From Streptomyces sp. NBC_00464 (GTDB lineage Bacteria; Actinomycetota; Actinomycetes; Streptomycetales; Streptomycetaceae), in NCBI RefSeq assembly GCF_036013915.1, contig NZ_CP107899.1, positions 2,666,001 through 2,730,000 on the forward strand: a stretch of DNA of 64,000 nt. The letters run 5' to 3'. The translations under genes were made by a program, and so were the position numbers. The notes under the pieces are model-generated. The model was not told the DNA's origin and ran no database searches. It worked only from the letters and a program-made list of their open reading frames with translations. Of the stretch, positions 1 to 64,000 are shown piece after piece; within the stretch, counting starts at the first letter, position 1; every line of letters starts with the position of its first letter.

Positions 1-289
1 CGGGTGTGATGGGCACCCGAACACCGTCCTCGTCGTCCGCGGCGTCACCGGGGACGTGGAACTCCGCGCCGACCAGTTCCCGGCTCACCGGATCGAAGCG
101 GAGCTCGTCGGGCGCGTCCCACAACCATTCCGTGCTGCCGAAAGTGTCGAGCTGGAACTGCGAGCGCTCCTCCACGTCCGCGTACGTTCCGATGTACACA
201 CGAAAGTCCCGGAAGCTGAAGCGCGGCGCGATGGCCAGGGGCTCGCCCACCACGGTCGCGGTCCAGTCGCCGTCGATGGTGATCTTCAC
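1..289 (-). CDS. Candidate immunity protein for the RHS toxin (partial, runs off the window)
   Basis: An open frame starts at a GTG 12 bases downstream of the RHS toxin stop codon, with GAGGAG about 8 bases before it, and is still open at the window edge after 96 codons. The visible part is soluble and clearly acidic, with a DDED cluster near residue 88 and several Trp and Phe, and it has no signal peptide or membrane segment. I do not recognise the family. In RHS and other polymorphic toxin loci the gene directly after the toxin normally encodes its cognate immunity protein, and acidic immunity proteins often neutralise basic nuclease domains. The role is therefore inferred from position and composition only. 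Confidence 0.55.
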   Translation of the reverse strand, partial: MKITIDGDWTATVVGEPLAIAPRFSFRDFRVYIGTYADVEERSQFQLDTFGSTEWLWDAPDELRFDPVSRELVGAEFHVPGDAADDEDGVRVPITP

Positions 290-301
290 TGCGGTTGCTC
301 C

Positions 302-3300
302 TCATCGGATCTGCACGCCGGGCGCCATGTTGCCTTGTTTGCCGGGAATCCTTCCCTCTACTACATCGCCGTGGGTAATCGGCGATCCAATATCGGTGGG
401 CAGGCCGCCCGTCGCCCTCGCCCCGGAATCGCCCAGAACGCCCGACGGACCGTACGCCGTGATCGCGTTGCCCGCCCCAGGACCACCACCGGTCGTCACC
501 ACGATGTCCTCTCCCTGCCTGAAGATCAGATTGCCGCTGTTCGCCGTCGAGTGGTACACCGCGTCCGGGCTTTTGAGGATCTCCAGAACCCGTTCCTCGC
601 TGAAGCCATGCCCGGTGTCTGCGTGGTAGTTGCCGGCTCTCTTGAACTTCCCTTCCTGCGCTCGGGCAACGACATCCTCCGCGGTCTTGTGGGCGTCTTC
701 CCTGGCCTTGGCGGCCTTTGCCGCGGCCCGTTCAGCCTTCTCCTCTTCCGTGTACTTGGGCATGAGGCCCAGCGGGTCGCACCCGCCATGCGGGTTGTCC
801 ACGTACGCGACCGGATTGGGCGCCGGAGCCAGCCCCAGCGGGTCCGGCGAGGCGTAGCGGCCGGTTTCCGGGTCGTAGTGGCGGAAGACGTTGTAGTGGA
901 GGCCGGTTTCGGGGTCGTAGTACTGGCCGGGGAAGCGCAGCGGGGTGTACGTGCCGCTGTTCCGGGACCAGGCCGTGGTGCCCCAGAGCGTGGAGCGGGA
1001 GCGCCACGCGATGTCGCCGGACTCGTCGATCAGCTCGGCGGGGGTGCCGATGAGGTCCGTGGCGATGGCGAAGAAGCGGCGGTCGATCTCCTCCTGGCCG
1101 TCGTCGGCCGTGAGGATGCGCTCCGTCTGGGCCAGGGGTGCGTGGCCGCGGTGGTCCCAGGTGAGGGTGACCGTGTTCGGGGTGTCCGGGTGGTGGGTGG
1201 TCTGTTCACACAGGGTCAGGCCGTCCCAGGTGAACCGGACCTCCTCGGCCACGCTTCCGTCGGTGGCGAGAAGGCGCTGTTTCGCGGTGCGGCGGCCGAG
1301 CGCGTCGTAGCGGTAGCGCCACCGTGTGCCGTCGGGGGTGATGACGGAGGTGAGGCGGTTCTCCGCGTCCCACGTGTAGCGCCAGGTGTCGGGCTTGCGG
1401 GAGAGGCGCGTCTTCTGTCGCAGGGTGATCCGGCCGAGGGCGTCGTGCTCGAAGCGGATGTTGCCGGCGCGGGTGATGGTGGTGCCGGTATAGGCGCGCG
1501 GTCCGGTGGCTTCGCTGCCGGGGTGGCCGGACGGCCAGGATGCCGAGGTCTGGTTGCCGGCGTCGTCGTAGGTGTAGCGCTCCGTCCAGTCCTTGGCATG
1601 GACGGCGGTGACGCGGCCCGCCGGGTCGAGGTCGAAGGTGCGGGTGCCCGAGAGCCGGTCGGCGACGGATGTCAGGTGCCCGTCGGCGCGGTAGGAGTAG
1701 GCGCGGCTGTTGACCGGGCGCGCTCCGGCGGTGATGTGCTGCGCGGAGAGCTGTCCGGCCTCGTCCCAGGCCGATGTCATGGTGAGCGCGTCATCGAAGG
1801 CGCGGGTGAGTTCCCGGCCGACGGCGTCGTGCGTGAAGTCGATGCGGTGGCCCCCGGTGGTGAGGCGGTGGGCCTGCCCGTCGGCGCCGTAGGCGTAGGA
1901 GGTGACGTGACCGGTGGGTGTGGTGCGCCGGGTGCGGCGGCCCAGGGCGTCGTAGGAGTAGGAGACGGGACGGCCGTCGACCAGCTCGGTCTTGACCTTT
2001 CCCCGACGGTCGTACTGGTAACGGAGTTCGCTGTCCGGCCCGGCCGCCTCCTGCAGGCGTCCCGCTCTGTCGTAGAGGTACGTCGTCACACGGCCGTCGA
2101 CGTCCTTGCTGATCACCTGGCCGAGTTGGTCGCGCTCGAACGAGATGGTCCCGCCGAGCGCGTCGGCACGGGAGGCGAGCCGGCCCGCGGCGTCCACCCG
2201 GTAGGTGAGGGTGCGGCCGTCGAAGTCGGTCTCGGAGACGATGTTGCCGGCCGCGTCGTAGGCGTAACTCCAGCCCAGTCCCTGGGGGTTGGTGACGCGG
2301 GTGAGGCGCAGTTCGTTGTCGTGCTCGAACTCGTGGCGGACGCCGTCGGGTCCGGTGCGGGCGAGGGGCAGGTCGAAGTGGGTGTACTCGGAGCGGGTGA
2401 CGCCACCGGACGCGTCGGTGTGGGTCAGGCGGTTGCCCTCGCCGTCGAACGTCCACGACTCCGTGGTGCCGTCCGGTCCGGTGCGGCGGGCGAGTTGGCC
2501 GTCGGCGTGCCACTCCAGGCGGGTGACGCCGCCCACGGGATCGGTGACGCGGACCGGTCTGCCGAGGGCGTCCCGCTCCGTGCGGGTGACGGCGCCGGTC
2601 GGGCCGGTCACCTCCACGGGCAGGCCCGCCGCGTCGCACACCACGTGTGTCGTGGCGCCGAGGGCGTCGGTGACCGAGGTGAGCCGGCCGGCCCGGTCGC
2701 AGGTGTAGCGGGTGGTGAAGCCGGCCTGGTCCGTGACCGCCGTGCGGTTGCCGCGTTCGTCGAACTCGGCCAGCACCCGGTTTCCGTCCGGTCCGACGAC
2801 CTCCACCGGCAGACCGAACGGGCCCCGTACGGTGCGCAGTTCGCCTCCGTCGGGAGCGGTGGTGGAGACGAGGCGGCCGTCCTCGTCGTAGGCGAAGGCG
2901 GTGCGCCCACCCAGCGCGTCGGTGCGGGCCAGGAGGTTGCCGCGCGGGTCGTAGGTGAACCGGGTGGTGTGGCCGAGCGGGTCGGTGACGGCCAGCCGAC
3001 GGCAGCCGGGGCCGAACAGATGGCGTGTGGTGTGGCCTTCGGCGGTGGTGAGTGTGGTGGTGCGGTGGCCCGTCACGGGGTCGGGTTCGGTGTAGGTCAG
3101 GGTGATCTGGACGTGGCCGGCCTGGCCGCCTTCGGCTATGACGCGGTCGTGGTCGTCGTAGGCGTAGTCGTAGCGGCTGTCGTTCGAGTCGATCCAGGCG
3201 GTGACGCGGCGGCGGTCGTCGTAGACGAACGTGGTCGTGGCGCCCGACGGCTTGCTGACGGTGGTGAGGTCGCCGTCGTCGTACCCGTAGCTCATCAGGG

Positions 3301-5098
3301 GCAGGTCCGTGCCGTCCTCGCCCGCACCGGCCAGGGACAGAGCGGTGATCCGGCCGTCCTCGGTGGCCAGATTCACGCGGTGGCCCGCCGAGTGGACCAG
3401 GGCCAGCGGCAGACCGCCCTCGTCGCGGTCGACGCCGATCCTGTGGCCGTTGCGGTCGGTCACCTCCGACAGCCAGGCGGTTCCGTCACCCCCCGGTTCG
3501 CTGCCCGGCGGGGCGTCGAAGTCGAGGACCAGGCCGCTGTCGGGGTCGGTGACCGTGTAGTCGCCGTTCGCGTCGCGGGCCAGCGTGGTGCGGGACCTGC
3601 CCGTCTCCGGCGTGGTGGGCGTGCCCGGGGCCGGGTGCGGGTAGCGGATCAGGAGGCCGTCGGCGGTGATGTGGATGACGCCGACGGCGTCGATCTGCAG
3701 GCGCTCGTCGACGGTGGATGTCCAGGAGGGCCCCAGGAAGCGGCCGGCCGTGCAACCGGACTCGGTGCGGCGAGTGAAGAGCAGCGGCAGGATGCCGGGA
3801 ACCGTGACGTCGGTCTGCGGGAGGTACATCCGGCCGGTGGCGAGGTCCACCGGGTCGGTGTCTTCGGATATTCGCTCGACGTCCGGAGTGTTGTTGGTGC
3901 CTTCCGGGGCGTCGTCGACCAGGCGGCGCAGCCGTGCGGCCTCGGCGGCCTCGTCGGCGACGCGTACGCCCTTCACCGCGGCACCGCCGCCGCCGGTGGC
4001 GATGGTCAGCGCGATGTCGGGGATCAGCCGGCCGAATCCCTCGGCCGGGTCCTTCATGAAGTCCTTGACCATCGTGGCGCCGGTGCCGACCGGGTCGTTG
4101 GCGGCGACCACCAGACCGGCGGCCAGACTGTTGAGGGACGTGACGTACTCGGCCGGATGCGTCAGGTTGTACGGGTCCATGGGGTTGACGCTGCGGACGA
4201 AGTTGAGCATGCCCGCCGTGGCCTTGATGATGCCGCCGTCCAGATGCATGCTCATGACCTGGAACTCCTCGGCCCCGTCGCGCAACTGCTCGGCGTACGA
4301 GGGCTTCTGCGGAGCCATGTCGCGGGCGGCACACACCGCCGTGCGCGCGGTCTGCGCCGCCGAGTTCCGCTGTTCGCGGGCCGCGGCGAGGAGGTCCTGC
4401 GCATCCTGCATCAGCTTCTTGCCGGGGTCGACGAACGTCGAGGAGGGCCGGGGAGGCAGAGAGGACGGGTCGCGCTTGTCGGAGGGCTGGGCGTTGTAGC
4501 GTTCGACCGCGCTGTTGAAGTCGTTGACCTTCTTGCGGTGGGCATCCGCGGCGTCCTCGGAGGCCTTGATGCCCTCCTTCCACTTGTCGATCGCCGTCTG
4601 CGCCTGCCCCTGCGCCCAGGTGACGGTGTCCGCGAACGCGTCGAGGGCCCCGATCGCCTTCGCACTCGCATCGGCGGCGGCGTACCACTTGGGCGGCTGC
4701 GTGCCCACCGCGGTGCGCAGCGCATCGGCCGTCTCGCCCTTGAGCTGCCCGGAGTCCAGGCCCTTGAGACCGTCGCCGGTGCCGTCGAAGGCCGACTGGA
4801 AGGCGCGGAGCCTGGTGACGGTGGCGTTGAGCTTGCTGGGGCTGCCGTAGATCAGCTTGGTCTTGTCCTCGGTCTGCCCGAGGTCCATCTCGTCGACCTC
4901 CGCGCCCATCCGGTTGGCGACCGAACGGGACTGCTCGCGCACCCAGTCCGCACCGGAATCCCAGCCGACGTCATCCAGCCGGTCGGCGGTCCAGTTCCCG
5001 GCGTCCTCGACCCGGTCACCGGCCCACTCGACACCGTCCTCGATCACGTCCTCGACCGAGTCGGGCGTGATGTCGCTCAGGAAGTCTCCTATACCCAC
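302..5098 (-). CDS. RHS-repeat polymorphic toxin with ESX/T7SS-like N-terminus
   Basis: A 1598-residue protein starting at GTG, two bases after the preceding stop. Residues 1-300 are almost wholly helical, in the style of WXG/LXG-type proteins exported by type VII systems, with no Sec signal. A short hydrophobic Gly/Ala stretch lies near 360-375. From about 415 (DPVDLATGRMYL) a DUF6531-type entry leads into many YD/RHS repeats up to about 1445, the expected shell around a toxic tip. The core ends with the typical RYASPDPLGL and a second DPLGL, after which the last 153 residues form the variable toxin domain. The tip has a Lys/Glu/Ala-rich linker, then a region with HADTGHGF, SPDAVYH and NAITAYGPSG. 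Target and chemistry are not certain. Upstream are ESX-like and SseB-like genes, and downstream is a candidate immunity gene. Confidence 0.88.
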   Translation of the reverse strand: MGIGDFLSDITPDSVEDVIEDGVEWAGDRVEDAGNWTADRLDDVGWDSGADWVREQSRSVANRMGAEVDEMDLGQTEDKTKLIYGSPSKLNATVTRLRAFQSAFDGTGDGLKGLDSGQLKGETADALRTAVGTQPPKWYAAADASAKAIGALDAFADTVTWAQGQAQTAIDKWKEGIKASEDAADAHRKKVNDFNSAVERYNAQPSDKRDPSSLPPRPSSTFVDPGKKLMQDAQDLLAAAREQRNSAAQTARTAVCAARDMAPQKPSYAEQLRDGAEEFQVMSMHLDGGIIKATAGMLNFVRSVNPMDPYNLTHPAEYVTSLNSLAAGLVVAANDPVGTGATMVKDFMKDPAEGFGRLIPDIALTIATGGGGAAVKGVRVADEAAEAARLRRLVDDAPEGTNNTPDVERISEDTDPVDLATGRMYLPQTDVTVPGILPLLFTRRTESGCTAGRFLGPSWTSTVDERLQIDAVGVIHITADGLLIRYPHPAPGTPTTPETGRSRTTLARDANGDYTVTDPDSGLVLDFDAPPGSEPGGDGTAWLSEVTDRNGHRIGVDRDEGGLPLALVHSAGHRVNLATEDGRITALSLAGAGEDGTDLPLMSYGYDDGDLTTVSKPSGATTTFVYDDRRRVTAWIDSNDSRYDYAYDDHDRVIAEGGQAGHVQITLTYTEPDPVTGHRTTTLTTAEGHTTRHLFGPGCRRLAVTDPLGHTTRFTYDPRGNLLARTDALGGRTAFAYDEDGRLVSTTAPDGGELRTVRGPFGLPVEVVGPDGNRVLAEFDERGNRTAVTDQAGFTTRYTCDRAGRLTSVTDALGATTHVVCDAAGLPVEVTGPTGAVTRTERDALGRPVRVTDPVGGVTRLEWHADGQLARRTGPDGTTESWTFDGEGNRLTHTDASGGVTRSEYTHFDLPLARTGPDGVRHEFEHDNELRLTRVTNPQGLGWSYAYDAAGNIVSETDFDGRTLTYRVDAAGRLASRADALGGTISFERDQLGQVISKDVDGRVTTYLYDRAGRLQEAAGPDSELRYQYDRRGKVKTELVDGRPVSYSYDALGRRTRRTTPTGHVTSYAYGADGQAHRLTTGGHRIDFTHDAVGRELTRAFDDALTMTSAWDEAGQLSAQHITAGARPVNSRAYSYRADGHLTSVADRLSGTRTFDLDPAGRVTAVHAKDWTERYTYDDAGNQTSASWPSGHPGSEATGPRAYTGTTITRAGNIRFEHDALGRITLRQKTRLSRKPDTWRYTWDAENRLTSVITPDGTRWRYRYDALGRRTAKQRLLATDGSVAEEVRFTWDGLTLCEQTTHHPDTPNTVTLTWDHRGHAPLAQTERILTADDGQEEIDRRFFAIATDLIGTPAELIDESGDIAWRSRSTLWGTTAWSRNSGTYTPLRFPGQYYDPETGLHYNVFRHYDPETGRYASPDPLGLAPAPNPVAYVDNPHGGCDPLGLMPKYTEEEKAERAAAKAAKAREDAHKTAEDVVARAQEGKFKRAGNYHADTGHGFSEERVLEILKSPDAVYHSTANSGNLIFRQGEDIVVTTGGGPGAGNAITAYGPSGVLGDSGARATGGLPTDIGSPITHGDVVEGRIPGKQGNMAPGVQIR

Positions 5099-5100
5099 AG

Positions 5101-5757
5101 TCAGTTGTCCCCCGACTCGCCCTGCTGCTGCGCCTGCTCGGCGCGTTCTTCCGGTGACGGGCCGAACGGCTCGTCCAGCGCCTGGTCGAACTGGTCGTCG
5201 GAGATGCCGAGCGCGCTGTTGAACAAGTCGGACTGCCTGCCGCCATAGCCCTCGGTGAGGACGGTGCGACCCGTGTCCTTCCAGGTCTGCCCCATGTCCT
5301 GGCCGGCCTTCTCGAACGATTCGGGGCTGTAGTCCGGGTTCAGATAGTCCGGCGTGAAGATGTCGCCCCAGTTCTGCTTGGCGACCTCCTCCTCACTGGC
5401 GTGGGGGTTCCCGCCGAACAGGGAGTTGGCACCCACCTTGAGCGTGCCCGCAAGGTACTGGTCGTTCTCCCACTGGGTTCCCGCCGCCAGGCCCAGCCGG
5501 TTCGCAAGCCCACTGGCGTCCCTCACCAGGGCGCGCACGCCCCACTCCCAGCGTTCGCAGAAGTCCTCGAAGTCGGCCGCGAGACCGTGGTGCCCGGCCT
5601 CCATCCCGGTCATCGCCATCTCCGAGAAACCCTTGCCCATCACCGAACCCGTGGCACCACCGAGATCGCCGAGCTGGTCGATCGTCGCACCCACACCCTT
5701 GGTGAACTTGGTGACCGACTCCTTGTCGAGATGCAGGTCCGCCCCGTCACCGCTCAT
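5101..5757 (-). CDS. ESX/WXG-like helical protein of the RHS operon
   Basis: A 218-residue soluble protein without a signal peptide. The first 110 residues are predicted helical with small residues and conserved-looking Trp (WEWGVRALVRDASGLANRLG), similar in style to WXG100-type secretion partners. The C-terminal half is polar, with an acidic Gln-rich end. Its start ATG overlaps the stop of the SseB-like gene (ATGA), and its own stop lies two bases before the RHS start, so translation of the three genes is likely coupled. By analogy with other Gram-positive RHS/LXG toxin loci it could be a chaperone or targeting partner for the RHS N-terminus; that role is inference. The family was not recognised beyond this resemblance. 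Confidence 0.7.
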   Translation of the reverse strand: MSGDGADLHLDKESVTKFTKGVGATIDQLGDLGGATGSVMGKGFSEMAMTGMEAGHHGLAADFEDFCERWEWGVRALVRDASGLANRLGLAAGTQWENDQYLAGTLKVGANSLFGGNPHASEEEVAKQNWGDIFTPDYLNPDYSPESFEKAGQDMGQTWKDTGRTVLTEGYGGRQSDLFNSALGISDDQFDQALDEPFGPSPEERAEQAQQQGESGDN

Positions 5758-6167
5758 GACCGCTCCTCCCCCGCCCCGCCCGCGTCGACTGCGACCGCCT
5801 CCGGAACGATGCCGACGACCGGCGGGAAGAACATCGACCCGTCCTCGGTGGCGACATCGACCGCGAGACCGCCGGGCTCCCCCAGAGACGGCACGATCTC
5901 GTCGACGATGCGCGCACCCAGGAGCGCCGCATAGTCCATGGCCTGATCACCCGGTGCGCGAAGCAGAGCAAACCGGGCCAGAGCTGTCCCGTCGGTGAAC
6001 GCGTAGATCCACCGCACCCCGCCCAACCGCGCCGACCAGAGCCGTTCGCCCACGGTCGGCACCAGAAGAACCGAACGCCGCATCTCGCCCAGCAGCGCCC
6101 GCGGATCACCAACTCCGCGTCTCCGGTCGGCAATTCGCTCGGCAAGCACAGTTCCGGACTGATCCAA
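5754..6167 (-). CDS. SseB-like small protein, first gene of the RHS operon
   Basis: A 137-residue protein with the feel of an SseB N-terminal domain: LLVPTVGERLWSARLGGVRW, then IYAFTDGTALARFALLRA, and a late segment GLAVDVATEDGSMFFPPVVG. SseB-like domains are common in actinobacterial type VII and polymorphic toxin neighbourhoods, but their biochemical role is poorly defined. I chose the TTG at 6165-6167 because a strong purine tract (GGGGGAGGGG) sits just before it; an internal GTG is a possible alternative. The end overlaps the next start by four bases. This is the promoter-proximal gene of the four-gene operon, and nothing clearly related lies upstream. Confidence 0.7.
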   Translation of the reverse strand: MDQSGTVLAERIADRRRGVGDPRALLGEMRRSVLLVPTVGERLWSARLGGVRWIYAFTDGTALARFALLRAPGDQAMDYAALLGARIVDEIVPSLGEPGGLAVDVATEDGSMFFPPVVGIVPEAVAVDAGGAGEERS

Positions 6168-6334
6168 GGCCCCTCCCCCACGCTCGCCTCAGGGGGCACA
6201 CTGCAGGACAAGCCATTTGTGTGAGCAAAGCAGTTCGAGGTCGCCGCTCCGACGTGGGCCACGGGCCTGTTGCCCCTCGAAGCCCTGGACCGCCAACGGC
6301 GCGGCAAACGCCCGCGCCCACCCGGCCCGGCGGG

Positions 6335-6904
6335 TCAGCCGCGCACCCGGGCCCGTCGCGAGACCGCGGCGCGCAGGACGCGCTGGCCCTCCGTCGAGGC
6401 ATCCCTCACCTGGCGCAGGCCCGCTCCCGTGGGGGCGGCGTCCCCGATCTCCGCCAGCATCTCCAGGATCCGGACCTGCCGGGCGGCTTCGCCGGACAGC
6501 AGCGGCCCCGCCCCTTCCGAATCGCCGGACCGGCAGCGACCCACCAGCTCCGTGGCGTCGGTGCGCGCGGCGTCGTGCTCGCGGTGGATGTCGAGGGCCA
6601 GCACCGAGCAGGCGTCCGCCCAGGCGCGCAGCTCCTCGCCCGACCGGTCCGCCGGCGCCTCACCGAGCAAGGTCCGGATGCGCAGGGCGCTCTCCGTCGG
6701 ATCGGGCAGGGCGTCCAGCGCCGCCCGCGCCTCGGCCAGCCGCTCCGGCCAGTCGCGCGGATCGGCGCAGCCGGCCCAGAGCGGGCGCAACGGATCGGGT
6801 TCGGCTCCCTCGGCAGGCTGCGGCAGGCACCGGTCGAGGCAGGCGGCCCCGCTCGCGGCGAGCCCCCGAGGGTCAGCGGCGGCGATCAGTTCGAGCAGGC
6901 TCAT
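6335..6904 (-). CDS. Conserved hypothetical protein, Ala/Arg-rich helical
   Basis: A 189-residue protein starting at ATG (MSLLELIAAADPRGLAASG) with GGGAGA seven bases upstream; a longer reading is possible but lacks a ribosome site. It is mostly helical, with Trp-containing segments in the first third (PLRPLWAGCADPRDWPERL) and a basic C-terminus ending ARVRG. There is no signal peptide, membrane segment or recognisable catalytic motif. It lies between the RHS operon and a DUF4328 gene, on the same strand as both, with about 170 bases on either side, so it is probably a separate transcription unit. Function unknown. Confidence 0.6.
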   Translation of the reverse strand: MSLLELIAAADPRGLAASGAACLDRCLPQPAEGAEPDPLRPLWAGCADPRDWPERLAEARAALDALPDPTESALRIRTLLGEAPADRSGEELRAWADACSVLALDIHREHDAARTDATELVGRCRSGDSEGAGPLLSGEAARQVRILEMLAEIGDAAPTGAGLRQVRDASTEGQRVLRAAVSRRARVRG

Positions 6905-7078
6905 CGGCGTCTCCCGTCGGCCTCCCCGTACGCGGACGTACGGGGACGCAGCGCGTCGTCTTATCGCCTTCAGCGCCGAATGGCTGAAAATCGTCACTCG
7001 TGGAGTCTTATAACCGCCGCTTGGTCCTGTCGGCGTCCTGCTGGCGTCCGGCCGTCGTCCGGCTCTCGCGCCAGGTCG

Positions 7079-7906
7079 TCAGTGCGCCCGGCCCCAGCCG
7101 GCCCGCTCCGCCGGGATCGGCGGGGCGACAGGAGCGGGCCCCTGCGCCGCCCGCTCGCCCTGCATCGCGGTCAGCCGGCGCACGAAAAGGATCGCGAGCA
7201 CGGCGGCGGCGATGTCGAGCGCGTCGGAGGCCATGACCTGGTCGAAGGCGTTCAGGATCTCGTCCGGCTCCTCGGCGTCCGAGTAGACCTGCCCGGCGTA
7301 CCGGGAGAAGACCTCCGAGCAGAGCAACGCCGCCCACCAGGCGTGCAGCAGTCCGCGCGGGGCCGGGGGCCGGTTGCTGCCGCCCGGGGAGCTCGCGGTC
7401 CAGGTGCCGCTCGCGACGCGGTGGGGCAGCCAGAGAACACCGATGGGGATGAACCAGCCGCCGATCGCCCAGCCGGGCCGCAGCGAGTGGGCGTACGCGT
7501 CGAACACCTCCGCGTTGAGCCGCACCCGGCGGAACCAGATGAGGAAGACGACGACGGTGGCAAGGAAGGTCAGCAGCTGCAACGATCCGGCGGCCTGGTA
7601 CAGCATGTCGGCGCGGTCCCCGGCCGCTTCGTCGTACGTCAGGAAGTCGTCGGCCATCCCCTCGCTGAGCACCTGGCGCGAGTTGAGGCCGGCGCCGAGC
7701 GCCAGCAGGTCCGCCACGGCCACCGAGCCGAGCAGCACACACACCGCCGTGCCGAGCCCGACCGGTGACCGCAGCGAACTCGTGGTCTGCGGTCCCGTCG
7801 GCGTCGGCATCAGCCCGCCCGCCCGCGAATGGCGGAAGGCGGCGCACACCGTGCACCGCCCGTCGGCGGTGGCGGCAGGTCTCGTACCGCAGAGTGAACA
7901 GAGCAT
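7079..7906 (-). CDS. DUF4328 membrane protein with N-terminal zinc ribbon
   Basis: A 275-residue membrane protein. It opens with a short cysteine-rich ribbon (CSLCGTRP and CTVC, two CxxC pairs within about 20 residues), then four to five hydrophobic helices. The signature of DUF4328 is seen in the middle: FLIWFRRVRLNAEVF, then LRPGWAIGGWFIPIGVLWLP. The C-terminus is a soluble Pro/Ala tail. The family is widespread in Streptomyces and uncharacterised. I chose the ATG just before the ribbon, because the longer frame upstream is low-complexity and Arg-rich as expected of non-coding GC-rich DNA. Confidence 0.8.
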   Translation of the reverse strand: MLCSLCGTRPAATADGRCTVCAAFRHSRAGGLMPTPTGPQTTSSLRSPVGLGTAVCVLLGSVAVADLLALGAGLNSRQVLSEGMADDFLTYDEAAGDRADMLYQAAGSLQLLTFLATVVVFLIWFRRVRLNAEVFDAYAHSLRPGWAIGGWFIPIGVLWLPHRVASGTWTASSPGGSNRPPAPRGLLHAWWAALLCSEVFSRYAGQVYSDAEEPDEILNAFDQVMASDALDIAAAVLAILFVRRLTAMQGERAAQGPAPVAPPIPAERAGWGRAH

Positions 7907-8031
7907 GAAAGCGGAACCCCCCAGGATTCGGACATCAACGCATGGAGCGCGCGTCCCTCCCCGGACCGCGCGGCTAGCGGAAGGTAGCCTCCGCGCGCCG
8001 CGCTGTCCACGGGGTTCGGGTGTCCGGAGGC

Positions 8032-9633
8032 TCAGCCCTGGTCGATCTCCTTCGCCAGCGCGCTGAAGGCGTCCCAGCCGAGCTTCGGTTTGCCCGGATC
8101 CCACAGCTTCTGGGACGTGGCCCGCAGCGGCATCCGGATGCCCTCGGCCACCTGTGCCGCAGTCTGGGCGTTCGGGAAATCGCCCCAGACCGCGAACCGG
8201 CCGCCGAGGATCTGGTCCGAGTACTTCGCCGGGACGGGGCTCGTGCCGCGCAGGACGAGAGGGGTCCACTGCTCGTAGATGCGCTTGCCGGTGGGGTAGA
8301 CGAAGTTGTTCGGCTGACCGAGCACGTAGTAGAGGAACTCGTCGTTGAGGTTCAGCATCTTGAACCCCTCGCTCAGGTACTGCTCCGGCGGGCGTGCCCC
8401 GTACTCCTTACCCGTCCAGTACTCGATCTCGATGTCCTTGTCGGCCCGGACGGTGCTGTCGCGGAAGAGTCCGTCGTTCCACGCCTTGGGCTGCATGCCG
8501 TGCGGCCGGACCACCGCCGCACGGTCGTTGAGCCACCCGGTGGCGAGGTCCTCGATGCCGGCCTGCGCCCCGTACTTCTTCACGGCCGCGCGTTGCAGCT
8601 GCGGGTACGAGGCGGCGGGATTGCTCACCGTGAGTGCCTGGTACTCGTCGGCGCCCAGATGCCAGTAGGCGCCGCCGAACAGTTCGGTGTACTCGTCCAG
8701 GAGCTCGTCGACGAGCTTTGCCGCGCCGGGCTTGGAGATGTCGAGCGATCCCTTCGAGGGCACGCCCGAGACGTTGTACAGCTGGAGGTCGGGGTGGGCG
8801 GCCAGCACCGCCCCGAGGTGGCCCGGGGAGTCGATCTCCGGGACGACCTCGATGTGCAGCCGGCCGGCCAGGGCGACGATGCGCCGGACCTCGGCCTTGG
8901 TCAGGTGCTCGGGCGACACCACCTCGGGGTGGGTGTCGGACTCGATGCGGAAGGCCTGGTCGTCGGAGAAGTGCAGACCGAGCTGGTTGAGCTTGATGTC
9001 GGCCATGTCGCGCAGCCGGTCCTCGATCCAGCCGGCGCTGTAGTGCTTGCGCGCGATGTCGAGGTTGAGCCCGCGCTGCGGGCGGTCGGGGCGGTCGCGC
9101 ACCTCTCCCTCGGGCATGGTGCCGTCGGCGCGCACGGACTGCTTGAGGGTGCGGGTCCCGTAGAAGACCCCCGCCTCGCCGGGTCCGCTGATCGTGACGC
9201 GTCCGTCGTGGGTCCTCAGGGTGTACGCCTCCGGCCCGCCCCCGGCCTTCGGGTTCAGGGCCAGTTCCACGTCGCCCGCACGGGCGGGGACCTCGCCCCG
9301 GTAGCTGATTTTCAGCTCACCGGCGAGCAGCTGCCCCTCGTCGGCGAGCCCCTTGTCGCCCTTGCCGATCACCACGCCGCTGCTCTTCCCGGGGCGCCAG
9401 CCCGGGCCGTGGGCGGGGGTGTGCTCCCGTACGGCGGGGATGGTGCGGGGTGTCTTCGAGAGCGGGTAGCTCCGGGTCGGGGACGGTTTGGGGGACGCGG
9501 ACGGTGACGACGCCGAGCGGGACGTCTCGGAGCCGTTCCGGTGTTCGGTGCCGGAGCTGTCGCAGCCGGCGACGGTGACGGTCGCCGCGGCCACCGCCGT
9601 AACGGCCATGAGGGCGCCGCGAGAGGGTGCCAT
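8032..9633 (-). CDS. GH20 beta-N-acetylhexosaminidase lipoprotein
   Basis: A 533-residue secreted enzyme that removes terminal GlcNAc/GalNAc from chitin-derived or glycoconjugate oligosaccharides. The N-terminus is a lipoprotein signal with the lipidated Cys at residue 24 (TVTVAGC), followed by a Ser/Pro linker to about 60, a GH20b-type domain (about 65-180) and the GH20 barrel from about 185. The catalytic Asp-Glu pair is visible at 329-330 (HLGADEYQ). Other family landmarks are RGLNLDIARKHY, LHFSDDQAFR and VVPEIDSPGHLGA. Two Trp-containing segments of the barrel follow (YWTGKEYG, WGDFPNAQTA). It appears monocistronic. I looked for a DasR site upstream and did not find one. Confidence 0.93.
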   Translation of the reverse strand: MAPSRGALMAVTAVAAATVTVAGCDSSGTEHRNGSETSRSASSPSASPKPSPTRSYPLSKTPRTIPAVREHTPAHGPGWRPGKSSGVVIGKGDKGLADEGQLLAGELKISYRGEVPARAGDVELALNPKAGGGPEAYTLRTHDGRVTISGPGEAGVFYGTRTLKQSVRADGTMPEGEVRDRPDRPQRGLNLDIARKHYSAGWIEDRLRDMADIKLNQLGLHFSDDQAFRIESDTHPEVVSPEHLTKAEVRRIVALAGRLHIEVVPEIDSPGHLGAVLAAHPDLQLYNVSGVPSKGSLDISKPGAAKLVDELLDEYTELFGGAYWHLGADEYQALTVSNPAASYPQLQRAAVKKYGAQAGIEDLATGWLNDRAAVVRPHGMQPKAWNDGLFRDSTVRADKDIEIEYWTGKEYGARPPEQYLSEGFKMLNLNDEFLYYVLGQPNNFVYPTGKRIYEQWTPLVLRGTSPVPAKYSDQILGGRFAVWGDFPNAQTAAQVAEGIRMPLRATSQKLWDPGKPKLGWDAFSALAKEIDQG

Positions 9634-9984
9634 CAGTCAGAAACCTCCGGTTTCATGGAGAAAAAGAGCAGAAGGGAGAGAAAGAGATCTGATGCAGGGA
9701 GATAGCCGGGCATTCTCCTCGCCCATTCGTCCCTCACGCATCGTGAAACTCTCCCGTCCGGGTGAAATTCGCGCATCCGTCGGACGGCCGTTGCCCGGCG
9801 TCGCTAGCTTTGAGGCACATTCGTCTCTCCCTTCACCCTGCATCCACCTGGTCTCTCCGGTCCCTCCCCACTCCAGGTTCACAGATGCCGTTGATTCGAG
9901 GAGCCCACGCTGTCCAGGTCCAGCGAGTCCCACGCCGGCCTCCCCGAGCAGCCGCCCCCGTCCGCCCCGCGCAACGCCGTACCC
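9634..9984. other. Intergenic region between divergent GH20 and uraD genes
   Basis: About 350 bases separating two divergently read genes, so it must hold both promoters. It is locally less GC-rich near 9655-9690 (a purine-rich run on the plus strand). I see no strong palindrome, no DasR-like 16-mer and no terminator. The long frames crossing it on either strand are Arg/Pro-rich and have no family resemblance, so I treat it as non-coding. Confidence 0.5.
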
Positions 9985-10488
9985 GTGCAGAGCTGCGGAC
10001 CCGTGCCCGACCGCACCCCTTCCGGCCCAGGCGGCCTGCGGCGTCTCAACACCGCCCCCGCCGCCGATGCCGAGGCCGCCCTGCTGGAGTGCTACGGCAG
10101 CCACCGCTGGGCCGAGCGGCTGGCCGGCCACCGCCCGTACCCGGATCTGGGCGCGCTCCTCGCCGCCGCCGACGAGGCGGGCTACGACCTCTCCCCCACC
10201 GAGCGCGCCGAGGCGCTCGCCGTCGAGGCCGCCCCGGGGCTGCACCCGGACGCGCCGCACTCCGCCCATCTCGCGCTGGCCGCCGCGCACGCCGCGTACG
10301 AATGCAAATTCGGTCATGTCTTCGTGATCTGCCTGGACGGCTTCCGGCCCGCCGAACACCCCGACCAGGTGCTGGCCGGCATCCGCGCCCGGCTGGGGCA
10401 CGAACCCGAACAGGAGCGGGTGGTGACGGCCGACGAGATGCGGCGACTCGCCCGAGGTCGCATCATCGAGCTGGTATCGAGTCAGTAA
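9985..10488 (+). CDS. uraD: 2-oxo-4-hydroxy-4-carboxy-5-ureidoimidazoline decarboxylase
   Basis: A 167-residue OHCU decarboxylase, which converts the second intermediate of urate oxidation to S-allantoin in purine catabolism. The family pattern is clear: LRRLNTAPAADAEAALLECYG near the start, SHRWAERLAGHRPY (the catalytic His region in known UraD proteins), a middle helix pair, then FGHVFVICLDG and the C-terminal ILAGIRARLGHEPEQER-type helix. The start is a GTG about 17 residues before the conserved region, without an obvious Shine-Dalgarno, so the exact start is uncertain. No other urate-pathway gene is in the window. A possible regulator is not evident. Confidence 0.85.
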   Translation: MQSCGPVPDRTPSGPGGLRRLNTAPAADAEAALLECYGSHRWAERLAGHRPYPDLGALLAAADEAGYDLSPTERAEALAVEAAPGLHPDAPHSAHLALAAAHAAYECKFGHVFVICLDGFRPAEHPDQVLAGIRARLGHEPEQERVVTADEMRRLARGRIIELVSSQ

Positions 10489-10730
10489 CGGGTTGGCAGA
10501 CGGCCCTGACGTGCGGATCCCCGGCCACAGGCCGGTCGAGAGGCCCGTCGGAGCACCGCTATAGCCCGTACGTGCCTGTTTGATTGCCACTTTGATCACA
10601 CCAGAGGCCCCGGCGCGAACGAACCGACAAACCGTCGCTACGATGGCCGGGGCCGGTGGACCGTACCCGGCCGGGTCAGACCGACAGTCAAGCCGGCCGA
10701 CCCCAATCCCCGCTCCCGGAGGGTTCTTCC

Positions 10731-11111
10731 GTGCCGGCTGGAACGCTGTACCGCGGCCGGGAAGGCATGTGGTCCTGGGTGGCTCATCGAGTCACCGGTG
10801 TCCTCATTTTCTTCTTCCTGTTCGTACATGTCCTGGACACCGCACTCGTCCGCGTCTCCCCCGAGGCATACGACGACGTCGTGTCCACGTACAAGACGCC
10901 GATCGTCGCGCTCCTCGAATACGGCCTGGTGGCCGCGATTCTCTTCCACGCGCTGAACGGTCTGCGCATCGTCGCCGTGGACTTCTGGGCCAAGGGCCCG
11001 CGCGTTCAGAAGCAGATGCTCTGGGCCGTGCTGGGTATCTGGATCGTGCTGATGGTCGGGGCCCTGTACCCCGTCCTCGGCCACGCCGTACGCGAAGTAT
11101 TCGGGAGCTGA
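10731..11111 (+). CDS. sdhC: Succinate dehydrogenase cytochrome b subunit
   Basis: A 126-residue membrane anchor of respiratory complex II. Three transmembrane helices are visible (about 15-38, 60-80, 95-118). The motif SWVAHRVTGVLIFF is typical of the quinone-site helix, and FHALNGLRI supplies the His expected to ligate heme b. I chose the GTG at 10731 because GGAGGG lies eight bases upstream and this gives the usual length; a longer frame adds a polar, low-complexity leader. It heads the sdhCDAB operon, with the sdhD start five bases after its stop. The 240 bases upstream after uraD must hold the promoter. Confidence 0.93.
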   Translation: MPAGTLYRGREGMWSWVAHRVTGVLIFFFLFVHVLDTALVRVSPEAYDDVVSTYKTPIVALLEYGLVAAILFHALNGLRIVAVDFWAKGPRVQKQMLWAVLGIWIVLMVGALYPVLGHAVREVFGS

Positions 11112-11116
11112 GGCCA

Positions 11117-11590
11117 ATGTCCACCGAGACTTCCGCGATCGGCGACGTCGAAGGCTCCGCCCTCTACGACGTCGACAACCCCGCGCCCGTGATCGAGCCG
11201 CCGCGCAAGCGGACCGGCAAGACCCCCAAGGGCTCGCGCACCAACTTCGAGATGTACGCCTGGCTCTTCATGCGCCTGTCGGGCATCGTGCTGGTCGTCC
11301 TGGTCCTGGGCCACCTGCTGATCCAGCTGGTGCTGGACGGCGGCGTCTCCAAGATCGGCTTCGCCTTCGTGGCGGGCCGCTGGGCCTCGCCGTTCTGGCA
11401 GGTCTGGGACCTGGCGATGCTGTGGCTCGCCATGCTGCACGGCGCCAACGGTCTCCGTACGGTCATCAACGACTACGCCGAGCGGGACAACACCCGCTTC
11501 TGGCTGAAGATGCTGCTGTACACCGCCACGGTGTTCACCGTCCTGCTGGGCACGCTGGTGATCTTCACCTTCGACCCGAACATCCGCTAG
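11117..11590 (+). CDS. sdhD: Succinate dehydrogenase hydrophobic membrane anchor
   Basis: A 157-residue protein with a polar N-terminal tail (about 45 residues) and three transmembrane helices. YAWLFMRLSGIVLVVLVLGH corresponds to the first helix, and MLHGANGLRTVINDYAE carries the His-Gly-x-Asn-Gly-Leu-Arg motif paired with that of SdhC in heme and quinone binding. With SdhC it anchors the catalytic SdhAB pair to the cytoplasmic membrane. It sits five bases after sdhC and 30 bases before sdhA, inside the operon. Confidence 0.93.
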   Translation: MSTETSAIGDVEGSALYDVDNPAPVIEPPRKRTGKTPKGSRTNFEMYAWLFMRLSGIVLVVLVLGHLLIQLVLDGGVSKIGFAFVAGRWASPFWQVWDLAMLWLAMLHGANGLRTVINDYAERDNTRFWLKMLLYTATVFTVLLGTLVIFTFDPNIR

Positions 11591-11620
11591 GCGCCGGGCC
11601 CGAAGGACCAGAGGTAAACC

Positions 11621-13375
11621 ATGCAGATTCACACGTACGACACCGTCATCGTCGGCGCCGGCGGCGCCGGCATGCGCGCGGCCATCGAGTCGACCAAGCG
11701 CAGCCGCACCGCCGTGCTGACCAAGCTCTATCCCACCCGCTCCCACACGGGCGCGGCGCAGGGCGGCATGGCCGCCGCGCTCGCCAACGTGGAGGAGGAC
11801 AACTGGGAGTGGCACACCTTCGACACGATCAAGGGCGGCGACTACCTGGTCGACCAGGACGCCGCCGAGATCCTGGCGAAGGAGGCCATCGACGCCGTTC
11901 TCGACCTGGAGAAGATGGGCCTGCCGTTCGGCCGTACGCCGGAGGGCAAGATCGACCAGCGCCGCTTCGGCGGTCACTCCCGCAACCACGGTGAGGCCCC
12001 CGTCCGTCGCGCCTGCTACTCGGGCGACCGCACCGGCCACATGATCCTCCAGACGCTGTACCAGAACTGCGTCAAGGAGGGCGTGGAGTTCTTCAACGAG
12101 TTCTACGTCCTGGACCAGCTGGTCGTCGAGGAGGACGGCGTCAAGAAGTCCGCCGGCGTCGTCGCCTACGAGCTGGCAACCGGCGAGATCCACGTCTTCC
12201 GGGCGAAGTCGGTCATCTACGCCTCGGGCGGCACCGGCAAGTTCTTCAAGGTGACGTCGAACGCGCACACCCTGACCGGTGACGGCCAGGCCGCCTGCTA
12301 CCGCCGGGGTCTGCCGCTGGAGGACATGGAGTTCTTCCAGTTCCACCCGACCGGCATCTGGCGCATGGGCATCCTGCTGACGGAGGGCGCCCGCGGTGAG
12401 GGCGGCATCCTCCGCAACAAGGACGGCGAGCGCTTCATGGAGAAGTACGCGCCCGTCATGAAGGACCTCGCGTCCCGTGACGTCGTGTCCCGCTCCATCT
12501 ACACCGAGATCCGTGAGGGCCGCGGCTGCGGTCCCGAGGGCGACCACGTCTACCTGGACCTGACGCACCTGCCGCCGGAGCAGCTGGACGCCAAGCTCCC
12601 GGACATCACGGAGTTCGCGCGTACGTACCTCGGCATCGAGCCCTACACGGACCCGATCCCGATCCAGCCGACCGCGCACTACGCCATGGGCGGCATCCCG
12701 ACCAACGTCGAGGGCGAGGTCCTGGCCGACAACACCACCGTCGTCCCGGGCCTGTACGCCGCCGGCGAGGTCGCCTGTGTGTCGGTGCACGGCGCCAACC
12801 GCCTCGGCACCAACTCGCTGCTCGACATCAACGTCTTCGGACGCCGGTCGGGCATCGCCGCCGCCGAGTACGCCGCGAAGAACGATCTCATCGAGCTTCC
12901 CGAGAACCCGGCGCAGCAGGTCGTCGACCAGGTCGAGCGGCTGCGCGACTCCACGGGCACCGAGCGCGTCTCGGCGATCCGGCTGGAGCTGCAGGAGTGC
13001 ATGGACGCCAACGTGATGGTGTTCCGCACCGAGCAGACGATCAAGACCGCGGTCGACAAGATCGCGGAGCTGCGCGAGCGCTACCTCGACGTGTCCATCC
13101 AGGACAAGGGCAAGCGGTTCAACACGGACCTGCTGGAGGCCATCGAGCTGGGCAACCTGCTCGACCTGGCCGAGGTCATGGCGACGTCGGCGCTGGCCCG
13201 CAAGGAGTCGCGCGGCGGTCACTACCGCGAGGACTACCCGAACCGCGACGACGTCAACTTCATGCGCCACACCATGGCGTACCGCGAGGTCGCCGACGAC
13301 GGCACCGAGTCGATCCGGCTGGACTACAAGCCGGTCGTCCAGACCCGCTACCAGCCGATGGAGCGTAAGTACTGA
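11621..13375 (+). CDS. sdhA: Succinate dehydrogenase flavoprotein subunit
   Basis: A 584-residue flavoprotein that oxidises succinate to fumarate in the TCA cycle. The FAD dinucleotide fold opens with VIVGAGGAGMRAAI. SHTGAAQGGMAAAL contains the His that carries covalent FAD in this family. Substrate-site motifs are visible at HPTGIW, EGARGEGG and NRLGTNSLLD, and HYAMGGIPTN lies near residue 350. Length is normal for an actinobacterial SdhA. The stop codon overlaps the sdhB ATG by one base (TGATG), which implies translational coupling. Confidence 0.97.
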   Translation: MQIHTYDTVIVGAGGAGMRAAIESTKRSRTAVLTKLYPTRSHTGAAQGGMAAALANVEEDNWEWHTFDTIKGGDYLVDQDAAEILAKEAIDAVLDLEKMGLPFGRTPEGKIDQRRFGGHSRNHGEAPVRRACYSGDRTGHMILQTLYQNCVKEGVEFFNEFYVLDQLVVEEDGVKKSAGVVAYELATGEIHVFRAKSVIYASGGTGKFFKVTSNAHTLTGDGQAACYRRGLPLEDMEFFQFHPTGIWRMGILLTEGARGEGGILRNKDGERFMEKYAPVMKDLASRDVVSRSIYTEIREGRGCGPEGDHVYLDLTHLPPEQLDAKLPDITEFARTYLGIEPYTDPIPIQPTAHYAMGGIPTNVEGEVLADNTTVVPGLYAAGEVACVSVHGANRLGTNSLLDINVFGRRSGIAAAEYAAKNDLIELPENPAQQVVDQVERLRDSTGTERVSAIRLELQECMDANVMVFRTEQTIKTAVDKIAELRERYLDVSIQDKGKRFNTDLLEAIELGNLLDLAEVMATSALARKESRGGHYREDYPNRDDVNFMRHTMAYREVADDGTESIRLDYKPVVQTRYQPMERKY

Positions 13376-14151
13376 TGGCTACCCCCACCCTGGAAAAGGC
13401 CGACAAGGCTCCCGAGCCCGAGGCCGGTTTCGCCGACTCGCCGTACATCACGGCGACCTTCCGGATCCGGCGGTTCAACCCGGAGGTCTCCGACGAGGCC
13501 CAGTGGCAGGACTTCCAGATCGAGATCGACCCGAAGGAGCGTGTGCTCGACGCCCTTCACAAGATCAAGTGGGAGACCGACGGCACGCTGACGTTCCGCC
13601 GCTCCTGCGCGCACGGCATCTGCGGTTCGGACGCCATGCGGATCAACGGCAAGAACAGGCTCGCCTGCAAGACGCTGATCAAGGACCTGAGCCCGGAGAA
13701 GCCGATCACGATCGAGGCCATCAAGGGCCTCACGGTCCTCAAGGACCTCGTGGTCGACATGGACCCGTTCTTCCAGGCCTACCGCGACGTCATGCCCTTC
13801 CTCATCACCAAGGGGAACGAGCCGACCCGCGAGCGTCTGCAGTCCCCCGAGGAGCGCGAGCGCTTCGACGACACCACCAAGTGCATCCTGTGTGCCGCGT
13901 GCACGTCCTCGTGCCCGGTGTTCTGGAACGACGGCCAGTACTTCGGCCCGGCGGCGATCGTCAACGCGCACCGCTTCATCTTCGACTCGCGTGACGAGGG
14001 CGGCGAGCAGCGCCTGGAGATCCTCAACGACCGTGACGGGGTGTGGCGTTGCCGCACCACCTTCAACTGCACGGACGCCTGCCCGCGTGGCATCGAGGTC
14101 ACGAAGGCGATCCAGGAGGTCAAGCGCGCGCTGATCACGCGTCGCTTCTGA
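13375..14151 (+). CDS. sdhB: Succinate dehydrogenase iron-sulfur subunit
   Basis: A 258-residue electron-transfer subunit linking SdhA flavin to quinone. The plant-type [2Fe-2S] motif is RRSCAHGICGSDAMRING followed by the distal Cys in LACKT. The [4Fe-4S] and [3Fe-4S] ligands are in CILCAACTSSCPVFW and CTDACPRGIEV. Length and motif order are standard. It closes the sdhCDAB operon; a strong hairpin terminator begins 28 bases after the stop codon. Confidence 0.96.
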   Translation: MATPTLEKADKAPEPEAGFADSPYITATFRIRRFNPEVSDEAQWQDFQIEIDPKERVLDALHKIKWETDGTLTFRRSCAHGICGSDAMRINGKNRLACKTLIKDLSPEKPITIEAIKGLTVLKDLVVDMDPFFQAYRDVMPFLITKGNEPTRERLQSPEERERFDDTTKCILCAACTSSCPVFWNDGQYFGPAAIVNAHRFIFDSRDEGGEQRLEILNDRDGVWRCRTTFNCTDACPRGIEVTKAIQEVKRALITRRF

Positions 14152-14178
14152 CCCGTCTGTCGCTCCCGTAGCAACCAA

Positions 14179-14221
14179 GGGGCCCCGTCCTCCGCACTGT
14201 TCGTGCGGAAGGCGGGGCCCC
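14179..14221 (+). terminator. sdh operon terminator
   Basis: An inverted repeat with GGGGCCCCG on the left and CGGGGCCCC on the right, continuing inward through CCGCAC/GTGCGG around a five-base loop, with one internal mismatch. It lies 28 bases after the sdhB stop. There is no long U tract, as is usual in Streptomyces. Confidence 0.85.
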
Positions 14222-14341
14222 TCGGCTGTGCCGTCCGGCCGGGTGGCGGTACCGTCGTGCGGAACCGGACGTCGGTTCGCCGCCCACGGTGCAGTGAGGC
14301 CGCAGGCACGGGGTGCACAGTTTGATCGAGAGCGGGGAACG

Positions 14342-14920
14342 TTGAGCGATCCGAATCCGTACGCGGATGACTCATACAAGTGGGGACCTCCCCAGCAGCC
14401 GGGCGGTCCGCCCACCGTCCCGGATGCCCAGGGCTACGGCTACCCGGCGGCCGGGAACCCGGGCTACGGCTACCCGCAGCCCGAGTCCGCACCCGGCTAC
14501 GGCTATCCGGCAGGTCCTCCGACGACGCCGGGCTACGGGTATCCGGGGCAGCAGGGCATGGTTCCGGCGGGCGGCGGGGCACCGATGCTGTCGCTCGGCG
14601 ACATCACGGTCATGAACGACTCCATCGTGACGCCGTCCGGGACGATGCCCCTCAAGGGTGCGGTGTGGACGGCCACGGACATGTCGCGCACCGAGGAGAA
14701 GATCCCCACGGTGGGGATCGTGCTGGCCATCGTCTTCGCCCTGCTGTGCCTGATCGGTCTGCTCTTCCTTCTGATGAAGGAGAAGAAGACGACCGGATTC
14801 ATCCAGGTCACGGTGACCAGCGGCGGCCGCCACCACTCGACGATGATCCCGGCCATGGGCCCGGAAACCTTCCAGATGGTGATGGCCCAGGTCAACACGG
14901 CCCGCTCGATGAGCGTCTGA
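14342..14920 (+). CDS. Membrane protein with Tyr-Gly-Tyr-Pro repeats
   Basis: A 192-residue protein starting at TTG (LSDPNPYADDSYKWG). The first 80 residues are disordered and contain four spaced GYGYP repeats. A soluble core follows (LSLGDITVMNDSIVTPSGTMPLKG), then one transmembrane helix (about 120-142) and a positively charged C-terminal domain ending in NTARSMSV. The TTG is preferred because the frame upstream is low-complexity and the usual family N-terminus is SDPNPY. The function is unknown; similar proteins are common in streptomycetes. It lies directly downstream of the sdh terminator and is probably a separate unit. Confidence 0.75.
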   Translation: MSDPNPYADDSYKWGPPQQPGGPPTVPDAQGYGYPAAGNPGYGYPQPESAPGYGYPAGPPTTPGYGYPGQQGMVPAGGGAPMLSLGDITVMNDSIVTPSGTMPLKGAVWTATDMSRTEEKIPTVGIVLAIVFALLCLIGLLFLLMKEKKTTGFIQVTVTSGGRHHSTMIPAMGPETFQMVMAQVNTARSMSV

Positions 14921-14983
14921 CGGTCACTCCCGGGGCCGGCCGCGGTGTTCCCGCGCGCCGGCTCCCGCGTCACCCGGGGCGGC

Positions 14984-15493
14984 TCAGTCCCATTCCGCGC
15001 CGCCCTTGTGCTCCGCGACGACCATGATGCGTCGCAGCATGTCGTTGAGCAGCCTGCGTTCGTCCTTGGGAAGGACGCCCAACAGGCGCTCCTCCTCGTG
15101 CCCGAGGAACTTCATCGCACCGATCCAGGTCGCACGGCCCTCGTCGGTCAGCTCCACGTCGACGCGGCGCCGGTCGGTGGTGGAGGGCGTCCGGCGGACG
15201 AATCCGCGGCGCTCCAGGGCGTCCAGCCGGCCGGTGACGGAGGCGGGCGCGAGGTCGAGGTCGGCGGCGAGCTCCGAGGGGGCGGCCTTGCCGCCGCGGC
15301 CGGCGAGCTTGTGCAGGGTGTCGAACTCCTGGCGGTCCAGGTCGAAGTCGACCAGGGACTGCTCGCGGACCCGGCGCAGATGGACGGAGAGCTTCTTCAT
15401 CCGGGTCACCGCGCCCTCGACATCGGGGTCGAGTTCGGGAAGTACCGGCTTCCACCGCTCCACGTGGCCGTCGGTCCAGTCGCGTTGCTGCAT
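14984..15493 (-). CDS. MarR-family transcriptional repressor
   Basis: A 169-residue winged-helix regulator. Residues 45-120 contain the helix-turn-helix (DLDRQEFDTLHKLAGR, APSELAADLDLAPASVTGRLDALERRGFV) followed by the wing RRTPSTTDRRRVDVELTDEG, a standard MarR arrangement. I chose the ATG before QQRDWTDGHVERW, which gives the usual length; a longer frame would run across the operator region. The gene is divergent from an MFS transporter, and the 87 bases between them contain tandem palindromes that are very likely its operator. The simplest reading is ligand-relieved repression of both itself and the exporter. Confidence 0.88.
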   Translation of the reverse strand: MQQRDWTDGHVERWKPVLPELDPDVEGAVTRMKKLSVHLRRVREQSLVDFDLDRQEFDTLHKLAGRGGKAAPSELAADLDLAPASVTGRLDALERRGFVRRTPSTTDRRRVDVELTDEGRATWIGAMKFLGHEEERLLGVLPKDERRLLNDMLRRIMVVAEHKGGAEWD

Positions 15494-15534
15494 GGGCCAC
15501 AGCCTACGCCGCACCCCTACACACTTCGGAAGTT

Positions 15535-15571
15535 TATATTTCGTTGACGAATAGTTCGGTAACGAAATATA
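15535..15571. promoter_or_regulatory. Tandem MarR operator
   Basis: A perfect 11-base inverted repeat, TATATTTCGTT at 15535-15545 and AACGAAATATA at 15561-15571, encloses two 12-base palindrome-like boxes, TTCGTTGACGAA (15540-15551) and TTCGGTAACGAA (15555-15566), offset by 15 bases. It is strikingly AT-rich for this genome and lies between the divergent MarR and MFS genes, ending 10 bases before the MFS start. Confidence 0.75.
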
Positions 15572-15580
15572 TTCCCGCCC

Positions 15581-16819
15581 ATGTCGCACCCCTTACGCAC
15601 CCGTTCCTTCCGCCTCCTCTTCATCGGGCGCAGCCTCTCCCTCCTCGGCGACGCCGCGATTCCGGCCGCGCTCAGCATCGCCGTCTACCTGGCCACCGGC
15701 TCGACCGGCGACCTCGCCCTGGTACTCGCCTGCGCGATGGTGCCCAAGTTGCTCCTGCTGCCGCTCGGCGGGGTGGCCGGAGACCGCTTCAACGCCCGCA
15801 CGGTCGCGCTGACCACCGATCTCGTACGGTGCGCCACCCAGCTCTTCGTCGGTGCCGAGCTGCTCTCCGGAACGCCCGCGCTGTGGCAGATCGCCGTGGC
15901 CGAGGCGATCGGCGGCGCCGCCGGAGCCTTCTCGATGCCGACCACCTCGCCACTGATCCGCGGCACCGTGGACGAGGCCGGGCTGCTGCGCGCCAACACC
16001 CTGATGGCCGTGGTCAGCAGCACGGCCCGGATCGGCGGCCCCGCCGTCGCCGGGGCCCTGGTGTTCACCGCGGGGCCGGGCTGGGCCTTCGTCCTGGACG
16101 GCGCCAGCTTCGCGGTGAGCGCCGCGCTGCTGGCCGCGATCGATGTCCGGCACGTCCCCATCCCTCGGCGCTCGGTGATCGCCGACCTCAAGGAGGGCTG
16201 GGGCGAGGTCCGGAGCCGTGACTGGTACTGGACGAGCCTGATCGCGCACGCCGTCTGGAACGGCGCGGCCGCCGTCCTGATGACGCTGGGCCCGGCGCTG
16301 TTCCTGCGCGATATGGGCGGCAAGGGCGCCTGGGTCGCCTTCCTCCAGACCGGAGCCGTCGGCCTGCTGCTCGGCTCACTGGTGGCCGGCCGGGCCCGGC
16401 CGCGCCGCCCGGTCCTGATCGCCAACCTGGGCCTCGCCCTCTACGCGCTCCCGCTCTGCCTGCTGGCCGCGCACACCCCCGTCCCCGTGGCCGTCATCGC
16501 GTACGGGATCGCGCTGGCCGGACTCGGCTTCCTCAACCCGGTCTGGGAGACGGCCGTCCAGTCCGCCGTCCCCGCACACGCGCTGGCCCGGGTGACCTCG
16601 TACGACTGGCTGCTCTCGCTCGGCGCGATGCCGCTGGGCTACGCCCTGGCCCCGCTCGCCGACTCCGCATGGGGCCCCGAAGTCCCGCTGGCCGTGGCCG
16701 GGTTGATGGTCGGCGCGGCCTGCCTGGCCACTGCGGCCGTGCCGGGCGTACGGAACTTCGGAGCTTCCTCCGCCGCACCCGCGAAGAACGTGACGGCCAC
16801 CACCGAAGCCTCGGCTTGA
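15581..16819 (+). CDS. MFS transporter under MarR control, with TTA codon
   Basis: A 412-residue major facilitator with about 10-12 transmembrane helices. The first transmembrane hairpin contains the MFS-like loop LLPLGGVAGDRFNARTVALTTD (between helices 2 and 3). It resembles drug-efflux members such as the macrolide-export type, but the substrate cannot be read from sequence. Codon 5 is TTA, the rare leucine codon whose translation in Streptomyces needs the bldA tRNA, so expression may be tied to development or stationary phase. The start is ATG 10 bases after the MarR operator with no clear Shine-Dalgarno. The stop codon lies inside the next promoter's operator. Confidence 0.88.
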   Translation: MSHPLRTRSFRLLFIGRSLSLLGDAAIPAALSIAVYLATGSTGDLALVLACAMVPKLLLLPLGGVAGDRFNARTVALTTDLVRCATQLFVGAELLSGTPALWQIAVAEAIGGAAGAFSMPTTSPLIRGTVDEAGLLRANTLMAVVSSTARIGGPAVAGALVFTAGPGWAFVLDGASFAVSAALLAAIDVRHVPIPRRSVIADLKEGWGEVRSRDWYWTSLIAHAVWNGAAAVLMTLGPALFLRDMGGKGAWVAFLQTGAVGLLLGSLVAGRARPRRPVLIANLGLALYALPLCLLAAHTPVPVAVIAYGIALAGLGFLNPVWETAVQSAVPAHALARVTSYDWLLSLGAMPLGYALAPLADSAWGPEVPLAVAGLMVGAACLATAAVPGVRNFGASSAAPAKNVTATTEASA

Positions 16820-16829
16820 ACATGTTCAA
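16816..16829. promoter_or_regulatory. Upstream TetR-type operator (O1)
   Basis: A perfect 14-base palindrome, TTGAACATGTTCAA, overlapping both the MFS stop codon and the -35 box of the next promoter. It shares its half-sites (TTGAAC/GTTCAA) with a second palindrome at 16860-16873. Confidence 0.75.
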
Positions 16830-16844
16830 AGACGGGTCTACAGT
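16816..16844 (+). promoter_or_regulatory. Promoter of the TetR operon
   Basis: A -35 box TTGAAC (16816-16821) and a -10 box TACAGT (16839-16844) with 17 bases between them, a good vegetative-type arrangement. The first operator covers the -35, and the second lies just after the expected transcription start. Confidence 0.6.
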
Positions 16845-16859
16845 CCAGGACAACAGCAT

Positions 16860-16873
16860 TTGAACGCGTTCAA
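16860..16873. promoter_or_regulatory. Downstream TetR-type operator (O2)
   Basis: A perfect 14-base palindrome, TTGAACGCGTTCAA, 44 bases centre-to-centre from the first (about four helical turns). It sits between the transcription start and the gene start at 16887, an arrangement that would allow repression by roadblock or by paired binding. Confidence 0.75.
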
Positions 16874-16886
16874 GGGAGGGTGGGGC

Positions 16887-17324
16887 ATGGACCTCACTGT
16901 TGTCGCGTACGTCATCTATCTGCTCATCAGCGTGGCGCTCACCATCTGGGTCGCCCGCACGCTCAGCCGCAACGGCAAGGTGTTCCTCGCCGATGTGCTG
17001 CACGGGAACGAGAAGCTCGCCGACGCGGTCAACCACCTGCTGGTGGTGGGCTTCTACCTGGTCAACCTGGGGTTCGTGACGCTCTACCTGAAGAACTCCG
17101 ACGGCGTCACCGACGCCCGTCAGCTCTTCGAGGCGCTGTCGGTCAAGGTCGGTGTCGTCCTGCTCGTCCTCGGGGTCATGCACCTGGGCAACGTCTACGT
17201 ACTCAACAAGATCCGTCGCCGGGGCATGATGGAGCGCGAGCAGACCCCGCCCGTCGCACCGCAGGGCTGGGTGGGTCAGGGCCCGGGACAGGGACCGTGG
17301 GCCGCGCCCGCCCCCAGGGCGTGA
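16887..17324 (+). CDS. Small integral membrane protein of the TetR operon
   Basis: A 145-residue protein with three transmembrane helices (about 5-20, 48-68, 88-108) and a Pro/Gly/Gln-rich C-terminal tail. The sequence DLTVVAYVIYLLISVALTIW and NGKVFLADVLHGNEKLADAVNHLLVVGFYLVN are recognisable from a conserved but unnamed actinobacterial family. The ATG at 16887 has GGGAGGG upstream. It is the first gene of a three-gene operon with a DCC-type protein (10 bases downstream) and a TetR regulator. Function unknown. Confidence 0.78.
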   Translation: MDLTVVAYVIYLLISVALTIWVARTLSRNGKVFLADVLHGNEKLADAVNHLLVVGFYLVNLGFVTLYLKNSDGVTDARQLFEALSVKVGVVLLVLGVMHLGNVYVLNKIRRRGMMEREQTPPVAPQGWVGQGPGQGPWAAPAPRA

Positions 17325-17333
17325 GGGCCGGTC

Positions 17334-17783
17334 ATGACGACCCGCACCGCTGGGCGGCGGCTGTCCGTCGAACGGCTCACCGTGCTCTACGACGCACAGT
17401 GCTCGCTCTGCGTCCATCTGCGCCAGTGGCTGATGAGCCGGCGTCAGCTGGTGCCGCTCGATCTCGTACCGGCCGACTCCGCCGAGGCGCACCGCCGCTT
17501 TCCCGGCCTGGACCACTCCGGGACGCTGGAGGAGATCACGGTGATCGGTGACCGGGGGCAGATCTACCGCGGGACCTCCGCCTGGGTCGTCTGCCTCTGG
17601 GCGCTGGACGGGTACCGGCCGACGGCCCACTGGCTGACCACCCCGGCCGGCCGGCCGTTCGCCCGCGCGACCGTCCTCGCCGCCGCCAGGTACCGCTCCC
17701 TGACGGCCGAGCCGTGCCGGGCGGACGGCGGTGGCGGGGCGGGCGGCGAGTGCCGGGTGCTGGGCCCCGGCCCGGGAACGTAG
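17334..17783 (+). CDS. DCC-family (DUF393) thiol oxidoreductase-like protein
   Basis: A 149-residue protein with the DUF393 signature: LTVLYDAQCSLCVHLRQWL (a DxxCxxC motif at the end of the first strand), a middle segment LVPLDLVPADSAEAHRRFPG, and VIGDRGQIYRGTSAWVVCLWAL. DCC proteins are predicted to act as small thiol-disulfide oxidoreductases with a thioredoxin-like fold; substrates are generally unknown. It starts 10 bases after the membrane protein, with which it may form a membrane redox pair (inference). The C-terminus is Gly-rich and adds a third and fourth Cys of unclear meaning. Confidence 0.82.
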   Translation: MTTRTAGRRLSVERLTVLYDAQCSLCVHLRQWLMSRRQLVPLDLVPADSAEAHRRFPGLDHSGTLEEITVIGDRGQIYRGTSAWVVCLWALDGYRPTAHWLTTPAGRPFARATVLAAARYRSLTAEPCRADGGGGAGGECRVLGPGPGT

Positions 17784-17806
17784 CCGGTCCGGATACCCTC
17801 GGAACC

Positions 17807-18523
17807 GTGGTGAAGGAAGAGAAGGACGTGAAGGAAGTCAAGGCTCCCAAGAGCGAGCAGACCCGCACGCTCATCCTCGAAACCGCGCTCCGGCTCTTCG
17901 CCGAACGCGGCTACGACAAGACGACGATGCGGGCCATCGCCCAGGAGGCCGGCGTCTCCGTAGGGAACGCGTACTACTACTTCTCGTCCAAGGAACATCT
18001 CGTCCAGGGTTTCTACGACCGGATCGCCGCCGAGCACGAAGTGGCGGTCCAGTCGGTCCTGAACGGCGACAAGGACCTCGCGGCACGCATCCGCGGGGTC
18101 CTGCTCTGCTGGCTGGACGTGGCGGAGCCGTACCACCGCTTCGCCGCCCAGTTCTTCAAGAACGCCGCCGACCCCGAAAGCCCGCTCAGCCCCTTCTCGC
18201 AGGACTCGGTCTCCGCGCGCGAGGCGGCGATCTCCATCCACGAGCGCTGCCTGGCGGGCTCCGGGACCAAGGTCGACCCCGAACTGGCCGATCTGCTGCC
18301 CCAGCTGATGTGGCTGAACCAGATGGGCCTGGTGCTGTACTGGGTCTACGACCGGACGGACGACGCCGAACGCAGCCGCCGCCTCGTCGAGCGCACCGCC
18401 CCGATCGTCGCGCGGGCCATCGCCCTGTCCCGGTTCCGGGTGCTGCGGCCGCTCGTGCGCCAGGTCCACGAGGTGCTGGAGGAGTTCCTGCCCGGAGTCG
18501 CTGGCCGGGCGGCGGCCAAGTAG
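17807..18523 (+). CDS. TetR-family autoregulator
   Basis: A 238-residue regulator. After a charged leader (VKEEKDVKEVKAPKSEQTR) the TetR helix-turn-helix is clear: LILETALRLFAERGYDKTTM and IAQEAGVSVGNAYYYFSSKEHL, with a ligand-binding helical domain to the end. I took the GTG at 17807; GTGs at 17810 and 17828 are equally readable, the last preceded by a purine-rich tract. It is the last gene of the operon controlled by the paired TTGAAC palindromes, so negative autoregulation is the most economical model. The effector is unknown. A perfect 22-base terminator stem follows. Confidence 0.88.
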   Translation: MVKEEKDVKEVKAPKSEQTRTLILETALRLFAERGYDKTTMRAIAQEAGVSVGNAYYYFSSKEHLVQGFYDRIAAEHEVAVQSVLNGDKDLAARIRGVLLCWLDVAEPYHRFAAQFFKNAADPESPLSPFSQDSVSAREAAISIHERCLAGSGTKVDPELADLLPQLMWLNQMGLVLYWVYDRTDDAERSRRLVERTAPIVARAIALSRFRVLRPLVRQVHEVLEEFLPGVAGRAAAK

Positions 18524-18558
18524 CAGCGGCGACGCGAACGGCCGCACAGCGACGGAAA

Positions 18559-18607
18559 CGGCCGAGCGGCCGTCCCGGGACCGGATCCCGGGACGGCCGC
18601 TCGGCCG
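18559..18607. terminator. Bidirectional terminator between tetR and the peptide-binding gene
   Basis: A perfect 22-base inverted repeat (18559-18580 with 18586-18607) around a five-base loop, outer arms CGGCCGAGCGGCC/GGCCGCTCGGCCG. It lies between convergent genes 36 and 22 bases away and can serve both. Confidence 0.9.
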
Positions 18608-18628
18608 CTGTCGTGCAGTGCTGCCGGA

Positions 18629-20182
18629 TCAGATCCAGCCCAGTTCCCACAGCCGCCAGATGCCGGTGCCGTCGGAGAGGTACTGCGATCCGGCGACGTC
18701 GGGCTTGGCGACGACGTAGTCCTTCTTCTGCCACAGCGGCACGAGCGGCACGTCCTCGCCGACCAGCTTCTGGAGCTTCTTGAAGTCGGCCGAGGTGCGG
18801 CTGCGGTCGCTGAACTGCAGCGTGTCGCTGATCAGCTGGTCCATCTTCTTGCTGGTGTAGCCGTTGTGAAGGCTGCTGTCGCGGCCGACGAGCGGCTGGC
18901 TGAAGGTGTCGGGGTCCGGGTAGTCCGGGAGCCAGCCGACGGTGTACATGTCGTACTTGCCGGCTGCGTAACCCTTCTGGAAGGCCGTCCACTCCACGGG
19001 CTTCACGGTGACCTTGAACAGCCCGTCCGCCTCCAGCTGGCGGCGGATCTCCGCCGTCTCCTTCGTGTACGCGTCGTCGTCGCGGTAGGCGAAGGTCACG
19101 TGCAGCGGGAGCTGCACACCGGCCTCCTGCATCAGCTGCCGGGCGCGCTTCGAGTCCGGCGCCGGGTACTGGTCGAAGAACGGGGTGCTGTGCCCGATGT
19201 AGCCCTGCGGGATCAGCGAGTAGAGCGGTTCGACGGTGCTCTTGTAGACGTCGCTCACCAACGGCGCGCGGTCGATGATCGCGGCGATGGCCTGGCGGAC
19301 CTTCTTGTCGGCGAGCGGGGCGCCCGCGCGGACGTTGAAGACCAGGTTGCGGATCTCGGCGCTGTCGGCTTCCGTCACGCGCTGGTTGACGTCGGCGGTG
19401 TCCAGCTCGGCCAGCGTGGACGGCGGGAGCTGACGGTGCGTGACATCGACCTGACCGGACTTCCAGGCCGCCAGGAGATCGTCCGACTGCTTGTAGTAGC
19501 GCACGGTGACCGGACCGCCGGTGCTCTTCAGTGCGCCCTTGTACTTCGAGTTCGGTACGAGTTCCGCGGAGACGCCCGGCTCGTACGACTTCAGTACGTA
19601 CGGCCCGGAGCCGGTGACCTTGTTGTCGGTCTGCAGCTTGTGCTCCGAGTAGGAGTCCTTCTCGACGATCGAACCCGCACCGGTGGCGAGCTTCTGCGGG
19701 AAGGTCGCGTCACGCGCCGAGAGATTGAAGGTGATGGTCCGGCCCTCGGCCACCACGTTCTTCAGACTGGGGAAGAGAACCGAGGGACCGACGTCCGTCT
19801 TGATCTCCATCATCCGGTCGAAGGAGTACTTGACGTCCTCGGCGGTGATCTCCTTGCCGTCGGAGAAGGTCAGGTCGTCCCGGAGCTTGCACTGGTACGT
19901 CTGCAGCTTCCCGCCGATGAAACCGCAGCTCTCGGCGGCGTCCGGCTCGGGGACGATCGCCCCGGACTTGAACGTCATGAGCGACTGGTAGACGTTGCTG
20001 TACATCGCCCACGAACCCGCGTCGTACGCGCCCGCCGGGTCCAGCGAGGTCACCTCGTCGGTTGTGCCGACCGTGACCGGATCACTCTTCCCCTCATCCG
20101 AGGGAAGCAACTGCCAGGCGACGACGCCTGCGATGACCAATACCGCGAGAATCGCGAGAATCCGTAGCCGGATCGACCGCAT
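18629..20182 (-). CDS. Orphan peptide-type ABC substrate-binding protein, membrane-anchored
   Basis: A 517-residue family-5 solute-binding protein (oligopeptide/dipeptide/nickel class). Family marks are VTVGTTDEVTSLDPAGAYD, DLTFSDGKEITAEDVKYSFDRMM, TGSGPYVLKSY and YTVGWLPDYPDPDTF. The N-terminus is a short basic stretch plus one hydrophobic helix (ILAILAVLVIAGVVAW) without the lipobox Cys that most Gram-positive binding proteins use, so it may stay tethered by an uncleaved helix. No permease or ATPase genes are nearby. The ATG has GGGAGAG eight bases upstream; a longer frame is unlikely. The ligand is not determinable from sequence. Confidence 0.88.
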   Translation of the reverse strand: MRSIRLRILAILAVLVIAGVVAWQLLPSDEGKSDPVTVGTTDEVTSLDPAGAYDAGSWAMYSNVYQSLMTFKSGAIVPEPDAAESCGFIGGKLQTYQCKLRDDLTFSDGKEITAEDVKYSFDRMMEIKTDVGPSVLFPSLKNVVAEGRTITFNLSARDATFPQKLATGAGSIVEKDSYSEHKLQTDNKVTGSGPYVLKSYEPGVSAELVPNSKYKGALKSTGGPVTVRYYKQSDDLLAAWKSGQVDVTHRQLPPSTLAELDTADVNQRVTEADSAEIRNLVFNVRAGAPLADKKVRQAIAAIIDRAPLVSDVYKSTVEPLYSLIPQGYIGHSTPFFDQYPAPDSKRARQLMQEAGVQLPLHVTFAYRDDDAYTKETAEIRRQLEADGLFKVTVKPVEWTAFQKGYAAGKYDMYTVGWLPDYPDPDTFSQPLVGRDSSLHNGYTSKKMDQLISDTLQFSDRSRTSADFKKLQKLVGEDVPLVPLWQKKDYVVAKPDVAGSQYLSDGTGIWRLWELGWI

Positions 20183-20420
20183 TGCCGTGCTCTCCCTTAA
20201 CAGCCCCACCTCGGTGTCGCGCTCAGATACGCAGATCACCGCACGTTCGCGCTCAGCCAAGCACACGATTTTCACATCTGGAAGAGGAAATCAGAGGCTC
20301 ATAGGCTTTTGTTCGTTAGTTGAAACCTTGGGCCGATAGGCCGAATACAGAGGGTTCATCACCGGTCACCCGAACGAGCCTTTCGGAGGTGTTCGACGGG
20401 GATTGTGACGGGCGAGGTGA

Positions 20421-21713
20421 TTACGCCCGGCGGGACGCGAGCTCGACGACGGTGATGTCGGAGGGCGCACCGACGCGCACGGGCGGGCCCCAGGCGCCGG
20501 CGCCGCGTGTGACGTACAGCTGGGTGTCGCCGTAGCGTTCGAGCCCGGCGACCGTGGGATTGGACAGTTCCGCGATGTAGTTGCCCGGCCAGAGCTGGCC
20601 GCCGTGGGTGTGCCCGGAGAGCTGGAGGTCCACGCCGTGCTCGACGGCCTCGTCGATGACGACGGGCTGGTGGGCCATGAGGACGGCGGCGCGGTGACGG
20701 TCCCGGTCGCCGAGGGCCCGGCCGAAATCGGGGCCCTGCCCTTCACTCTCGCCCGCGATGTCGTTGACCCCGGCAAGATCGAATCCGTCGATCTCGACGC
20801 GGGCGTTCTCCAGCGGGTGCAGGCCCAATTCCCGTACGTGATCGACCCATTCGGCGGCCCCCGAGTAGTACTCGTGATTGCCGGTGACGAAGAACGCGCC
20901 GTGCCGGGAGCGGAGCCGGGCGAGCGGTTCGGCGGCCCGGCCGAGATCGGCTACCGATCCGTCGACCAGGTCCCCGACGACCGCGATCAGGTCGGGCTGG
21001 GTCCGGTTGACCGTGTCGACGATCCGCTGGGTGTGGGCGCGGCCCAGGACCGGGCCCAGGTGGATGTCGCTGACGACGGCGATCCGGAAGCCGTGGGCGG
21101 ACCGCGGCAGCCTGGCCAGCGGGACGGTGACGCGCTTGACGCGGGGGCCGCGCAGCACTCCGTAGGCGCCGTAGCCGGTCGTGCCGAGCCCGGCGACGGC
21201 GGCGGCGCCCCCGACGGCCCGCGCGACGAAGAGACGGCGCGAGGGGGCGGCGGGGTCGGCGGGGATGGCCGCGAGGGCTGCGGGGGTCGGCGGGGCTGCG
21301 GTCGTGAGGGCGGACGCGTGTGCGGCGGGGGCCGGTTCGGCGGGCACGGCCTCCGGCTCCCGGGCCACCCCCTCCGGGGATGCGGCGGCCCGACGGGCGA
21401 GCAGCCGTCGCAGCAGCGGCCTTGCCGGCTCCCCGGCCAGCAGGGCGAGCGTCAGATAGAGCAGGGCCGCCAGCCAGAGATAGCCGGGCCAGGCCAGCAC
21501 CTGCTGAAGCCGGAAGGGTGCCCCCGTACGCCCCGAGACCAGGGCGCCGACGCTCAGCAACGGCAGGACGTACGCCGCCACCGTGCCGGCCCGGCGCAGG
21601 GGGCTGCCGGCTTTCGTCGTGTCACCGACGAAGCGGCGCCACACATAGCGGTGCACGGCGGCCAGCAGCGCGAGCACCGCGACCGCCACCAGAGCGAACC
21701 CCATGACCGCCAC
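20421..21713 (-). CDS. Membrane-anchored metallophosphoesterase
   Basis: A 430-residue protein. The first 105 residues hold three to four transmembrane helices, followed by an Ala/Pro-rich linker and another hydrophobic stretch with twin Arg (SRRLFVARAVGGAAAVAGLG). The catalytic calcineurin-like domain has every metal-binding motif: VVSDIHLG, VVGDLVDGS, FVTGNHEYY, LMAHQP and LSGHTHGGQLWPG. It is close to the YaeI/YkuE class thought to act on lipid-linked or cell-surface phosphates. The GTG at 21713 is preferred, because GGGGGAG lies about five bases ahead, whereas the GTG six bases earlier abuts that site. Confidence 0.88.
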   Translation of the reverse strand: MAVMGFALVAVAVLALLAAVHRYVWRRFVGDTTKAGSPLRRAGTVAAYVLPLLSVGALVSGRTGAPFRLQQVLAWPGYLWLAALLYLTLALLAGEPARPLLRRLLARRAAASPEGVAREPEAVPAEPAPAAHASALTTAAPPTPAALAAIPADPAAPSRRLFVARAVGGAAAVAGLGTTGYGAYGVLRGPRVKRVTVPLARLPRSAHGFRIAVVSDIHLGPVLGRAHTQRIVDTVNRTQPDLIAVVGDLVDGSVADLGRAAEPLARLRSRHGAFFVTGNHEYYSGAAEWVDHVRELGLHPLENARVEIDGFDLAGVNDIAGESEGQGPDFGRALGDRDRHRAAVLMAHQPVVIDEAVEHGVDLQLSGHTHGGQLWPGNYIAELSNPTVAGLERYGDTQLYVTRGAGAWGPPVRVGAPSDITVVELASRRA

Positions 21714-21778
21714 GCACACTCCCCCGACTCGTTCGTCCGCAATTGCCCCGCTTCCGGCCGCGGCCGGAAGTGGACGTG

Positions 21779-22024
21779 CTACGCGCCTTGCCTGCGCAGG
21801 GCCCTGACGCCGCGGAACCCGATCACTCCCACTGCCGTCCCCAGGAGAAAGGACGTGATGGCGAGCAGCAGATGCACCCAGAAGTAGGCAGTCGGGTCAC
21901 CCGCGTCGTCGAAGGCGAGACCACTGCCGTCTTTCCATAGGTTTTTTACGAAAGTGACCCAAATGAACCAACTCCACACCCCGAAAGCGAGCAGGAACCA
22001 GGAGACGGGGCGGCTGAGCTTCAT
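21779..22024 (-). CDS. SCO4848-type small membrane protein
   Basis: An 81-residue protein with two transmembrane helices: KLSRPVSWFLLAFGVWSWFI at the start and FWVHLLLAITSFLLGTAVGVIGFRG near the end, joined by a short loop (KNLWKDGSGLAFDDAGDPTAY). It matches from memory the short conserved family next to the D-Ala-D-Ala carboxypeptidase gene in streptomycetes. The ATG at 22024 gives the usual length. It is divergent from the carboxypeptidase, sharing a 120-base promoter region. Function unknown. Confidence 0.75.
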   Translation of the reverse strand: MKLSRPVSWFLLAFGVWSWFIWVTFVKNLWKDGSGLAFDDAGDPTAYFWVHLLLAITSFLLGTAVGVIGFRGVRALRRQGA

Positions 22025-22145
22025 GGAATCAGTATCTCCGCCCCCCTCCGGCCGCTCCGCCCGGGGTGGGCTGTCCCGGCGGTACGCACGGCGGGTCATA
22101 CCTCCGGTATCCATATTCAGATCAACTGCATGTACGTTTTCGACC

Positions 22146-23426
22146 GTGCCAGCTCTCAAGAAGGCCGCGCTGTCGGTCACCTCTGCCGCTTTGCTGTCCG
22201 TTTTCCTCGTGAGTCCCGCGTCGGCGACCAGTCAGGACACCGCGGACGACGAGCCGAAGCCGCCCACCGGCATGTCGCAGGTCGGTGGCGCGCAGCTCGG
22301 CCGGAGCGGGACCCAGGTCAATCTCGGCGCCGGTGCTCCGGTCCTGCCGAAGGATCTGACCGGCAGGTCCTGGATGGTCTCGGACGCGGAGACCGGCGAC
22401 ATCCTCGCCTCCCACAATCCGCACTGGCGGCTGCCTCCGGCCTCCACGCTGAAGATGCTCTTCGCCGACACGGTGATGCAGGCGCCGACGCTCCAGCCGA
22501 AGACCCGTGAGTACACGGTGAAGGACGAGGACCTCGCCGGTATGGGTGAGGGCAGCAGCCTGGTCGGGGTGAAGGAGGACCTCAGCTACACGGTGCACGA
22601 CCTGTGGCTCGGGGTCTTCCTGCGTTCGGGCAACGACGCGGTGCATGTGCTGGCCTCGATGTACGGGGGCGTCCCCAAGACCGTCACCGACATGCAGACG
22701 CACGCGGTGGAGCTCCAGGCCCTGGACACCACGGTGGTGTCGCCCGACGGGTACGACGCGCCCAAACAGGTCTCCAGCGCGTACGACCTCACGCTGTTCG
22801 CCCGCAGCGGGCTCCAGAAGGCGGACTTCCGCGAGTACTGCGCGACCGCCACGGCGCAGTTCCCCGGTGAGCAGAAGAAGGGCAAGAAGCGCGAGAGCTT
22901 CGGCATCCAGAACACCAACCGGCTGCTCACGGGGGCCGACGGCGTCACCGCGTACAAGGGCATCGCGGGTGTCAAGAACGGCTACACGACGCACGCCGGG
23001 AACACCTTCACCGGCGTCGCCGAGCGCAACGGCAAGGTGCTGCTCGTCACCGTCATGCACCCGTCGTCCAGTGAGACGCACGCCGTCTACAAGGAAGCGG
23101 CGAGCCTGCTCGACTGGGGCTTCGCCGCCAGTGGCAAGGTCACCCCGGTCGGCGAACTCGTTCCGCCGAAGTCCGCCGAGACCGGGACGGATACGGGGAC
23201 GGGTACCGGCACGGGCAAGGGCGCCCAGGCCGACAAGCCGGCCGCGAACAAGGGCGGGAACGGCCCCCAGACGACGAAGGCCGCCGCGGCCACCGACCGC
23301 ACGAGCGGGGTCGGGATCGCCCTGGGCATCGTCGGCGGTGTCCTGGTGCTGGTGGCCGGGGCGGCGTTCCTGGTCAACCGGCGCTGGCCGCTGCCGGACC
23401 TGGTGCGCCGCCGTCCCCGCCGCTGA
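22146..23426 (+). CDS. D-alanyl-D-alanine carboxypeptidase (penicillin-binding protein)
   Basis: A 426-residue serine peptidase of the DacA/S11 class that trims the terminal D-Ala from peptidoglycan stem peptides. A Sec signal (PALKKAALSVTSAALLSVFL to ASA) leads to the catalytic domain. The three active-site motifs are visible: SxxK as STLK, SxN as SGN (LRSGNDAVH), and a KTG-box equivalent reading KNG (GVKNGYTT). A Thr/Gly/Lys-rich linker precedes a C-terminal membrane helix (IALGIVGGVLVLVAGAAFLV) and a basic tail, so it is membrane-anchored. The start is GTG with no ribosome site; a -10-like TACGTT ends eight bases ahead, compatible with leaderless translation. The 3' end overlaps the convergent YihY gene by 53 bases. 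Confidence 0.9.
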   Translation: MPALKKAALSVTSAALLSVFLVSPASATSQDTADDEPKPPTGMSQVGGAQLGRSGTQVNLGAGAPVLPKDLTGRSWMVSDAETGDILASHNPHWRLPPASTLKMLFADTVMQAPTLQPKTREYTVKDEDLAGMGEGSSLVGVKEDLSYTVHDLWLGVFLRSGNDAVHVLASMYGGVPKTVTDMQTHAVELQALDTTVVSPDGYDAPKQVSSAYDLTLFARSGLQKADFREYCATATAQFPGEQKKGKKRESFGIQNTNRLLTGADGVTAYKGIAGVKNGYTTHAGNTFTGVAERNGKVLLVTVMHPSSSETHAVYKEAASLLDWGFAASGKVTPVGELVPPKSAETGTDTGTGTGTGKGAQADKPAANKGGNGPQTTKAAAATDRTSGVGIALGIVGGVLVLVAGAAFLVNRRWPLPDLVRRRPRR

Positions 23427-24393
23427 GGGTGCTGCCACCGGCCTTTCCGCCGCTGAGGGTGCTGCCACCGGCCTTTGCGTCGGCTTTCCCGTCCGCGTCG
23501 GACACGGAGTCCGCCTCCGCGTCCGACGCCGGTCCGGCCTCGCCCTTGCTCGGTGTCGCCGTCCAGGCGGCGCAGAACAGCAGCAGTTTCGCGGTGAAGT
23601 TGATCCACAGCAGGAGTGCGATCGGTACGCCGAAGGCGCCGTACATGCTCTTGGAGGCGACGCCCTGCATATAGCTGCCGAGCAGCAGCTTGAGCAGTTC
23701 GAAGCCGACCGCGCCGATCAGTCCGGCGACCAGAAGCCGGCGCCGCGGCGGTTCGACACCGGGCAGCAGGGTCAGCAGATAGAGCAGCAGCAGGAAGTCG
23801 GCGATCACCGCCACCGCCAGGGCCGCGATCCGCAGCAGCACGCCGCCCGCGCCGTCCTGCGGGATGTTGATCAGATCGGCGACCCGCCCGACGGCCACGG
23901 AACCCACCGAGGAGATCGCCAGGGTCGCCAGGGCCGCCCCGCCGAGCCCGAACAGCACCCCGGCGTCCTTGAGTTTGCGGATGACCGGGTTGCCCTGGTC
24001 CAGGTCGTCCCTCTCCCAGACGGCACGCAGACAGTCCCGCATCGAGCCGATCCAGCCGATGCCGGTGAAGAGCAGCAGCGCACCGGCCACCAGCCCGACC
24101 GTCCCCGCGTGGGCGACCAGATTGTCGATGCCGAGCTGATCGGAGATGCCGGGCACCTGCTCGGCGACCTTGTCCTCGATCTTGTCCAGCTGCTGGTCCG
24201 AGAGCAGCGCCGCACCGATCGCCGCGGCGACCGCGATCAGCGGGAAGAGCGCCAGGAAGCTGATGAACGTGATCGCCGCGGCGAGCCTGGCCCAGTGGAC
24301 CCGCTCCAGCGTTTCGTAACTGCGCCAGAGATGCGTCTCCATCAGCCAGGAGACGAGCGGCCCGATGACGGGGAGTTTTTTCAGCCAGTCCAT
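23374..24393 (-). CDS. YihY/BrkB-family membrane protein
   Basis: A 339-residue protein with about six transmembrane helices. Family marks are TLERVHWARLAAAITFISFLALFPL near the start, SMRDCLRAVWERDD, and a central FLLLLYLLTLLPGVEPPRRRLLVAGLIGAVGFELLKLL. The C-terminal 60 residues are a disordered tail with a 10-residue unit KAGGSTLSGG present twice, created by a 30-base DNA duplication. The family was once called RNase BN, which is now considered wrong; roles in envelope transport have been suggested. It converges on the carboxypeptidase gene and overlaps its coding end. Confidence 0.85.
   Translation of the reverse strand: MDWLKKLPVIGPLVSWLMETHLWRSYETLERVHWARLAAAITFISFLALFPLIAVAAAIGAALLSDQQLDKIEDKVAEQVPGISDQLGIDNLVAHAGTVGLVAGALLLFTGIGWIGSMRDCLRAVWERDDLDQGNPVIRKLKDAGVLFGLGGAALATLAISSVGSVAVGRVADLINIPQDGAGGVLLRIAALAVAVIADFLLLLYLLTLLPGVEPPRRRLLVAGLIGAVGFELLKLLLGSYMQGVASKSMYGAFGVPIALLLWINFTAKLLLFCAAWTATPSKGEAGPASDAEADSVSDADGKADAKAGGSTLSGGKAGGSTLSGGDGGAPGPAAASAG
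23417..23476. repeat. 30-base perfect tandem duplication across two gene ends
   Basis: Two identical 30-base copies, 23417-23446 and 23447-23476, each beginning CCGCCGCTGAGGG. The first copy contains the stop codon of the carboxypeptidase gene. On the other strand both copies lie in the YihY reading frame and give a duplicated 10-residue unit. Confidence 0.9.
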
Positions 24394-24533
24394 GTCGTAC
24401 GCCTACCCTCCCGGACGCCGAAATCAGGCCTCCCGTCCGCAGCGTAGAAGATGACACCTCTCCAATCACCCATTTCGGTGAGTGTTGTAACAAATCCCTC
24501 AAAGGTGTTTTCTCGGGCGATACGGTCACCCTC

Positions 24534-25913
24534 ATGTCTGTCGACACCGTGTCCCTGACCGGCTGGGGCCGTACCGCCCCGACGACCGCGCTGCGCTTCC
24601 ACCCCCGTAGTTACGAGGAGGCCGTCGCCGCGGTGCGCGGCTGCGGGCCGCGCGGCTCGATCGCCCGCGGCCTGGGCCGGGCGCACGGCGACGCGGCGCA
24701 GAACGCCGGGGGTTCCGTCCTCGACATGACGGGTCTCGACCGGATCCGCACCATCGACGCCGGGGCCGGCCTCGTGGTGTGCGACGCGGGGGTGAGCCTG
24801 CACCGGCTGCTGGAGGTGCTGCTGCCGCTCGGCTGGTTCCTGCCGGTGACGCCCGGCAGCCGGTACATCACGGTGGGCGGGGCGATCGGCTCCGACGTCC
24901 ACGGTCACAACCACCGCACCGCCGGCTCCTTCTCCCGCCACGTCACGGAGTTCGAGCTCCTCACCGCGGACGGCGGGATCCGTACGGTCCGCCCCGGCAC
25001 CCCGCTCTTCGACGCGACCGCGGGCGGCCTGGGCCTGACCGGAGTGGTCCTCTCGGCCACGCTGCGGTTCCATCCCGTCGCGACGTCCCTGATGTCGGTG
25101 GACACCGAACGGGCCCTCGATCTCGACGACCTGATGACGAGACTGGCCGCCGGCAGCCGCCGCCACCGCTACGCGTCGGCCTGGGTCGACCTGACCGCAC
25201 GCGGCCGGTCGACGGGACGCGGCGTCCTGACCCGGGGAGAGCACGCGCCCCCGCACATGCTCCCGGCGCACGCCCAGCGCACGCCGTTGGCCTTCCGCCC
25301 CACCGCGCCGCCCCTCGCACACTCCCTCGTACCGGACCTGGCACCGGGGCCCGGCATCGGTCCCGCCGGGCTGTTCGGCCGCATGTCCGCCGCCGCGTTC
25401 AACGAGCTCCGCTACCGTCGCGCGCCCCGGTCCCGCACCGGTGAACTCCAGCGGATCTCCACGTTCTTCCACCCCCTGGACGCCGCGCCGCACGCGCCCC
25501 GGATCCACGGCCGGGGCGGCTTCGTGCACTACGAGTTCGCCGTCGGGGACAGGCGGGCGGAAACACTGCGCCGGATCGTCGGGCAGGTCTCGCAGCGGCG
25601 CTGCCCGTCGTACCTGGCCGTGCTCAAACGGTTCGGCCCCGGCGATCCCGGCTGGCTGTCCTTCCCGGAAGCCGGCTGGAGCCTCGCCCTCGACCTGCCC
25701 GCGGCCCTGCCGGGACTGGCCCGCTTCCTCGACCGCATGGACGAGGAGGTGGCGGCGGCGGGCGGCCGGGTCTGCCTGACGGCCGACTCCCGGCTGCGGC
25801 CCGACGCGCTGGCCGCGATGTACCCGCGGCTGGGTGAATTCCGGCAGCTGCGGGCCGAGTTGGACCCGAACGGGGCGTTCCGCTCGGACCTTTCGCGCCG
25901 GCTCTCCCTCTGA
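24534..25913 (+). CDS. dprE1: DprE1-like FAD-dependent oxidoreductase
   Basis: A 459-residue homologue of DprE1, the flavoenzyme that with DprE2 epimerises decaprenylphosphoryl-ribose to the arabinose donor. Matches to the mycobacterial protein run end to end: LTGWGRTAP near residue 8, RGLGRAHGDAAQNAGG, LPVTPGSRYITVGGAIGSDVHG, NHRTAGSF, GGLGLTGVV, FFHPLDAAP and RAELDPNGAFRSDL. By my alignment, the position of Cys387 of M. tuberculosis DprE1 (the benzothiazinone target) is Ala 385 here, and the active-site Lys418 position is Ala 417. The substrate may therefore differ. A dprE2 homologue follows after 95 bases, supporting a two-step oxidation/reduction. Confidence 0.8.
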   Translation: MSVDTVSLTGWGRTAPTTALRFHPRSYEEAVAAVRGCGPRGSIARGLGRAHGDAAQNAGGSVLDMTGLDRIRTIDAGAGLVVCDAGVSLHRLLEVLLPLGWFLPVTPGSRYITVGGAIGSDVHGHNHRTAGSFSRHVTEFELLTADGGIRTVRPGTPLFDATAGGLGLTGVVLSATLRFHPVATSLMSVDTERALDLDDLMTRLAAGSRRHRYASAWVDLTARGRSTGRGVLTRGEHAPPHMLPAHAQRTPLAFRPTAPPLAHSLVPDLAPGPGIGPAGLFGRMSAAAFNELRYRRAPRSRTGELQRISTFFHPLDAAPHAPRIHGRGGFVHYEFAVGDRRAETLRRIVGQVSQRRCPSYLAVLKRFGPGDPGWLSFPEAGWSLALDLPAALPGLARFLDRMDEEVAAAGGRVCLTADSRLRPDALAAMYPRLGEFRQLRAELDPNGAFRSDLSRRLSL

Positions 25914-26008
25914 CCTCACTCCGCTGTCCCGCTGGTCTCCCGCTGCCGGCGCGACGACCGCCGCCCCGCCACGCGCCCCCAATTCCGCCTTCAGTAAGGA
26001 GCGTTCTC

Positions 26009-26809
26009 GTGAAGGATGCCTTCGGTGCCCCGCAGTCCCTGCTCATCCTCGGCGGCACATCGGAGATCGGGCTCGCCACCGCACGCCGCCTGATCGCCCG
26101 CCGCACCCGCACGGTCTGGCTGGCCGGACGCCCCTCCCCCGCCCTGGAGTCGGCCGCGGCCGAACTGCGCGGCCGGGGCGCCTATGTCCGTACCGTCGAC
26201 TTCGACGCCCTGGACACCGAGTCCCACGAGACCGGCCTCGGCAAGATCTTCACCGAGGGCGACATCGACATGGTCCTCCTCGCCTTCGGCATCCCCGGCG
26301 ACCAGGAGCGCGACGAGGAGGAGCCGCTCGCCGCGGTCCGGGTCGCCCAGACGAACTACACGGGGGCCGTCTCCGCCGGGCTGGTGTGCGCCGGCGCACT
26401 CCAGGCGCAGGGGCACGGGTCGCTGGTGGTGCTCTCCTCGGTGGCGGGGGAGCGCGCCCGGCGCGCGGACTTCATCTACGGGTCGAGCAAGGCGGGTCTG
26501 GACGCGTTCGCGCAGGGGCTCGGGGACGCCCTGCACGGGACGGGCGTGCATGTGATGGTCGTACGCCCCGGTCTCGTCCGGCCGTCGACCGCACCGGCCG
26601 GGTCCGGCGCGGCGGCGGCCCAGGCGCCGCTCGCGATGATCCCGTTCACCCGGACCCCGCTCGTGACCACGCCCGACGCGGTCGCGGAAGCGATCGTGAC
26701 GGGGCTGCGGAGGCGTTCGGAGACGGTGTGGGTGCCGGGGGCGCTGCGGGCCGTGATGTCGGCACTGCGGCACGTGCCGCGGCCGCTGTTCCGGCGTCTG
26801 CCGGTCTGA
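26009..26809 (+). CDS. dprE2: DprE2-like short-chain dehydrogenase
   Basis: A 266-residue SDR. The NAD(P)-binding motif is LLILGGTSEIGLATARRL; the catalytic Ser is in VVLSSVAGERARRADF and the YxxxK pair in IYGSSKAGLDAF. Close similarity to mycobacterial DprE2 is seen at FDALDT-SH, the NYTGAVSAG helix, and the C-terminal VMSALRHVPRPLFRRLPV. DprE2 reduces the 2-keto intermediate left by DprE1. The start is GTG with AAGGAG eight bases upstream. It is likely co-transcribed with the DprE1-like gene. Confidence 0.82.
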   Translation: MKDAFGAPQSLLILGGTSEIGLATARRLIARRTRTVWLAGRPSPALESAAAELRGRGAYVRTVDFDALDTESHETGLGKIFTEGDIDMVLLAFGIPGDQERDEEEPLAAVRVAQTNYTGAVSAGLVCAGALQAQGHGSLVVLSSVAGERARRADFIYGSSKAGLDAFAQGLGDALHGTGVHVMVVRPGLVRPSTAPAGSGAAAAQAPLAMIPFTRTPLVTTPDAVAEAIVTGLRRRSETVWVPGALRAVMSALRHVPRPLFRRLPV

Positions 26810-26829
26810 GCGGACGGCCCGGACTTCCC

Positions 26830-27420
26830 TCAGGTGTGGAGCGAGGGCTCGTCCACGGAGCTGCCGTTCTGCGCGGGCACGGCGGGGCCGGCGCCGCCCG
26901 CTCCGAACGGGAACTCGTTGATCTTGCGCCAGACGCTGTCCACGCCCTGCTCGTACAGGGCGAAGGAACCGCAGGTCCAGGACGCCTCGTAGTCGCTGAG
27001 CTCCGCGTAGGCCCGGTCCATCGCCGCTTCGGAGATGCCGTGCGCCACGGTCACATGCGGGTGGTACGGGAACTGGAGCTCGCGCACCAGCGGCCCGGAG
27101 GCGTCCCGGACCCGCTTCTGGAGCCAGGAGCACGCCGAGGCACCCTCGACGACCTGGACGAAGACGACCGGCGAGAGCGGGCGGAAGGTGCCCGTGCCGG
27201 ACAGCCGCATCGGGAAGGGACGGCCGCCGGTCGCGATCGCGGCCAGATGCGCCTCGACCGCGGCCAGGTCGGCCGCCTCCGCCTCGGTCGGCGGCAGAAG
27301 GGTGACGTGGGTGGGAATGCCGTGTGCGGCAGGGTCCCCGAAGCTCGCGCGCCGCTCCTGGAGCAGGCTGCCGTAGGGCTCCGGGACCGCGATCGAAACG
27401 CCGAGCGTTACGGTCCCCAC
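26830..27420 (-). CDS. 2'-5' RNA ligase/2H phosphoesterase family protein
   Basis: A 196-residue protein with the paired HxT motifs of the 2H phosphoesterase superfamily: THVTLLPPT near residue 35 and HPHVTVAHG near residue 120. Such proteins hydrolyse or ligate 2',5'- or cyclic phosphodiesters in RNA or nucleotides; the substrate is not known here. I chose the GTG at 27420 because GAGGAG lies six bases ahead; an ATG 13 codons earlier has no such site. It lies 105 bases downstream of trpS on the same strand and may be co-transcribed. The last 20 residues are low-complexity. Confidence 0.82.
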   Translation of the reverse strand: MGTVTLGVSIAVPEPYGSLLQERRASFGDPAAHGIPTHVTLLPPTEAEAADLAAVEAHLAAIATGGRPFPMRLSGTGTFRPLSPVVFVQVVEGASACSWLQKRVRDASGPLVRELQFPYHPHVTVAHGISEAAMDRAYAELSDYEASWTCGSFALYEQGVDSVWRKINEFPFGAGGAGPAVPAQNGSSVDEPSLHT

Positions 27421-27525
27421 GTCGTTCTCCTCAATCCTCGATGGTCTGTTTTCAGCCACTGACAGCCAATGCTCTACGCCGCCAGTGTGCCGCCTGTGGA
27501 GGTCCTGACGCCAGGGTCCTTGGAC

Positions 27526-28539
27526 TCAGTGCTTGGCGGACAGAAGGCCCATCCGCTCGTAGGTCACCGCCAGGGTCTCGGCGGCGACGGCCCGTGCCTT
27601 CTCCGCTCCCTTGGCCAGGATGGAGTCCAGCGTCTCGGTGTCGTCGAGATATTCCTGGGTGCGGTCGCGGAACGGTGTGACGAAGTCGACCATGACCTCG
27701 GCGAGGTCGGTCTTCAGCGCACCGTAGCCCTTGCCCTCGTACTTCTGCTCCAGGTCGGCGACGGACGTGTCGGTGAGGGTCGAGTAGATGGACAGCAGAT
27801 TGCTGACCCCCGGCTTCTCGGCCGGATCGAAGCGGATCACGGTGTCGGTGTCCGTGACGGCGCTCTTCACCTTCTTGGCGGTCGTCTTCGGCTCGTCGAG
27901 GAGGTTGATCAGACCCTTGGGGTTCGCCGTCGACTTGCTCATCTTCGCGGACGGGTCCTGCAGGTCGTAGATCTTCCCGGTCTCCTTGAGGATGTACGGG
28001 TCCGGCACGGTGAAGGTGTCCCCGTAGGTGCCGTTGAACCGCTCGGCGAGATTGCGGGTCAGCTCCAGGTGCTGGCGCTGGTCCTCGCCCACCGGGACCT
28101 GGTCGGCCTGGTAGAGCAGGATGTCGGCGACCATCAGCAGCGGATAGGTGAAGAGCCCCACCGTGGTGCGGTCACTGCCCTGCTTGGCCGACTTGTCCTT
28201 GAACTGCGTCATCCGGGACGCCTCGCCGAATCCGGCCAGGCAGTTCATGACCCATCCGAGCTGGGCGTGCTCGGGCACATGGCTCTGGACGAAGAGCGTG
28301 CAGCGCTCCGGGTCCACCCCGGCGGCGAGCAGCTGGGCGACGGCGAGCCGGGTGTTGGCACGCAGCTGTGCGGGGTCCTGCGGGACGGTGATCGCGTGCA
28401 GGTCGACCACCATGTAGAAGGCGTCGTGGGAATCCTGCAGGGCCACCCACTGGCGGACCGCGCCGAGGTAGTTGCCGAGGTGGAACGAGCCTGCGGTGGG
28501 CTGGATTCCGGAGAGCACACGGGGACGTTCAGAGGCCAT
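27526..28539 (-). CDS. trpS: Tryptophanyl-tRNA synthetase
   Basis: A 337-residue class I aminoacyl-tRNA synthetase charging tRNA-Trp. The HIGH-like signature is [12 protein letters not shown] near residue 17, and the KMSKS loop is [13 protein letters not shown] near 200. Other family features are VDLHAIT, the [20 protein letters not shown] helix and the [14 protein letters not shown] substrate loop. Length is typical. Streptomycetes often hold a second TrpRS linked to indolmycin-type resistance; nothing here identifies which paralogue this is. Confidence 0.95.
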
Positions 28540-28751
28540 GAAGTCATTGTCTCAGGTGCGGAACCGATCTCGGGCAGCCGGTGTAAGAAAGGTGTGAGGA
28601 CGCAGGAGGGCCCCTGCGGACGGGCCGGAAGCCCTCACGGCAGCGGACGACGCGGGCGCGCCGTGAAGTGAAGGTTTCCTCGTGGGAGATCCGACCGACG
28701 ATACAAAGTGGGCACCATCCCAGCCCGGGCCGCACGACGAACGGAGATCCC

Positions 28752-29957
28752 GTGTCGACCACGGAAACCGCCATCGCCTCCGCCGAGGCGCACAGTGCGC
28801 ACAACTACCACCCGCTGCCCGTCGTCGTCGCGACGGCGGACGGCGCCTGGATGACCGATGTCGAGGGCCGGCGCTACCTCGACATGCTCGCCGGTTACTC
28901 GGCGCTCAATTTCGGCCACGGCAACCGCCGACTCATCGACGCGGCCAAGGCACAGCTGGAGCGGGTGACCCTCACCTCACGGGCCTTCCACCACGACCGC
29001 TTCGCCAACTTCTGTACGCAGCTCGCCGAGCTGTGCGGCATGGAGATGGTCCTGCCGATGAACACCGGGGCGGAGGCCGTGGAGACCGCGGTGAAGACCG
29101 CCCGCAAGTGGGGCTACCGGGTCAAGGGCGTCCCGGACGGGATGGCGAAGATCATCGTCGCCGCCGACAACTTCCACGGCCGGACGACGACGATCGTCAG
29201 CTTCTCCACGGACCACGAGGCGCGCGCGGACTTCGGTCCGTACACACCGGGGTTCGAGATCGTGCCGTACGGGGACCTGACCGCGCTGCGCGAGGCCATG
29301 ACCGAGAACACCGTGGCGGTGCTGCTGGAGCCGATCCAGGGCGAGGCCGGGGTGCTGGTCCCGCCGCCCGGCTATCTCCCCGGGGTCCGGGAGCTGACCC
29401 GCGAGCGGAACGTGCTGTTCATCGCGGACGAGATCCAGTCGGGCCTCGGCCGGACCGGGAAGACCTTCGCCTGTGAGCACGAGGGTGTCGTGCCCGACAT
29501 GTACGTGCTCGGCAAGGCGCTGGGCGGAGGCGTGGTGCCGGTGTCGGCGGTGGTGTCGTCGGCGGCGGTGCTGGGGATCTACCGGCCCGGGGAGCACGGC
29601 TCGACGTTCGGCGGCAATCCGCTGGCGTGCGCGGTCGCGCTGGAGGTCATCGCGATGCTGCGCACCGGTGAGTACCAGCAGCGGGCGGCGGAGCTGGGCG
29701 AGCACCTTCATCAGGAGCTGGGCCTGCTGGTGGGCGGCGGCGCGGTCGAGGCGGTGCGGGGCCGTGGGCTGTGGGCGGGCGTCGACATCGATCCGGGCCG
29801 CGGCACGGGACGGCAGATCTCCGAGAAGCTGATGGACCGGCGGGTGCTGGTGAAGGACACCCACGGTTCGACGATCCGCATCGCCCCACCGCTGGTGATC
29901 AGCAAGGAGGACCTGGACTGGGGGCTGGAGCAACTGCGCGAGGTGTTGCGGGGCTGA
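28752..29957 (+). CDS. rocD: Ornithine aminotransferase
   Basis: A 401-residue PLP-dependent class III aminotransferase, converting ornithine and 2-oxoglutarate to glutamate semialdehyde and glutamate in arginine catabolism. Seen: NYHPLPVVV, the GYSALNFGHGN motif, MNTGAEAVETAVKTAR, and the PLP lysine in MYVLGKALGGGVVPVSAV. The cofactor-binding Asp lies in FIADEIQSGLGRTG, and STFGGNPLAC is also typical. The GTG has GGAGATCCC upstream. The long leader in the same frame is low-complexity and was not included. The next gene, a DMT transporter, starts 40 bases on. Confidence 0.92.
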   Translation: MSTTETAIASAEAHSAHNYHPLPVVVATADGAWMTDVEGRRYLDMLAGYSALNFGHGNRRLIDAAKAQLERVTLTSRAFHHDRFANFCTQLAELCGMEMVLPMNTGAEAVETAVKTARKWGYRVKGVPDGMAKIIVAADNFHGRTTTIVSFSTDHEARADFGPYTPGFEIVPYGDLTALREAMTENTVAVLLEPIQGEAGVLVPPPGYLPGVRELTRERNVLFIADEIQSGLGRTGKTFACEHEGVVPDMYVLGKALGGGVVPVSAVVSSAAVLGIYRPGEHGSTFGGNPLACAVALEVIAMLRTGEYQQRAAELGEHLHQELGLLVGGGAVEAVRGRGLWAGVDIDPGRGTGRQISEKLMDRRVLVKDTHGSTIRIAPPLVISKEDLDWGLEQLREVLRG

Positions 29958-29997
29958 TCCCTGAGGGATCGCGCGCCCCCGCCAGTAGAGTCCCCGT

Positions 29998-30870
29998 GTG
30001 CTCCTGGGGATGATCTGCGCGCTCGCTTCCGCGGTCTGCTTCGGCACGGCCTCCGTACTTCAGGCCGTCGCCGCGCGGGCCGCCAGCGAGCCCGGGGCCG
30101 GTGCGGGGGTGGATCCGGCGCTGTTGCTGCGGGCCCTTCGCCAGTGGCGGTACGTGGCCGGGCTCGCCCTCGACGGCCTCGGTTTCGTCTTCCAGATCAT
30201 CGCCCTGCGTTCCCTGCCCATCTATGCGGTGGGCGCCGCCCTGGCCGCGAGTCTCGCCGTGACCGCGGTCGTCGCCGCCCGGCTGCTCGCGGTGCGGCTG
30301 AGCACCACCGAGTGGACGGCCGTCGCCGTGGTCTGCGCGGGCCTCGGCCTGCTGGGGCTCTCCTCCGGCGAGGAGGGGCAGGCGGCCGGATCGGACGCGC
30401 TGCGCTGGTCGATGCTCGGCATCGCCGTCGCCGTCCTGCTGACCGGCGCCGCGGCCGGCCGGCTGCCCGAGCGGGCGCGCGCCCTCGTCCTGGGACTCGG
30501 TGCGGGCTGCGGTTTCGGGGTGGTGGAGGTCGCCGTCCGGCTGATCGACGACGTGTCACCGTCCGCGCTCGTGACCAATCCCGCCGTCTACGCGCTGCTG
30601 GTGGGCGGCGGTTCCGCGTTTCTGCTGCTCACCTCGGCGCTGCAGCGCGGTTCGGTGACGACGGCCACGGCCGGGATGGTGCTGGGCGAGACGATCGGGC
30701 CCGCGCTGGTGGGGGTCATCTGGCTCGGGGACCGTACGCGCGACGGACTCGGCTGGCTCGCGGTCACCGGCTTCGCGGTGGCCGTGGCGGGAGCGCTGGC
30801 CCTGGCCCGGTTCGGCGAGGCCCCGGCGGACACTCCGAAGCCCGCGCTTCCGGGCGGCGTACATCCGTAG
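29998..30870 (+). CDS. DMT/EamA-like membrane transporter
   Basis: A 290-residue integral membrane protein with about nine to ten short transmembrane helices in two related halves, matching the drug/metabolite transporter fold (LGMICALASAVCFGTASVLQ; LPIYAVGAALAASLAVTAVVAARLL; TATAGMVLGETIGPALVGVIWLGD). The substrate is unknown. The GTG has no ribosome site, but a TAGAGT box ends seven bases ahead, which is consistent with a leaderless transcript of its own. It is convergent with the MocR gene, six bases apart, with no visible terminator between them. Confidence 0.8.
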   Translation: MLLGMICALASAVCFGTASVLQAVAARAASEPGAGAGVDPALLLRALRQWRYVAGLALDGLGFVFQIIALRSLPIYAVGAALAASLAVTAVVAARLLAVRLSTTEWTAVAVVCAGLGLLGLSSGEEGQAAGSDALRWSMLGIAVAVLLTGAAAGRLPERARALVLGLGAGCGFGVVEVAVRLIDDVSPSALVTNPAVYALLVGGGSAFLLLTSALQRGSVTTATAGMVLGETIGPALVGVIWLGDRTRDGLGWLAVTGFAVAVAGALALARFGEAPADTPKPALPGGVHP

Positions 30871-30876
30871 GACCCG

Positions 30877-32280
30877 TCACGGCAGGATCCGGCAGAGGGC
30901 GTCCAGTGCGCCCGCCCAGGCGCTGTCGGTCGGCGTTCCGTAACCGATGACCAGCGCCTCGCGCCGCACCTCGGCGTCCGGGTGCCGGAAGAAGGACAGC
31001 CCCTGCACGGCGAGCCCCTGCCAGGCCGCTGCCCGAACCACCTCGGCCTCGCTGCCCTCGGGAAGTTCGAGCACGGCGTGCAGCCCGGCGGCGATCCCGC
31101 TGACCCGGATGGCGGGGGCCCGCTCCGCCAGGGCCGCGACCAACTGGTCGCGGCGGTTGCGGTAGCGCAGCCGCATGGAGCGCACATGCCGGTCGTACGC
31201 GCCGGAGGCGATGAACTCCGCCAGGGTCAGCTGGTCCAGCGCGCTCGACGCCCAGTCGCTCCAGCCCTTGGCCTCGGTCACCTCGCCCACCAGCGACTGC
31301 GGCACCACCATCCACCCCAGCCGCAGCCCCGGCGCCAGTGACTTGCTGGCCGTCCCCAGGTACACGACGCGTTCGGGGTCCAGTCCCTGGAGTGCGCCGA
31401 CCGGCTGGCGGTCGTAGCGGAACTCCCCGTCGTAGTCGTCCTCCAGGACCAGCCCGCCGGTGCTACGCGCCCAGTCGACCGCCGCGGCCCGCCGGTCGGG
31501 GTGGAGCGGCACCCCGGTCGGGAACTGGTGAGCGGGTGTCAGGAGCACCGCGCCCGCGCCCCGCATCCCGTTCAGTTCACCGGTCCGGGAGCCGAGTCCG
31601 TCGAGCGGCAGGCAGGGGGTGCGCAGCCCGGCACCGGTGAGCAGGCCCGTGTGCGGGTCCAGTCCGTACGACTCGACGGCGACCTCGCGCACCCGGCGCT
31701 CCCGCAGCACCGCGCCCATCATCCTCAGCCCGTGGACGAAGCCGGCGCAGACCATGATGCGTTCGGGTTCCGCGTACACCCCGCGGGCCCGTGCCAGATA
31801 GTCGGCGAGCACGGTGCGCAGCTCGATGCGGCCGCGCGGGTCGCCGTATCCGAAGGCGTCGTTGGGCGCGCGGGTGACGGCGCGGCGGGCCGCCTTCAGC
31901 CATTCGGCGCGCGGGAACGTGGCCAGGTCGGGCGAGCCGGGCATCAGGCTGTACGCGGGACTGCTGCGGGGCGGCCGGGTACGCGGCGTCCTGGTGGCGG
32001 ACGGGCGCGGCTCGGACCGCTGCGCCACCCGGGTGCCCGAGCCCTGCCGGGCGGTGAGCCAGCCCTCGGCGACCAGTTCCGCGTAGGCGTCGGCGACGGT
32101 GTTGCGGGCGATGCCCAGGTCGGCGGCGAGGGTCCTGGACGAGGGCAACCGGGTCCCGGGCGCCAGCCGGCCGGTCCTGGCCGCCTCCCGCAGGGCGTCC
32201 ATGAGACCGGTCCGCAGCCCGCTCGATCCGGTCAGGTCGAGGTGCAGGTCGGCACCGAAAGTGGCCCAGGGATCCGTCAT
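30877..32280 (-). CDS. MocR-type GntR/aminotransferase regulator
   Basis: A 467-residue fusion regulator. Residues 15-90 form a GntR winged helix (LPSSRTLAADLGIARNTVADAYAELVAEGWL, then the wing TARQGSGTRVA). The rest is a fold-type I aminotransferase domain that binds PLP, with HQFPTGVPL, VLEDDYDGEFRYD and the PLP lysine in YLGTASKSLAPGLRLGW. MocR proteins usually act on divergent neighbours, often involving vitamin B6 or amino-compound metabolism. Here the divergent neighbour encodes an AhpD-like protein, only 47 bases away. Confidence 0.92.
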   Translation of the reverse strand: MTDPWATFGADLHLDLTGSSGLRTGLMDALREAARTGRLAPGTRLPSSRTLAADLGIARNTVADAYAELVAEGWLTARQGSGTRVAQRSEPRPSATRTPRTRPPRSSPAYSLMPGSPDLATFPRAEWLKAARRAVTRAPNDAFGYGDPRGRIELRTVLADYLARARGVYAEPERIMVCAGFVHGLRMMGAVLRERRVREVAVESYGLDPHTGLLTGAGLRTPCLPLDGLGSRTGELNGMRGAGAVLLTPAHQFPTGVPLHPDRRAAAVDWARSTGGLVLEDDYDGEFRYDRQPVGALQGLDPERVVYLGTASKSLAPGLRLGWMVVPQSLVGEVTEAKGWSDWASSALDQLTLAEFIASGAYDRHVRSMRLRYRNRRDQLVAALAERAPAIRVSGIAAGLHAVLELPEGSEAEVVRAAAWQGLAVQGLSFFRHPDAEVRREALVIGYGTPTDSAWAGALDALCRILP

Positions 32281-32284
32281 GGAA

Positions 32285-32320
32285 ATGGACCATACAGGTG
32301 CGCCACTGACCGCGTAGCGT
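32285..32320 (+). promoter_or_regulatory. Putative MocR-controlled promoter
   Basis: In the 47 bases between divergent genes a TAGCGT -10 box (32315-32320) ends seven bases before the ATG at 32328, implying a leaderless mRNA. The -35 position is poor (ATACAG), as expected for an activated promoter. A short palindrome ATGGACCAT (32285-32293) lies just upstream and could form part of the activator site. Confidence 0.4.
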
Positions 32321-32327
32321 CATATCC

Positions 32328-32834
32328 ATGACGACGAACGAGAACAGCCCCACGACCTCCGAGTACACCGCCGAGCACACCCCGCGCATGCAGTGGACCC
32401 AGCACGCCCCCGACGTCTACAAGGCGATGGCCCGCATGGACGGCGCCGCCGCCAAGGGGCTCGATCCGGTCGTGGCCGAGCTCGTGAAGATCCGGTCCTC
32501 GCAGCTCAACCACTGCGCGTTCTGCCTCGACATGCACACCAAGGACGCACTCGCCGCGGGTGAGTCCGTGCAGCGGATCGTGCAGCTCAGCGCCTGGGAG
32601 GAGTCGCAGCACTTCTACACGCCGAAGGAGATCGCGGCGATCGAGCTGACCGAGGCGGTCACCGTCCTGACCGACGGCTTCGTGCCCGACGAGGTGTACG
32701 CGAAGGCGGCCAAGCACTTCGACGAGACCGAGCTCGCCCACCTCATCGCCGCGATCATCGCGATCAACGCCTGGAACCGGTTCGCCGTGACCACCCGCAT
32801 GGTCCCGGGCCACTACACGCCCGGCGACCACTGA
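32328..32834 (+). CDS. Carboxymuconolactone decarboxylase/AhpD-like protein
   Basis: A 168-residue AhpD-fold protein with the redox motif NHCAFCLDMHTKDALAAG (CxxC plus the His six residues after the first Cys) and a preceding Glu in ELVKIRSSQ, the set used in alkylhydroperoxidase-type proton relay. The family includes antioxidant disulfide reductases and true decarboxylases; the CxxC favours the first. It is divergent from a MocR gene and followed after 46 bases by a PEP-mutase family gene, probably in one transcript. The full N-terminus PTTSEYTAEHTPRMQW is typical of the family. Confidence 0.9.
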   Translation: MTTNENSPTTSEYTAEHTPRMQWTQHAPDVYKAMARMDGAAAKGLDPVVAELVKIRSSQLNHCAFCLDMHTKDALAAGESVQRIVQLSAWEESQHFYTPKEIAAIELTEAVTVLTDGFVPDEVYAKAAKHFDETELAHLIAAIIAINAWNRFAVTTRMVPGHYTPGDH

Positions 32835-32880
32835 TCCAGGCACCGCCACCCCGCACCACCCACCTCAGGAGCCTTCCGCG

Positions 32881-33609
32881 ATGACCGCGTCCGACCTCCG
32901 CGCGCTGCACCTCAGCCGCACTCCCGGCGATCCGCTGGTCCTCCCCGGCCCGTGGGACGCCGCGAGCGCCCGCGTCCTGGCGGACGCGGGGTTCCCCGCC
33001 CTGGCCACCCCGAGCGCGGGGATCGCGGCCTCGCTCGGATACGAGGACGGGGCCACGCCCGCTGCCGAGATGTTCGCGGCGGTGGGGCGGATCGCCCGCG
33101 CCGTCTCCGTACCCGTGTCGGCCGATATCGAGGCGGGGTACGGGCTGGCGCCCCGGGAGCTGGTGGAGCGGCTGCTCGGCGCCGGGGCCGTCGGCTGCAA
33201 TCTGGAGGACACGGTGGACGGGGTCCTGGTGGACGCCCGATGGCAGGCGGACCGGCTGGCCGAGGTGCGGGCGGCCGCCGGGGACAAGCTGTTCGTCAAC
33301 GCCCGGGTGGACACGTACGTCACCGGGGTGCCGGAAGGCACGGACCAGGAGGCCGAGACCGTGCGCCGCGCGCTGCTGTACGTGGCGGCGGGCGCCGACG
33401 GCGTCTACCCGATCATGGCGCCGCCCGAGGCACTCCCCCGCCTGGCCGCCGCCGTACCGGTGCCGCTCAACGCCCTTGCCCGGCCGGACGGTCCGGGTCC
33501 GCGGCGCCTCGGCGAACTGGGCGCCGCCCGGGTCACGTTCGGTCCCGGCCTCCAGCGCCGCGCCATGGCGGCCCTGGGCGAGTTCGCCACCGGGCTCCGC
33601 ACGGCCTGA
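32881..33609 (+). CDS. Isocitrate lyase/PEP mutase superfamily protein
   Basis: A 242-residue barrel protein of the PEP mutase/isocitrate lyase superfamily, which forms or breaks C-C or P-C bonds next to carboxylates. Seen: VLPGPWDAASARVLADAGFPA, TPSAGIAASLGYEDG, the metal-binding ADIEAGYG, NLEDTVDG, and FVNARVDTYVTG. Members like this are often called oxaloacetate decarboxylase or 2,3-dimethylmalate lyase, but specificity cannot be read. AGGAGCC stands nine bases before the ATG. Likely co-transcribed with the AhpD-like gene; a perfect 20-base terminator stem follows. Confidence 0.85.
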   Translation: MTASDLRALHLSRTPGDPLVLPGPWDAASARVLADAGFPALATPSAGIAASLGYEDGATPAAEMFAAVGRIARAVSVPVSADIEAGYGLAPRELVERLLGAGAVGCNLEDTVDGVLVDARWQADRLAEVRAAAGDKLFVNARVDTYVTGVPEGTDQEAETVRRALLYVAAGADGVYPIMAPPEALPRLAAAVPVPLNALARPDGPGPRRLGELGAARVTFGPGLQRRAMAALGEFATGLRTA

Positions 33610-33626
33610 GGACCCCCGAACCGGAA

Positions 33627-33670
33627 ACGCCACCGCCCCCGGCAGCGACTGCTGCCGGGGGCGGTGGCGT
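33627..33670. terminator. Terminator between the PEP-mutase family gene and mdh
   Basis: A perfect 20-base stem (outer ACGCCACCGCCCCCGG, inner GGCAGC) around a four-base GACT loop. It lies between convergent genes and can stop transcription from both sides. Confidence 0.9.
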
Positions 33671-33696
33671 CCGTGTGTCCCTGGGGGACGGACGGA

Positions 33697-34848
<1,152 letters not shown>

Positions 34849-34871
34849 TCACCCGGCTCCGCGACCCCGGC

Positions 34872-34925
34872 GGGCGTGCGGGCGTGAGCGGGCGTGCGGG
34901 CGTGAGCAGGCGTCCGGGCGTGACG
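34872..34925. repeat. Three 18-base tandem repeats
   Basis: Unit GGGCGTGCGGGCGTGAGC, twice exact (34872-34889, 34890-34907) and once diverged (34908-34925). It lies between the end of the HTH gene and the mdh promoter region, in non-coding sequence. Confidence 0.8.
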
Positions 34926-34934
34926 CCCTTCCCC

Positions 34935-36026
34935 TTACCCGGCCGCTTCGACCGTGCACCCCTTCGTGCCGGAGGCGAGCGTGGCGCACGCCTCGACGTC
35001 GGCGATCCGCTTCACGGCGACCATCGGGGTGTACGCGGCCGTGGTCGCGTCCGCCGTTCCGTTCTGCCCCGCGTCGCCCGCGGTGATCTCCACGACGTCG
35101 CCGGGGGCCGCCTTGGTGATCCGGGCCCACGCCGCCGCGCAGGTCTCGCTGTACCGGACCTCTATGACGCTCGTACCGACGGTGGCGCTGGAGAGCGTAC
35201 GGACGTGCTCGCCGCCGCAGCCCATGTCCTCGGGGTCCTGGCCCGCACACGTGGAACCGCTGCACTCGACCCCGGCGGGCAGCGGCGGAGCGCTGGTCCT
35301 CGGCGTCGGGGAAGGCGTGGTCACGGCCCCGGCGCCCTTGGAACCGCCGCCCAAGCCGATCAGCAGCACCACCCCGGTGACCACGAGCAGAACGCCCACG
35401 ACGACCGCCACGATCACGGCCGTCCTGCGGCCGCCCCCGGCCGTGCCCCGTCCGCCGTCACGGCGCGCGGGCGGCTGCGGTCCGCCGATGCCGGCGACGA
35501 AGGCCACGGCGGGCGGCAGGCCGTGCCCCGGGGCGGAGTCCGGCCCGGCCTGCGGCTGCTGCGGCACCCGCGGAAGGGAACCGCGCTGGGCCGGCACGGA
35601 CGGTGAGCGGCCCTGGCCGGGCCGTGCGCCCCCCGCCGTACCGACGGCGCCGGAGGGGCGGCTCCTGCCGTGTCCGCGCGGACCCCCGGCCTCGTCGAGC
35701 GCGGCCCGCGCCTGGGTGATCCGGATGGCCTCCATCGTCATGTCGTGGCGCATCTCGGCGCGGCTCCAGGCCCGCTCCGCCAGCTCCCACATGGTGTTCA
35801 GATGGGCCTGGTCGGTACCGGTCGCCTCGGCGAGCGCGGCAATCGCACCACGGGGAGCGAGCAGCCGGCCGTTCAGATACCGCTCCCACGACGTCTTGCT
35901 GTAGCCCGTGCGGTCGGCCAGCGCGGCGATGCTCAGGCCGCTGCGGTCGACGAGTCTGCGCAGCTGGCCGGTGAACTCCCGGATCTGTGGGTCGAGCTCC
36001 TCCGGCAGTGCCTTCCAACGAGGCAT
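34935..36026 (-). CDS. XRE helix-turn-helix membrane protein with DUF2690 domain
   Basis: A 363-residue protein. An N-terminal XRE-type helix-turn-helix (residues 15-75: LRRLVDRSGLSIAALADRTG, SKTSWERYLNGRLLAPRGAIA) is followed by a long disordered Pro/Gly/Arg region. One transmembrane helix follows (AVIVAVVVGVLLVVTGVVLL), then an exported C-terminal domain with five Cys (GVECSGSTCAGQDPEDMGC) of the DUF2690 kind. This is a membrane-spanning protein with cytoplasmic DNA-binding and extracellular parts, common in Streptomyces and uncharacterised. The ATG has GGGGGA close upstream; three TACCGC hexamers (plus strand, 36041-36058) lie in its 5' region. Confidence 0.8.
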   Translation of the reverse strand: MPRWKALPEELDPQIREFTGQLRRLVDRSGLSIAALADRTGYSKTSWERYLNGRLLAPRGAIAALAEATGTDQAHLNTMWELAERAWSRAEMRHDMTMEAIRITQARAALDEAGGPRGHGRSRPSGAVGTAGGARPGQGRSPSVPAQRGSLPRVPQQPQAGPDSAPGHGLPPAVAFVAGIGGPQPPARRDGGRGTAGGGRRTAVIVAVVVGVLLVVTGVVLLIGLGGGSKGAGAVTTPSPTPRTSAPPLPAGVECSGSTCAGQDPEDMGCGGEHVRTLSSATVGTSVIEVRYSETCAAAWARITKAAPGDVVEITAGDAGQNGTADATTAAYTPMVAVKRIADVEACATLASGTKGCTVEAAG

Positions 36027-36493
36027 CAATTCCCCCTACTTACCGCTACCGCTACCGCTGACGACTCGCTGCTTGTGCGTCCCGTTCGGTCCGCCCGGAT
36101 TCCGCTGCGCCGCGCACGGTCTGCCCCGCTGTCCGAACCGGTGGTCTTCCGTTCCGGACTACCCAGGTAGATGCGCGAACGCAGACTGCCAGTTCCTGGG
36201 GAGGGAGCGCACGGTGGCACTCGGGCGTCCGGGCGCCCGCTCGCACGCCCCGCCCATGGCGGCCGGGTCAGTCTGCCACCGTTGCCCAGCGATCACACCG
36301 TGGCGGAATGGTCACTTCCGTGCCACAGGCCACAGTCATCCCTTGAACCCTCGATCCCCGTCAACAAGGCTGGAGTCAGGACGGGGCAAGGCCGCTCAAG
36401 TCGCCGCTTTCCGGAGCTTTTCGCTCCGGTGCGCCCCGCCCCGGTGTCCGTCCCTTCTCGGGGGAGGGGACGGACACCGCTCGGCGGACCGTG
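36027..36493. other. Intergenic region upstream of the XRE/DUF2690 gene
   Basis: About 465 bases with no convincing gene. It contains the three TACCGC repeats at 36041-36058 and, at its far end, the hairpin terminator of the DUF3017 gene. Frames crossing it are short and Arg/Pro-rich. The middle part (36100-36400) shows nothing I can name; it probably holds the HTH gene's promoter. Confidence 0.45.
36442..36479 (-). terminator. Terminator of the folD-DUF3017 unit
   Basis: A 13-base perfect stem (CGGTGTCCGTCCC with GGGACGGACACCG) around a 12-base loop, 15 bases after the DUF3017 stop codon. Confidence 0.8.
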
Positions 36494-37102
36494 TCAGCGG
36501 ATCGTGAAGTGGACCGCGTCCTCCAGGAGCGGGATGTCCAGCCACGGCTTGGGCTGCGCCATGAGCGACAGCATCACGATGAGGACGCCCAGCAGTCCGT
36601 ACGTCACCAGGTCGGTGAAGCGGGAACGCACCGCGAGCATGCCCACCGACGGGACCACGAGCCGCAGGACCGCGCCCCCGATGAGCGCCACGCCGATCAG
36701 GATCGTGCCGATCCGGAAAGCCTCGGCGAAGGGGTCGGCGGCCACGATCAGCAGACCGGCCCCGGCCGTGCAGAGCACGGCGAGCAGCGGCCACTGACGG
36801 GCGGGCGCGGGGGCGTCCCCGCCCGCCGCCCGGCCGCCGCCCTCGGGGCGCGCGGTGTCCCGGGTGAACGACGGGAAACGCCGCGACCGGCGCGCCGCAG
36901 GAGACGCGGAAGCCCCTTCGGGACCGGGTTCCGGGTGGCTGCCGGTGCGGCCGTCCGGACCGTCGGCAGGCCCCTCGGCCGCATCTGCGGCCGGGGCGTC
37001 GGTCACGCCCGCGGCCGCGGCGTCAGCCGTGCCTTCTGCCTGCTCGTCGGCCGGGCCGGTCGCCGAGGCGGCCCGGTCGGCCGGACTCGTACCAGCACCC
37101 AT
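36494..37102 (-). CDS. DUF3017 membrane protein
   Basis: A 202-residue protein with a long acidic, Ala/Pro/Gly-rich disordered N-terminus (about 95 residues) and three transmembrane helices at the C-terminus: WPLLAVLCTAGAGLLIVA, RIGTILIGVALIGGAVLRLV and VTYGLLGVLIVMLSLM. The C-terminal pattern PSVGMLAVRSRFTDLVTYGLLG is the DUF3017 hallmark. It starts 29 bases after folD on the same strand and is probably its operon partner, as in other streptomycetes. Function unknown. Confidence 0.85.
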   Translation of the reverse strand: MGAGTSPADRAASATGPADEQAEGTADAAAAGVTDAPAADAAEGPADGPDGRTGSHPEPGPEGASASPAARRSRRFPSFTRDTARPEGGGRAAGGDAPAPARQWPLLAVLCTAGAGLLIVAADPFAEAFRIGTILIGVALIGGAVLRLVVPSVGMLAVRSRFTDLVTYGLLGVLIVMLSLMAQPKPWLDIPLLEDAVHFTIR

Positions 37103-37131
37103 GGGGTTCCTTCCGGATCGGATGAGCCGGC

Positions 37132-38001
37132 TCAGACGGCGTCGGCGGCGTCGGCGTCGCGCTCGGCGGCCTCGACGACATTGACGAGCAGCTGGGCGCG
37201 GGTCATCGGACCGACACCGCCCGGGTTCGGCGAGATCCAGGCGGCGACCTCGGCCACGCCCGGGTGGACGTCGCCGACGATCTTGCCGTTCTCGTCCCGG
37301 CTGACGCCGACGTCGAGCACGGCCGCGCCCGGCTTCACGTCCTCGGGCTTGATGATGTGCGGCACGCCGGCGGCGGCGACGATGATGTCCGCCTGGCGGA
37401 GGTGGGAGGAGAGGTCACGGGTACCGGTGTGGCACTGGGTCACCGTGGCGTTCTCGGACTTACGGGTCAGCAGCAGCGGGATCGACCGGCCGATGGTGAC
37501 GCCGCGTCCGACGACGACCACGTGCGCGCCGTTGATCTCGACACCGTGGTGACGCAGCAGCTGCACGACGCCCTGCGGGGTGCAGGGCAGCGGGCCCTGC
37601 TCGTTGAGCACGAGCCGGCCCAGGCTCATCGGGTGCAGGCCGTCGGCGTCCTTGGCCGGATCCATGAGTTCCAGGACGCGGTTGGTGTCGATGCCCTTGG
37701 GCAGGGGCAGCTGCACGATGTAACCGGTGCACGCGGGGTCGGCGTTGAGTTCGCGGACGACGTCCTCGATCTCCTCCTGCGTGGCGGTGTCGGGGAGTTC
37801 GCGCTGGATCGAGCCGATGCCGACCTGGGCGCAGTCCTTGTGCTTGCCGTTCACGTACCACCTGCTGCCCGGGTCGTCCCCGACCAGCAGGGTTCCCAGG
37901 CCGGGGGTGATACCCCGGGCCCTGAGGGCCGCCACGCGGACGGTGAGATCGGACTTGATCGCGGCTGCGGTGGCCTTGCCATCGAGAATCTGGGCAGTCA
38001 T
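37132..38001 (-). CDS. folD: Methylenetetrahydrofolate dehydrogenase/cyclohydrolase
   Basis: A 289-residue bifunctional enzyme interconverting 5,10-methylene- and 10-formyl-THF, the one-carbon donor used by PurN and PurH encoded further along. Seen: [12 protein letters not shown] near the start, the catalytic Lys in [15 protein letters not shown], the substrate motif [10 protein letters not shown], the NADP fold [17 protein letters not shown], and [15 protein letters not shown] at the end. The ATG before TAQILDG gives the standard length. DUF3017 follows on the same strand. Confidence 0.95.
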
Positions 38002-38236
38002 GGGGACATTCTCGCGGATGCCCCGCCCACGGACCAATTCCGGGTACGGGGCGTGGACAGCTGATTGCACTTGCACAACACATAGAGCGACCGACTGGAC
38101 AAAAAGATGATGTCAAGACCACGATTAGCCGCGCAGTACGCGGACAGTGTCGGGGGGACAGACCGTTTCAATTGCGCAGCATTCCTCCGCGCGGACCGCT
38201 TCGTCCCCGCATATTTCACAACGGAGGAATCTCGCC

Positions 38237-38839
38237 ATGAGCAACGGCGACCCGAACAACCCCTACGGCCAGCCGCAGCAAGGCGGGCAGCCCGGCTACG
38301 GCTATCCCCAGCAGGCCCCGCAGGGCGTGCCTCAGCAGGGCTACGGCTACCCCTCCGCACCGCCGGTCAATCCCCAGTTCGGCGCCGGCTTCGGCGGCGT
38401 TCAGGAGATGCCGGGCGGTGTGAAGGCAGCGCGCGTCATGCTCTACGTGATCGCGGGCTTCCAGCTGATCGGCATGATCCTCATCATCCTCAGCGCCGTG
38501 GCCGTGAACGCTGCGAAGAACGACGAAACCCTGAAGGACGACGTCCAGTTCCAGCAGCTGGCCGACTACTCCTCCAGCGCGCTGTGGGCCATCGCGGCGC
38601 TCGTCCTGGTGTGGGGCGCCCTCGCCGTGTTCCTCGCCGTGAAGTTCGGCAGTGGCGGCAACGGAATCCGCATCTTCGCCATCGTCTTCGCATCGATCAC
38701 CGCGCTGCTGGGGCTGTACCCCTTCATCGTCGTCGGCCTGGTCCACACGGTTCTCTCCGTGCTGATCATCGTCTTCGTGGCGAAGTCGGACGGCGGCTCC
38801 TGGTTCAACCGCGGGCAGCAGCAGCAACACCAGTACTGA
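38237..38839 (+). CDS. Membrane protein with Gln/Gly/Tyr/Pro-rich leader
   Basis: A 200-residue protein. The first 65 residues are disordered (NPYGQPQQGGQPGYGYPQQ and a second PGYGYP-type repeat). The rest has four transmembrane helices (about 72-95, 115-137, 148-165, 168-180), and it ends in a polar Gln/His tail. GGAGGA lies 10 bases before the ATG. It resembles the repeat-leader membrane protein near 14342, although the membrane parts differ. Family unnamed; function unknown. Monocistronic, with a strong terminator 60 bases on. Confidence 0.75.
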   Translation: MSNGDPNNPYGQPQQGGQPGYGYPQQAPQGVPQQGYGYPSAPPVNPQFGAGFGGVQEMPGGVKAARVMLYVIAGFQLIGMILIILSAVAVNAAKNDETLKDDVQFQQLADYSSSALWAIAALVLVWGALAVFLAVKFGSGGNGIRIFAIVFASITALLGLYPFIVVGLVHTVLSVLIIVFVAKSDGGSWFNRGQQQQHQY

Positions 38840-38899
38840 TCCGGCCGTCGCGGGAACCCCAGCGTCACCCGCGACCGCGATCCGCTCCGGAACAGGAAC

Positions 38900-38944
38900 A
38901 GGCCGAAGGCCGTGAACCCCGCTCGGGTTCACGGCCTTCGGCCT
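38900..38944. terminator. Bidirectional terminator before purH
   Basis: A perfect 20-base stem (AGGCCGAAGGCCGTGAACCC and its complement) around a five-base loop, between the convergent membrane-protein gene and purH. On the plus strand it is followed by TCTGCTTG. Confidence 0.9.
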
Positions 38945-39000
38945 TCTGCTTGCCGACTCGGCACCGGACGGCCGCCGGGCGAACCCGGCGGCCTTCCCGC

Positions 39001-40540
<1,540 letters not shown>

Positions 40541-40554
<14 letters not shown>

Positions 40555-41197
40555 GACCGAGATGAACCTTTCGTCCCTCAATGCGATAGCCGTCACGGGC
40601 GAGCCGCCCCACGGCCTCGACGAGCAGCTTGCGCTCGACTTCCTTGATGCGTTCGTGGAGGGCTGCTTCGCCCTCCGGGGTGTCCTCTTCGGTCACCTCG
40701 ACCACGCCCTGCGCGATGATCGGACCGGTGTCGACGCCGTCGTCGACGAAGTGGACGGTGCACCCGGTGACCTTCACGCCGTACGCGAGCGCGTCGCGCA
40801 CACCGTGGGCTCCGGGAAAGCTGGGGAGCAGGGCGGGGTGGGTGTTGATGAACCGGCCGCCGAACCCGGCGAGGAACTCCTTGCCCACGATCTTCATGAA
40901 GCCCGCGGACACGACGAGGTCGGGGCGGTGCTCGGCGGTGGCCGCGGCGAGTGCCGCGTCCCACTCCCCGCGCGTCGCGTGGTCCTTGACCCTGCACACG
41001 AAGGTGGGAATCCCGGCCCGCTCGGCCCGCTCCAGACCTGCGATGGAGTCGCGGTCCGCACCGACCGCGACGATCCGGGCGCCGTACCCCTCGGGGTCGT
41101 CGCCGATCGTGTCGAGCAGGGCTTGGAGGTTCGTACCGGAACCGGAGACCAGGACGACCAGACGGGCCGGTCCGGCGGAGGAGAGCGGGGAGGCCAC
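40541..41197 (-). CDS. purN: Phosphoribosylglycinamide formyltransferase
   Basis: A 218-residue GAR transformylase using 10-formyl-THF in purine synthesis. The phosphate-binding loop is [14 protein letters not shown], the catalytic Asn-His-Asp set is in [17 protein letters not shown] and [13 protein letters not shown], and [14 protein letters not shown] and [12 protein letters not shown] are typical. The GTG at 41197 has AAAGGG ahead and gives the usual length; an upstream start adds a non-family leader. purH overlaps its 3' end. Confidence 0.94.
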
Positions 41198-41563
41198 GGC
41201 TGGGCCCTTTCTCGCGTGTGGAGCAGTTCGAAGCGGCCGCACCACCCGCCACATTGCGGGACCGGCGGCACGGCGGCCATGCTGTTTGTACGGTCGTACG
41301 AAAGAATCGCGCCCCTCGATACGGGGAACTCTACGAACGAGCCGACCGTCAGCAACGATACCGGCACCTCGGAAGGCCCTCGTCTGACGGGGGTGAGGGT
41401 CCGGTGACCGCCGGCCCGGCAGGGGCGGGGCGGTCCGGGTGGCAGCTGTCGGCCACCACGCCTGTACGCCCAGCTTCCGGCCCCTCCGCGCCGGAGGGTA
41501 GCGTCAGGGGACAGCGAACCGTCCGCCGGGCGGAAATGACGAGATGGGGAAGACGTTCACCAT
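41198..41563. other. Intergenic region between purN and a divergent membrane-protein gene
   Basis: About 365 bases. On the purN side it includes an AT-richer pocket (41280-41345) with the palindrome GTACGGTCGTAC at 41288-41299 (arms GTACG/CGTAC, two-base centre), a possible operator or promoter element. I see no gene, riboswitch or terminator, and I do not recognise a purine-repressor box. Confidence 0.45.
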
Positions 41564-42511
41564 ATGCCGGACCGACGCCGCCGCACCGCCTTTCGCCACC
41601 CGCTGCCCGAGCGGTCCTCACTGCTGATGCGGGAGCGCCAGTCCCCCACGCCGGGCCCTTCTTCCTCTTCCTCCTCCTCTTCCACTCCGCCCTCCTCCTC
41701 GCCGGACGGTTCCTCCGGATCGTCCGGTCCCGGCGACGACAACCCGTTCGCCCCGCCACCCGAGGACCGCCCCGATCAGCCGTGGCAGCCGCGCCACCCG
41801 GTCAACGGCGGCAAGAACGGTGAGGGCGACGGCGCCTCCGGGGACGCACCCGAGGGCGGCTCCTCCGACAATCGGCCCGTCTGGGGCAGCCAGTGGAGCA
41901 GCCACCAGCCGGGGCGCCAGAACGGCACCTTCGGCGGACAGCCCACCGGACCCGGCGGACCGAACGGCCAGGGCGGCGGACGGGGCGGCCCGGAGGGCTC
42001 CCGCGGCGGCCTGCGCTGGGACCCGACCGACCCGGTCCAGCGCCGGGCCCGCTACTCACTGCTCTCGGGCATGTGGGCCTTCTTCTTCGCGCTCTTCGAC
42101 CTCCCGGAGATCGCGCTGCTGCTCGGCGCACTCGCCACCTACTGGTCGATCAGCGCGCTCCGGGCCAAGCCGAAGGAGCCGTCGGCTCCGGGAGCGGCCA
42201 CCGGTCCGGCCGGGGCTCCCGGCGCGGGCGCCTCACCGGCACCGGCACCGATCACCGGATCCACTGCCGCGGCGGGCCCGCAGGGAACCAACTACCTCCA
42301 GCGCGGCAGCCGGCAGCAGACGACGGCCGCGGTCAGCGGCCTGGTGACGGCGCTGATCGCCCTGTCCATCGTCGCGACGACGTTCACCGTGCAGCTGGTC
42401 TACCGGGACTACTACACCTGTGTGAACGACTCCCTCACCAAGGCGGGGCAGCTGTCCTGCAACGACCTGCTCCCGAAGCCGCTGGAACCCTTCTTCGGCG
42501 TCAAGGAGTAG
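41564..42511 (+). CDS. Membrane protein with long Ser/Pro/Gly-rich leader
   Basis: A 315-residue protein. Residues 1-155 are disordered, with a poly-Ser tract and Gly/Gln-rich stretches. A conserved membrane part follows: [51 protein letters not shown]. After a Pro/Ala/Gly linker another transmembrane helix ([24 protein letters not shown]) leads to an exported C-terminal tail with two Cys. The start could be the ATG at 41564 or one 21 codons later. This organisation is known in streptomycetes next to purN but has no assigned function. Its last 11 bases overlap the convergent DUF6350 gene. Confidence 0.75.
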
Positions 42512-44183
42512 CGTCCTCGGGACCGGCCGGGCCGAGGGGCGCGGCCGGTCCGGACGCTGTGGAGTCCGTCGCCGGAGCGGTTTCTCCGGCTGCCGAGGGT
42601 GCTGCGGTTGCCGCTGGTGCCGCTGACCGGGCCGGCCGCGCGTCGGACGTCTTCGCGTGCCAGGGGTCGGTCGGCAGGAAGTCGTACGCCTCGAACGCGT
42701 CGTCCTCCTCGGCCTGACGGGGGCCGGCCGGGCGGGGCACTGACACGGGGGCCTCGGCCGTCCCGGGTTCCGCCGGCCGGGGGCCGCGCCTCGGCCACCA
42801 CCTGCGCCAGGCCTTCCCGGCCTCCTCCTCCGCCTCGTCCCCGGGCTTCCGGGCCTCGTCCGTACCGTCCGGAACGACTCCCTCCGCCTCGGCCTCCTGC
42901 TGTTCGGCCGGTGTACGCCCACGGAGCCGCCAGGCCCGCAGCAGCAGCGCCACCGGTACGGCGAGCGCCGCCGTCCACACCAGGGCCGCCGCTCCCGTGA
43001 GCCACCAGACGGGTCCGAACCGTGCCAGCGCGTGCGTCCCGAGCGGCCCTCCGGCCGCGGCCGCCAGCAGGGCCGCGCCCATACCGCAGCCGACCGCCGC
43101 CAGCGCGGCGGTGAGCGCCGTCTCCCGCAGGCTCCACGCCTCCTCGCGCTCGCCGTGGGCGGGCGCCGCCCTTCGTACGGTGAACCAGGCGACCGTCAAC
43201 GCGGCCGCGACCGGCACCGCGGCGGCCGCCCAGTTCAGGGGCGTCCCGGGCCCCTGGGCCGGCAGCGCGCCCAGCAGCGGGAAGTCCGGCAGCGACGGGC
43301 GCCCCTCGAAGGCGATCGGGGTGGCCGTGGACGCCGTACCGAGCGCGAATCCGGGGCCGAGCCCGTACGCGGCACCCCACACCGCGGCGTTCGGCACCAG
43401 CGCCAGCGCCAGCAGGAGCACCGCGAACCGCCCGGCCCAGTCGCCGGAGAGCCGCAGGAACGACTCCTGGACCGGTTCCGCGTGCCACACCAGCGCCGCC
43501 GCGGCCACCAGAGCTCCCCCGCCCAGCAGAACCGCCACCCCGGCCGCCGCGGACCGGCCCACCGCCTCCGCGCGCCGCGCGAACCGGGAGCGCGCCATCG
43601 CCTCGTGCAGCCGCACCGGCGCCCAGGAGGGGGGCGGCCCGAGCGGGCGCCCCGAGGCCGTCCACACCCCGGCGGCCGCCGCGCCCGCCACCACGAGGAC
43701 CGACGGGAACAGCAGGGACAGCGGCCGCGCGGCAAGCGACGAGTCCCGGGCGTAAAGCGCGACCGCCGCCCCGACCAGCAGATATCCCCCCGTCACCAGG
43801 GCGAACGCGCCACCGGCCGAGGGAGCACCGCGCCCCTCCTCCGGCTCCAGCACATCCCTGGCGGCGCGGTGCACCAGCCAGACCGGCAGGACGGTGAGGA
43901 GCAGCGGAACGACGCCGACGGGAGCCGGGGCCCCGGTCAGCGTGTCGGTCCTGATGAGTTCGGCGCCGTGCGCGAGCAGCCAGAGACCCGCCGCCGCGTG
44001 GACGGCCTCGCCCGGGCCGCTGTCGGGTGCCGGGGAACTGATCCAGAGCACCACGACGAGCACGGCGACGGAGCCCAGCCCCAGCCCCGCCGCGACGGCG
44101 CCGCGCAGCAGCGCCCGCGCCTGCACGGCGGACCGCCCATGCTCTGGCGACAACGACGGGCCGCGTTCGGTCATTTGGGTCAC
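42501..44183 (-). CDS. DUF6350/PerM-like cell-division membrane protein
   Basis: A 560-residue protein with about ten transmembrane helices in its first 415 residues and a disordered, charged C-terminal tail. Family-like segments include [53 protein letters not shown] and [25 protein letters not shown]. From memory this corresponds to DUF6350, related to mycobacterial PerM, which supports divisome stability. The GTG at 44183 has GGGAG ahead. It is convergent with the preceding membrane-protein gene (11-base overlap) and divergent from the XRE/sigma-like fusion. Confidence 0.75.
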
Positions 44184-44299
44184 GCCGCCATGCTCCCAAC
44201 GACACGCGCTTATTCCGTGTAACGGGCGAACGGCCGTTGTGTCGCTCAATATACGTTTATGTACTTTTTCACCCAGTGCAGGCCGGGCGGGGAGCCCTC

Positions 44300-45637
44300 A
44301 TGACGCAGAGCACGACCGGCACGGCGGCTGCCCATCCGCTCCCCTCGCCCAAGGAGCGGCGCAGGCTGCGGGAGGCGAAGTCACTGAGTGAGGAGCAGGT
44401 CGCGGCTGCCGTGGGCGTCACCCGGGCCACGGTCCGGGCCTGGGAGACGGGCCGCACCAGCCCGCGCGGACGCAAGCGCGAGGCGTACGCGCGACTGATC
44501 GGAACCGGTGTCACGCGGTCAACCTCACGCCCCTCCACCGTCAAGCCGGCCACTCCGAACAACCGGTCGAGGGCCGCCGCCGCACGGCGGGCCCGGTCGG
44601 CCGAGGCCGCGAAGGCGGCCGGGAACGGGGCGTCGACGAGTACGGGGTCTTCGGCTCCGAAATCCGCCGGGCCGGCCGCGACGCCGCCCCCGAAGACCCG
44701 TCAGCCGACCCCCGTCGAAGCCACCGGGAGCGACGCCATGGATCCGACCGAGCCCGGCACCACCGCACCCGCGGCGACTGCCTCAGTCACAGAAGCCGAC
44801 GGGGCCGACGGGGCCGGGCCCTCGCCCGCCGAGGCGTTCGACGCGCTGTACCGGCACACCGCCGCCGCGCTCTACCGCCAGACCTATCTGCTGACCGGCC
44901 GCCGCGCCCTCTCCCGGGAGGCTGTCGGCAAGGCCTTCGAGCAGGCCTGGCAGCGCTGGCCGGAGGTCGCCGTGGACCGCGACCCGGTGGGCTGGGTGCG
45001 GGCGGCCGCCTACGAGTACGCGATGTCGCCGTGGCACCGGCTGCGCCGCGAGCACCGCCGCCCCGACCCGCCGCCCGAGGCGCCCGGCCCGCGCGCCCTG
45101 CTCGAAGCGCTGCTGGCCCTGCCCCCCTCGTACCGCCGCACCCTACTGCTGCACGACGGGGTCGGCCTGGGGCTGCCGGAGACCGCGGCGGAGACCGAGG
45201 CGAGCACTCCGGCGGCGGCCGGGCGACTGGTGAACGCCCGGGCCGCAGTCGCCGAGCAGCTGCCCGAGCTCGCCGATCCCCCGGCACCGGACGGGCGGTC
45301 CGCGCTGCTGCGCGAACACCTCGGCGCACTCGCCCTCGCCCAGCCCACGTCCTCGCTCCCCGTTCCGGATCTGATCCGTACGGGCAGCGAGCGCAAGGCG
45401 CAGCTGTGGACCCGGGCGGCCATCGCGTTCACTGTGCTGCTGATCGGGCTGACGCTGATCACCCTGGCGACGGCTCCGACCCGGTACGAGACGCCCCGGT
45501 CGCCCGCACAGAGGGTCGAGGGGGTACCTCCGCTCGGCGGTCCGCAGAAGCTGACACCGCAGGACAAGAAGCTTCAGAAGAAGCTCGGCAGCGAACTGGG
45601 GCGCGGTCCGGGCCGGCTGGTCCCCCGGGCCGGCTGA
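44300..45637 (+). CDS. XRE helix-turn-helix/sigma-like fusion with C-terminal membrane helix
   Basis: A 445-residue protein of unusual build. Residues 15-70 form an XRE-type helix-turn-helix (ERRRLREAKSLSEEQVAAAVGVTRATVRAWETGRTSPRGRKREAY). A long Ala/Pro/Thr linker follows. Residues 190-345 look like ECF sigma region 2 (EAFDALYRHTAAALYRQTYLLTGRRALSREAVGKAFEQAW) and a degraded region 4 (ALLALPPSYRRTLLLHDGVGLGLPETAAETEAS). One transmembrane helix (IAFTVLLIGLTLITLATA) precedes a short exported tail. The ATG at 44300 has GGGGAG ahead. It resembles membrane-tethered regulators in Streptomyces; whether it binds RNA polymerase is unknown. Confidence 0.78.
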   Translation: MTQSTTGTAAAHPLPSPKERRRLREAKSLSEEQVAAAVGVTRATVRAWETGRTSPRGRKREAYARLIGTGVTRSTSRPSTVKPATPNNRSRAAAARRARSAEAAKAAGNGASTSTGSSAPKSAGPAATPPPKTRQPTPVEATGSDAMDPTEPGTTAPAATASVTEADGADGAGPSPAEAFDALYRHTAAALYRQTYLLTGRRALSREAVGKAFEQAWQRWPEVAVDRDPVGWVRAAAYEYAMSPWHRLRREHRRPDPPPEAPGPRALLEALLALPPSYRRTLLLHDGVGLGLPETAAETEASTPAAAGRLVNARAAVAEQLPELADPPAPDGRSALLREHLGALALAQPTSSLPVPDLIRTGSERKAQLWTRAAIAFTVLLIGLTLITLATAPTRYETPRSPAQRVEGVPPLGGPQKLTPQDKKLQKKLGSELGRGPGRLVPRAG

Positions 45638-45670
45638 TCCCCGGGCCGACTGATCCCCGGGCCGGCTGAT
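45623..45670. repeat. Three 16-base tandem repeats carrying stops in three frames
   Basis: Unit CCCCGGGCCGGCTGAT repeated at 45623-45638, 45639-45654 (one mismatch) and 45655-45670. The TGA in the first copy is the stop codon of the sigma-like gene. Because the period is not a multiple of three, the three TGAs fall in all three reading frames. Confidence 0.85.
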
Positions 45671-45702
45671 CCGGCGCACCCCTGCGGCGGACCCGGCACA
45701 CA

Positions 45703-45747
45703 AAGACGCGGGCCCGTACCCCCGATCGGGGTACGGGCCCGCGTCTT
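45703..45747. terminator. Bidirectional terminator before sucD
   Basis: A perfect 20-base stem (AAGACGCGGGCCCGTACCCC and its complement) around a five-base loop, between the convergent sigma-like gene and sucD. Confidence 0.9.
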
Positions 45748-45793
45748 CGTGCGGTGACGCGTTCCTGCGGTGGTGCTCCGACGCGGTGAGGCG

Positions 45794-46678
45794 TCAGGCG
45801 CCGAGGATCTCGCGAGCCAGCTTGGCGGTCTCGGTCGGCGTCTTGCCGACCTTGACGCCGGCGGCCTCAAGGGCCTCCTTCTTCGCCTGCGCGGTGCCGG
45901 AGGAGCCGGAGACGATGGCGCCGGCGTGGCCCATGGTCTTGCCCTCGGGGGCGGTGAAGCCCGCGACGTAACCGACGACCGGCTTGGTGACGTTCTTCGC
46001 GATGAAGTCCGCCGCACGCTCCTCGGCGTCGCCGCCGATCTCGCCGATCATGACGATCAGGTCGGTCTCGGGGTCGGCCTCGAACGCCGCGAGGGCGTCG
46101 ATGTGCGTCGTACCGATGACCGGGTCGCCACCGATGCCGACGGCGGACGAGAAGCCGATGTCACGGAGCTCGTACATCATCTGGTAAGTCAGCGTGCCGG
46201 ACTTCGACACGAGACCGATGCGGCCGGGCTTGGTGATGTCGCCCGGGATGATGCCGGCGTTGGACTGGCCGGGGGTGATGAGACCCGGGCAGTTCGGGCC
46301 GATGATCCGGGTCTTGTTGCCCTTCGCGCCGGCGTACGCCCAGAAGGCGGCCGAGTCGTGAACGGCGATGCCCTCGGTGATCACGACGGCGAGCGGGATC
46401 TCGGCGTCGATCGCCTCGATGACGGCGGCCTTCGAGAAGGCCGGCGGCACGAAGAGGACGGACACGTTCGCGCCGGTCTTCTCCATCGCCTCGGCGACGG
46501 AGCCGAAGACCGGTACCTCGGTGCCGTCGAAGTCGACGGTCGTGCCGGCCTTGCGCGGGTTCACGCCGCCGACGATGTTGGTGCCGTCGGCGAGCATGAG
46601 CTTGGTGTGCTTCATGCCCGTCGAGCCGGTCATCCCCTGGACGATGACCTTGCTGTCCTTGGTGAGGAAGATAGCCAT
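45794..46678 (-). CDS. sucD: Succinyl-CoA synthetase alpha subunit
   Basis: A 294-residue alpha subunit of ADP/GDP-forming succinyl-CoA ligase. The CoA-binding fold starts [20 protein letters not shown], followed by NPRKAGT. The substrate loop [11 protein letters not shown] is present, and the phosphorylated active-site His lies in [22 protein letters not shown]. Length is standard. The ATG is 21 bases after the sucC stop, so the two are one operon and form the heteromeric enzyme that links succinyl-CoA to succinate, feeding Sdh. Confidence 0.96.
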
Positions 46679-46699
46679 GGTGGTCTGAGTCCCTCTTCC

Positions 46700-47881
46700 T
46701 TACTTCGCAGCCGCGGCGAGCTCGGCGGCCTTGTCGGCCGCGCCGTCCATGGTGTCCACGCGCTGAACGAGCGGGTGGTTGGCGTCGGAAAGGATCTTGC
46801 GACCCAGCTCCGCGTTGTTGCCGTCAAGGCGCACGACGAGCGGCTTGGTGACCGCTTCGCCCTTGGTCTTGAGCAGCTCCAGCGCCTGGACGATGCCGTT
46901 GGCGACCTCGTCACAGGCGGTGATGCCACCGAAGACGTTGACGAACACGGACTTGACGTCCGGGTCGCCGAGGATGATCTCCAGGCCGTTCGCCATGACC
47001 TCTGCGGAGGCGCCGCCACCGATGTCGAGGAAGTTGGCGGGCTTCACGTTGCCGTGGTTCTCACCGGCGTACGCGACGACGTCCAGGGTCGACATGACCA
47101 GACCGGCACCGTTACCGATGATGCCGACCTCGCCGTCGAGCTTGACGTAGTTGAGGTTCTTGGCCTTGGCGGCAGCCTCGAGCGGGTTGGCTGCGGCCTT
47201 GTCCTCGAGCGCCTCGTGACCCGGCTGACGGAAGTCGGCGTTCTCGTCGAGAGACACCTTTCCGTCCAGCGCCAGGATGCGGCCGTCCTTGGTCTTCACC
47301 AGCGGGTTGACCTCGACGAGGAGGGCGTCCTCGGCGACGAAGGTGTCCCACAGGGTCACCATGGCCTCGGCGACACCCTCGGCCACGTCGGCCGGGAACT
47401 TCGCCTGGGCCACGATCTCGCGGGCCTTGACGATGTCGACGCCGTCGACGGCGTTGACCGGGACCTTCGCGAGGGCCTCGGGGGTCTTCTCCGCGACCTC
47501 CTCGATGTCCATGCCACCCTGCACCGAGGCCATGGCCAGGAAGGTGCGGTTGGTGCGGTCGAGGAGGTACGAGACGTAGTACTCCGCCTCGATCTCCGGG
47601 GACAGCTCGGCGATCATCACCTTGTGGACCGTGTGGCCCTTGATGTCCATGCCGAGGATGTCGGTCGCCCGGGCGACCGCCTCGTCGGGGTTGGCGGCCA
47701 GCTTCACGCCACCGGCCTTGCCGCGGCCACCGACCTTCACCTGTGCCTTGACGACAGACTTGCCGCCCAGCCGCTCGGTCGCCTCGCGGGCTGCCTCAGG
47801 CGTCTCGATCACTTCACCGGCCAGCACCGGTACACCGTGCTTGGCGAAGAGGTCCCTCGCCTGGTACTCGAACAGGTCCAC
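46700..47881 (-). CDS. sucC: Succinyl-CoA synthetase beta subunit
   Basis: A 393-residue beta subunit with an ATP-grasp fold. Seen: [18 protein letters not shown] at the start, [18 protein letters not shown], the nucleotide region EINPL-like [21 protein letters not shown], and [16 protein letters not shown] near the C-terminus. The GTG at 47881 gives the normal length; the frame upstream is not family-like. It is the first gene of sucCD. The 317 bases ahead contain two GTGAC-type palindromes. Confidence 0.96.
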
Positions 47882-47948
47882 GCGCGTCCGTCCCTTATCA
47901 AATGGTCTCGCGGTTGGTTTTCTGCGTGGGCGTGCCGCGAGGGGCAAC

Positions 47949-47964
47949 GTGACTGCTCTGTCAC
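47949..47964. promoter_or_regulatory. GTGAC-N6-GTCAC palindrome, near site
   Basis: GTGACTGCTCTGTCAC, a perfect five-base inverted repeat with a six-base centre, 68 bases upstream of the sucC start. It resembles a CRP/FNR-class site but is two bases wider than the Streptomyces Crp consensus as I know it. Confidence 0.4.
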
Positions 47965-48061
47965 AAGGAAGGCGCACACGGTGACCGAATACGCGGCATG
48001 TCCGTCTCGCAGGTTATCCCCGAGCCCCGCAGGACCCTAAATCGCAGATCACACCTGGGCG

Positions 48062-48075
48062 GTGATTACGGTCAC
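48062..48075. promoter_or_regulatory. Candidate Crp site upstream of sucC
   Basis: GTGATTACGGTCAC fits the Streptomyces Crp consensus GTG(N)6GNCAC exactly as I remember it. It lies about 180 bases upstream of the sucC start. Confidence 0.4.
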
Positions 48076-48198
48076 AGATCACGCTGGTGGCCGGGTCGCA
48101 GTGGACAAAACGGCACGGGCGCGAGGGCAGGACGGCACGGGAGCGAGGGCAGAACGGCCGAACCCGGACGGTCGGCCGAACGCGGACCGGCGGTCCTC

Positions 48199-49464
48199 TC
48201 AGATCCCGTGGGGCTCCTTGTCCGGTATGGGCAGGGGCCGCTTCTCGATGGCGGCCGCCATCACGTCCGGGAAGAGGTCCGGCGTACAGGCGAAGGCGGG
48301 AGCACCCAGCGCGGAGAGCGCCGCCGCGTGGTCACGGTCGTAGGCGGGCGCGCCCTCGTCGGAAAGGGCGAGCAGGGTCACGAACTGGACTCCGGACGCC
48401 TTCATCGCGGCGACCCGCTTCAGCATCTCGTTGCGGATACCGCCCTCGTAGAGGTCGCTGATGAGCACGACGACCGTGTCCGCGGGGCGGGTGATCCTGG
48501 ACTGGCAGTAGGCCAGCGCCCGGTTGATGTCGGTGCCGCCGCCGAGCTGGGTGCCGAAGAGCACGTCGACGGGGTCGTCGAGCTGGTCGGTGAGGTCGAC
48601 GACCGCCGTGTCGAAGACGACGAGTCTGGTCTGCAGCGAGCGCATCGAGGCAAGGACGGCGCCGAAGACCGAGGCGTACACGACGGAGGCCGCCATCGAG
48701 CCCGACTGGTCGATGCAGAGAATGACGTCCTTCTTCACGGACTGCGCGGCCCGCCCGTAGCCGATGAGCCGCTCGGGGACAATCGTGCCTGCCCCGGCCT
48801 CGCCGGGGAGGGTCAGGTAGTTCTTGAGGTTGGCCCGGATGGTGCGGTCCCAGTCGATGTCGTGGTGCCGGGGTCGCGTGACCTTCGCCGACCGGTCCAG
48901 GGCGCCCGTGAGCGTGGCCCGGGTCCGCGTGGAGAGCTGCTTCTCCAGTTTCTCGACGACCTTGCGCACGACGGCTCTTGCCGTCTCCTTCGTCGTCTCG
49001 GGCATGGCCTTGTTGAGCGAGAGCAGGGTGCCGACAAGATGGACGTCCGCCTCGACGGCCTCCAGCATCTCCGGTTCCAGCAGGAGCGCGGACAGGCCGA
49101 GCCGCTCGATGGCGTCACGCTGCATGACCTGGACGACGGACGTGGGGAAGTACGTACGGATGTCGCCGAGCCAGCGGGCCACGGACGGGGCGGAGGCCCC
49201 GAGCCCGGCCGATCGCCCGCTGCCGCCCCTGCCTCCGGGCCGGCCACCGCTCTCGTACAGCGCGGTCAGCGCGCCGTCCATCGCGGCATCGCGGCCGGTG
49301 AGGGTGCATCCGGTGCTCTCCGCACTGTCCGCACCCAGCACCAGGCGCCACCGCCGCAGCCGTTCCCCGTCGTTCGGGGGGACCTGTGGCGTTGCCGTTG
49401 TTGTCGCTGCCGCGTCTGCTGTCGCTGCCACGTCCACCGCGTCCGTGCCGATTCCTGTCGTCAT
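48199..49464 (-). CDS. VWA-domain protein of the MoxR/DUF5682 module
   Basis: A 421-residue protein with no signal peptide or membrane helix. The C-terminal half is a von Willebrand A domain with a complete MIDAS: ILCIDQSGSMAAS, then a Thr in GGGTDINRAL and Asp in VVLISDLYEGG. The N-terminal half is helical and contains SVARWLGDIRTYFPTSVVQVMQRDAIERLG and LEPEMLEAVEADVHLVGTLLSLNKAMPE. VWA partners of MoxR ATPases typically act with them in metal or cofactor loading or complex remodelling. The start overlaps the DUF5682 stop (ATGA). It is last in a three-gene operon. Confidence 0.88.
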   Translation of the reverse strand: MTTGIGTDAVDVAATADAAATTTATPQVPPNDGERLRRWRLVLGADSAESTGCTLTGRDAAMDGALTALYESGGRPGGRGGSGRSAGLGASAPSVARWLGDIRTYFPTSVVQVMQRDAIERLGLSALLLEPEMLEAVEADVHLVGTLLSLNKAMPETTKETARAVVRKVVEKLEKQLSTRTRATLTGALDRSAKVTRPRHHDIDWDRTIRANLKNYLTLPGEAGAGTIVPERLIGYGRAAQSVKKDVILCIDQSGSMAASVVYASVFGAVLASMRSLQTRLVVFDTAVVDLTDQLDDPVDVLFGTQLGGGTDINRALAYCQSRITRPADTVVVLISDLYEGGIRNEMLKRVAAMKASGVQFVTLLALSDEGAPAYDRDHAAALSALGAPAFACTPDLFPDVMAAAIEKRPLPIPDKEPHGI

Positions 49465-51971
49465 CCCGTTGCCCCCAGCCGTTCCTCGTGGTTGTCGGGT
49501 GTCTCGGCCGTCGGCTCGATCGCCCTCTCCGCCGTCCTCTCCGCCGTCGGCCCGGTCGTCGGCTCGGTCGTCGGCCCGGTCGTCGGCTCGGTCGTCGGCT
49601 CGGTCGTCCTCTCCGCCGTCGGCTCGATGTCCAGGCCCAGCAGCAGGCGCAGCACCGGCACCACCGCGTCCGCGCGCGACCCGTCGAGGACGGGTCCGAA
49701 TCCGGGTGCCGTGGACTCGCGGCCCGGAACCGCTCCGGTTGCCTGGGCCGCGCCGACGGACGGGCCTCGCCGGACGAGTTCGCCCAGCGTGCGCCGCACG
49801 CCCGACTCGTACGCCGAGAAGGTGCGGCGCAGCAGGGGCAGCACATCGGTGAAGGTGTCCGCGGGGACGCCGGTGAGCCAGGAGTCGACCAGAGCGAGCA
49901 GCCGCTCGTCGTGGACCAGGAGCATGCCGCCGCCTGCCGCGCCGCCGACGAAGCCCTCGATCCATGCGGCGGCGTCGGCCGGGGGTGTGCCGGGTGACAG
50001 GGCGAGGCCCATCAGCCGGGCGGCTTCGTCCTGTGCGAGGTGTCCGTCGTCGAGCAGCAGCCGGGCGGCCCGGCCCCGGATCACGCCGGCGACCGCGTCA
50101 CGAACGGCCAGTCGGCGCAGCACGGTTCTCCAGCGCTCGCGCAGCCCGTCCGCGTTCGCCGGCACGGCCCCGGCGAGCAGTCCGATCGCCGTGTGGACGC
50201 CGTCCACCTGACGGCGCAGTGCGGCGGCCCCGTCCGCGTCGAGTCCGGTGCAGGCGGGCGGCAGTCCGATGCAGATCCGCTCCGCGAGCCCGGCCGCCAC
50301 CTCCCCGAGCGCGGCGGTGTCCGTGGCGCGGACGTCCCCGTAGCGCAGGGTGCGGGCCAGGGCCGGCAGGGCGTCGGCGAGGTGGCCGACGTCGGTGTCG
50401 AGCGCTGCGCGGTCGGCGAGGACCCGCATCACGACGGGGAGCGCCTCGGGCAGTCCGGCGAGCAGGCACCGCTCGGCGAGGCCGGTCACCTCGGAGAGCG
50501 CGGTGGCCCCGAGGGCGTCCGCCTCGGCCCGTGAGGTGGCGGCGGAGAGCACGGTGGTGCCCCAGACGCCCGCCTCCGCGACCCGTACGTACAGCTCGGG
50601 CTCCCAGTGCAGCCGCCAGCTCTCCCGGAAGGTGCCGGTGCTCCCCCGGCCGGTGGCGGGTTCGCCCCAGCCGATGCCGAGGAGGCGCAGCCGGTGCAGG
50701 AGCCGGCTGCGTGCCGCGTCGGTGTCCTTGCGGAGGTCGAGCTCCAACTCCCTTTCGGCGGCTTCCGGTTTGAGGCGGAGGGTGCGCTGCTGCCGGTTCA
50801 GGTCGCGCTGCAGCGGAACGGCGGGGGCGGTGTCCGGCACTTCTCCGAGTGTCACGCCGACGATCAGCCGGTCCCGGACGAGGGCGAGCGGTACGTCCGA
50901 GCCCTCGCACATCACGGCGCGGACGGCGTCCGTGGTCTCGCTCAGTCCGGCGAGCGGCCGGCCCCGCATGGCGGCGAGGGTGTCGGCGAGCCGGACCGCC
51001 TCGATGACATGGGCGGAGGACACGAACCGGTCCTCGTCGCGCAGCAGTCCGGCGACCTTGGTCATCCAGCGTGCGACGGGGCGGTCCGGGGCGGTGAAGA
51101 GGTGCTCGTACCAGCCGGGCGAGTCGATCCCGGCCCCGTATCCGCTGTGCCGGGCGAGCCGCTGATGGGTCCAGGGCACCCAGGTCAGCTCGGCCTTGAC
51201 CTTGGGGAGGCCCTTGAGGAGGGCCCGGTCGGCGGTCTGTGTCGTCCTCGCTTCGAGCGCGGGAACATGCCAGGCACCGCAGACCACGGCGAAGGCCCCG
51301 CCGAACTCCTTGCGGGCGGCGCGGAGCTGGATGCGCATGTACGCCTCCCGGACCGCGTCCCTCGGGTGTCCGCCGTCCCCGTACACCTCGCGCAGGGCGG
51401 TCATCGCCTCGCCGAGCGCGGCGAAGGCCGCCGTCGGGTCGTCGGCGGCTGCGGCACCGGGCACGCCGGAGCCGCCGGGGACGCGGTGTTCGACGACGTC
51501 CTCCCACCAGCGCTCGGGGTCGTCGTAGCCCGCCGTCTCGGCCAGCACCCGGATCGGGTCGACGGGAGCGGGCCGGGGCTCGTCGTCCCGCTCTGCGCCT
51601 TCGGCCTGCCGGCTATCCCGCTCCCCCTCCTCCGCCATGGCCAGCGAGTGCGCCGCGGGCAGGTCGATGAAGCGGACCGGGACGCCGTGTGCCAGGGCCC
51701 AGCGGATCGCGACCCATTCGGGCGAGAACGCGGCGAGCGGCCAGAACGCGGCCCGTCCCGGGTCGTCCACCGCGTGGGCGAGCAGCGCGACGGGCGGCCG
51801 CATCTGCTCGTCGGCGGCGAGCGGCAGCAGCGCGTCACCCTCGGGCGGCCCCTCGATGAGCACCGCCTGCGGACGCGCCGCGTCGAGAGCGGCACGGACG
51901 GCGCGGGCGGAACCCGGGCCGTGGTGCCGCACCCCGAGCAGCAGCGGCCCCGACGGGCGCGCGCCCGTCAT
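49461..51971 (-). CDS. DUF5682 family protein
   Basis: An 836-residue soluble protein. The N-terminus has GPLLLGVRHHGPGSARAVRAALDAARPQAVLIEGPPEGDALLPL, the DUF5682 hallmark. The middle has AVVCGAWHVPALEA and several His/Asp-containing segments reminiscent of TraB/ChaN-like folds, though I cannot assign catalysis. The C-terminal 350 residues are helical. The last 60 residues are a low-complexity Thr/Glu/Pro tract from DNA repeats. ATGA overlaps join it to MoxR upstream and VWA downstream. Known only as a family of unknown function associated with MoxR and VWA genes. Confidence 0.82.
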   Translation of the reverse strand: MTGARPSGPLLLGVRHHGPGSARAVRAALDAARPQAVLIEGPPEGDALLPLAADEQMRPPVALLAHAVDDPGRAAFWPLAAFSPEWVAIRWALAHGVPVRFIDLPAAHSLAMAEEGERDSRQAEGAERDDEPRPAPVDPIRVLAETAGYDDPERWWEDVVEHRVPGGSGVPGAAAADDPTAAFAALGEAMTALREVYGDGGHPRDAVREAYMRIQLRAARKEFGGAFAVVCGAWHVPALEARTTQTADRALLKGLPKVKAELTWVPWTHQRLARHSGYGAGIDSPGWYEHLFTAPDRPVARWMTKVAGLLRDEDRFVSSAHVIEAVRLADTLAAMRGRPLAGLSETTDAVRAVMCEGSDVPLALVRDRLIVGVTLGEVPDTAPAVPLQRDLNRQQRTLRLKPEAAERELELDLRKDTDAARSRLLHRLRLLGIGWGEPATGRGSTGTFRESWRLHWEPELYVRVAEAGVWGTTVLSAATSRAEADALGATALSEVTGLAERCLLAGLPEALPVVMRVLADRAALDTDVGHLADALPALARTLRYGDVRATDTAALGEVAAGLAERICIGLPPACTGLDADGAAALRRQVDGVHTAIGLLAGAVPANADGLRERWRTVLRRLAVRDAVAGVIRGRAARLLLDDGHLAQDEAARLMGLALSPGTPPADAAAWIEGFVGGAAGGGMLLVHDERLLALVDSWLTGVPADTFTDVLPLLRRTFSAYESGVRRTLGELVRRGPSVGAAQATGAVPGRESTAPGFGPVLDGSRADAVVPVLRLLLGLDIEPTAERTTEPTTEPTTGPTTEPTTGPTAERTAERAIEPTAETPDNHEERLGATG
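49546..49605. repeat. Five 12-base tandem repeats inside the DUF5682 gene
   Basis: Five copies of GTCGGCTCGGTC (two read GTCGGCCCGGTC), 49546-49605, with diverged units on both sides. On the coding strand they give an in-frame (Thr-Thr-Glu/Gly-Pro)n tract near the C-terminus; four codons per unit means copy number can vary without frameshift. Confidence 0.85.
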
Positions 51972-53107
51972 GCCGAGACCTCACGGCAGGCGCGGTAGAA
52001 GTCCTTCCAGCCGTCCCGCTCGCGCACCACGGTCTCCAGATACTCCTGCCAGACCACGCGGTCGGCAGCCGGATCGCGGACGACCGCGCCGAGGATACCT
52101 GCGGCCACGTCCCCGGGACGGAGTACGCCGTCGCCGAAGTGGGCGGCGAGCGCGAGGCCGTTGGTGACGACGGAGATGGCCTCGGCGGTGGACAGCGTCC
52201 CCGAGGGGGACTTGAGCTTGGTCCGGCCGTCGGTGGTGACCCCGTCGCGCAGTTCGCGGAAGACCGTGACCACCCGCCGGATCTCCGCGAGGCCGTCGGG
52301 CGCGGGCGGCAGGTCGAGCGAGCGCCCGACCTGGTCGACGCGGCGCGAGACGATGTCGACCTCCGCCTCGGGGGTGGCGGGCAGCGGCAGCACCACGGTG
52401 TTGAAGCGGCGGCGCAGCGCGCTGGACAGTTCGTTGACCCCGCGGTCGCGGTCGTTGGCCGTGGCGATGACGTTGAAGCCGCGGACGGCCTGGACCTCCT
52501 GGCCCAGTTCGGGCAGCGGCAGGGTCTTCTCCGACAGGATCGTGATCAGCGAGTCCTGCACATCGGCGGGGATGCGGGTGAGCTCCTCGATCCTGGCGGT
52601 CATGCCCTCGGACATGGCGCGCATCAGAGGGCTGGGCACCAGGGCGTCACGGCTGGGGCCGTGTGCGAGCAGCTGGGCGTAGTTCCATCCGTAGCGGACG
52701 GCCTCCTCCGGTGTGCCCGCCGTGCCCTGGACGAGGAGCGTCGAGTCGCCGCTGACGGCGGCCGCGAGGTGCTCGGACACCCAGGTCTTGGCGGTGCCGG
52801 GGACACCGAGGAGCAGCAGCGCCCGGTCGGTGGCGAGCGTGGTGACGGCGACCTCCACGAGGCGGCGCGGGCCCACGTACTTGGGTGTGATCACCGTGCC
52901 GTCGGGCAGGGCACCGCCGAGCAGATATGTGGCGACGGCCCACGGCGACAGCCGCCAACGCTCGGGCCGCGGACGGTCGTCGGCGGCGGCAAGTGCCTTC
53001 AGCTCGTCGGCGAAGGCGTCCTCGGCATGCGGGCGCAGGACTTCGGCGTTGACGGCTGCGGTGGTCGCGATGGCTGCGGTGGTTGCGGTGGTTGCGGACA
53101 CGGTCAT
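51968..53107 (-). CDS. MoxR-type AAA+ ATPase
   Basis: A 379-residue AAA+ ATPase. Walker A is LLLLGVPGTAKTWVSEHLA near residue 100. The sensor/arginine-finger segment is clear: VRGFNVIATANDRDRGVNELSSALRRRFNTVVLPLPA. The N-terminal 50 residues are an Ala/Thr-rich leader, so translation could begin further in. MoxR ATPases act as chaperones or remodelers for VWA partners, here encoded two genes downstream. Its start faces the SWIM protein gene across about 145 bases. The stop overlaps the DUF5682 start. Confidence 0.9.
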   Translation of the reverse strand: MTVSATTATTAAIATTAAVNAEVLRPHAEDAFADELKALAAADDRPRPERWRLSPWAVATYLLGGALPDGTVITPKYVGPRRLVEVAVTTLATDRALLLLGVPGTAKTWVSEHLAAAVSGDSTLLVQGTAGTPEEAVRYGWNYAQLLAHGPSRDALVPSPLMRAMSEGMTARIEELTRIPADVQDSLITILSEKTLPLPELGQEVQAVRGFNVIATANDRDRGVNELSSALRRRFNTVVLPLPATPEAEVDIVSRRVDQVGRSLDLPPAPDGLAEIRRVVTVFRELRDGVTTDGRTKLKSPSGTLSTAEAISVVTNGLALAAHFGDGVLRPGDVAAGILGAVVRDPAADRVVWQEYLETVVRERDGWKDFYRACREVSA

Positions 53108-53251
53108 GGATCCCCCTCCAGATCGGTCGACCTGATGTGGTTCCCACGGTGCACCATGGCACTGACAATCGACCTTCCCGCAGGTCAGGGCCAGTTGTCA
53201 GTGGCGCGGCCTACCGTCGTTCCCATGCTGCTGACTGACGGGGGAGAACCC

Positions 53252-54634
53252 TTGGGCGCCGCTGCTCCGGCGGCGCGCCGAACGGTGGAGCAGGTCCTGG
53301 CCCTGGCTCCTGACGACGCTTCACGCAAGGCGGGGAACAAGCTGGCTTCGGCCGGTTGGTGGTCGGACACCGGAGAGGACGCCTCGGGTGCGGTCTGGGG
53401 GCTGTGCCGGGGCAGCGGGAGCAAGCCGTACCGGACAGTGATAGACGCCGCCGGGCCCGCGTACAAGTGCAGTTGCCCCAGCCGCAAGTTCCCGTGCAAG
53501 CACGCGCTGGGCCTGCTGCTGCTCCTCGCGTCCGACGGATCGGCGCCGCCCGCCGGCGATCCGCCCGACTGGGCAGACGAATGGCTGGCGGGCCGTCGCG
53601 CCCGCGCCGAGGTCAAGGAGAAGGCGGCGGGCAGCGGTCCGGCGGATCCCGAGGCCGCCCGGCGCCGTGCCGAGCGCCGGGCCGAGCGGATCGACGGCGG
53701 CGCGCAGGAGCTGGAGCAGCGCCTGACCGACCTGCTGCGCGGCGGGCTGGCCGCAGCCGAACAGTCGGGATACGGGCTGTGGGAGGAGACGGCCGCCCGC
53801 ATGGTCGACGCACAGGCGCCCGGTCTGGCGGGCCGGGTGCGGGAGTTGGGGGCGATCGCGGCCTCCGGTCCCGGCTGGCCGGTGCGGCTGCTGGAGGAGT
53901 GCGCGCTGCTGCATCTGCTGGACACGGCGTGGCTGGGTATCGACCGGCTCCCGCGGCCGCTCGCGGCAACGGTCCGCACCCGGGTGGGCCTGGCGGCCAC
54001 CGCGGAGGGGCCGCCGGTCCGCGACCACTGGCTGGTCCTCGCGCAGTACGACACACCCGAGGGAAAGATCGTCACGCGCCGCATCTGGCTGTACGGCAGA
54101 GATTCGGGCCGCACCGCGCTGCTGCTGTCCTTCGGCGCCGCCGGGCGCTCCCCCGGACAGGCACTCCCGGTGGGCGTGACCCTCGAAGCCGAGGTCACAC
54201 CCTATGGGGGAGCCGGGCAGCTACGGGCGGAGCTGGGCCCGCAGTTCGGCCTGCCCGTGCCGACCGGATCACCGCCTCCGGGTGTTCCGGTCACCGGGGC
54301 GATCGCCGCGTACGGCAAGGCGCTGAGCGACGACCCGTGGCTGGACTCCTGGCCGGTGACGCTGCGCCATGTCATACCCGTGCCGTCCGCGGACGGCTGG
54401 CAACTGGCGGACGCGGAGGGCGATGCGGCCCTGCCCGTCGCCGCCGCCGCGCTGTCCCGGCCCGCGCTGTGGAAGCTCGTCGCGCTCTCCGGCGGGCGCC
54501 CGCTCACCGTCTTCGGGGAGTGCGGTCACCGCGGCTTCGACCCGCTCGCCGCCTGGCCGGCCGGAGGCGAGGGCGGCGACGCCGCGACGCCGGATCCGTC
54601 GTCGCGCGCCGCCACGACCGTGCCGCTCATCTGA
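53252..54634 (+). CDS. SWIM zinc-finger protein of the MoxR module
   Basis: A 460-residue protein. The SWIM motif is exact: YKCSCPSRKFPCKHALGLLL (CxCx6CxH near residue 75), predicted to bind zinc and DNA or protein. It follows RRTVEQVLALAPDDASRKAGNKLASAGWW, a family-specific N-terminus. The rest is mainly helical, then a mixed segment with HWLVLAQYDTPEGKIVTRRIWLYG. I chose TTG at 53252 because GGGGGAGA lies immediately ahead; ATGs at 53224 and 53156 are alternatives. It is divergent from MoxR and 19 bases ahead of DUF5691. Confidence 0.85.
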   Translation: MGAAAPAARRTVEQVLALAPDDASRKAGNKLASAGWWSDTGEDASGAVWGLCRGSGSKPYRTVIDAAGPAYKCSCPSRKFPCKHALGLLLLLASDGSAPPAGDPPDWADEWLAGRRARAEVKEKAAGSGPADPEAARRRAERRAERIDGGAQELEQRLTDLLRGGLAAAEQSGYGLWEETAARMVDAQAPGLAGRVRELGAIAASGPGWPVRLLEECALLHLLDTAWLGIDRLPRPLAATVRTRVGLAATAEGPPVRDHWLVLAQYDTPEGKIVTRRIWLYGRDSGRTALLLSFGAAGRSPGQALPVGVTLEAEVTPYGGAGQLRAELGPQFGLPVPTGSPPPGVPVTGAIAAYGKALSDDPWLDSWPVTLRHVIPVPSADGWQLADAEGDAALPVAAAALSRPALWKLVALSGGRPLTVFGECGHRGFDPLAAWPAGGEGGDAATPDPSSRAATTVPLI

Positions 54635-54653
54635 CCCGAGGAGGAGGAGCGCG

Positions 54654-56360
54654 ATGACCCGCACCACCACGACCACGACCATCCCTACGCCCACACCCAC
54701 AAGCGCGACCGCGCCCAGGTCCGGTGCTTCACCCACCGCACCCGCCGGAGGGCCCGTGCCCCCACCGTGGGAGGAACTCGTCACCTCGGCGCTGCTCGGC
54801 ACGGACCGCCGCCCGCCCGGGACGCCGTCCGGCACCGGGCCGGACGGCGCGGCGGCCGCACTGCTGGACGCCGCCGCGCTGCACACCGTGCGGCGCCGTG
54901 CGGGCCTGCTGCCCGCCCCCGCCGCGCCCCGGCCCGATCCCGCGCCCGCCGACCCGCGCCCGGCGTTGCCGGAGGCCGCCCGGAGCCGGCTGACGCAGCT
55001 GCTCGCGGACCGGGCGGCGCCGAACGGTTCGGGCGGCAGGCGCGGCACGGCCCCCGACCTCATGGAGTTGCTCCCGCAGTGGCTCGCCACCGCCAATCTG
55101 CACGGGTACCGGGCGCCGGACGCCGCGTTGCCGCCTCTGCTGGACGCGGCCAGGGCACGAACCGATCTGCGGCCCCAGGCCCTGGCGTTCGCCGGACTGC
55201 GCGGCCTGTGGCTTGCCGGGCTGAACCCCGAGTGGAAGTTCGCGCTGCGCGGCGCGTCCGGCAGTGCGCTGCTGCCCGAGGTGACGGACCGGCAGGCGGT
55301 GGACCGGCTCTGGGAGGAGGGCCTGTTCGCCGAACGCGTCGCTCTGCTGTCCGCCGTACGGGCGCACGACGCGGACGCCGCGCTCGCCCTGCTCGCCACC
55401 ACCTGGTCCACGGAGCGGGCCGAGGACCGGCTGATGTTCATCGACTCGCTGCGCACCGGTCTGTCCGGAACGGATGAGGAGTTCCTGGAGCAGGCCCTCG
55501 CCGACCGCAGCCGCAATGTGCGCGCCACGGCCGCCGAGCTGCTGTCCGCGCTCCCCGAATCGGCGCTGGCCCACCGGATGGCGGCCCGCGCCCTGTCCTG
55601 CGTGAGCCCCGGCCTCACCGGCACAGGACCGTCCGTGGCCGTGGAGGCCCCGCACGAATGCGATGCGGCGATGCAACGGGACGGGGTGGTGGCGCTCCCG
55701 CCGTCCGGGCGGGGCGAACGGTCGTGGTGGCTGGGCCAGCTGGTGGAGTCGTCCCCGCTGTCGGTGTGGCCGACACGGTTCGGCGGCCGCGGCGCCCGGG
55801 AGATCGTCGCGCTGCCCGTGGCCGACGGCTGGAGCGAGGAACTGCACGCCGCCTGGTGCCGGGCGGCGGTGCGCCAGCGCGATCCCGAATGGGCGCGGGC
55901 ACTGCTCGGCGCCCCCTCCGTACCTCCGTCGAACGGCCCCGGTACGGCGTCGCTCGCCGAGCGGTCGAAGCTCCTGGCTGTTCTGCCCGCCGCCGAACGG
56001 GCCGACTGGGTGGCCGGGTTCATCGCGGCCCACGGCCTGTCGGAGGCGTTCCAGCTGCTGGGGGTCTGCCCGACACCGTGGGCGGAGCCGCTCGGGCGGT
56101 CCGTCGTGGACGCCCTCGACATCGCCCGGGACGCGGGCAGCTACCCCTGGAGCTTCAGCGGGGTGATGGGCCTCGCCGAGCGCTGCCTGAACCCTGCCGA
56201 GGCGGACCGGCTGGAGGTCCTCACCACGACACCCGACGAGCCGGCTGACGCCTCACCGGGTGCGAACGGCTACTGGTCCGAGGCGTTCCAGCGCCTGGTC
56301 TCCACCTTGCGGCTGCGCGCGGCGATGGACCTGGAGCTCAGACCGGGCCACCGCCTCTGA
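54654..56360 (+). CDS. DUF5691 family protein
   Basis: A 568-residue soluble protein. After a Thr/Pro-rich leader (about 30 residues) the conserved part begins PPPWEELVTSALLGTDRRPPG. The rest is helical, HEAT-like, with LADRSRNVRATAAELLSALPESALAHRMAARAL and a late segment WAEPLGRSVVDALD. I recall this as DUF5691, found beside SWIM and MoxR/VWA genes. GGAGGAGG precedes the ATG, giving strong translation. Function unknown; a helical-repeat scaffold is my inference. Confidence 0.8.
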   Translation: MTRTTTTTTIPTPTPTSATAPRSGASPTAPAGGPVPPPWEELVTSALLGTDRRPPGTPSGTGPDGAAAALLDAAALHTVRRRAGLLPAPAAPRPDPAPADPRPALPEAARSRLTQLLADRAAPNGSGGRRGTAPDLMELLPQWLATANLHGYRAPDAALPPLLDAARARTDLRPQALAFAGLRGLWLAGLNPEWKFALRGASGSALLPEVTDRQAVDRLWEEGLFAERVALLSAVRAHDADAALALLATTWSTERAEDRLMFIDSLRTGLSGTDEEFLEQALADRSRNVRATAAELLSALPESALAHRMAARALSCVSPGLTGTGPSVAVEAPHECDAAMQRDGVVALPPSGRGERSWWLGQLVESSPLSVWPTRFGGRGAREIVALPVADGWSEELHAAWCRAAVRQRDPEWARALLGAPSVPPSNGPGTASLAERSKLLAVLPAAERADWVAGFIAAHGLSEAFQLLGVCPTPWAEPLGRSVVDALDIARDAGSYPWSFSGVMGLAERCLNPAEADRLEVLTTTPDEPADASPGANGYWSEAFQRLVSTLRLRAAMDLELRPGHRL

Positions 56361-56436
56361 GGGGCCGCCGCCTCCGACCGGGCCACACCTCCGTCCGGCC
56401 GCTGCCTCCGTCCCGGCCGCAGCCTCTGAAACAGCG

Positions 56437-56494
56437 GGCGGTGTGCGGTGCGGTGCCCGGCCCGGGGGGGGCGAGCACCACACCGCACACCGCC
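56437..56494. terminator. Terminator between DUF5691 and icmB
   Basis: A 14-base perfect inverted repeat (GGCGGTGTGCGGTG with CACCGCACACCGCC) with a 30-base G-rich interior that can extend the stem (GGTGC/GCACC). It lies between convergent genes. Confidence 0.8.
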
Positions 56495-56533
56495 GCAGCC
56501 CTTGGACCGCAGCCGTCGGTCTCGGACTCGGGC

Positions 56534-56947
56534 TCAGGCCTCCGCCGGCTGGCGGACGTTCGCGTTGACCCAGTCGACGATCGCGACCGTCGTCGCGCCC
56601 GGCGTGAAGATCTCCGCGACGCCCTGCTCCTTCAGCGGTGCGATGTCCGCCTCCGGGATGATGCCGCCGCCGAAGACCTTGATGTCCGCCGCGTCGCGCT
56701 CCTTCAGCAGCTCGATCACCTTCGCGAAGAGCGTGTTGTGCGCGCCGGAGAGGATCGAGAGACCGATCGCGTCGGCATCCTCCTGGATCGCGGTGTCCAC
56801 GATCTGCTCAGGCGTCTGGTGGAGCCCCGTGTAGATGACCTCCATACCCGCGTCACGCAGCGCCCGCGCGATCACCTTGGCCCCGCGGTCATGGCCGTCG
56901 AGGCCCGGCTTGGCCACCACCACACGGATTGGACCGGACACACCCAT
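56534..56947 (-). CDS. icmB: Isobutyryl-CoA mutase small (cobalamin-binding) subunit
   Basis: A 137-residue B12-binding subunit. The cobalamin signature DxHxxG is in [20 protein letters not shown], with SILSGAH and [12 protein letters not shown] completing the lower-ligand pocket. It closely resembles IcmB of other streptomycetes, which pairs with the large IcmA subunit encoded elsewhere to interconvert isobutyryl- and n-butyryl-CoA, feeding polyketide and valine metabolism. The ATG at 56947 has GGAGG five bases upstream; a start four codons earlier would place that site inside the gene. Confidence 0.87.
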
Positions 56948-57354
56948 CACTGCCTCCACATGCGTCTCCCGTGCCCGAAGACCGGGGAATGTGAACGAAC
57001 GTTATCGCCAGCATCCCGCAAGCCGCCGTTTCGCGGTGGACGGGGAGGGGGAAATCACACGTGGGACATGTTCACCGGGCACCGTTCCCGCAGCACGCGG
57101 CAGTCCTGCCGTGCGGGACCGGCCGCCAGGGGAGCCGCAACGAGGTCGCCGTACCACCGCGCCGTCAGCCGCACGGCACGGTGGTACGGCTCATCACCTG
57201 CCCGCCCTCCGGTCACCGAAGGTGATCCGAAGGGCACGGCGGGCGGCGAGTCCCGGACGGCGATCGGCCGGCCCGGGCCTCCGGCGCGGCGCCCCACGAG
57301 GGCATACGGGGCAGCGAGCCGCTCCTCCCCGGGTGCCGGAGCAGGAGGTCGACC
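56948..57354. other. Intergenic region between divergent icmB and lipase genes
   Basis: About 405 bases with no convincing gene. It contains a strong stem-loop at 57148-57190 (separate entry). A frame on the minus strand (57055-57297) has Trp/Tyr-containing text near its end but no family match I can name, no ribosome site, and it covers the stem-loop, so I do not call it. Confidence 0.45.
57148..57190. other. Near-perfect 17-base stem-loop upstream of the lipase gene
   Basis: GCCGTACCACCGCGCCG (57148-57164) pairs with CGGCACGGTGGTACGGC (57174-57190) with one mismatch and a nine-base loop. It is about 165 bases upstream of the lipase ATG, not at the end of any gene. It could be an attenuator, a processing site or an end of an unannotated transcript. 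Confidence 0.55.
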
Positions 57355-58326
57355 ATGAAGACCCTGCCTTTCCTTCCCCTTCTTCCCCTACTGCTGCGCC
57401 GGCTGTGCACGGGCACCACCTGGCTGCCGTCCACCCCGGTCCCGCCCACCCGGCTGTCCGCCGCCCTGCTGAAGGCCACCGCCCTTGAACTGGTGGTACT
57501 CGCGGGGCACGCGCTCCTGTATCCCACCGGCATCACCGGCGAGCGGCACCCCGAGGCCGGAACGGCGACAGGAACGACGGCCGACACGCCAGAACGAACC
57601 GGCCCGACGCCCGCACCCACGACCGGCCCGACGCCCGCGACCGCCCCCGCAGGGACCTCCGTCCTGCCCACCGCGCACCCCGACCGGCCGCCCGTCGTAC
57701 TGCTGCACGGCTTCATCGACAACCGCTCCGTCTTCGTGCTGCTGCGCCGCTCACTGGCCCGGCACGGCTGGCACCATCTGGAGTCGCTCAACTACTCCCC
57801 GCTGACCTGTGACATCCGCACGGCTGCCGAGCTGCTCGGCCGGCACATCGAGGAGATCTGCAACCGCACCGGCCATCGCGAGGTCGACATCGTCGGGCAC
57901 AGCCTCGGCGGCCTGATAGCGCGCTATTACGTCCAGCGGCTGGGCGGTGACCGACGGGTCCGCACCCTCGTCACCCTCGGTACGCCGCACGGCGGCACCT
58001 CCGCCGCCCCGCTGGCCGGCGCCCACCCCATCGTGCGCCAGATGCGCAGCGGTTCGGCGCCGATCGAGGAGCTGCGGCTGCCCGCACCCGGCTGCCGCAC
58101 CCGGTTCGTCAGCTTCTGGAGCGAACTGGACCAGGTGATCACCCCCGTCGAGGCGGCCTGCATCGACCACCCGGACCTCGACGCGGTGAACGTACGGGTC
58201 AGCGGCGTCGGCCATCTCGCCCTGCCCGTGCACCCGGCCGTGGCCGCCGGCATCCGCGAGGCGCTCGATGCCCCCGCGCCGGCTCACGGGCCCCACGGGT
58301 CGGCCGACGCCACCTCCGTAGCCTGA
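57355..58326 (+). CDS. Secreted or membrane-associated triacylglycerol lipase/esterase
   Basis: A 323-residue alpha/beta hydrolase. The N-terminus is hydrophobic (LPFLPLLPLLLRRL and a second stretch near 40-60), suggesting membrane association rather than a clean signal peptide. After a Thr/Pro-rich linker the lipase core begins PPVVLLHGFIDNRSVF. The nucleophile elbow is VDIVGHSLGGLIARYYVQRLGG, the acid is probably in SFWSELDQVITP, and the His in GVGHLALPVHP. It resembles extracellular Streptomyces lipases. GGAGG lies seven bases before the ATG. Confidence 0.88.
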   Translation: MKTLPFLPLLPLLLRRLCTGTTWLPSTPVPPTRLSAALLKATALELVVLAGHALLYPTGITGERHPEAGTATGTTADTPERTGPTPAPTTGPTPATAPAGTSVLPTAHPDRPPVVLLHGFIDNRSVFVLLRRSLARHGWHHLESLNYSPLTCDIRTAAELLGRHIEEICNRTGHREVDIVGHSLGGLIARYYVQRLGGDRRVRTLVTLGTPHGGTSAAPLAGAHPIVRQMRSGSAPIEELRLPAPGCRTRFVSFWSELDQVITPVEAACIDHPDLDAVNVRVSGVGHLALPVHPAVAAGIREALDAPAPAHGPHGSADATSVA

Positions 58327-58354
58327 ATCCGGCATATTCCGGACGCGCCACCCC

Positions 58355-58393
58355 GCCCGGTCGACACTCCACGCAGCCCGGTCGACACTCCAC
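58355..58393. repeat. 18-base direct repeat pair
   Basis: GCCCGGTCGACACTCCAC at 58355-58372 and again at 58376-58393, three bases apart, just after the lipase stop. An AT-richer stretch and a small hairpin CCGCC-GAAA-GGCGG (58448-58461) follow before the M23 gene. Confidence 0.75.
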
Positions 58394-58608
58394 CACGCCC
58401 ACAAATAGAACGAGTTTCGAACATAGAGCCAAGGCTGTGTGAGCAGCCCGCCGAAAGGCGGCCGATTGCCCGTTTCCTGAGCGCCCGGAGGCCGTCGAAG
58501 ATTGTCCGCGTCGCATACCGCCGGGTACAGTCGCGGCCACTGCTTCCCCCGGAGTCCCCACCGGACCCCGGACATACTGGTCCTGCTGCCGAGGCGAGAG
58601 AGAAGTTG

Positions 58609-60228
58609 GTGAACGACCAGCACCCCTACGCCGGGTACGCCGGATACGACGGCCACTCCACGGGCGGCTTCGACAGCGACCCGCTCTTCGGCTCCCTCCC
58701 CGGCGACTACGACGGCTCGTACGACACCACGACGGCCTACGCCGCCCCGTACGGCAGCGGCCAGGCCGACTACAGCGGGACGTACGACGCCTCCCAGTGG
58801 GACACGGGCGCACACCGCACGGCCGAGTACGGCCAATCCGCCGACTACACGGCCCACACCGCGCAGCCCCAGCAGCAGCACCCGTACGACGCCGCCCCGC
58901 AGTACGACACCGGCGCGACCTGGATCCCGGCAGACGTCGGCTACGGCCACACGATCCCGGCCCAGCACGGCGCCCCGGACTCCTCCGGCCAGTGGGACAC
59001 CACCGCCTGGCACCGGAACGGCCAGTGGGCCGACACCGGAACAGCGGGATACGACACCGGTACGTACGACACCGGCGCATACGACGCCACCGCCTGGAAC
59101 ACCGGCGCCACGCCCGAGCACGAACATCAATCCGTGCACACCGCGACGGCACCGCACGCATCCGAACAGACGGCGCAGCATCCGTACGCGGCCAACGAGC
59201 CGTACCAGGCATACGAGCAGCAGCCCGCCCCCGAAACGACGTACGAGCACGAGACCACGTACGAGCAGCAGTCGGCCTCCCACGATCCGTACGAGCCCTA
59301 CCGGACCGCCGAGTTCAGCCTCCCGAAGACGGGGACGGGGACGGGGACGGGGACGGATCCCGACGCAGAGGCCGGCGACAGCACCCACGCCGAGGCCGAA
59401 GATCACACCGGCGGCCACGAGTCCGCACCGGACGCCGTCCACCGCCCCGCAGGCCGCCCCGTCACCCGCGGCACCGGCGGCAACCGCAGCCGCAGGCGCT
59501 CCCCCGCGAAGCGTTCCGCACTCCTCACCGTCGCCGTTCCGTCCGCCTGCGTGATGAGCGTGGCGGGCATCGCCGCAGCCTCCGTGGGCGGAATGGGCGG
59601 CGGCGAGGAGAAGAAGGACGAGACCACGACGATGGCGGCCGCCGACCCCGGCACGGTCAAGCCCGTCGCGGCCAACAACGCGCTGGACACCCAGCTGGCC
59701 AACCTCAGCGCCGATGCGGAGAACTTCGCCGACCGCGCCAGCCGCACCCAGGAGCGCATCGACCTGAAGGAGCGGCAGGCCGCCGAGAAGAAGAAGCGCG
59801 CGGAGGAAGCCGCCCGCAAGGAGGCCCTGCGCCCCAAGTTCGTCATGCCGGTTAAGGATCACCGGCTCAGCGCGTACTTCGGCCAGGCGGGCGTCAACTG
59901 GATGTCCGTGCACACGGGCATCGACTTCCCCGTCGACTACGGCACGCCGGTGATGTCGGCGACCGACGGCACCGTTCGTACGCAGTTCAACACCGCCTAC
60001 GGGAACATGGCCATCGTCACCGCGGCCGACGGCACCGAGACCTGGTACTGCCACCTCAGCAGCACCCGGATCCGCTCGGGCTCGGTCAAGGCCGGTGATG
60101 TCATCGCGTACTCCGGCGACTCCGGCAATTCGACCGGCCCGCACATGCACTTCGAGGTGCGGCCCGGCGGCGGCGCGGCCATCGACCCGCTGCCCTGGCT
60201 CCGCAGCCACAACGTCAACCCGAACTGA
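58609..60228 (+). CDS. M23-family peptidoglycan endopeptidase with long disordered leader
   Basis: A 539-residue protein. Residues 1-290 are disordered, rich in Tyr, Thr, Gln, Asp and Gly (repeats such as YDTGTYDTGAYD). A transmembrane segment (about 305-330, LLTVAVPSACVMSVAGIAAA) follows, then a coiled coil (DTQLANLSADAENFADRASR and a Lys/Glu-rich continuation). The C-terminal LytM/M23 domain has the zinc ligands in VHTGIDFPVDYG, WYCHLSST and GPHMHFEVR. Such enzymes cut peptide cross-links in the wall or activate amidases. GTG 58609 is the likely start, with a purine-rich GAGAGAGAAG ahead. A run of ACGGGG hexamers (59329-59352) encodes Thr-Gly repeats. Confidence 0.9.
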   Translation: MNDQHPYAGYAGYDGHSTGGFDSDPLFGSLPGDYDGSYDTTTAYAAPYGSGQADYSGTYDASQWDTGAHRTAEYGQSADYTAHTAQPQQQHPYDAAPQYDTGATWIPADVGYGHTIPAQHGAPDSSGQWDTTAWHRNGQWADTGTAGYDTGTYDTGAYDATAWNTGATPEHEHQSVHTATAPHASEQTAQHPYAANEPYQAYEQQPAPETTYEHETTYEQQSASHDPYEPYRTAEFSLPKTGTGTGTGTDPDAEAGDSTHAEAEDHTGGHESAPDAVHRPAGRPVTRGTGGNRSRRRSPAKRSALLTVAVPSACVMSVAGIAAASVGGMGGGEEKKDETTTMAAADPGTVKPVAANNALDTQLANLSADAENFADRASRTQERIDLKERQAAEKKKRAEEAARKEALRPKFVMPVKDHRLSAYFGQAGVNWMSVHTGIDFPVDYGTPVMSATDGTVRTQFNTAYGNMAIVTAADGTETWYCHLSSTRIRSGSVKAGDVIAYSGDSGNSTGPHMHFEVRPGGGAAIDPLPWLRSHNVNPN

Positions 60229-60230
60229 CC

Positions 60231-60254
60231 GGCGGGCGGCCGCGGCCGCCCGCC
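60231..60254. repeat. Perfect 24-base palindrome after the M23 gene
   Basis: GGCGGGCGGCCG and its exact complement, adjacent with no loop, two bases after the M23 stop codon. It could form a cruciform or add to termination. Confidence 0.8.
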
Positions 60255-60260
60255 GAAGTG

Positions 60261-60287
60261 GCCGGACAGCCCCAGAGGCTGTCCGGC
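60261..60287. terminator. Bidirectional terminator between M23 and pcrA
   Basis: A perfect 11-base stem (GCCGGACAGCC with GGCTGTCCGGC) and a five-base loop, between convergent genes. Confidence 0.85.
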
Positions 60288-60307
60288 GGATCAGGGCCCG
60301 ACAGCCC

Positions 60308-62746
60308 CTAGAGCTTCTCGACCGGGGCGTACCGCAGCAGCAGCTTCTTCGGCCGTTCGTCCCCGAAGTCGACCGTGGCCTTGGCCTGGTCCCCGATGCC
60401 CTCGACCGCAGTCACCGTTCCCAGACCGAACTGGTCGTGGGTGACCCGGTCACCGGCCACCAGCGTGATCGTCGGCTTGTCCGAGGTCCGCCGGGTCGCG
60501 AAGCCCGAGGGGCCGGAGCGCGCGCGGGACGCGGAGAGCGACGAGGTGATCCCCGACGTCGGTCCGGCCGGCGCCGCCATCGGGCCCTTGCGCTTCCACT
60601 CCAGGTGCTGGTCCGGGATCTCCTCCAGGAACCGCGACGGCGGGTTGTACGAGGGCTGGCCCCAGGCGCTGCGCATCGCCGCCCGGGTGAGATAGAGCCG
60701 CTCACGGGCGCGGGTGATGCCGACGTAGGCCAGCCGGCGCTCCTCCTCCAGCTCCTTGACCTGGCCCAGCGCCCGCATGTGCGGGAAGACGCCGTCCTCC
60801 ATGCCGGTCAGGAAGACCACGGGGAATTCGAGGCCCTTGGCGGTGTGCAGCGTCATCAGCGTGACGACACCGGAGCCGTCCTCGTCCTCGTCGGGGATCT
60901 GGTCGGCGTCGGCGACGAGCGCGACCTTCTCCAGGAACTCGGCGAGTGTGCCCGCGCCCTCCTCCTCCGCCCGCTCCTGCTCGAATTCGAGGGCGACGGA
61001 GGCAAGCTCCTGGAGGTTCTCGATGCGGGTCTCGTCCTGCGGATCGGTGGACGCCTGGAGCTCGGCGAGATAGCCGGTCCGCTCCATGACGGCCTCCACC
61101 ACGACCGCCGGTCCGGCGCCGGACTCCACGACCGTGCGGAGCTCCTCCATCAGCGTGTTGAACCGCTTCACGGCGTTCGACGAGCGGGCCGCCATGCCGT
61201 ACGCCTCGTCGACGCGGCGCAGCGCCTGCGGGAAGGAGATCTTCTCGCGCATCGACAGGGCGTCGATCATCGCCTCGGCCCGGTCGCCGATGCCCCGCTT
61301 GGGCACGTTGAGGATGCGGCGCAGCGGGACGGTGTCCTCGGGGTTGGAGAGGACCCGGAGGTAGGCCAGGACGTCCCTGACCTCCTTGCGCTCGTAGAAG
61401 CGCACCCCGCCGACGACCTTGTACGGCAGGCCGACGCGGATGAAGATCTCCTCGAAGACACGGGACTGCGCGTTCGTCCGGTAGAAGATCGCCACGTCGC
61501 CGGCCTTGGCGTCGCCCGCGTCGGTCAGCCGGTCGATCTCGTCGGCGACGAACTGCGCCTCGTCGTGCTCGGTGTCCGCGACGTATCCGGTGATCCGGGC
61601 GCCGGAGCCGGCGTTCGTCCAGAGGTTCTTCGGGCGGCGGCTCTCGTTGCGCTCGATGACCGCGTTGGCCGCGGACAGGATCGTCTGCGTGGAGCGGTAG
61701 TTCTGCTCCAGCATGATCGTGGTCGCGTTCGGATAGTCCTCCTCGAACTGGAGGATGTTGCGGATGGTCGCGCCGCGGAAGGCGTAGATCGACTGGTCCG
61801 CGTCACCCACGACGCACAGCTCGGCGGGGGCGTCCTCCGGACCGGCCGGGCCGACCAGCTCCCGTACGAGCGTGTACTGGGCGTGGTTGGTGTCCTGGTA
61901 CTCGTCGACGAGGACGTGGCGGAAGCGGCGGCGGTAGTGCTCGGCGACATCGGGGAACGCCTGGAGCAGGTGCACCGTCGTCATGATGATGTCGTCGAAG
62001 TCCAGGGCGTTGGCCTCGCGCAGCCGGGACTGGTAGAGCGCGTAGGCCTGGGCGAGGGTCTTCTCGAAGCCGTCGGCGGCCTGTCCGGCGAAGGTCTCCT
62101 CGTCGATCAGCTCGTTCTTCAGGTTCGAGACCTTCGCCGTGAACGACTTCGGCGGGAAGCGCTTCGGGTCGAGGTCGAGATCGCGGCAGACCAGGGCCAT
62201 GAGGCGCTTGGAGTCGGCGGCGTCGTAGATCGAGAACGAGGAGGTGAAGCTGAGCCGCTTCGACTCGCGGCGCAGGATCCGTACGCACGCGCTGTGGAAG
62301 GTCATGACCCACATGGCGTTGGCCCGCGGTCCGACGAGCTGCTCGACGCGCTCCTTCATCTCGCCGGCGGCCTTGTTGGTGAAGGTGATCGCCAGGATCT
62401 GGCCCGGGTGCACCCCGCGCTCGGCCAGCAGATGGGCGATGCGGTGGGTCAGCACGCGGGTCTTGCCCGAACCGGCACCGGCGACGATGAGCAGCGGGGA
62501 CCCGGCGTGCACGACGGCTGCGCGCTGCTCGGTGTTCAGCCCGTCGAGCAGCGCGGCGGCGTCGATGACCGGGCGGTGGGCCCCGTCGCGGTAGTACGCG
62601 TCGCGGGGCGGCGGGGGCCCGTCGAACACGCCCGCGAAGAGGTCCTCCGGCACCGCTTCGGGTGCGGAGTCCTCGGGGGGCGGCGGGGGCCCTTCCTCCG
62701 TGTGCTGGAGGCCGGCCAGGAAACTGTCGTCAAAGAGGCTGCTCAT
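60308..62746 (-). CDS. pcrA: ATP-dependent DNA helicase PcrA/UvrD
   Basis: An 812-residue superfamily 1A helicase that unwinds DNA 3' to 5' in repair and replication restart. After an 68-residue acidic, Pro-rich leader, LLDGLNTEQRAAV (Q motif) and Walker A AGAGSGKTRVLTHRI follow. Other motifs: TFTNKAAGEM (Ia), VDEYQDTN (II), GDADQSIYAFRGA (III), LEQNYRST (IV), TAKGLEFPVV (V) and VGITRARERLYL (VI). The C-terminal 60 residues are a Tudor-like RNA-polymerase-binding tail (VTHDQFGLGTVTAVEG). Monocistronic by context. Confidence 0.96.
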   Translation of the reverse strand: MSSLFDDSFLAGLQHTEEGPPPPPEDSAPEAVPEDLFAGVFDGPPPPRDAYYRDGAHRPVIDAAALLDGLNTEQRAAVVHAGSPLLIVAGAGSGKTRVLTHRIAHLLAERGVHPGQILAITFTNKAAGEMKERVEQLVGPRANAMWVMTFHSACVRILRRESKRLSFTSSFSIYDAADSKRLMALVCRDLDLDPKRFPPKSFTAKVSNLKNELIDEETFAGQAADGFEKTLAQAYALYQSRLREANALDFDDIIMTTVHLLQAFPDVAEHYRRRFRHVLVDEYQDTNHAQYTLVRELVGPAGPEDAPAELCVVGDADQSIYAFRGATIRNILQFEEDYPNATTIMLEQNYRSTQTILSAANAVIERNESRRPKNLWTNAGSGARITGYVADTEHDEAQFVADEIDRLTDAGDAKAGDVAIFYRTNAQSRVFEEIFIRVGLPYKVVGGVRFYERKEVRDVLAYLRVLSNPEDTVPLRRILNVPKRGIGDRAEAMIDALSMREKISFPQALRRVDEAYGMAARSSNAVKRFNTLMEELRTVVESGAGPAVVVEAVMERTGYLAELQASTDPQDETRIENLQELASVALEFEQERAEEEGAGTLAEFLEKVALVADADQIPDEDEDGSGVVTLMTLHTAKGLEFPVVFLTGMEDGVFPHMRALGQVKELEEERRLAYVGITRARERLYLTRAAMRSAWGQPSYNPPSRFLEEIPDQHLEWKRKGPMAAPAGPTSGITSSLSASRARSGPSGFATRRTSDKPTITLVAGDRVTHDQFGLGTVTAVEGIGDQAKATVDFGDERPKKLLLRYAPVEKL

Positions 62747-62974
62747 CGCTGTCCGAGTCTAGGGCGCCGCACTGACACTCCGGGCCCGAGTGATGAAGCA
62801 CGCACCGGCAGGCGGGCACACAGAGCGAGCAGGGGAACGCGCGGCGTGGGGGAAGCCCGGGTCCACCTGCCCCGCAGCACCCCAATTCGCCGAGGTCACG
62901 AAAATGTATCGGGCATATCGAACATCAACCTTCACAGCGGCACCATGAGTTGGCTAGCGTGCTCGTTCGGGCGG

Positions 62975-63166
62975 CCCGTACCCCCAGAGGCGATCCACGC
63001 CGAGCGGGCGTCCACGCCGAATCCGGGCTGCCCGTACGGGAGTCCGGAACCGGGGACCCACACGCAGCACCGGGGTGAATCGGTCCGAATCCCCCACCAG
63101 GACCGTAGGGCAGCCTTCCGTTCCGCCCGAACCCGACAGCTAACCCGGTAGGCGGTCCACGGAAGG
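62975..63166 (+). promoter_or_regulatory. ydaO (c-di-AMP) riboswitch
   Basis: The sequence carries the conserved landmarks of the ydaO class: GGGTGAATC (63073-63081), a GGGACCCACACG-type segment (63054-63065), AGGACCGTAGGGCAGC (63099-63114), then CCGAACCCGACAGCTAACCC (63127-63146) and GGTAGGCGG. The last helix pairs CCTTCCG (63114-63120) with CGGAAGG (63160-63166), which is also the ribosome site of the downstream hydrolase. The outer boundary is approximate. Riboswitches of this class sense c-di-AMP, usually turning cell-wall hydrolase expression down when ligand is high. Confidence 0.9.
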
Positions 63167-63177
63167 AGATGCCGGCC

Positions 63178-64000
63178 TTGGCGTCGCATCGCAAACCGCG
63201 CACCCGGGTGCGCACTACCGGCCCGGCCGTCGGGATCACGACGGCCGCACTGGCGTCGGTGACCCTGCTGTCCACGCAGAGCGCACTCGCCGCCCCCGCA
63301 CCCAAGCCGAGCATCGAGGACGTACAGAAGAAGGTCGACGACCTCTACCGGCAGGCCGGCACCGCGACCCAGCAGTACAACCAGGCGAAGGAGGCGACGA
63401 CCAAGCAGCGCTCCAAGGTGGACACGCTGCTGGACGACGTCGCCCGGCGCACCGAGAAGCTGAACGAGGCCCGCAGGACGCTCGGCACCTACGCCGCCGA
63501 CCAGTACCGCGGTGGCGCCCTCGCCCCGACCGCCACCTTCTTCCTGGCCGACGACCCGCAGTCGTTCTTCGACCAGACCCATCTCATGGACCGGATGACC
63601 TCGCGCCAGACGCAGGCGGTGTCGGACTTCCGTACGCAGCAGGTGAAGGCGTCCAAGCAGCGGGCCGAGGCCGTGGCGGGCCTGGAGACGCTCACCGAGT
63701 CGCAGGCGACGCTGCGCACCAGCAAGCAGAACGTCCAGACGAAGCTGTCCGAGGCCCGCAGCCTGCTGTCGAAGCTGACCGCCGAGGAGAAGGCGCGCCT
63801 GGCGGAGCTGGAGCGCAAGAAGGAGGCCGAGGCCAAGCGCAAGGCCGCGGAGCTGGCGAAGAAGCAGGCCGCCGCGAAGGCCGAGGCCGACCGCAAGGCC
63901 GACGAGGCCGCGGAGGCCGCCAAGGAGGCCGGCACCGGAAGCGGTACGGACACCGGAAGCGGGACCGGTACGGGCACCGGCACCGGCACCGGCACAGGTT
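63178..64000 (+). CDS. NlpC/P60-type secreted cell-wall hydrolase (partial, 3' end outside window)
   Basis: The first 274 codons of a secreted protein. A Sec signal (ASHRKPRTRV with a hydrophobic stretch ending QSALAAPA) leads to two coiled-coil segments (IEDVQKKVDDLYRQAGTATQ; LTAEEKARLAELERKKEAEA), then a Gly/Thr-Ser linker that runs to the window edge. This is the N-terminal architecture of Streptomyces NlpC/P60 endopeptidases, whose catalytic domain would follow beyond position 64000. TTG 63178 gives the family start (ASHR); ATG 63169 would abut the ribosome site. It is preceded by a ydaO riboswitch. Confidence 0.82.
   Translation, partial: MASHRKPRTRVRTTGPAVGITTAALASVTLLSTQSALAAPAPKPSIEDVQKKVDDLYRQAGTATQQYNQAKEATTKQRSKVDTLLDDVARRTEKLNEARRTLGTYAADQYRGGALAPTATFFLADDPQSFFDQTHLMDRMTSRQTQAVSDFRTQQVKASKQRAEAVAGLETLTESQATLRTSKQNVQTKLSEARSLLSKLTAEEKARLAELERKKEAEAKRKAAELAKKQAAAKAEADRKADEAAEAAKEAGTGSGTDTGSGTGTGTGTGTGTG

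Follow-up and report, generated by a model that had tools for sequence, protein, structure and literature searches.

A conserved MoxR–VWA–DUF5682 module with SWIM and DUF5691 partners behind DNA-damage-type promoter elements in streptomycetes

Introduction

Which task is shared by five neighbouring genes encoding a MoxR ATPase, a VWA protein, a SWIM zinc-finger protein and members of the DUF5682 and DUF5691 families, and what controls their expression? The question is raised by a locus of Streptomyces sp. NBC_00464 (contig NZ_CP107899.1), situated in a stretch of 64,000 nucleotides that was analysed as a whole and is called the window below. The open papers searched yielded neither a function for the five-gene module nor any text naming DUF5682 or DUF5691. 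What is new here is the presence of RecA-NDp-type elements in the divergent promoter of the module.

Gene layout and protein families

All five genes that an earlier note on this DNA had placed at 48199–56360 are present, each with a Pfam family match (Table 1). Two overlaps of 4 nt, MoxR/DUF5682 (51968–51971) and DUF5682/VWA (49461–49464), make the translational coupling proposed for these three genes plausible. SWIM and DUF5691, separated by 19 nt, run in the opposite direction. The promoter region, previously put at 145 bases, is corrected to 117 nt (53108–53224) if SWIM starts at ATG 53225; this start agrees with the N-termini of 17 of 20 relatives compared (the remaining three begin 8 codons earlier), and ATG 53156 or ATG 53135 are also possible. 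Because ATG 53225 lies only 7 nt downstream of a promoter element, the SWIM mRNA is probably leaderless.

Table 1. Features of the module in the window, with position, strand and supporting match
Feature	Position	Strand	Support
VWA (CoxE-type) protein, 421 aa	48199..49464	-	VWA_CoxE, 203.5 bits (best Pfam match)
DUF5682 protein, 836 aa	49461..51971	-	DUF5682, 992.1 bits
DUF5682 N-terminal part (~residues 10–260), resembling a TraB/TIKI-type hydrolase core	51192..51944	-	profile comparison
YehL-type MoxR AAA+ ATPase, 379 aa	51968..53107	-	AAA_5/MoxR, 131.6 bits
RecA-NDp-like element toward MoxR, TTGTCAGTG-N8-CACCGT	53146..53168	-	1 mismatch
Strict RecA-NDp element toward SWIM, TTGTCAGTG-N8-TACCGT	53195..53217	+	exact match
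SWIM zinc-finger protein, 469 aa from ATG 53225	53225..54634	+	SWIM, 26.1 bits (cut-off 19.6)
DUF5691 protein, 568 aa	54654..56360	+	DUF5691, 583.3 bits

In MoxR, the Walker A motif (G101-x-P-G-T-A-K107) and R233/R234 are intact, Walker B is E174-E175, and the arginine finger is, in our reading, R233 or R234. The MIDAS site of VWA (D252-x-S-G-S, T311, D337) is likewise intact and, as with Walker A and the two arginines, is found in at least 97% of 77 sequences. Judged by these positions, both proteins keep the residues of working MoxR–VWA pairs. The ATPase resembles YehL (E 3e-75) far more than RavA (E 0.15) or L166 (E 5e-4), one of the two MoxR-proper proteins of this genome. As in YehL-type MoxR–VWA systems, a VWA gene adjoins that for MoxR. 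Within the YehL subfamily, named in PMC3893208, the window protein nevertheless groups with type 1, apart from YehL itself (type 2) and from type 3. DUF5691 matches alphaRep-type helical repeats in the PDB only weakly (E 0.12–0.23) and may possibly consist of such repeats. No literature pairing a SWIM zinc finger with MoxR was found among the open papers searched.

Conservation of the five-gene set

All five genes occur together in 70 of the 80 DUF5682 loci retained, across six phyla, and in 63 loci they follow the order SWIM–DUF5691–MoxR–DUF5682–VWA on a single strand; in streptomycetes, the SWIM–DUF5691 pair is flipped relative to the other three. VWA is present in 76 of the 80 loci, including one (L141) where it is inverted and displaced. 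Two cyanobacterial loci are split, and both genomes still encode DUF5691 and a VWA_CoxE protein. Single-frame fusions join SWIM to DUF5691 in 10 of the 80 loci, and DUF5682 to VWA in three paralogous modules (L004, L063 and L069). Of 246 Actinomycetota genomes, 19 have DUF5682 above the cut-off and 17 have DUF5691; every one of the 17 belongs to the 19, and the two matches lie 1.2–3.3 kb apart (Fisher P 2e-24, uncorrected for phylogeny). Beside the module, no sixth gene recurs across phyla; larger neighbour clusters are clade-specific or ordinary (e.g. ABC transporter ATPases). By gene order, the five genes form a conserved operon or divergent pair. Given the kept order, the fusions and the co-occurrence, their products appear to act together as a single ATP-driven machine, and the earlier suggestion of a single machine is strongly supported.

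The same suggestion had considered this machine possibly conflict-related. A role against phages would suit the combination of MoxR, vWA and further operon partners patchily distributed over phyla, which recalls the vWA–MoxR ternary systems described in the passages available of PMC7159879, and phage defence is also listed among the roles of WYL-type regulators (PMC10693628). However, none of the four third components given in those passages of PMC7159879 (VMAP, iSTAND, FtsH, beta-propeller) is found in the five proteins, the bpMoxR match stays below its cut-off (22.3 versus 27), and the displacement of effectors typical of conflict systems according to the same source differs from a single, constant gene set with another third component and no variable effectors. 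None of the five proteins matches a PADLOC model (E up to 0.01), and viral contigs gave 24 pattern matches with no confirmed relative. Moreover, the module is nearly universal in the genus (143/150 and 146/150 genomes, the former figure being that of DUF5691), and its streptomycete flanks are the same wherever contigs extend that far: a sucC-like neighbour in 8 and a B12-binding neighbour in 6 of 10 named loci, the rest being cut by contig ends. For these reasons, the conflict role is not supported, and it is regarded as highly improbable.

Promoter elements of the RecA-NDp type

RecA-NDp is a DNA-damage promoter of actinobacteria; its PafBC-type consensus, reportedly given by Gamulin in 2004, is TTGTCRGTG-N8-TANNNT. 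Two outward-facing elements share the divergent promoter, and both are present in all 13 streptomycete modules checked, the one on the SWIM side matching exactly in 12 modules and differing by a single base in L113. The strict pattern, set down after an alignment had shown TTGTCAGTG in streptomycetes and before the genome and other loci were scanned, occurs 23 times in the 8.96-Mb genome versus 0 for the reversed control. Nine of these sites precede repair, replication or thymidylate genes, namely those for RecA, UvrB, RuvC, uracil-DNA glycosylase, an exonuclease III-type enzyme (Pfam Exo_endo_phos), exonuclease VII, DNA polymerase III beta, O6-methylguanine methyltransferase and ThyX. Three more head the MoxR–VWA–DUF5682 modules of this genome, one for each of the three found; the expected number is ~0.003 sites per 2 kb on each strand. 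The only other match in the window, at one mismatch or less, stands before the gene of a UvrD/PcrA helicase.

Outside streptomycetes, two (L143 and L146) of the other 38 named actinobacterial loci have the strict motif ahead of SWIM. A loose motif (TGTC-N12-TANNNT within 100 nt) is found in 19 of these 38, and in 28 of 47 with streptomycetes included, against a background of 52 in 23,500 random windows and 6 in 345 other genes; the P value of this pattern is optimistic, since it was chosen after inspection of the data. Even the loose element is absent from 19 of these 47 loci and from all 24 loci of other phyla. Nine further type-1 modules of other actinobacteria (L054–L062), not used in choosing the loose motif, contain the strict one in 0 of 9 and the loose one in 1 of 8 (L054 being uninformative), and the claim is therefore narrowed to streptomycetes and a portion of the remaining actinobacteria. 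As to paralogous modules, the strict motif is present in 2 of 5 of type 2 and in 4 of 5 of type 3.

Within this range, the module stands, by its motifs, behind RecA-NDp (PafBC-type) promoters, whose response to DNA damage would be expected to match that seen elsewhere. What had been called 'stress-related' is thus upheld and sharpened to regulation of the DNA-damage type, at least in streptomycetes. In the same genome, the strict motif fronts both the module and recA, uvrB and ruvC, as in the RecA-NDp/PafBC regulon; the module is, however, not among the members named in the available parts of PMC8223512, PMC6789036 and PMC5087735. Counting against this regulation, an initial search reported in part of PMC9380542 suggested that the PafBC motif of Mycobacterium smegmatis is not conserved in Streptomyces venezuelae.

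The promoters also bear on a housekeeping explanation, in which the sole task of MoxR–VWA is to supply DUF5682 or an unlinked enzyme with a metal or cofactor, in a CoxD–CoxE-like manner, DNA damage being incidental. Such maturation would agree with VWA_CoxE as best Pfam match, with near-universality in the genus and with the client assembly or maturation attributed to several characterised MoxR–VWA pairs in passages of PMC7159879. Yet across phyla the module has no further enzyme gene as a regular neighbour, and three of three modules found in the genome stand behind damage-type promoters; this explanation is considered rather unlikely.

The Streptomyces coelicolor counterpart

From length, mass and synteny, we map sco4804 of S. 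coelicolor to DUF5682. A transposon in this gene came from a topA screen. According to the portions of PMC8120823 consulted, TopA depletion raised sco4804 and adjacent genes about eightfold, and disruption of sco4804 lowered TopA and gyrB, the topA transcript being at ~70% and TopA at ~50%. In these portions, the authors do not recognise the machine as such. The proposal for S. coelicolor is that SCO4804 (DUF5682) and its neighbour are transcriptional activators of topA and gyrB sensing negative supercoiling, as these effects would suggest together with the increased topA promoter activity upon overexpression and the DNA-binding regions that the authors predict in SCO4804. Against it, the same source describes the insertion as polar on sco4805 and the supercoiling of a reporter plasmid as unchanged, no Pfam DNA-binding domain is detected in DUF5682 or VWA (E 0.001), and the same machine is also found in distant phyla. 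In addition, induction upon TopA depletion could equally be explained by DNA damage acting through the RecA-NDp elements. A role as topology regulator is therefore judged very unlikely, and the module offers an alternative reading of why the sco4804 transposon turned up in the topA screen.

DUF5682 as a putative hydrolase

Seven residues of DUF5682 are invariant (H16, H17, E40, D103, R208, E209 and H235), and H16/H17, E40, R208 and H235 are so in three sets of 78, 14 and 19 sequences. They provide, in order, the His, Glu, Arg and second His of the TIKI/TraB/ChaN/erythromycin-esterase superfamily, whose features are taken from the available part of PMC6254334. The likeness to that description includes a His near the N-terminus, a Glu ~24 residues further on and an Arg ~27 residues before the second His, itself in a G-x-x-H motif; the E-x-H pair of RRSP is missing, V14/R15 preceding H16/H17, and DUF5682 has a large C-terminal region.

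Compared with the TraB/TIKI family profile, DUF5682 scores 32.2 versus no more than 19.0 across 200 column shuffles, and the unrelated profiles of DUF5691 and SWIM score 19.8 and 15.4, respectively; the HHalign probability is 22%. Unforced local alignment covers only the C-terminal R...GxxH stretch, and the full co-linear alignment appears with a looser setting (mact 0.05). The likeness was not recovered by a global comparison using a longer stretch, nor in a comparison with the single E. coli protein YbaP, and is seen only from family to family. Profiles of DUF5682, its N-terminus, DUF5691 and SWIM found nothing significant in a PDB sequence search, and PF01963 and PF04187, used to look for extra family members, each hit a single genome (out of 100 and 98, respectively). 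With this modest profile support, DUF5682 is a putative TraB/TIKI-like hydrolase, and both its activity and its target are inferred.

A proposed mechanism

Apparent switching from a DNA-damage promoter points to an undescribed role of the module in surviving damaged or over-twisted DNA. For streptomycetes and a portion of the remaining actinobacteria, it seems somewhat probable that the module is one DNA-damage-inducible MoxR–VWA machine, with DUF5682 as putative hydrolase and SWIM and DUF5691 as targeting parts. DNA damage would switch it on through promoters of the RecA-NDp (PafBC) type, which at this locus face both ways. The MIDAS site of VWA would hold a client peptide, and MoxR hexamers would spend ATP with VWA to load, metallate or remodel DUF5682. 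The SWIM zinc finger and DUF5691 may act as a second sub-complex that directs DUF5682 to a target at DNA that is damaged or under topological stress. The single-frame fusions of SWIM with DUF5691 and of DUF5682 with VWA favour such sub-complexes. Regulation of this machine would be different in other phyla.

A narrower and quite unlikely version makes it an ATP-driven repair machine clearing proteins stuck on DNA (trapped topoisomerases and other DNA–protein crosslinks), where the protein in the way would be unfolded or presented by MoxR–VWA and cleaved by DUF5682 as protease, with SWIM–DUF5691 as the DNA-side targeting arm. If true, many bacterial phyla would have a p97-with-SPRTN-like function carried by unrelated proteins. 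The uncharacterised Pfam families DUF5682 and DUF5691 gain a testable place, in a MoxR machine of at least six phyla.

The Escherichia coli sister version

The module had been put forward as an undescribed system. This stands as regards function, none having been found in the open papers searched, and falls as regards novelty of the locus: the YehL subfamily has a name, the S. coelicolor genes were hit in the topA screen, and E. coli K-12 has an annotated sister version. Parts of the module are not new, because yehL-yehM-yehP-yehQ likewise combines MoxR, DUF5682, VWA and a SWIM gene, the first three in the same order. At least two of these four yeh genes are mentioned together in two papers of the open literature searched. 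No exact SOS box (CTGT-N8-ACAG) occurs in 22 kb of the yeh region, and no damage promoter was found for it. E. coli differs further in having no DUF5691 match (control genome search), in encoding the DUF4132 protein YehI nearby (yehI upstream) and in YehQ, whose alignment with the window SWIM protein is limited to the zinc-finger region (E 0.28). Identity to the window proteins amounts to 39% for MoxR, 35% for VWA and 27% for DUF5682, and the role of YehL-type MoxR proteins becomes testable in both S. coelicolor and E. coli.

Gene content and conservation of the module

The module lies in a genome of 8.96 Mb between a succinyl-CoA ligase gene (sucC) and a gene for a B12-binding mutase subunit, and its genes are listed below together with the promoter elements of the window. 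MoxR and DUF5682, like DUF5682 and VWA, overlap by four bases. VWA probably starts only at ATG 49464, although its open frame extends to 49965. The most likely SWIM start on sequence comparison is ATG 53225, the equivalent of which is used by 17 of 20 relatives whose N-termini were inspected; the divergent gap is therefore 117 nt, in place of the 145-base promoter region described earlier. Typical motifs are retained, namely Walker A and paired arginines in MoxR, the MIDAS in VWA and CxC...CxH in SWIM. The Walker B region of MoxR reads R-I-E-E-L-T-R, with Glu in place of the usual Asp, and R172, E174, E175, L176, T177 and R178 are conserved in at least 97% of 77 sequences.

Module genes and promoter-related features in the window
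Feature	Position	Strand	Remark
VWA	48199-49464	-	
DUF5682	49461-51971	-	
MoxR	51968-53107	-	
RecA-NDp element	53146-53168	-	one mismatch
RecA-NDp element	53195-53217	+	exact match to TTGTCRGTG-N8-TANNNT
SWIM	53225-54634	+	
DUF5691	54654-56360	+	
UvrD/PcrA helicase gene	60311-62746	-	
RecA-NDp element	62756-62778	-	one mismatch

The five genes are one unit, which strongly supports the earlier note's view of one machine. A scan of named genomes confirmed at least 513 DUF5682 relatives. The best 80 of them serve as the loci analysed here; selection by similarity to a sequence of the window's type biases this set towards that type. Among these 80, the complete five-gene set is found in 70 loci from six phyla (Actinomycetota 46, Bacteroidota 13, Cyanobacteriota 4, Planctomycetota 4, Pseudomonadota 2, Armatimonadota 1; phyla taken from genome names, 14 loci carrying the phylum in the tree output). 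The order SWIM-DUF5691-MoxR-DUF5682-VWA on a single strand holds in 63 of the 70, SWIM and DUF5691 being flipped in six (streptomycetes) and VWA moved in one. Six of the ten incomplete loci are truncated by contig ends (L080, L112, L139, L142, L149, L153), and in L147 the contig is 7.2 kb long and extends 1.5 kb beyond DUF5691 on one side and 0.8 kb beyond DUF5682 on the other, which leaves too little or barely enough room for the absent genes. In cyanobacterial L079 and L083, DUF5682 is separate from the other module genes, and acidobacterial L087 has no adjoining SWIM. Of three genomes searched for a SWIM relative, two have one elsewhere; in the third, DUF5691 sits at a contig end. The genomes of L079 and L083 encode DUF5691 and a VWA_CoxE protein elsewhere, a natural case of parts retained with linkage gone.

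The proposed count of co-occurrence agrees. Among 246 Actinomycetota genomes, DUF5682 is present in 19 and DUF5691 above cut-off in 17, all 17 being among the 19, with the two matches 1.2-3.3 kb apart (raw genome counts, uncorrected for shared ancestry); three more DUF5691 matches, below cut-off, sit in genomes without DUF5682. Within the genus, 143 of 150 genomes carry DUF5691 and 146 carry DUF5682, again uncorrected for shared ancestry. Among the neighbours of the loci, no gene beyond the five recurred distinctively across phyla, and 24 pattern matches in viral contigs yielded no confirmed relative. The suggestion that the module is a conflict system is not likely to hold, because the known third components are absent, PADLOC gave no match for the module proteins, the composition is stable and the streptomycete flanks are the same.

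Three sister module types

The MoxR tree separates three types, each confined to one side of a branch and all present in the window's genome. The window's MoxR is of type 1. In type 2, to which E. coli yehL-M-P-Q belongs, DUF5682 is often fused to VWA, and a DUF4132 protein is added in E. coli and in the window's genome; type 3 has the order VWA, MoxR, DUF5682. All six type 2/3 loci inspected (four type 3 and two type 2, picked for bearing the strict promoter motif) also encode a protein whose sequence fits a SWIM-like zinc-binding pattern, at the regular-expression level only. From these six loci a constant core is proposed, probably made up of MoxR, VWA, DUF5682 and a SWIM-like protein, to which only type 1 would add DUF5691. 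Fusions (SWIM::DUF5691 in 10 of the 80 loci kept; DUF5682::VWA in L004, L063 and L069) suggest that the parts sort into two groups, SWIM with DUF5691 and DUF5682 with VWA.

The second module of the window's genome (L004, G000:C1:703000-722000) encodes a DUF4132 protein, MoxR, a 1322-aa protein in which DUF5682 is fused to VWA, and a further protein bearing a SWIM-like CGC..C.H pattern. The third (L169, G000:C1:7538000-7557000) encodes a small protein with an unusual zinc-finger-like pattern (CSTNNNRPCGG...C.H), then VWA, MoxR and DUF5682. Strict damage promoters lie ahead of both.

DUF5682 as a putative enzyme

Seven DUF5682 residues (H16, H17, E40, D103, R208, E209, H235) do not vary across 78 type-1 sequences, nor in two sets, of 14 and 19 sequences, that span the three types. 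The invariant His, Glu and Arg resemble the set of TIKI-type enzymes, which use two His, two Glu and one Arg (PMC6254334). Seven TraB-family proteins can be aligned co-linearly with the DUF5682 N-terminus (score 32.2, HHalign probability 22%), compared with at most 19.0 in 200 column shuffles, 14.2 for the reversed profile, and 19.8 and 15.4 for the unrelated DUF5691 and SWIM profiles; PDB profile searches gave no match. Known MoxR-VWA pairs work on a client peptide, which VWA binds and MoxR remodels (PMC7159879). DUF5682 is likely both client and effector of MoxR-VWA, which would load or activate this predicted enzyme-like member, and SWIM-DUF5691 would serve as a putative targeting arm.

Damage-type promoters

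Alignment of eight streptomycetes revealed two outward TTGTCAGTG elements in the divergent gap. They correspond to TTGTCRGTG-N8-TANNNT (the strict motif), which we take to be the RecA-NDp promoter consensus of the actinobacterial DNA-damage response. The role of this promoter in that response is described in PMC8223512, PMC6789036 and PMC5087735. Both elements occur in 13/13 streptomycete modules, the SWIM-side one being exact in 12; for L139, the MoxR-side copy from the pattern search differs from that in the alignment. In the streptomycete loci L105 and L139, the divergent elements are separated by an insert of several hundred bases, apparently an additional small gene. The single further site in the window with at most one mismatch (0.08 expected by chance) directly precedes the UvrD/PcrA helicase gene, a likely further member of the damage regulon.

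The whole genome contains the strict motif 23 times and the reversed pattern not once. Classed by first downstream gene, nine sites precede repair, replication or thymidylate genes (RecA, UvrB, RuvC, uracil-DNA glycosylase, an Exo_endo_phos enzyme resembling exonuclease III, exonuclease VII large subunit, DNA polymerase III beta, O6-methylguanine methyltransferase, ThyX), three precede the first genes of the three modules (7 nt from SWIM in type 1, about 90 nt from DUF4132 in L004, about 20 nt from the small SWIM-like gene in type 3), and 11 precede other or unknown genes, including L196, which is outside the gene scan. Among genes of unknown role behind such promoters, those at L183, L186, L187 and L191 (DUF1877, an unmatched 386-aa protein, a Uma2-type putative nuclease and a DUF4253 protein) are candidates for new damage-response genes. 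The sites L194 and L195 (G000:C1:6063375-6065499), separated by about 2 kb, are strict promoters that point away from each other, one preceding O6-methylguanine methyltransferase and the other uvrB.

Of 47 named actinobacterial loci in which the start of SWIM is visible, 10 have the strict motif upstream of SWIM, two of them non-streptomycete (Nocardiopsis L143, Streptosporangium L146), and 11 strict sites occur in all 1.98 Mb on both strands. A loose pattern, TGTC-N12-TANNNT, fixed only after the data had been inspected, is found no more than 100 nt from the first matched codon of SWIM in 28/47 of these loci and in 19/38 non-streptomycete ones, against a background of 52/23,500 random windows and 6/345 other genes (130-nt windows); it is absent from 24 loci of other phyla. 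In further type-1 modules of other actinobacteria (L054-L062), the strict motif is found in 0/9 and the loose one in 1/8 informative loci; the strict motif occurs in two of five type 2 and four of five type 3 regions examined. According to PMC9380542, an initial search suggested that conservation of the Mycobacterium smegmatis PafBC motif does not extend to S. venezuelae. On the distribution of both motifs, damage-type control appears clear in streptomycetes and only partial elsewhere, and the stress-related role suggested earlier stands to that extent.

sco4804 and topA

A topA reporter screen yielded a transposon in S. coelicolor sco4804 (PMC8120823). The SCO4800-SCO4809 region has the same flanks as the window module, SCO4800 being listed as isobutyryl-CoA mutase and SCO4808/4809 as succinyl-CoA synthase subunits (PMC6629963, PMC8981147). 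We infer that sco4804 is DUF5682, sco4803 MoxR and sco4805 VWA, because SCO4804 (815 aa, 86.04 kDa) fits DUF5682 in length (783-880 aa in Streptomyces, among the 120 listed) and in Da per residue (105.57 versus a mean of 105.60 among the same 120), and because SWIM proteins, with 446-532 aa, and DUF5691 proteins, with 530-598 aa, are much smaller.

As reported in PMC8120823, the transposon strain had about 50% TopA, about 70% topA transcript, lower gyrB and unchanged supercoiling, and overexpression increased the activity of the topA promoter. That DUF5682 acts directly as a topA transcription factor is not likely, since Pfam finds no DNA-binding domain in it and the machine occurs in several phyla. 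TopA depletion raised sco4804 and adjacent genes about eightfold, an induction interpreted there as supercoiling-dependent; because the module promoter suggests damage control, DNA damage in the TopA-depleted strain could also be its cause.
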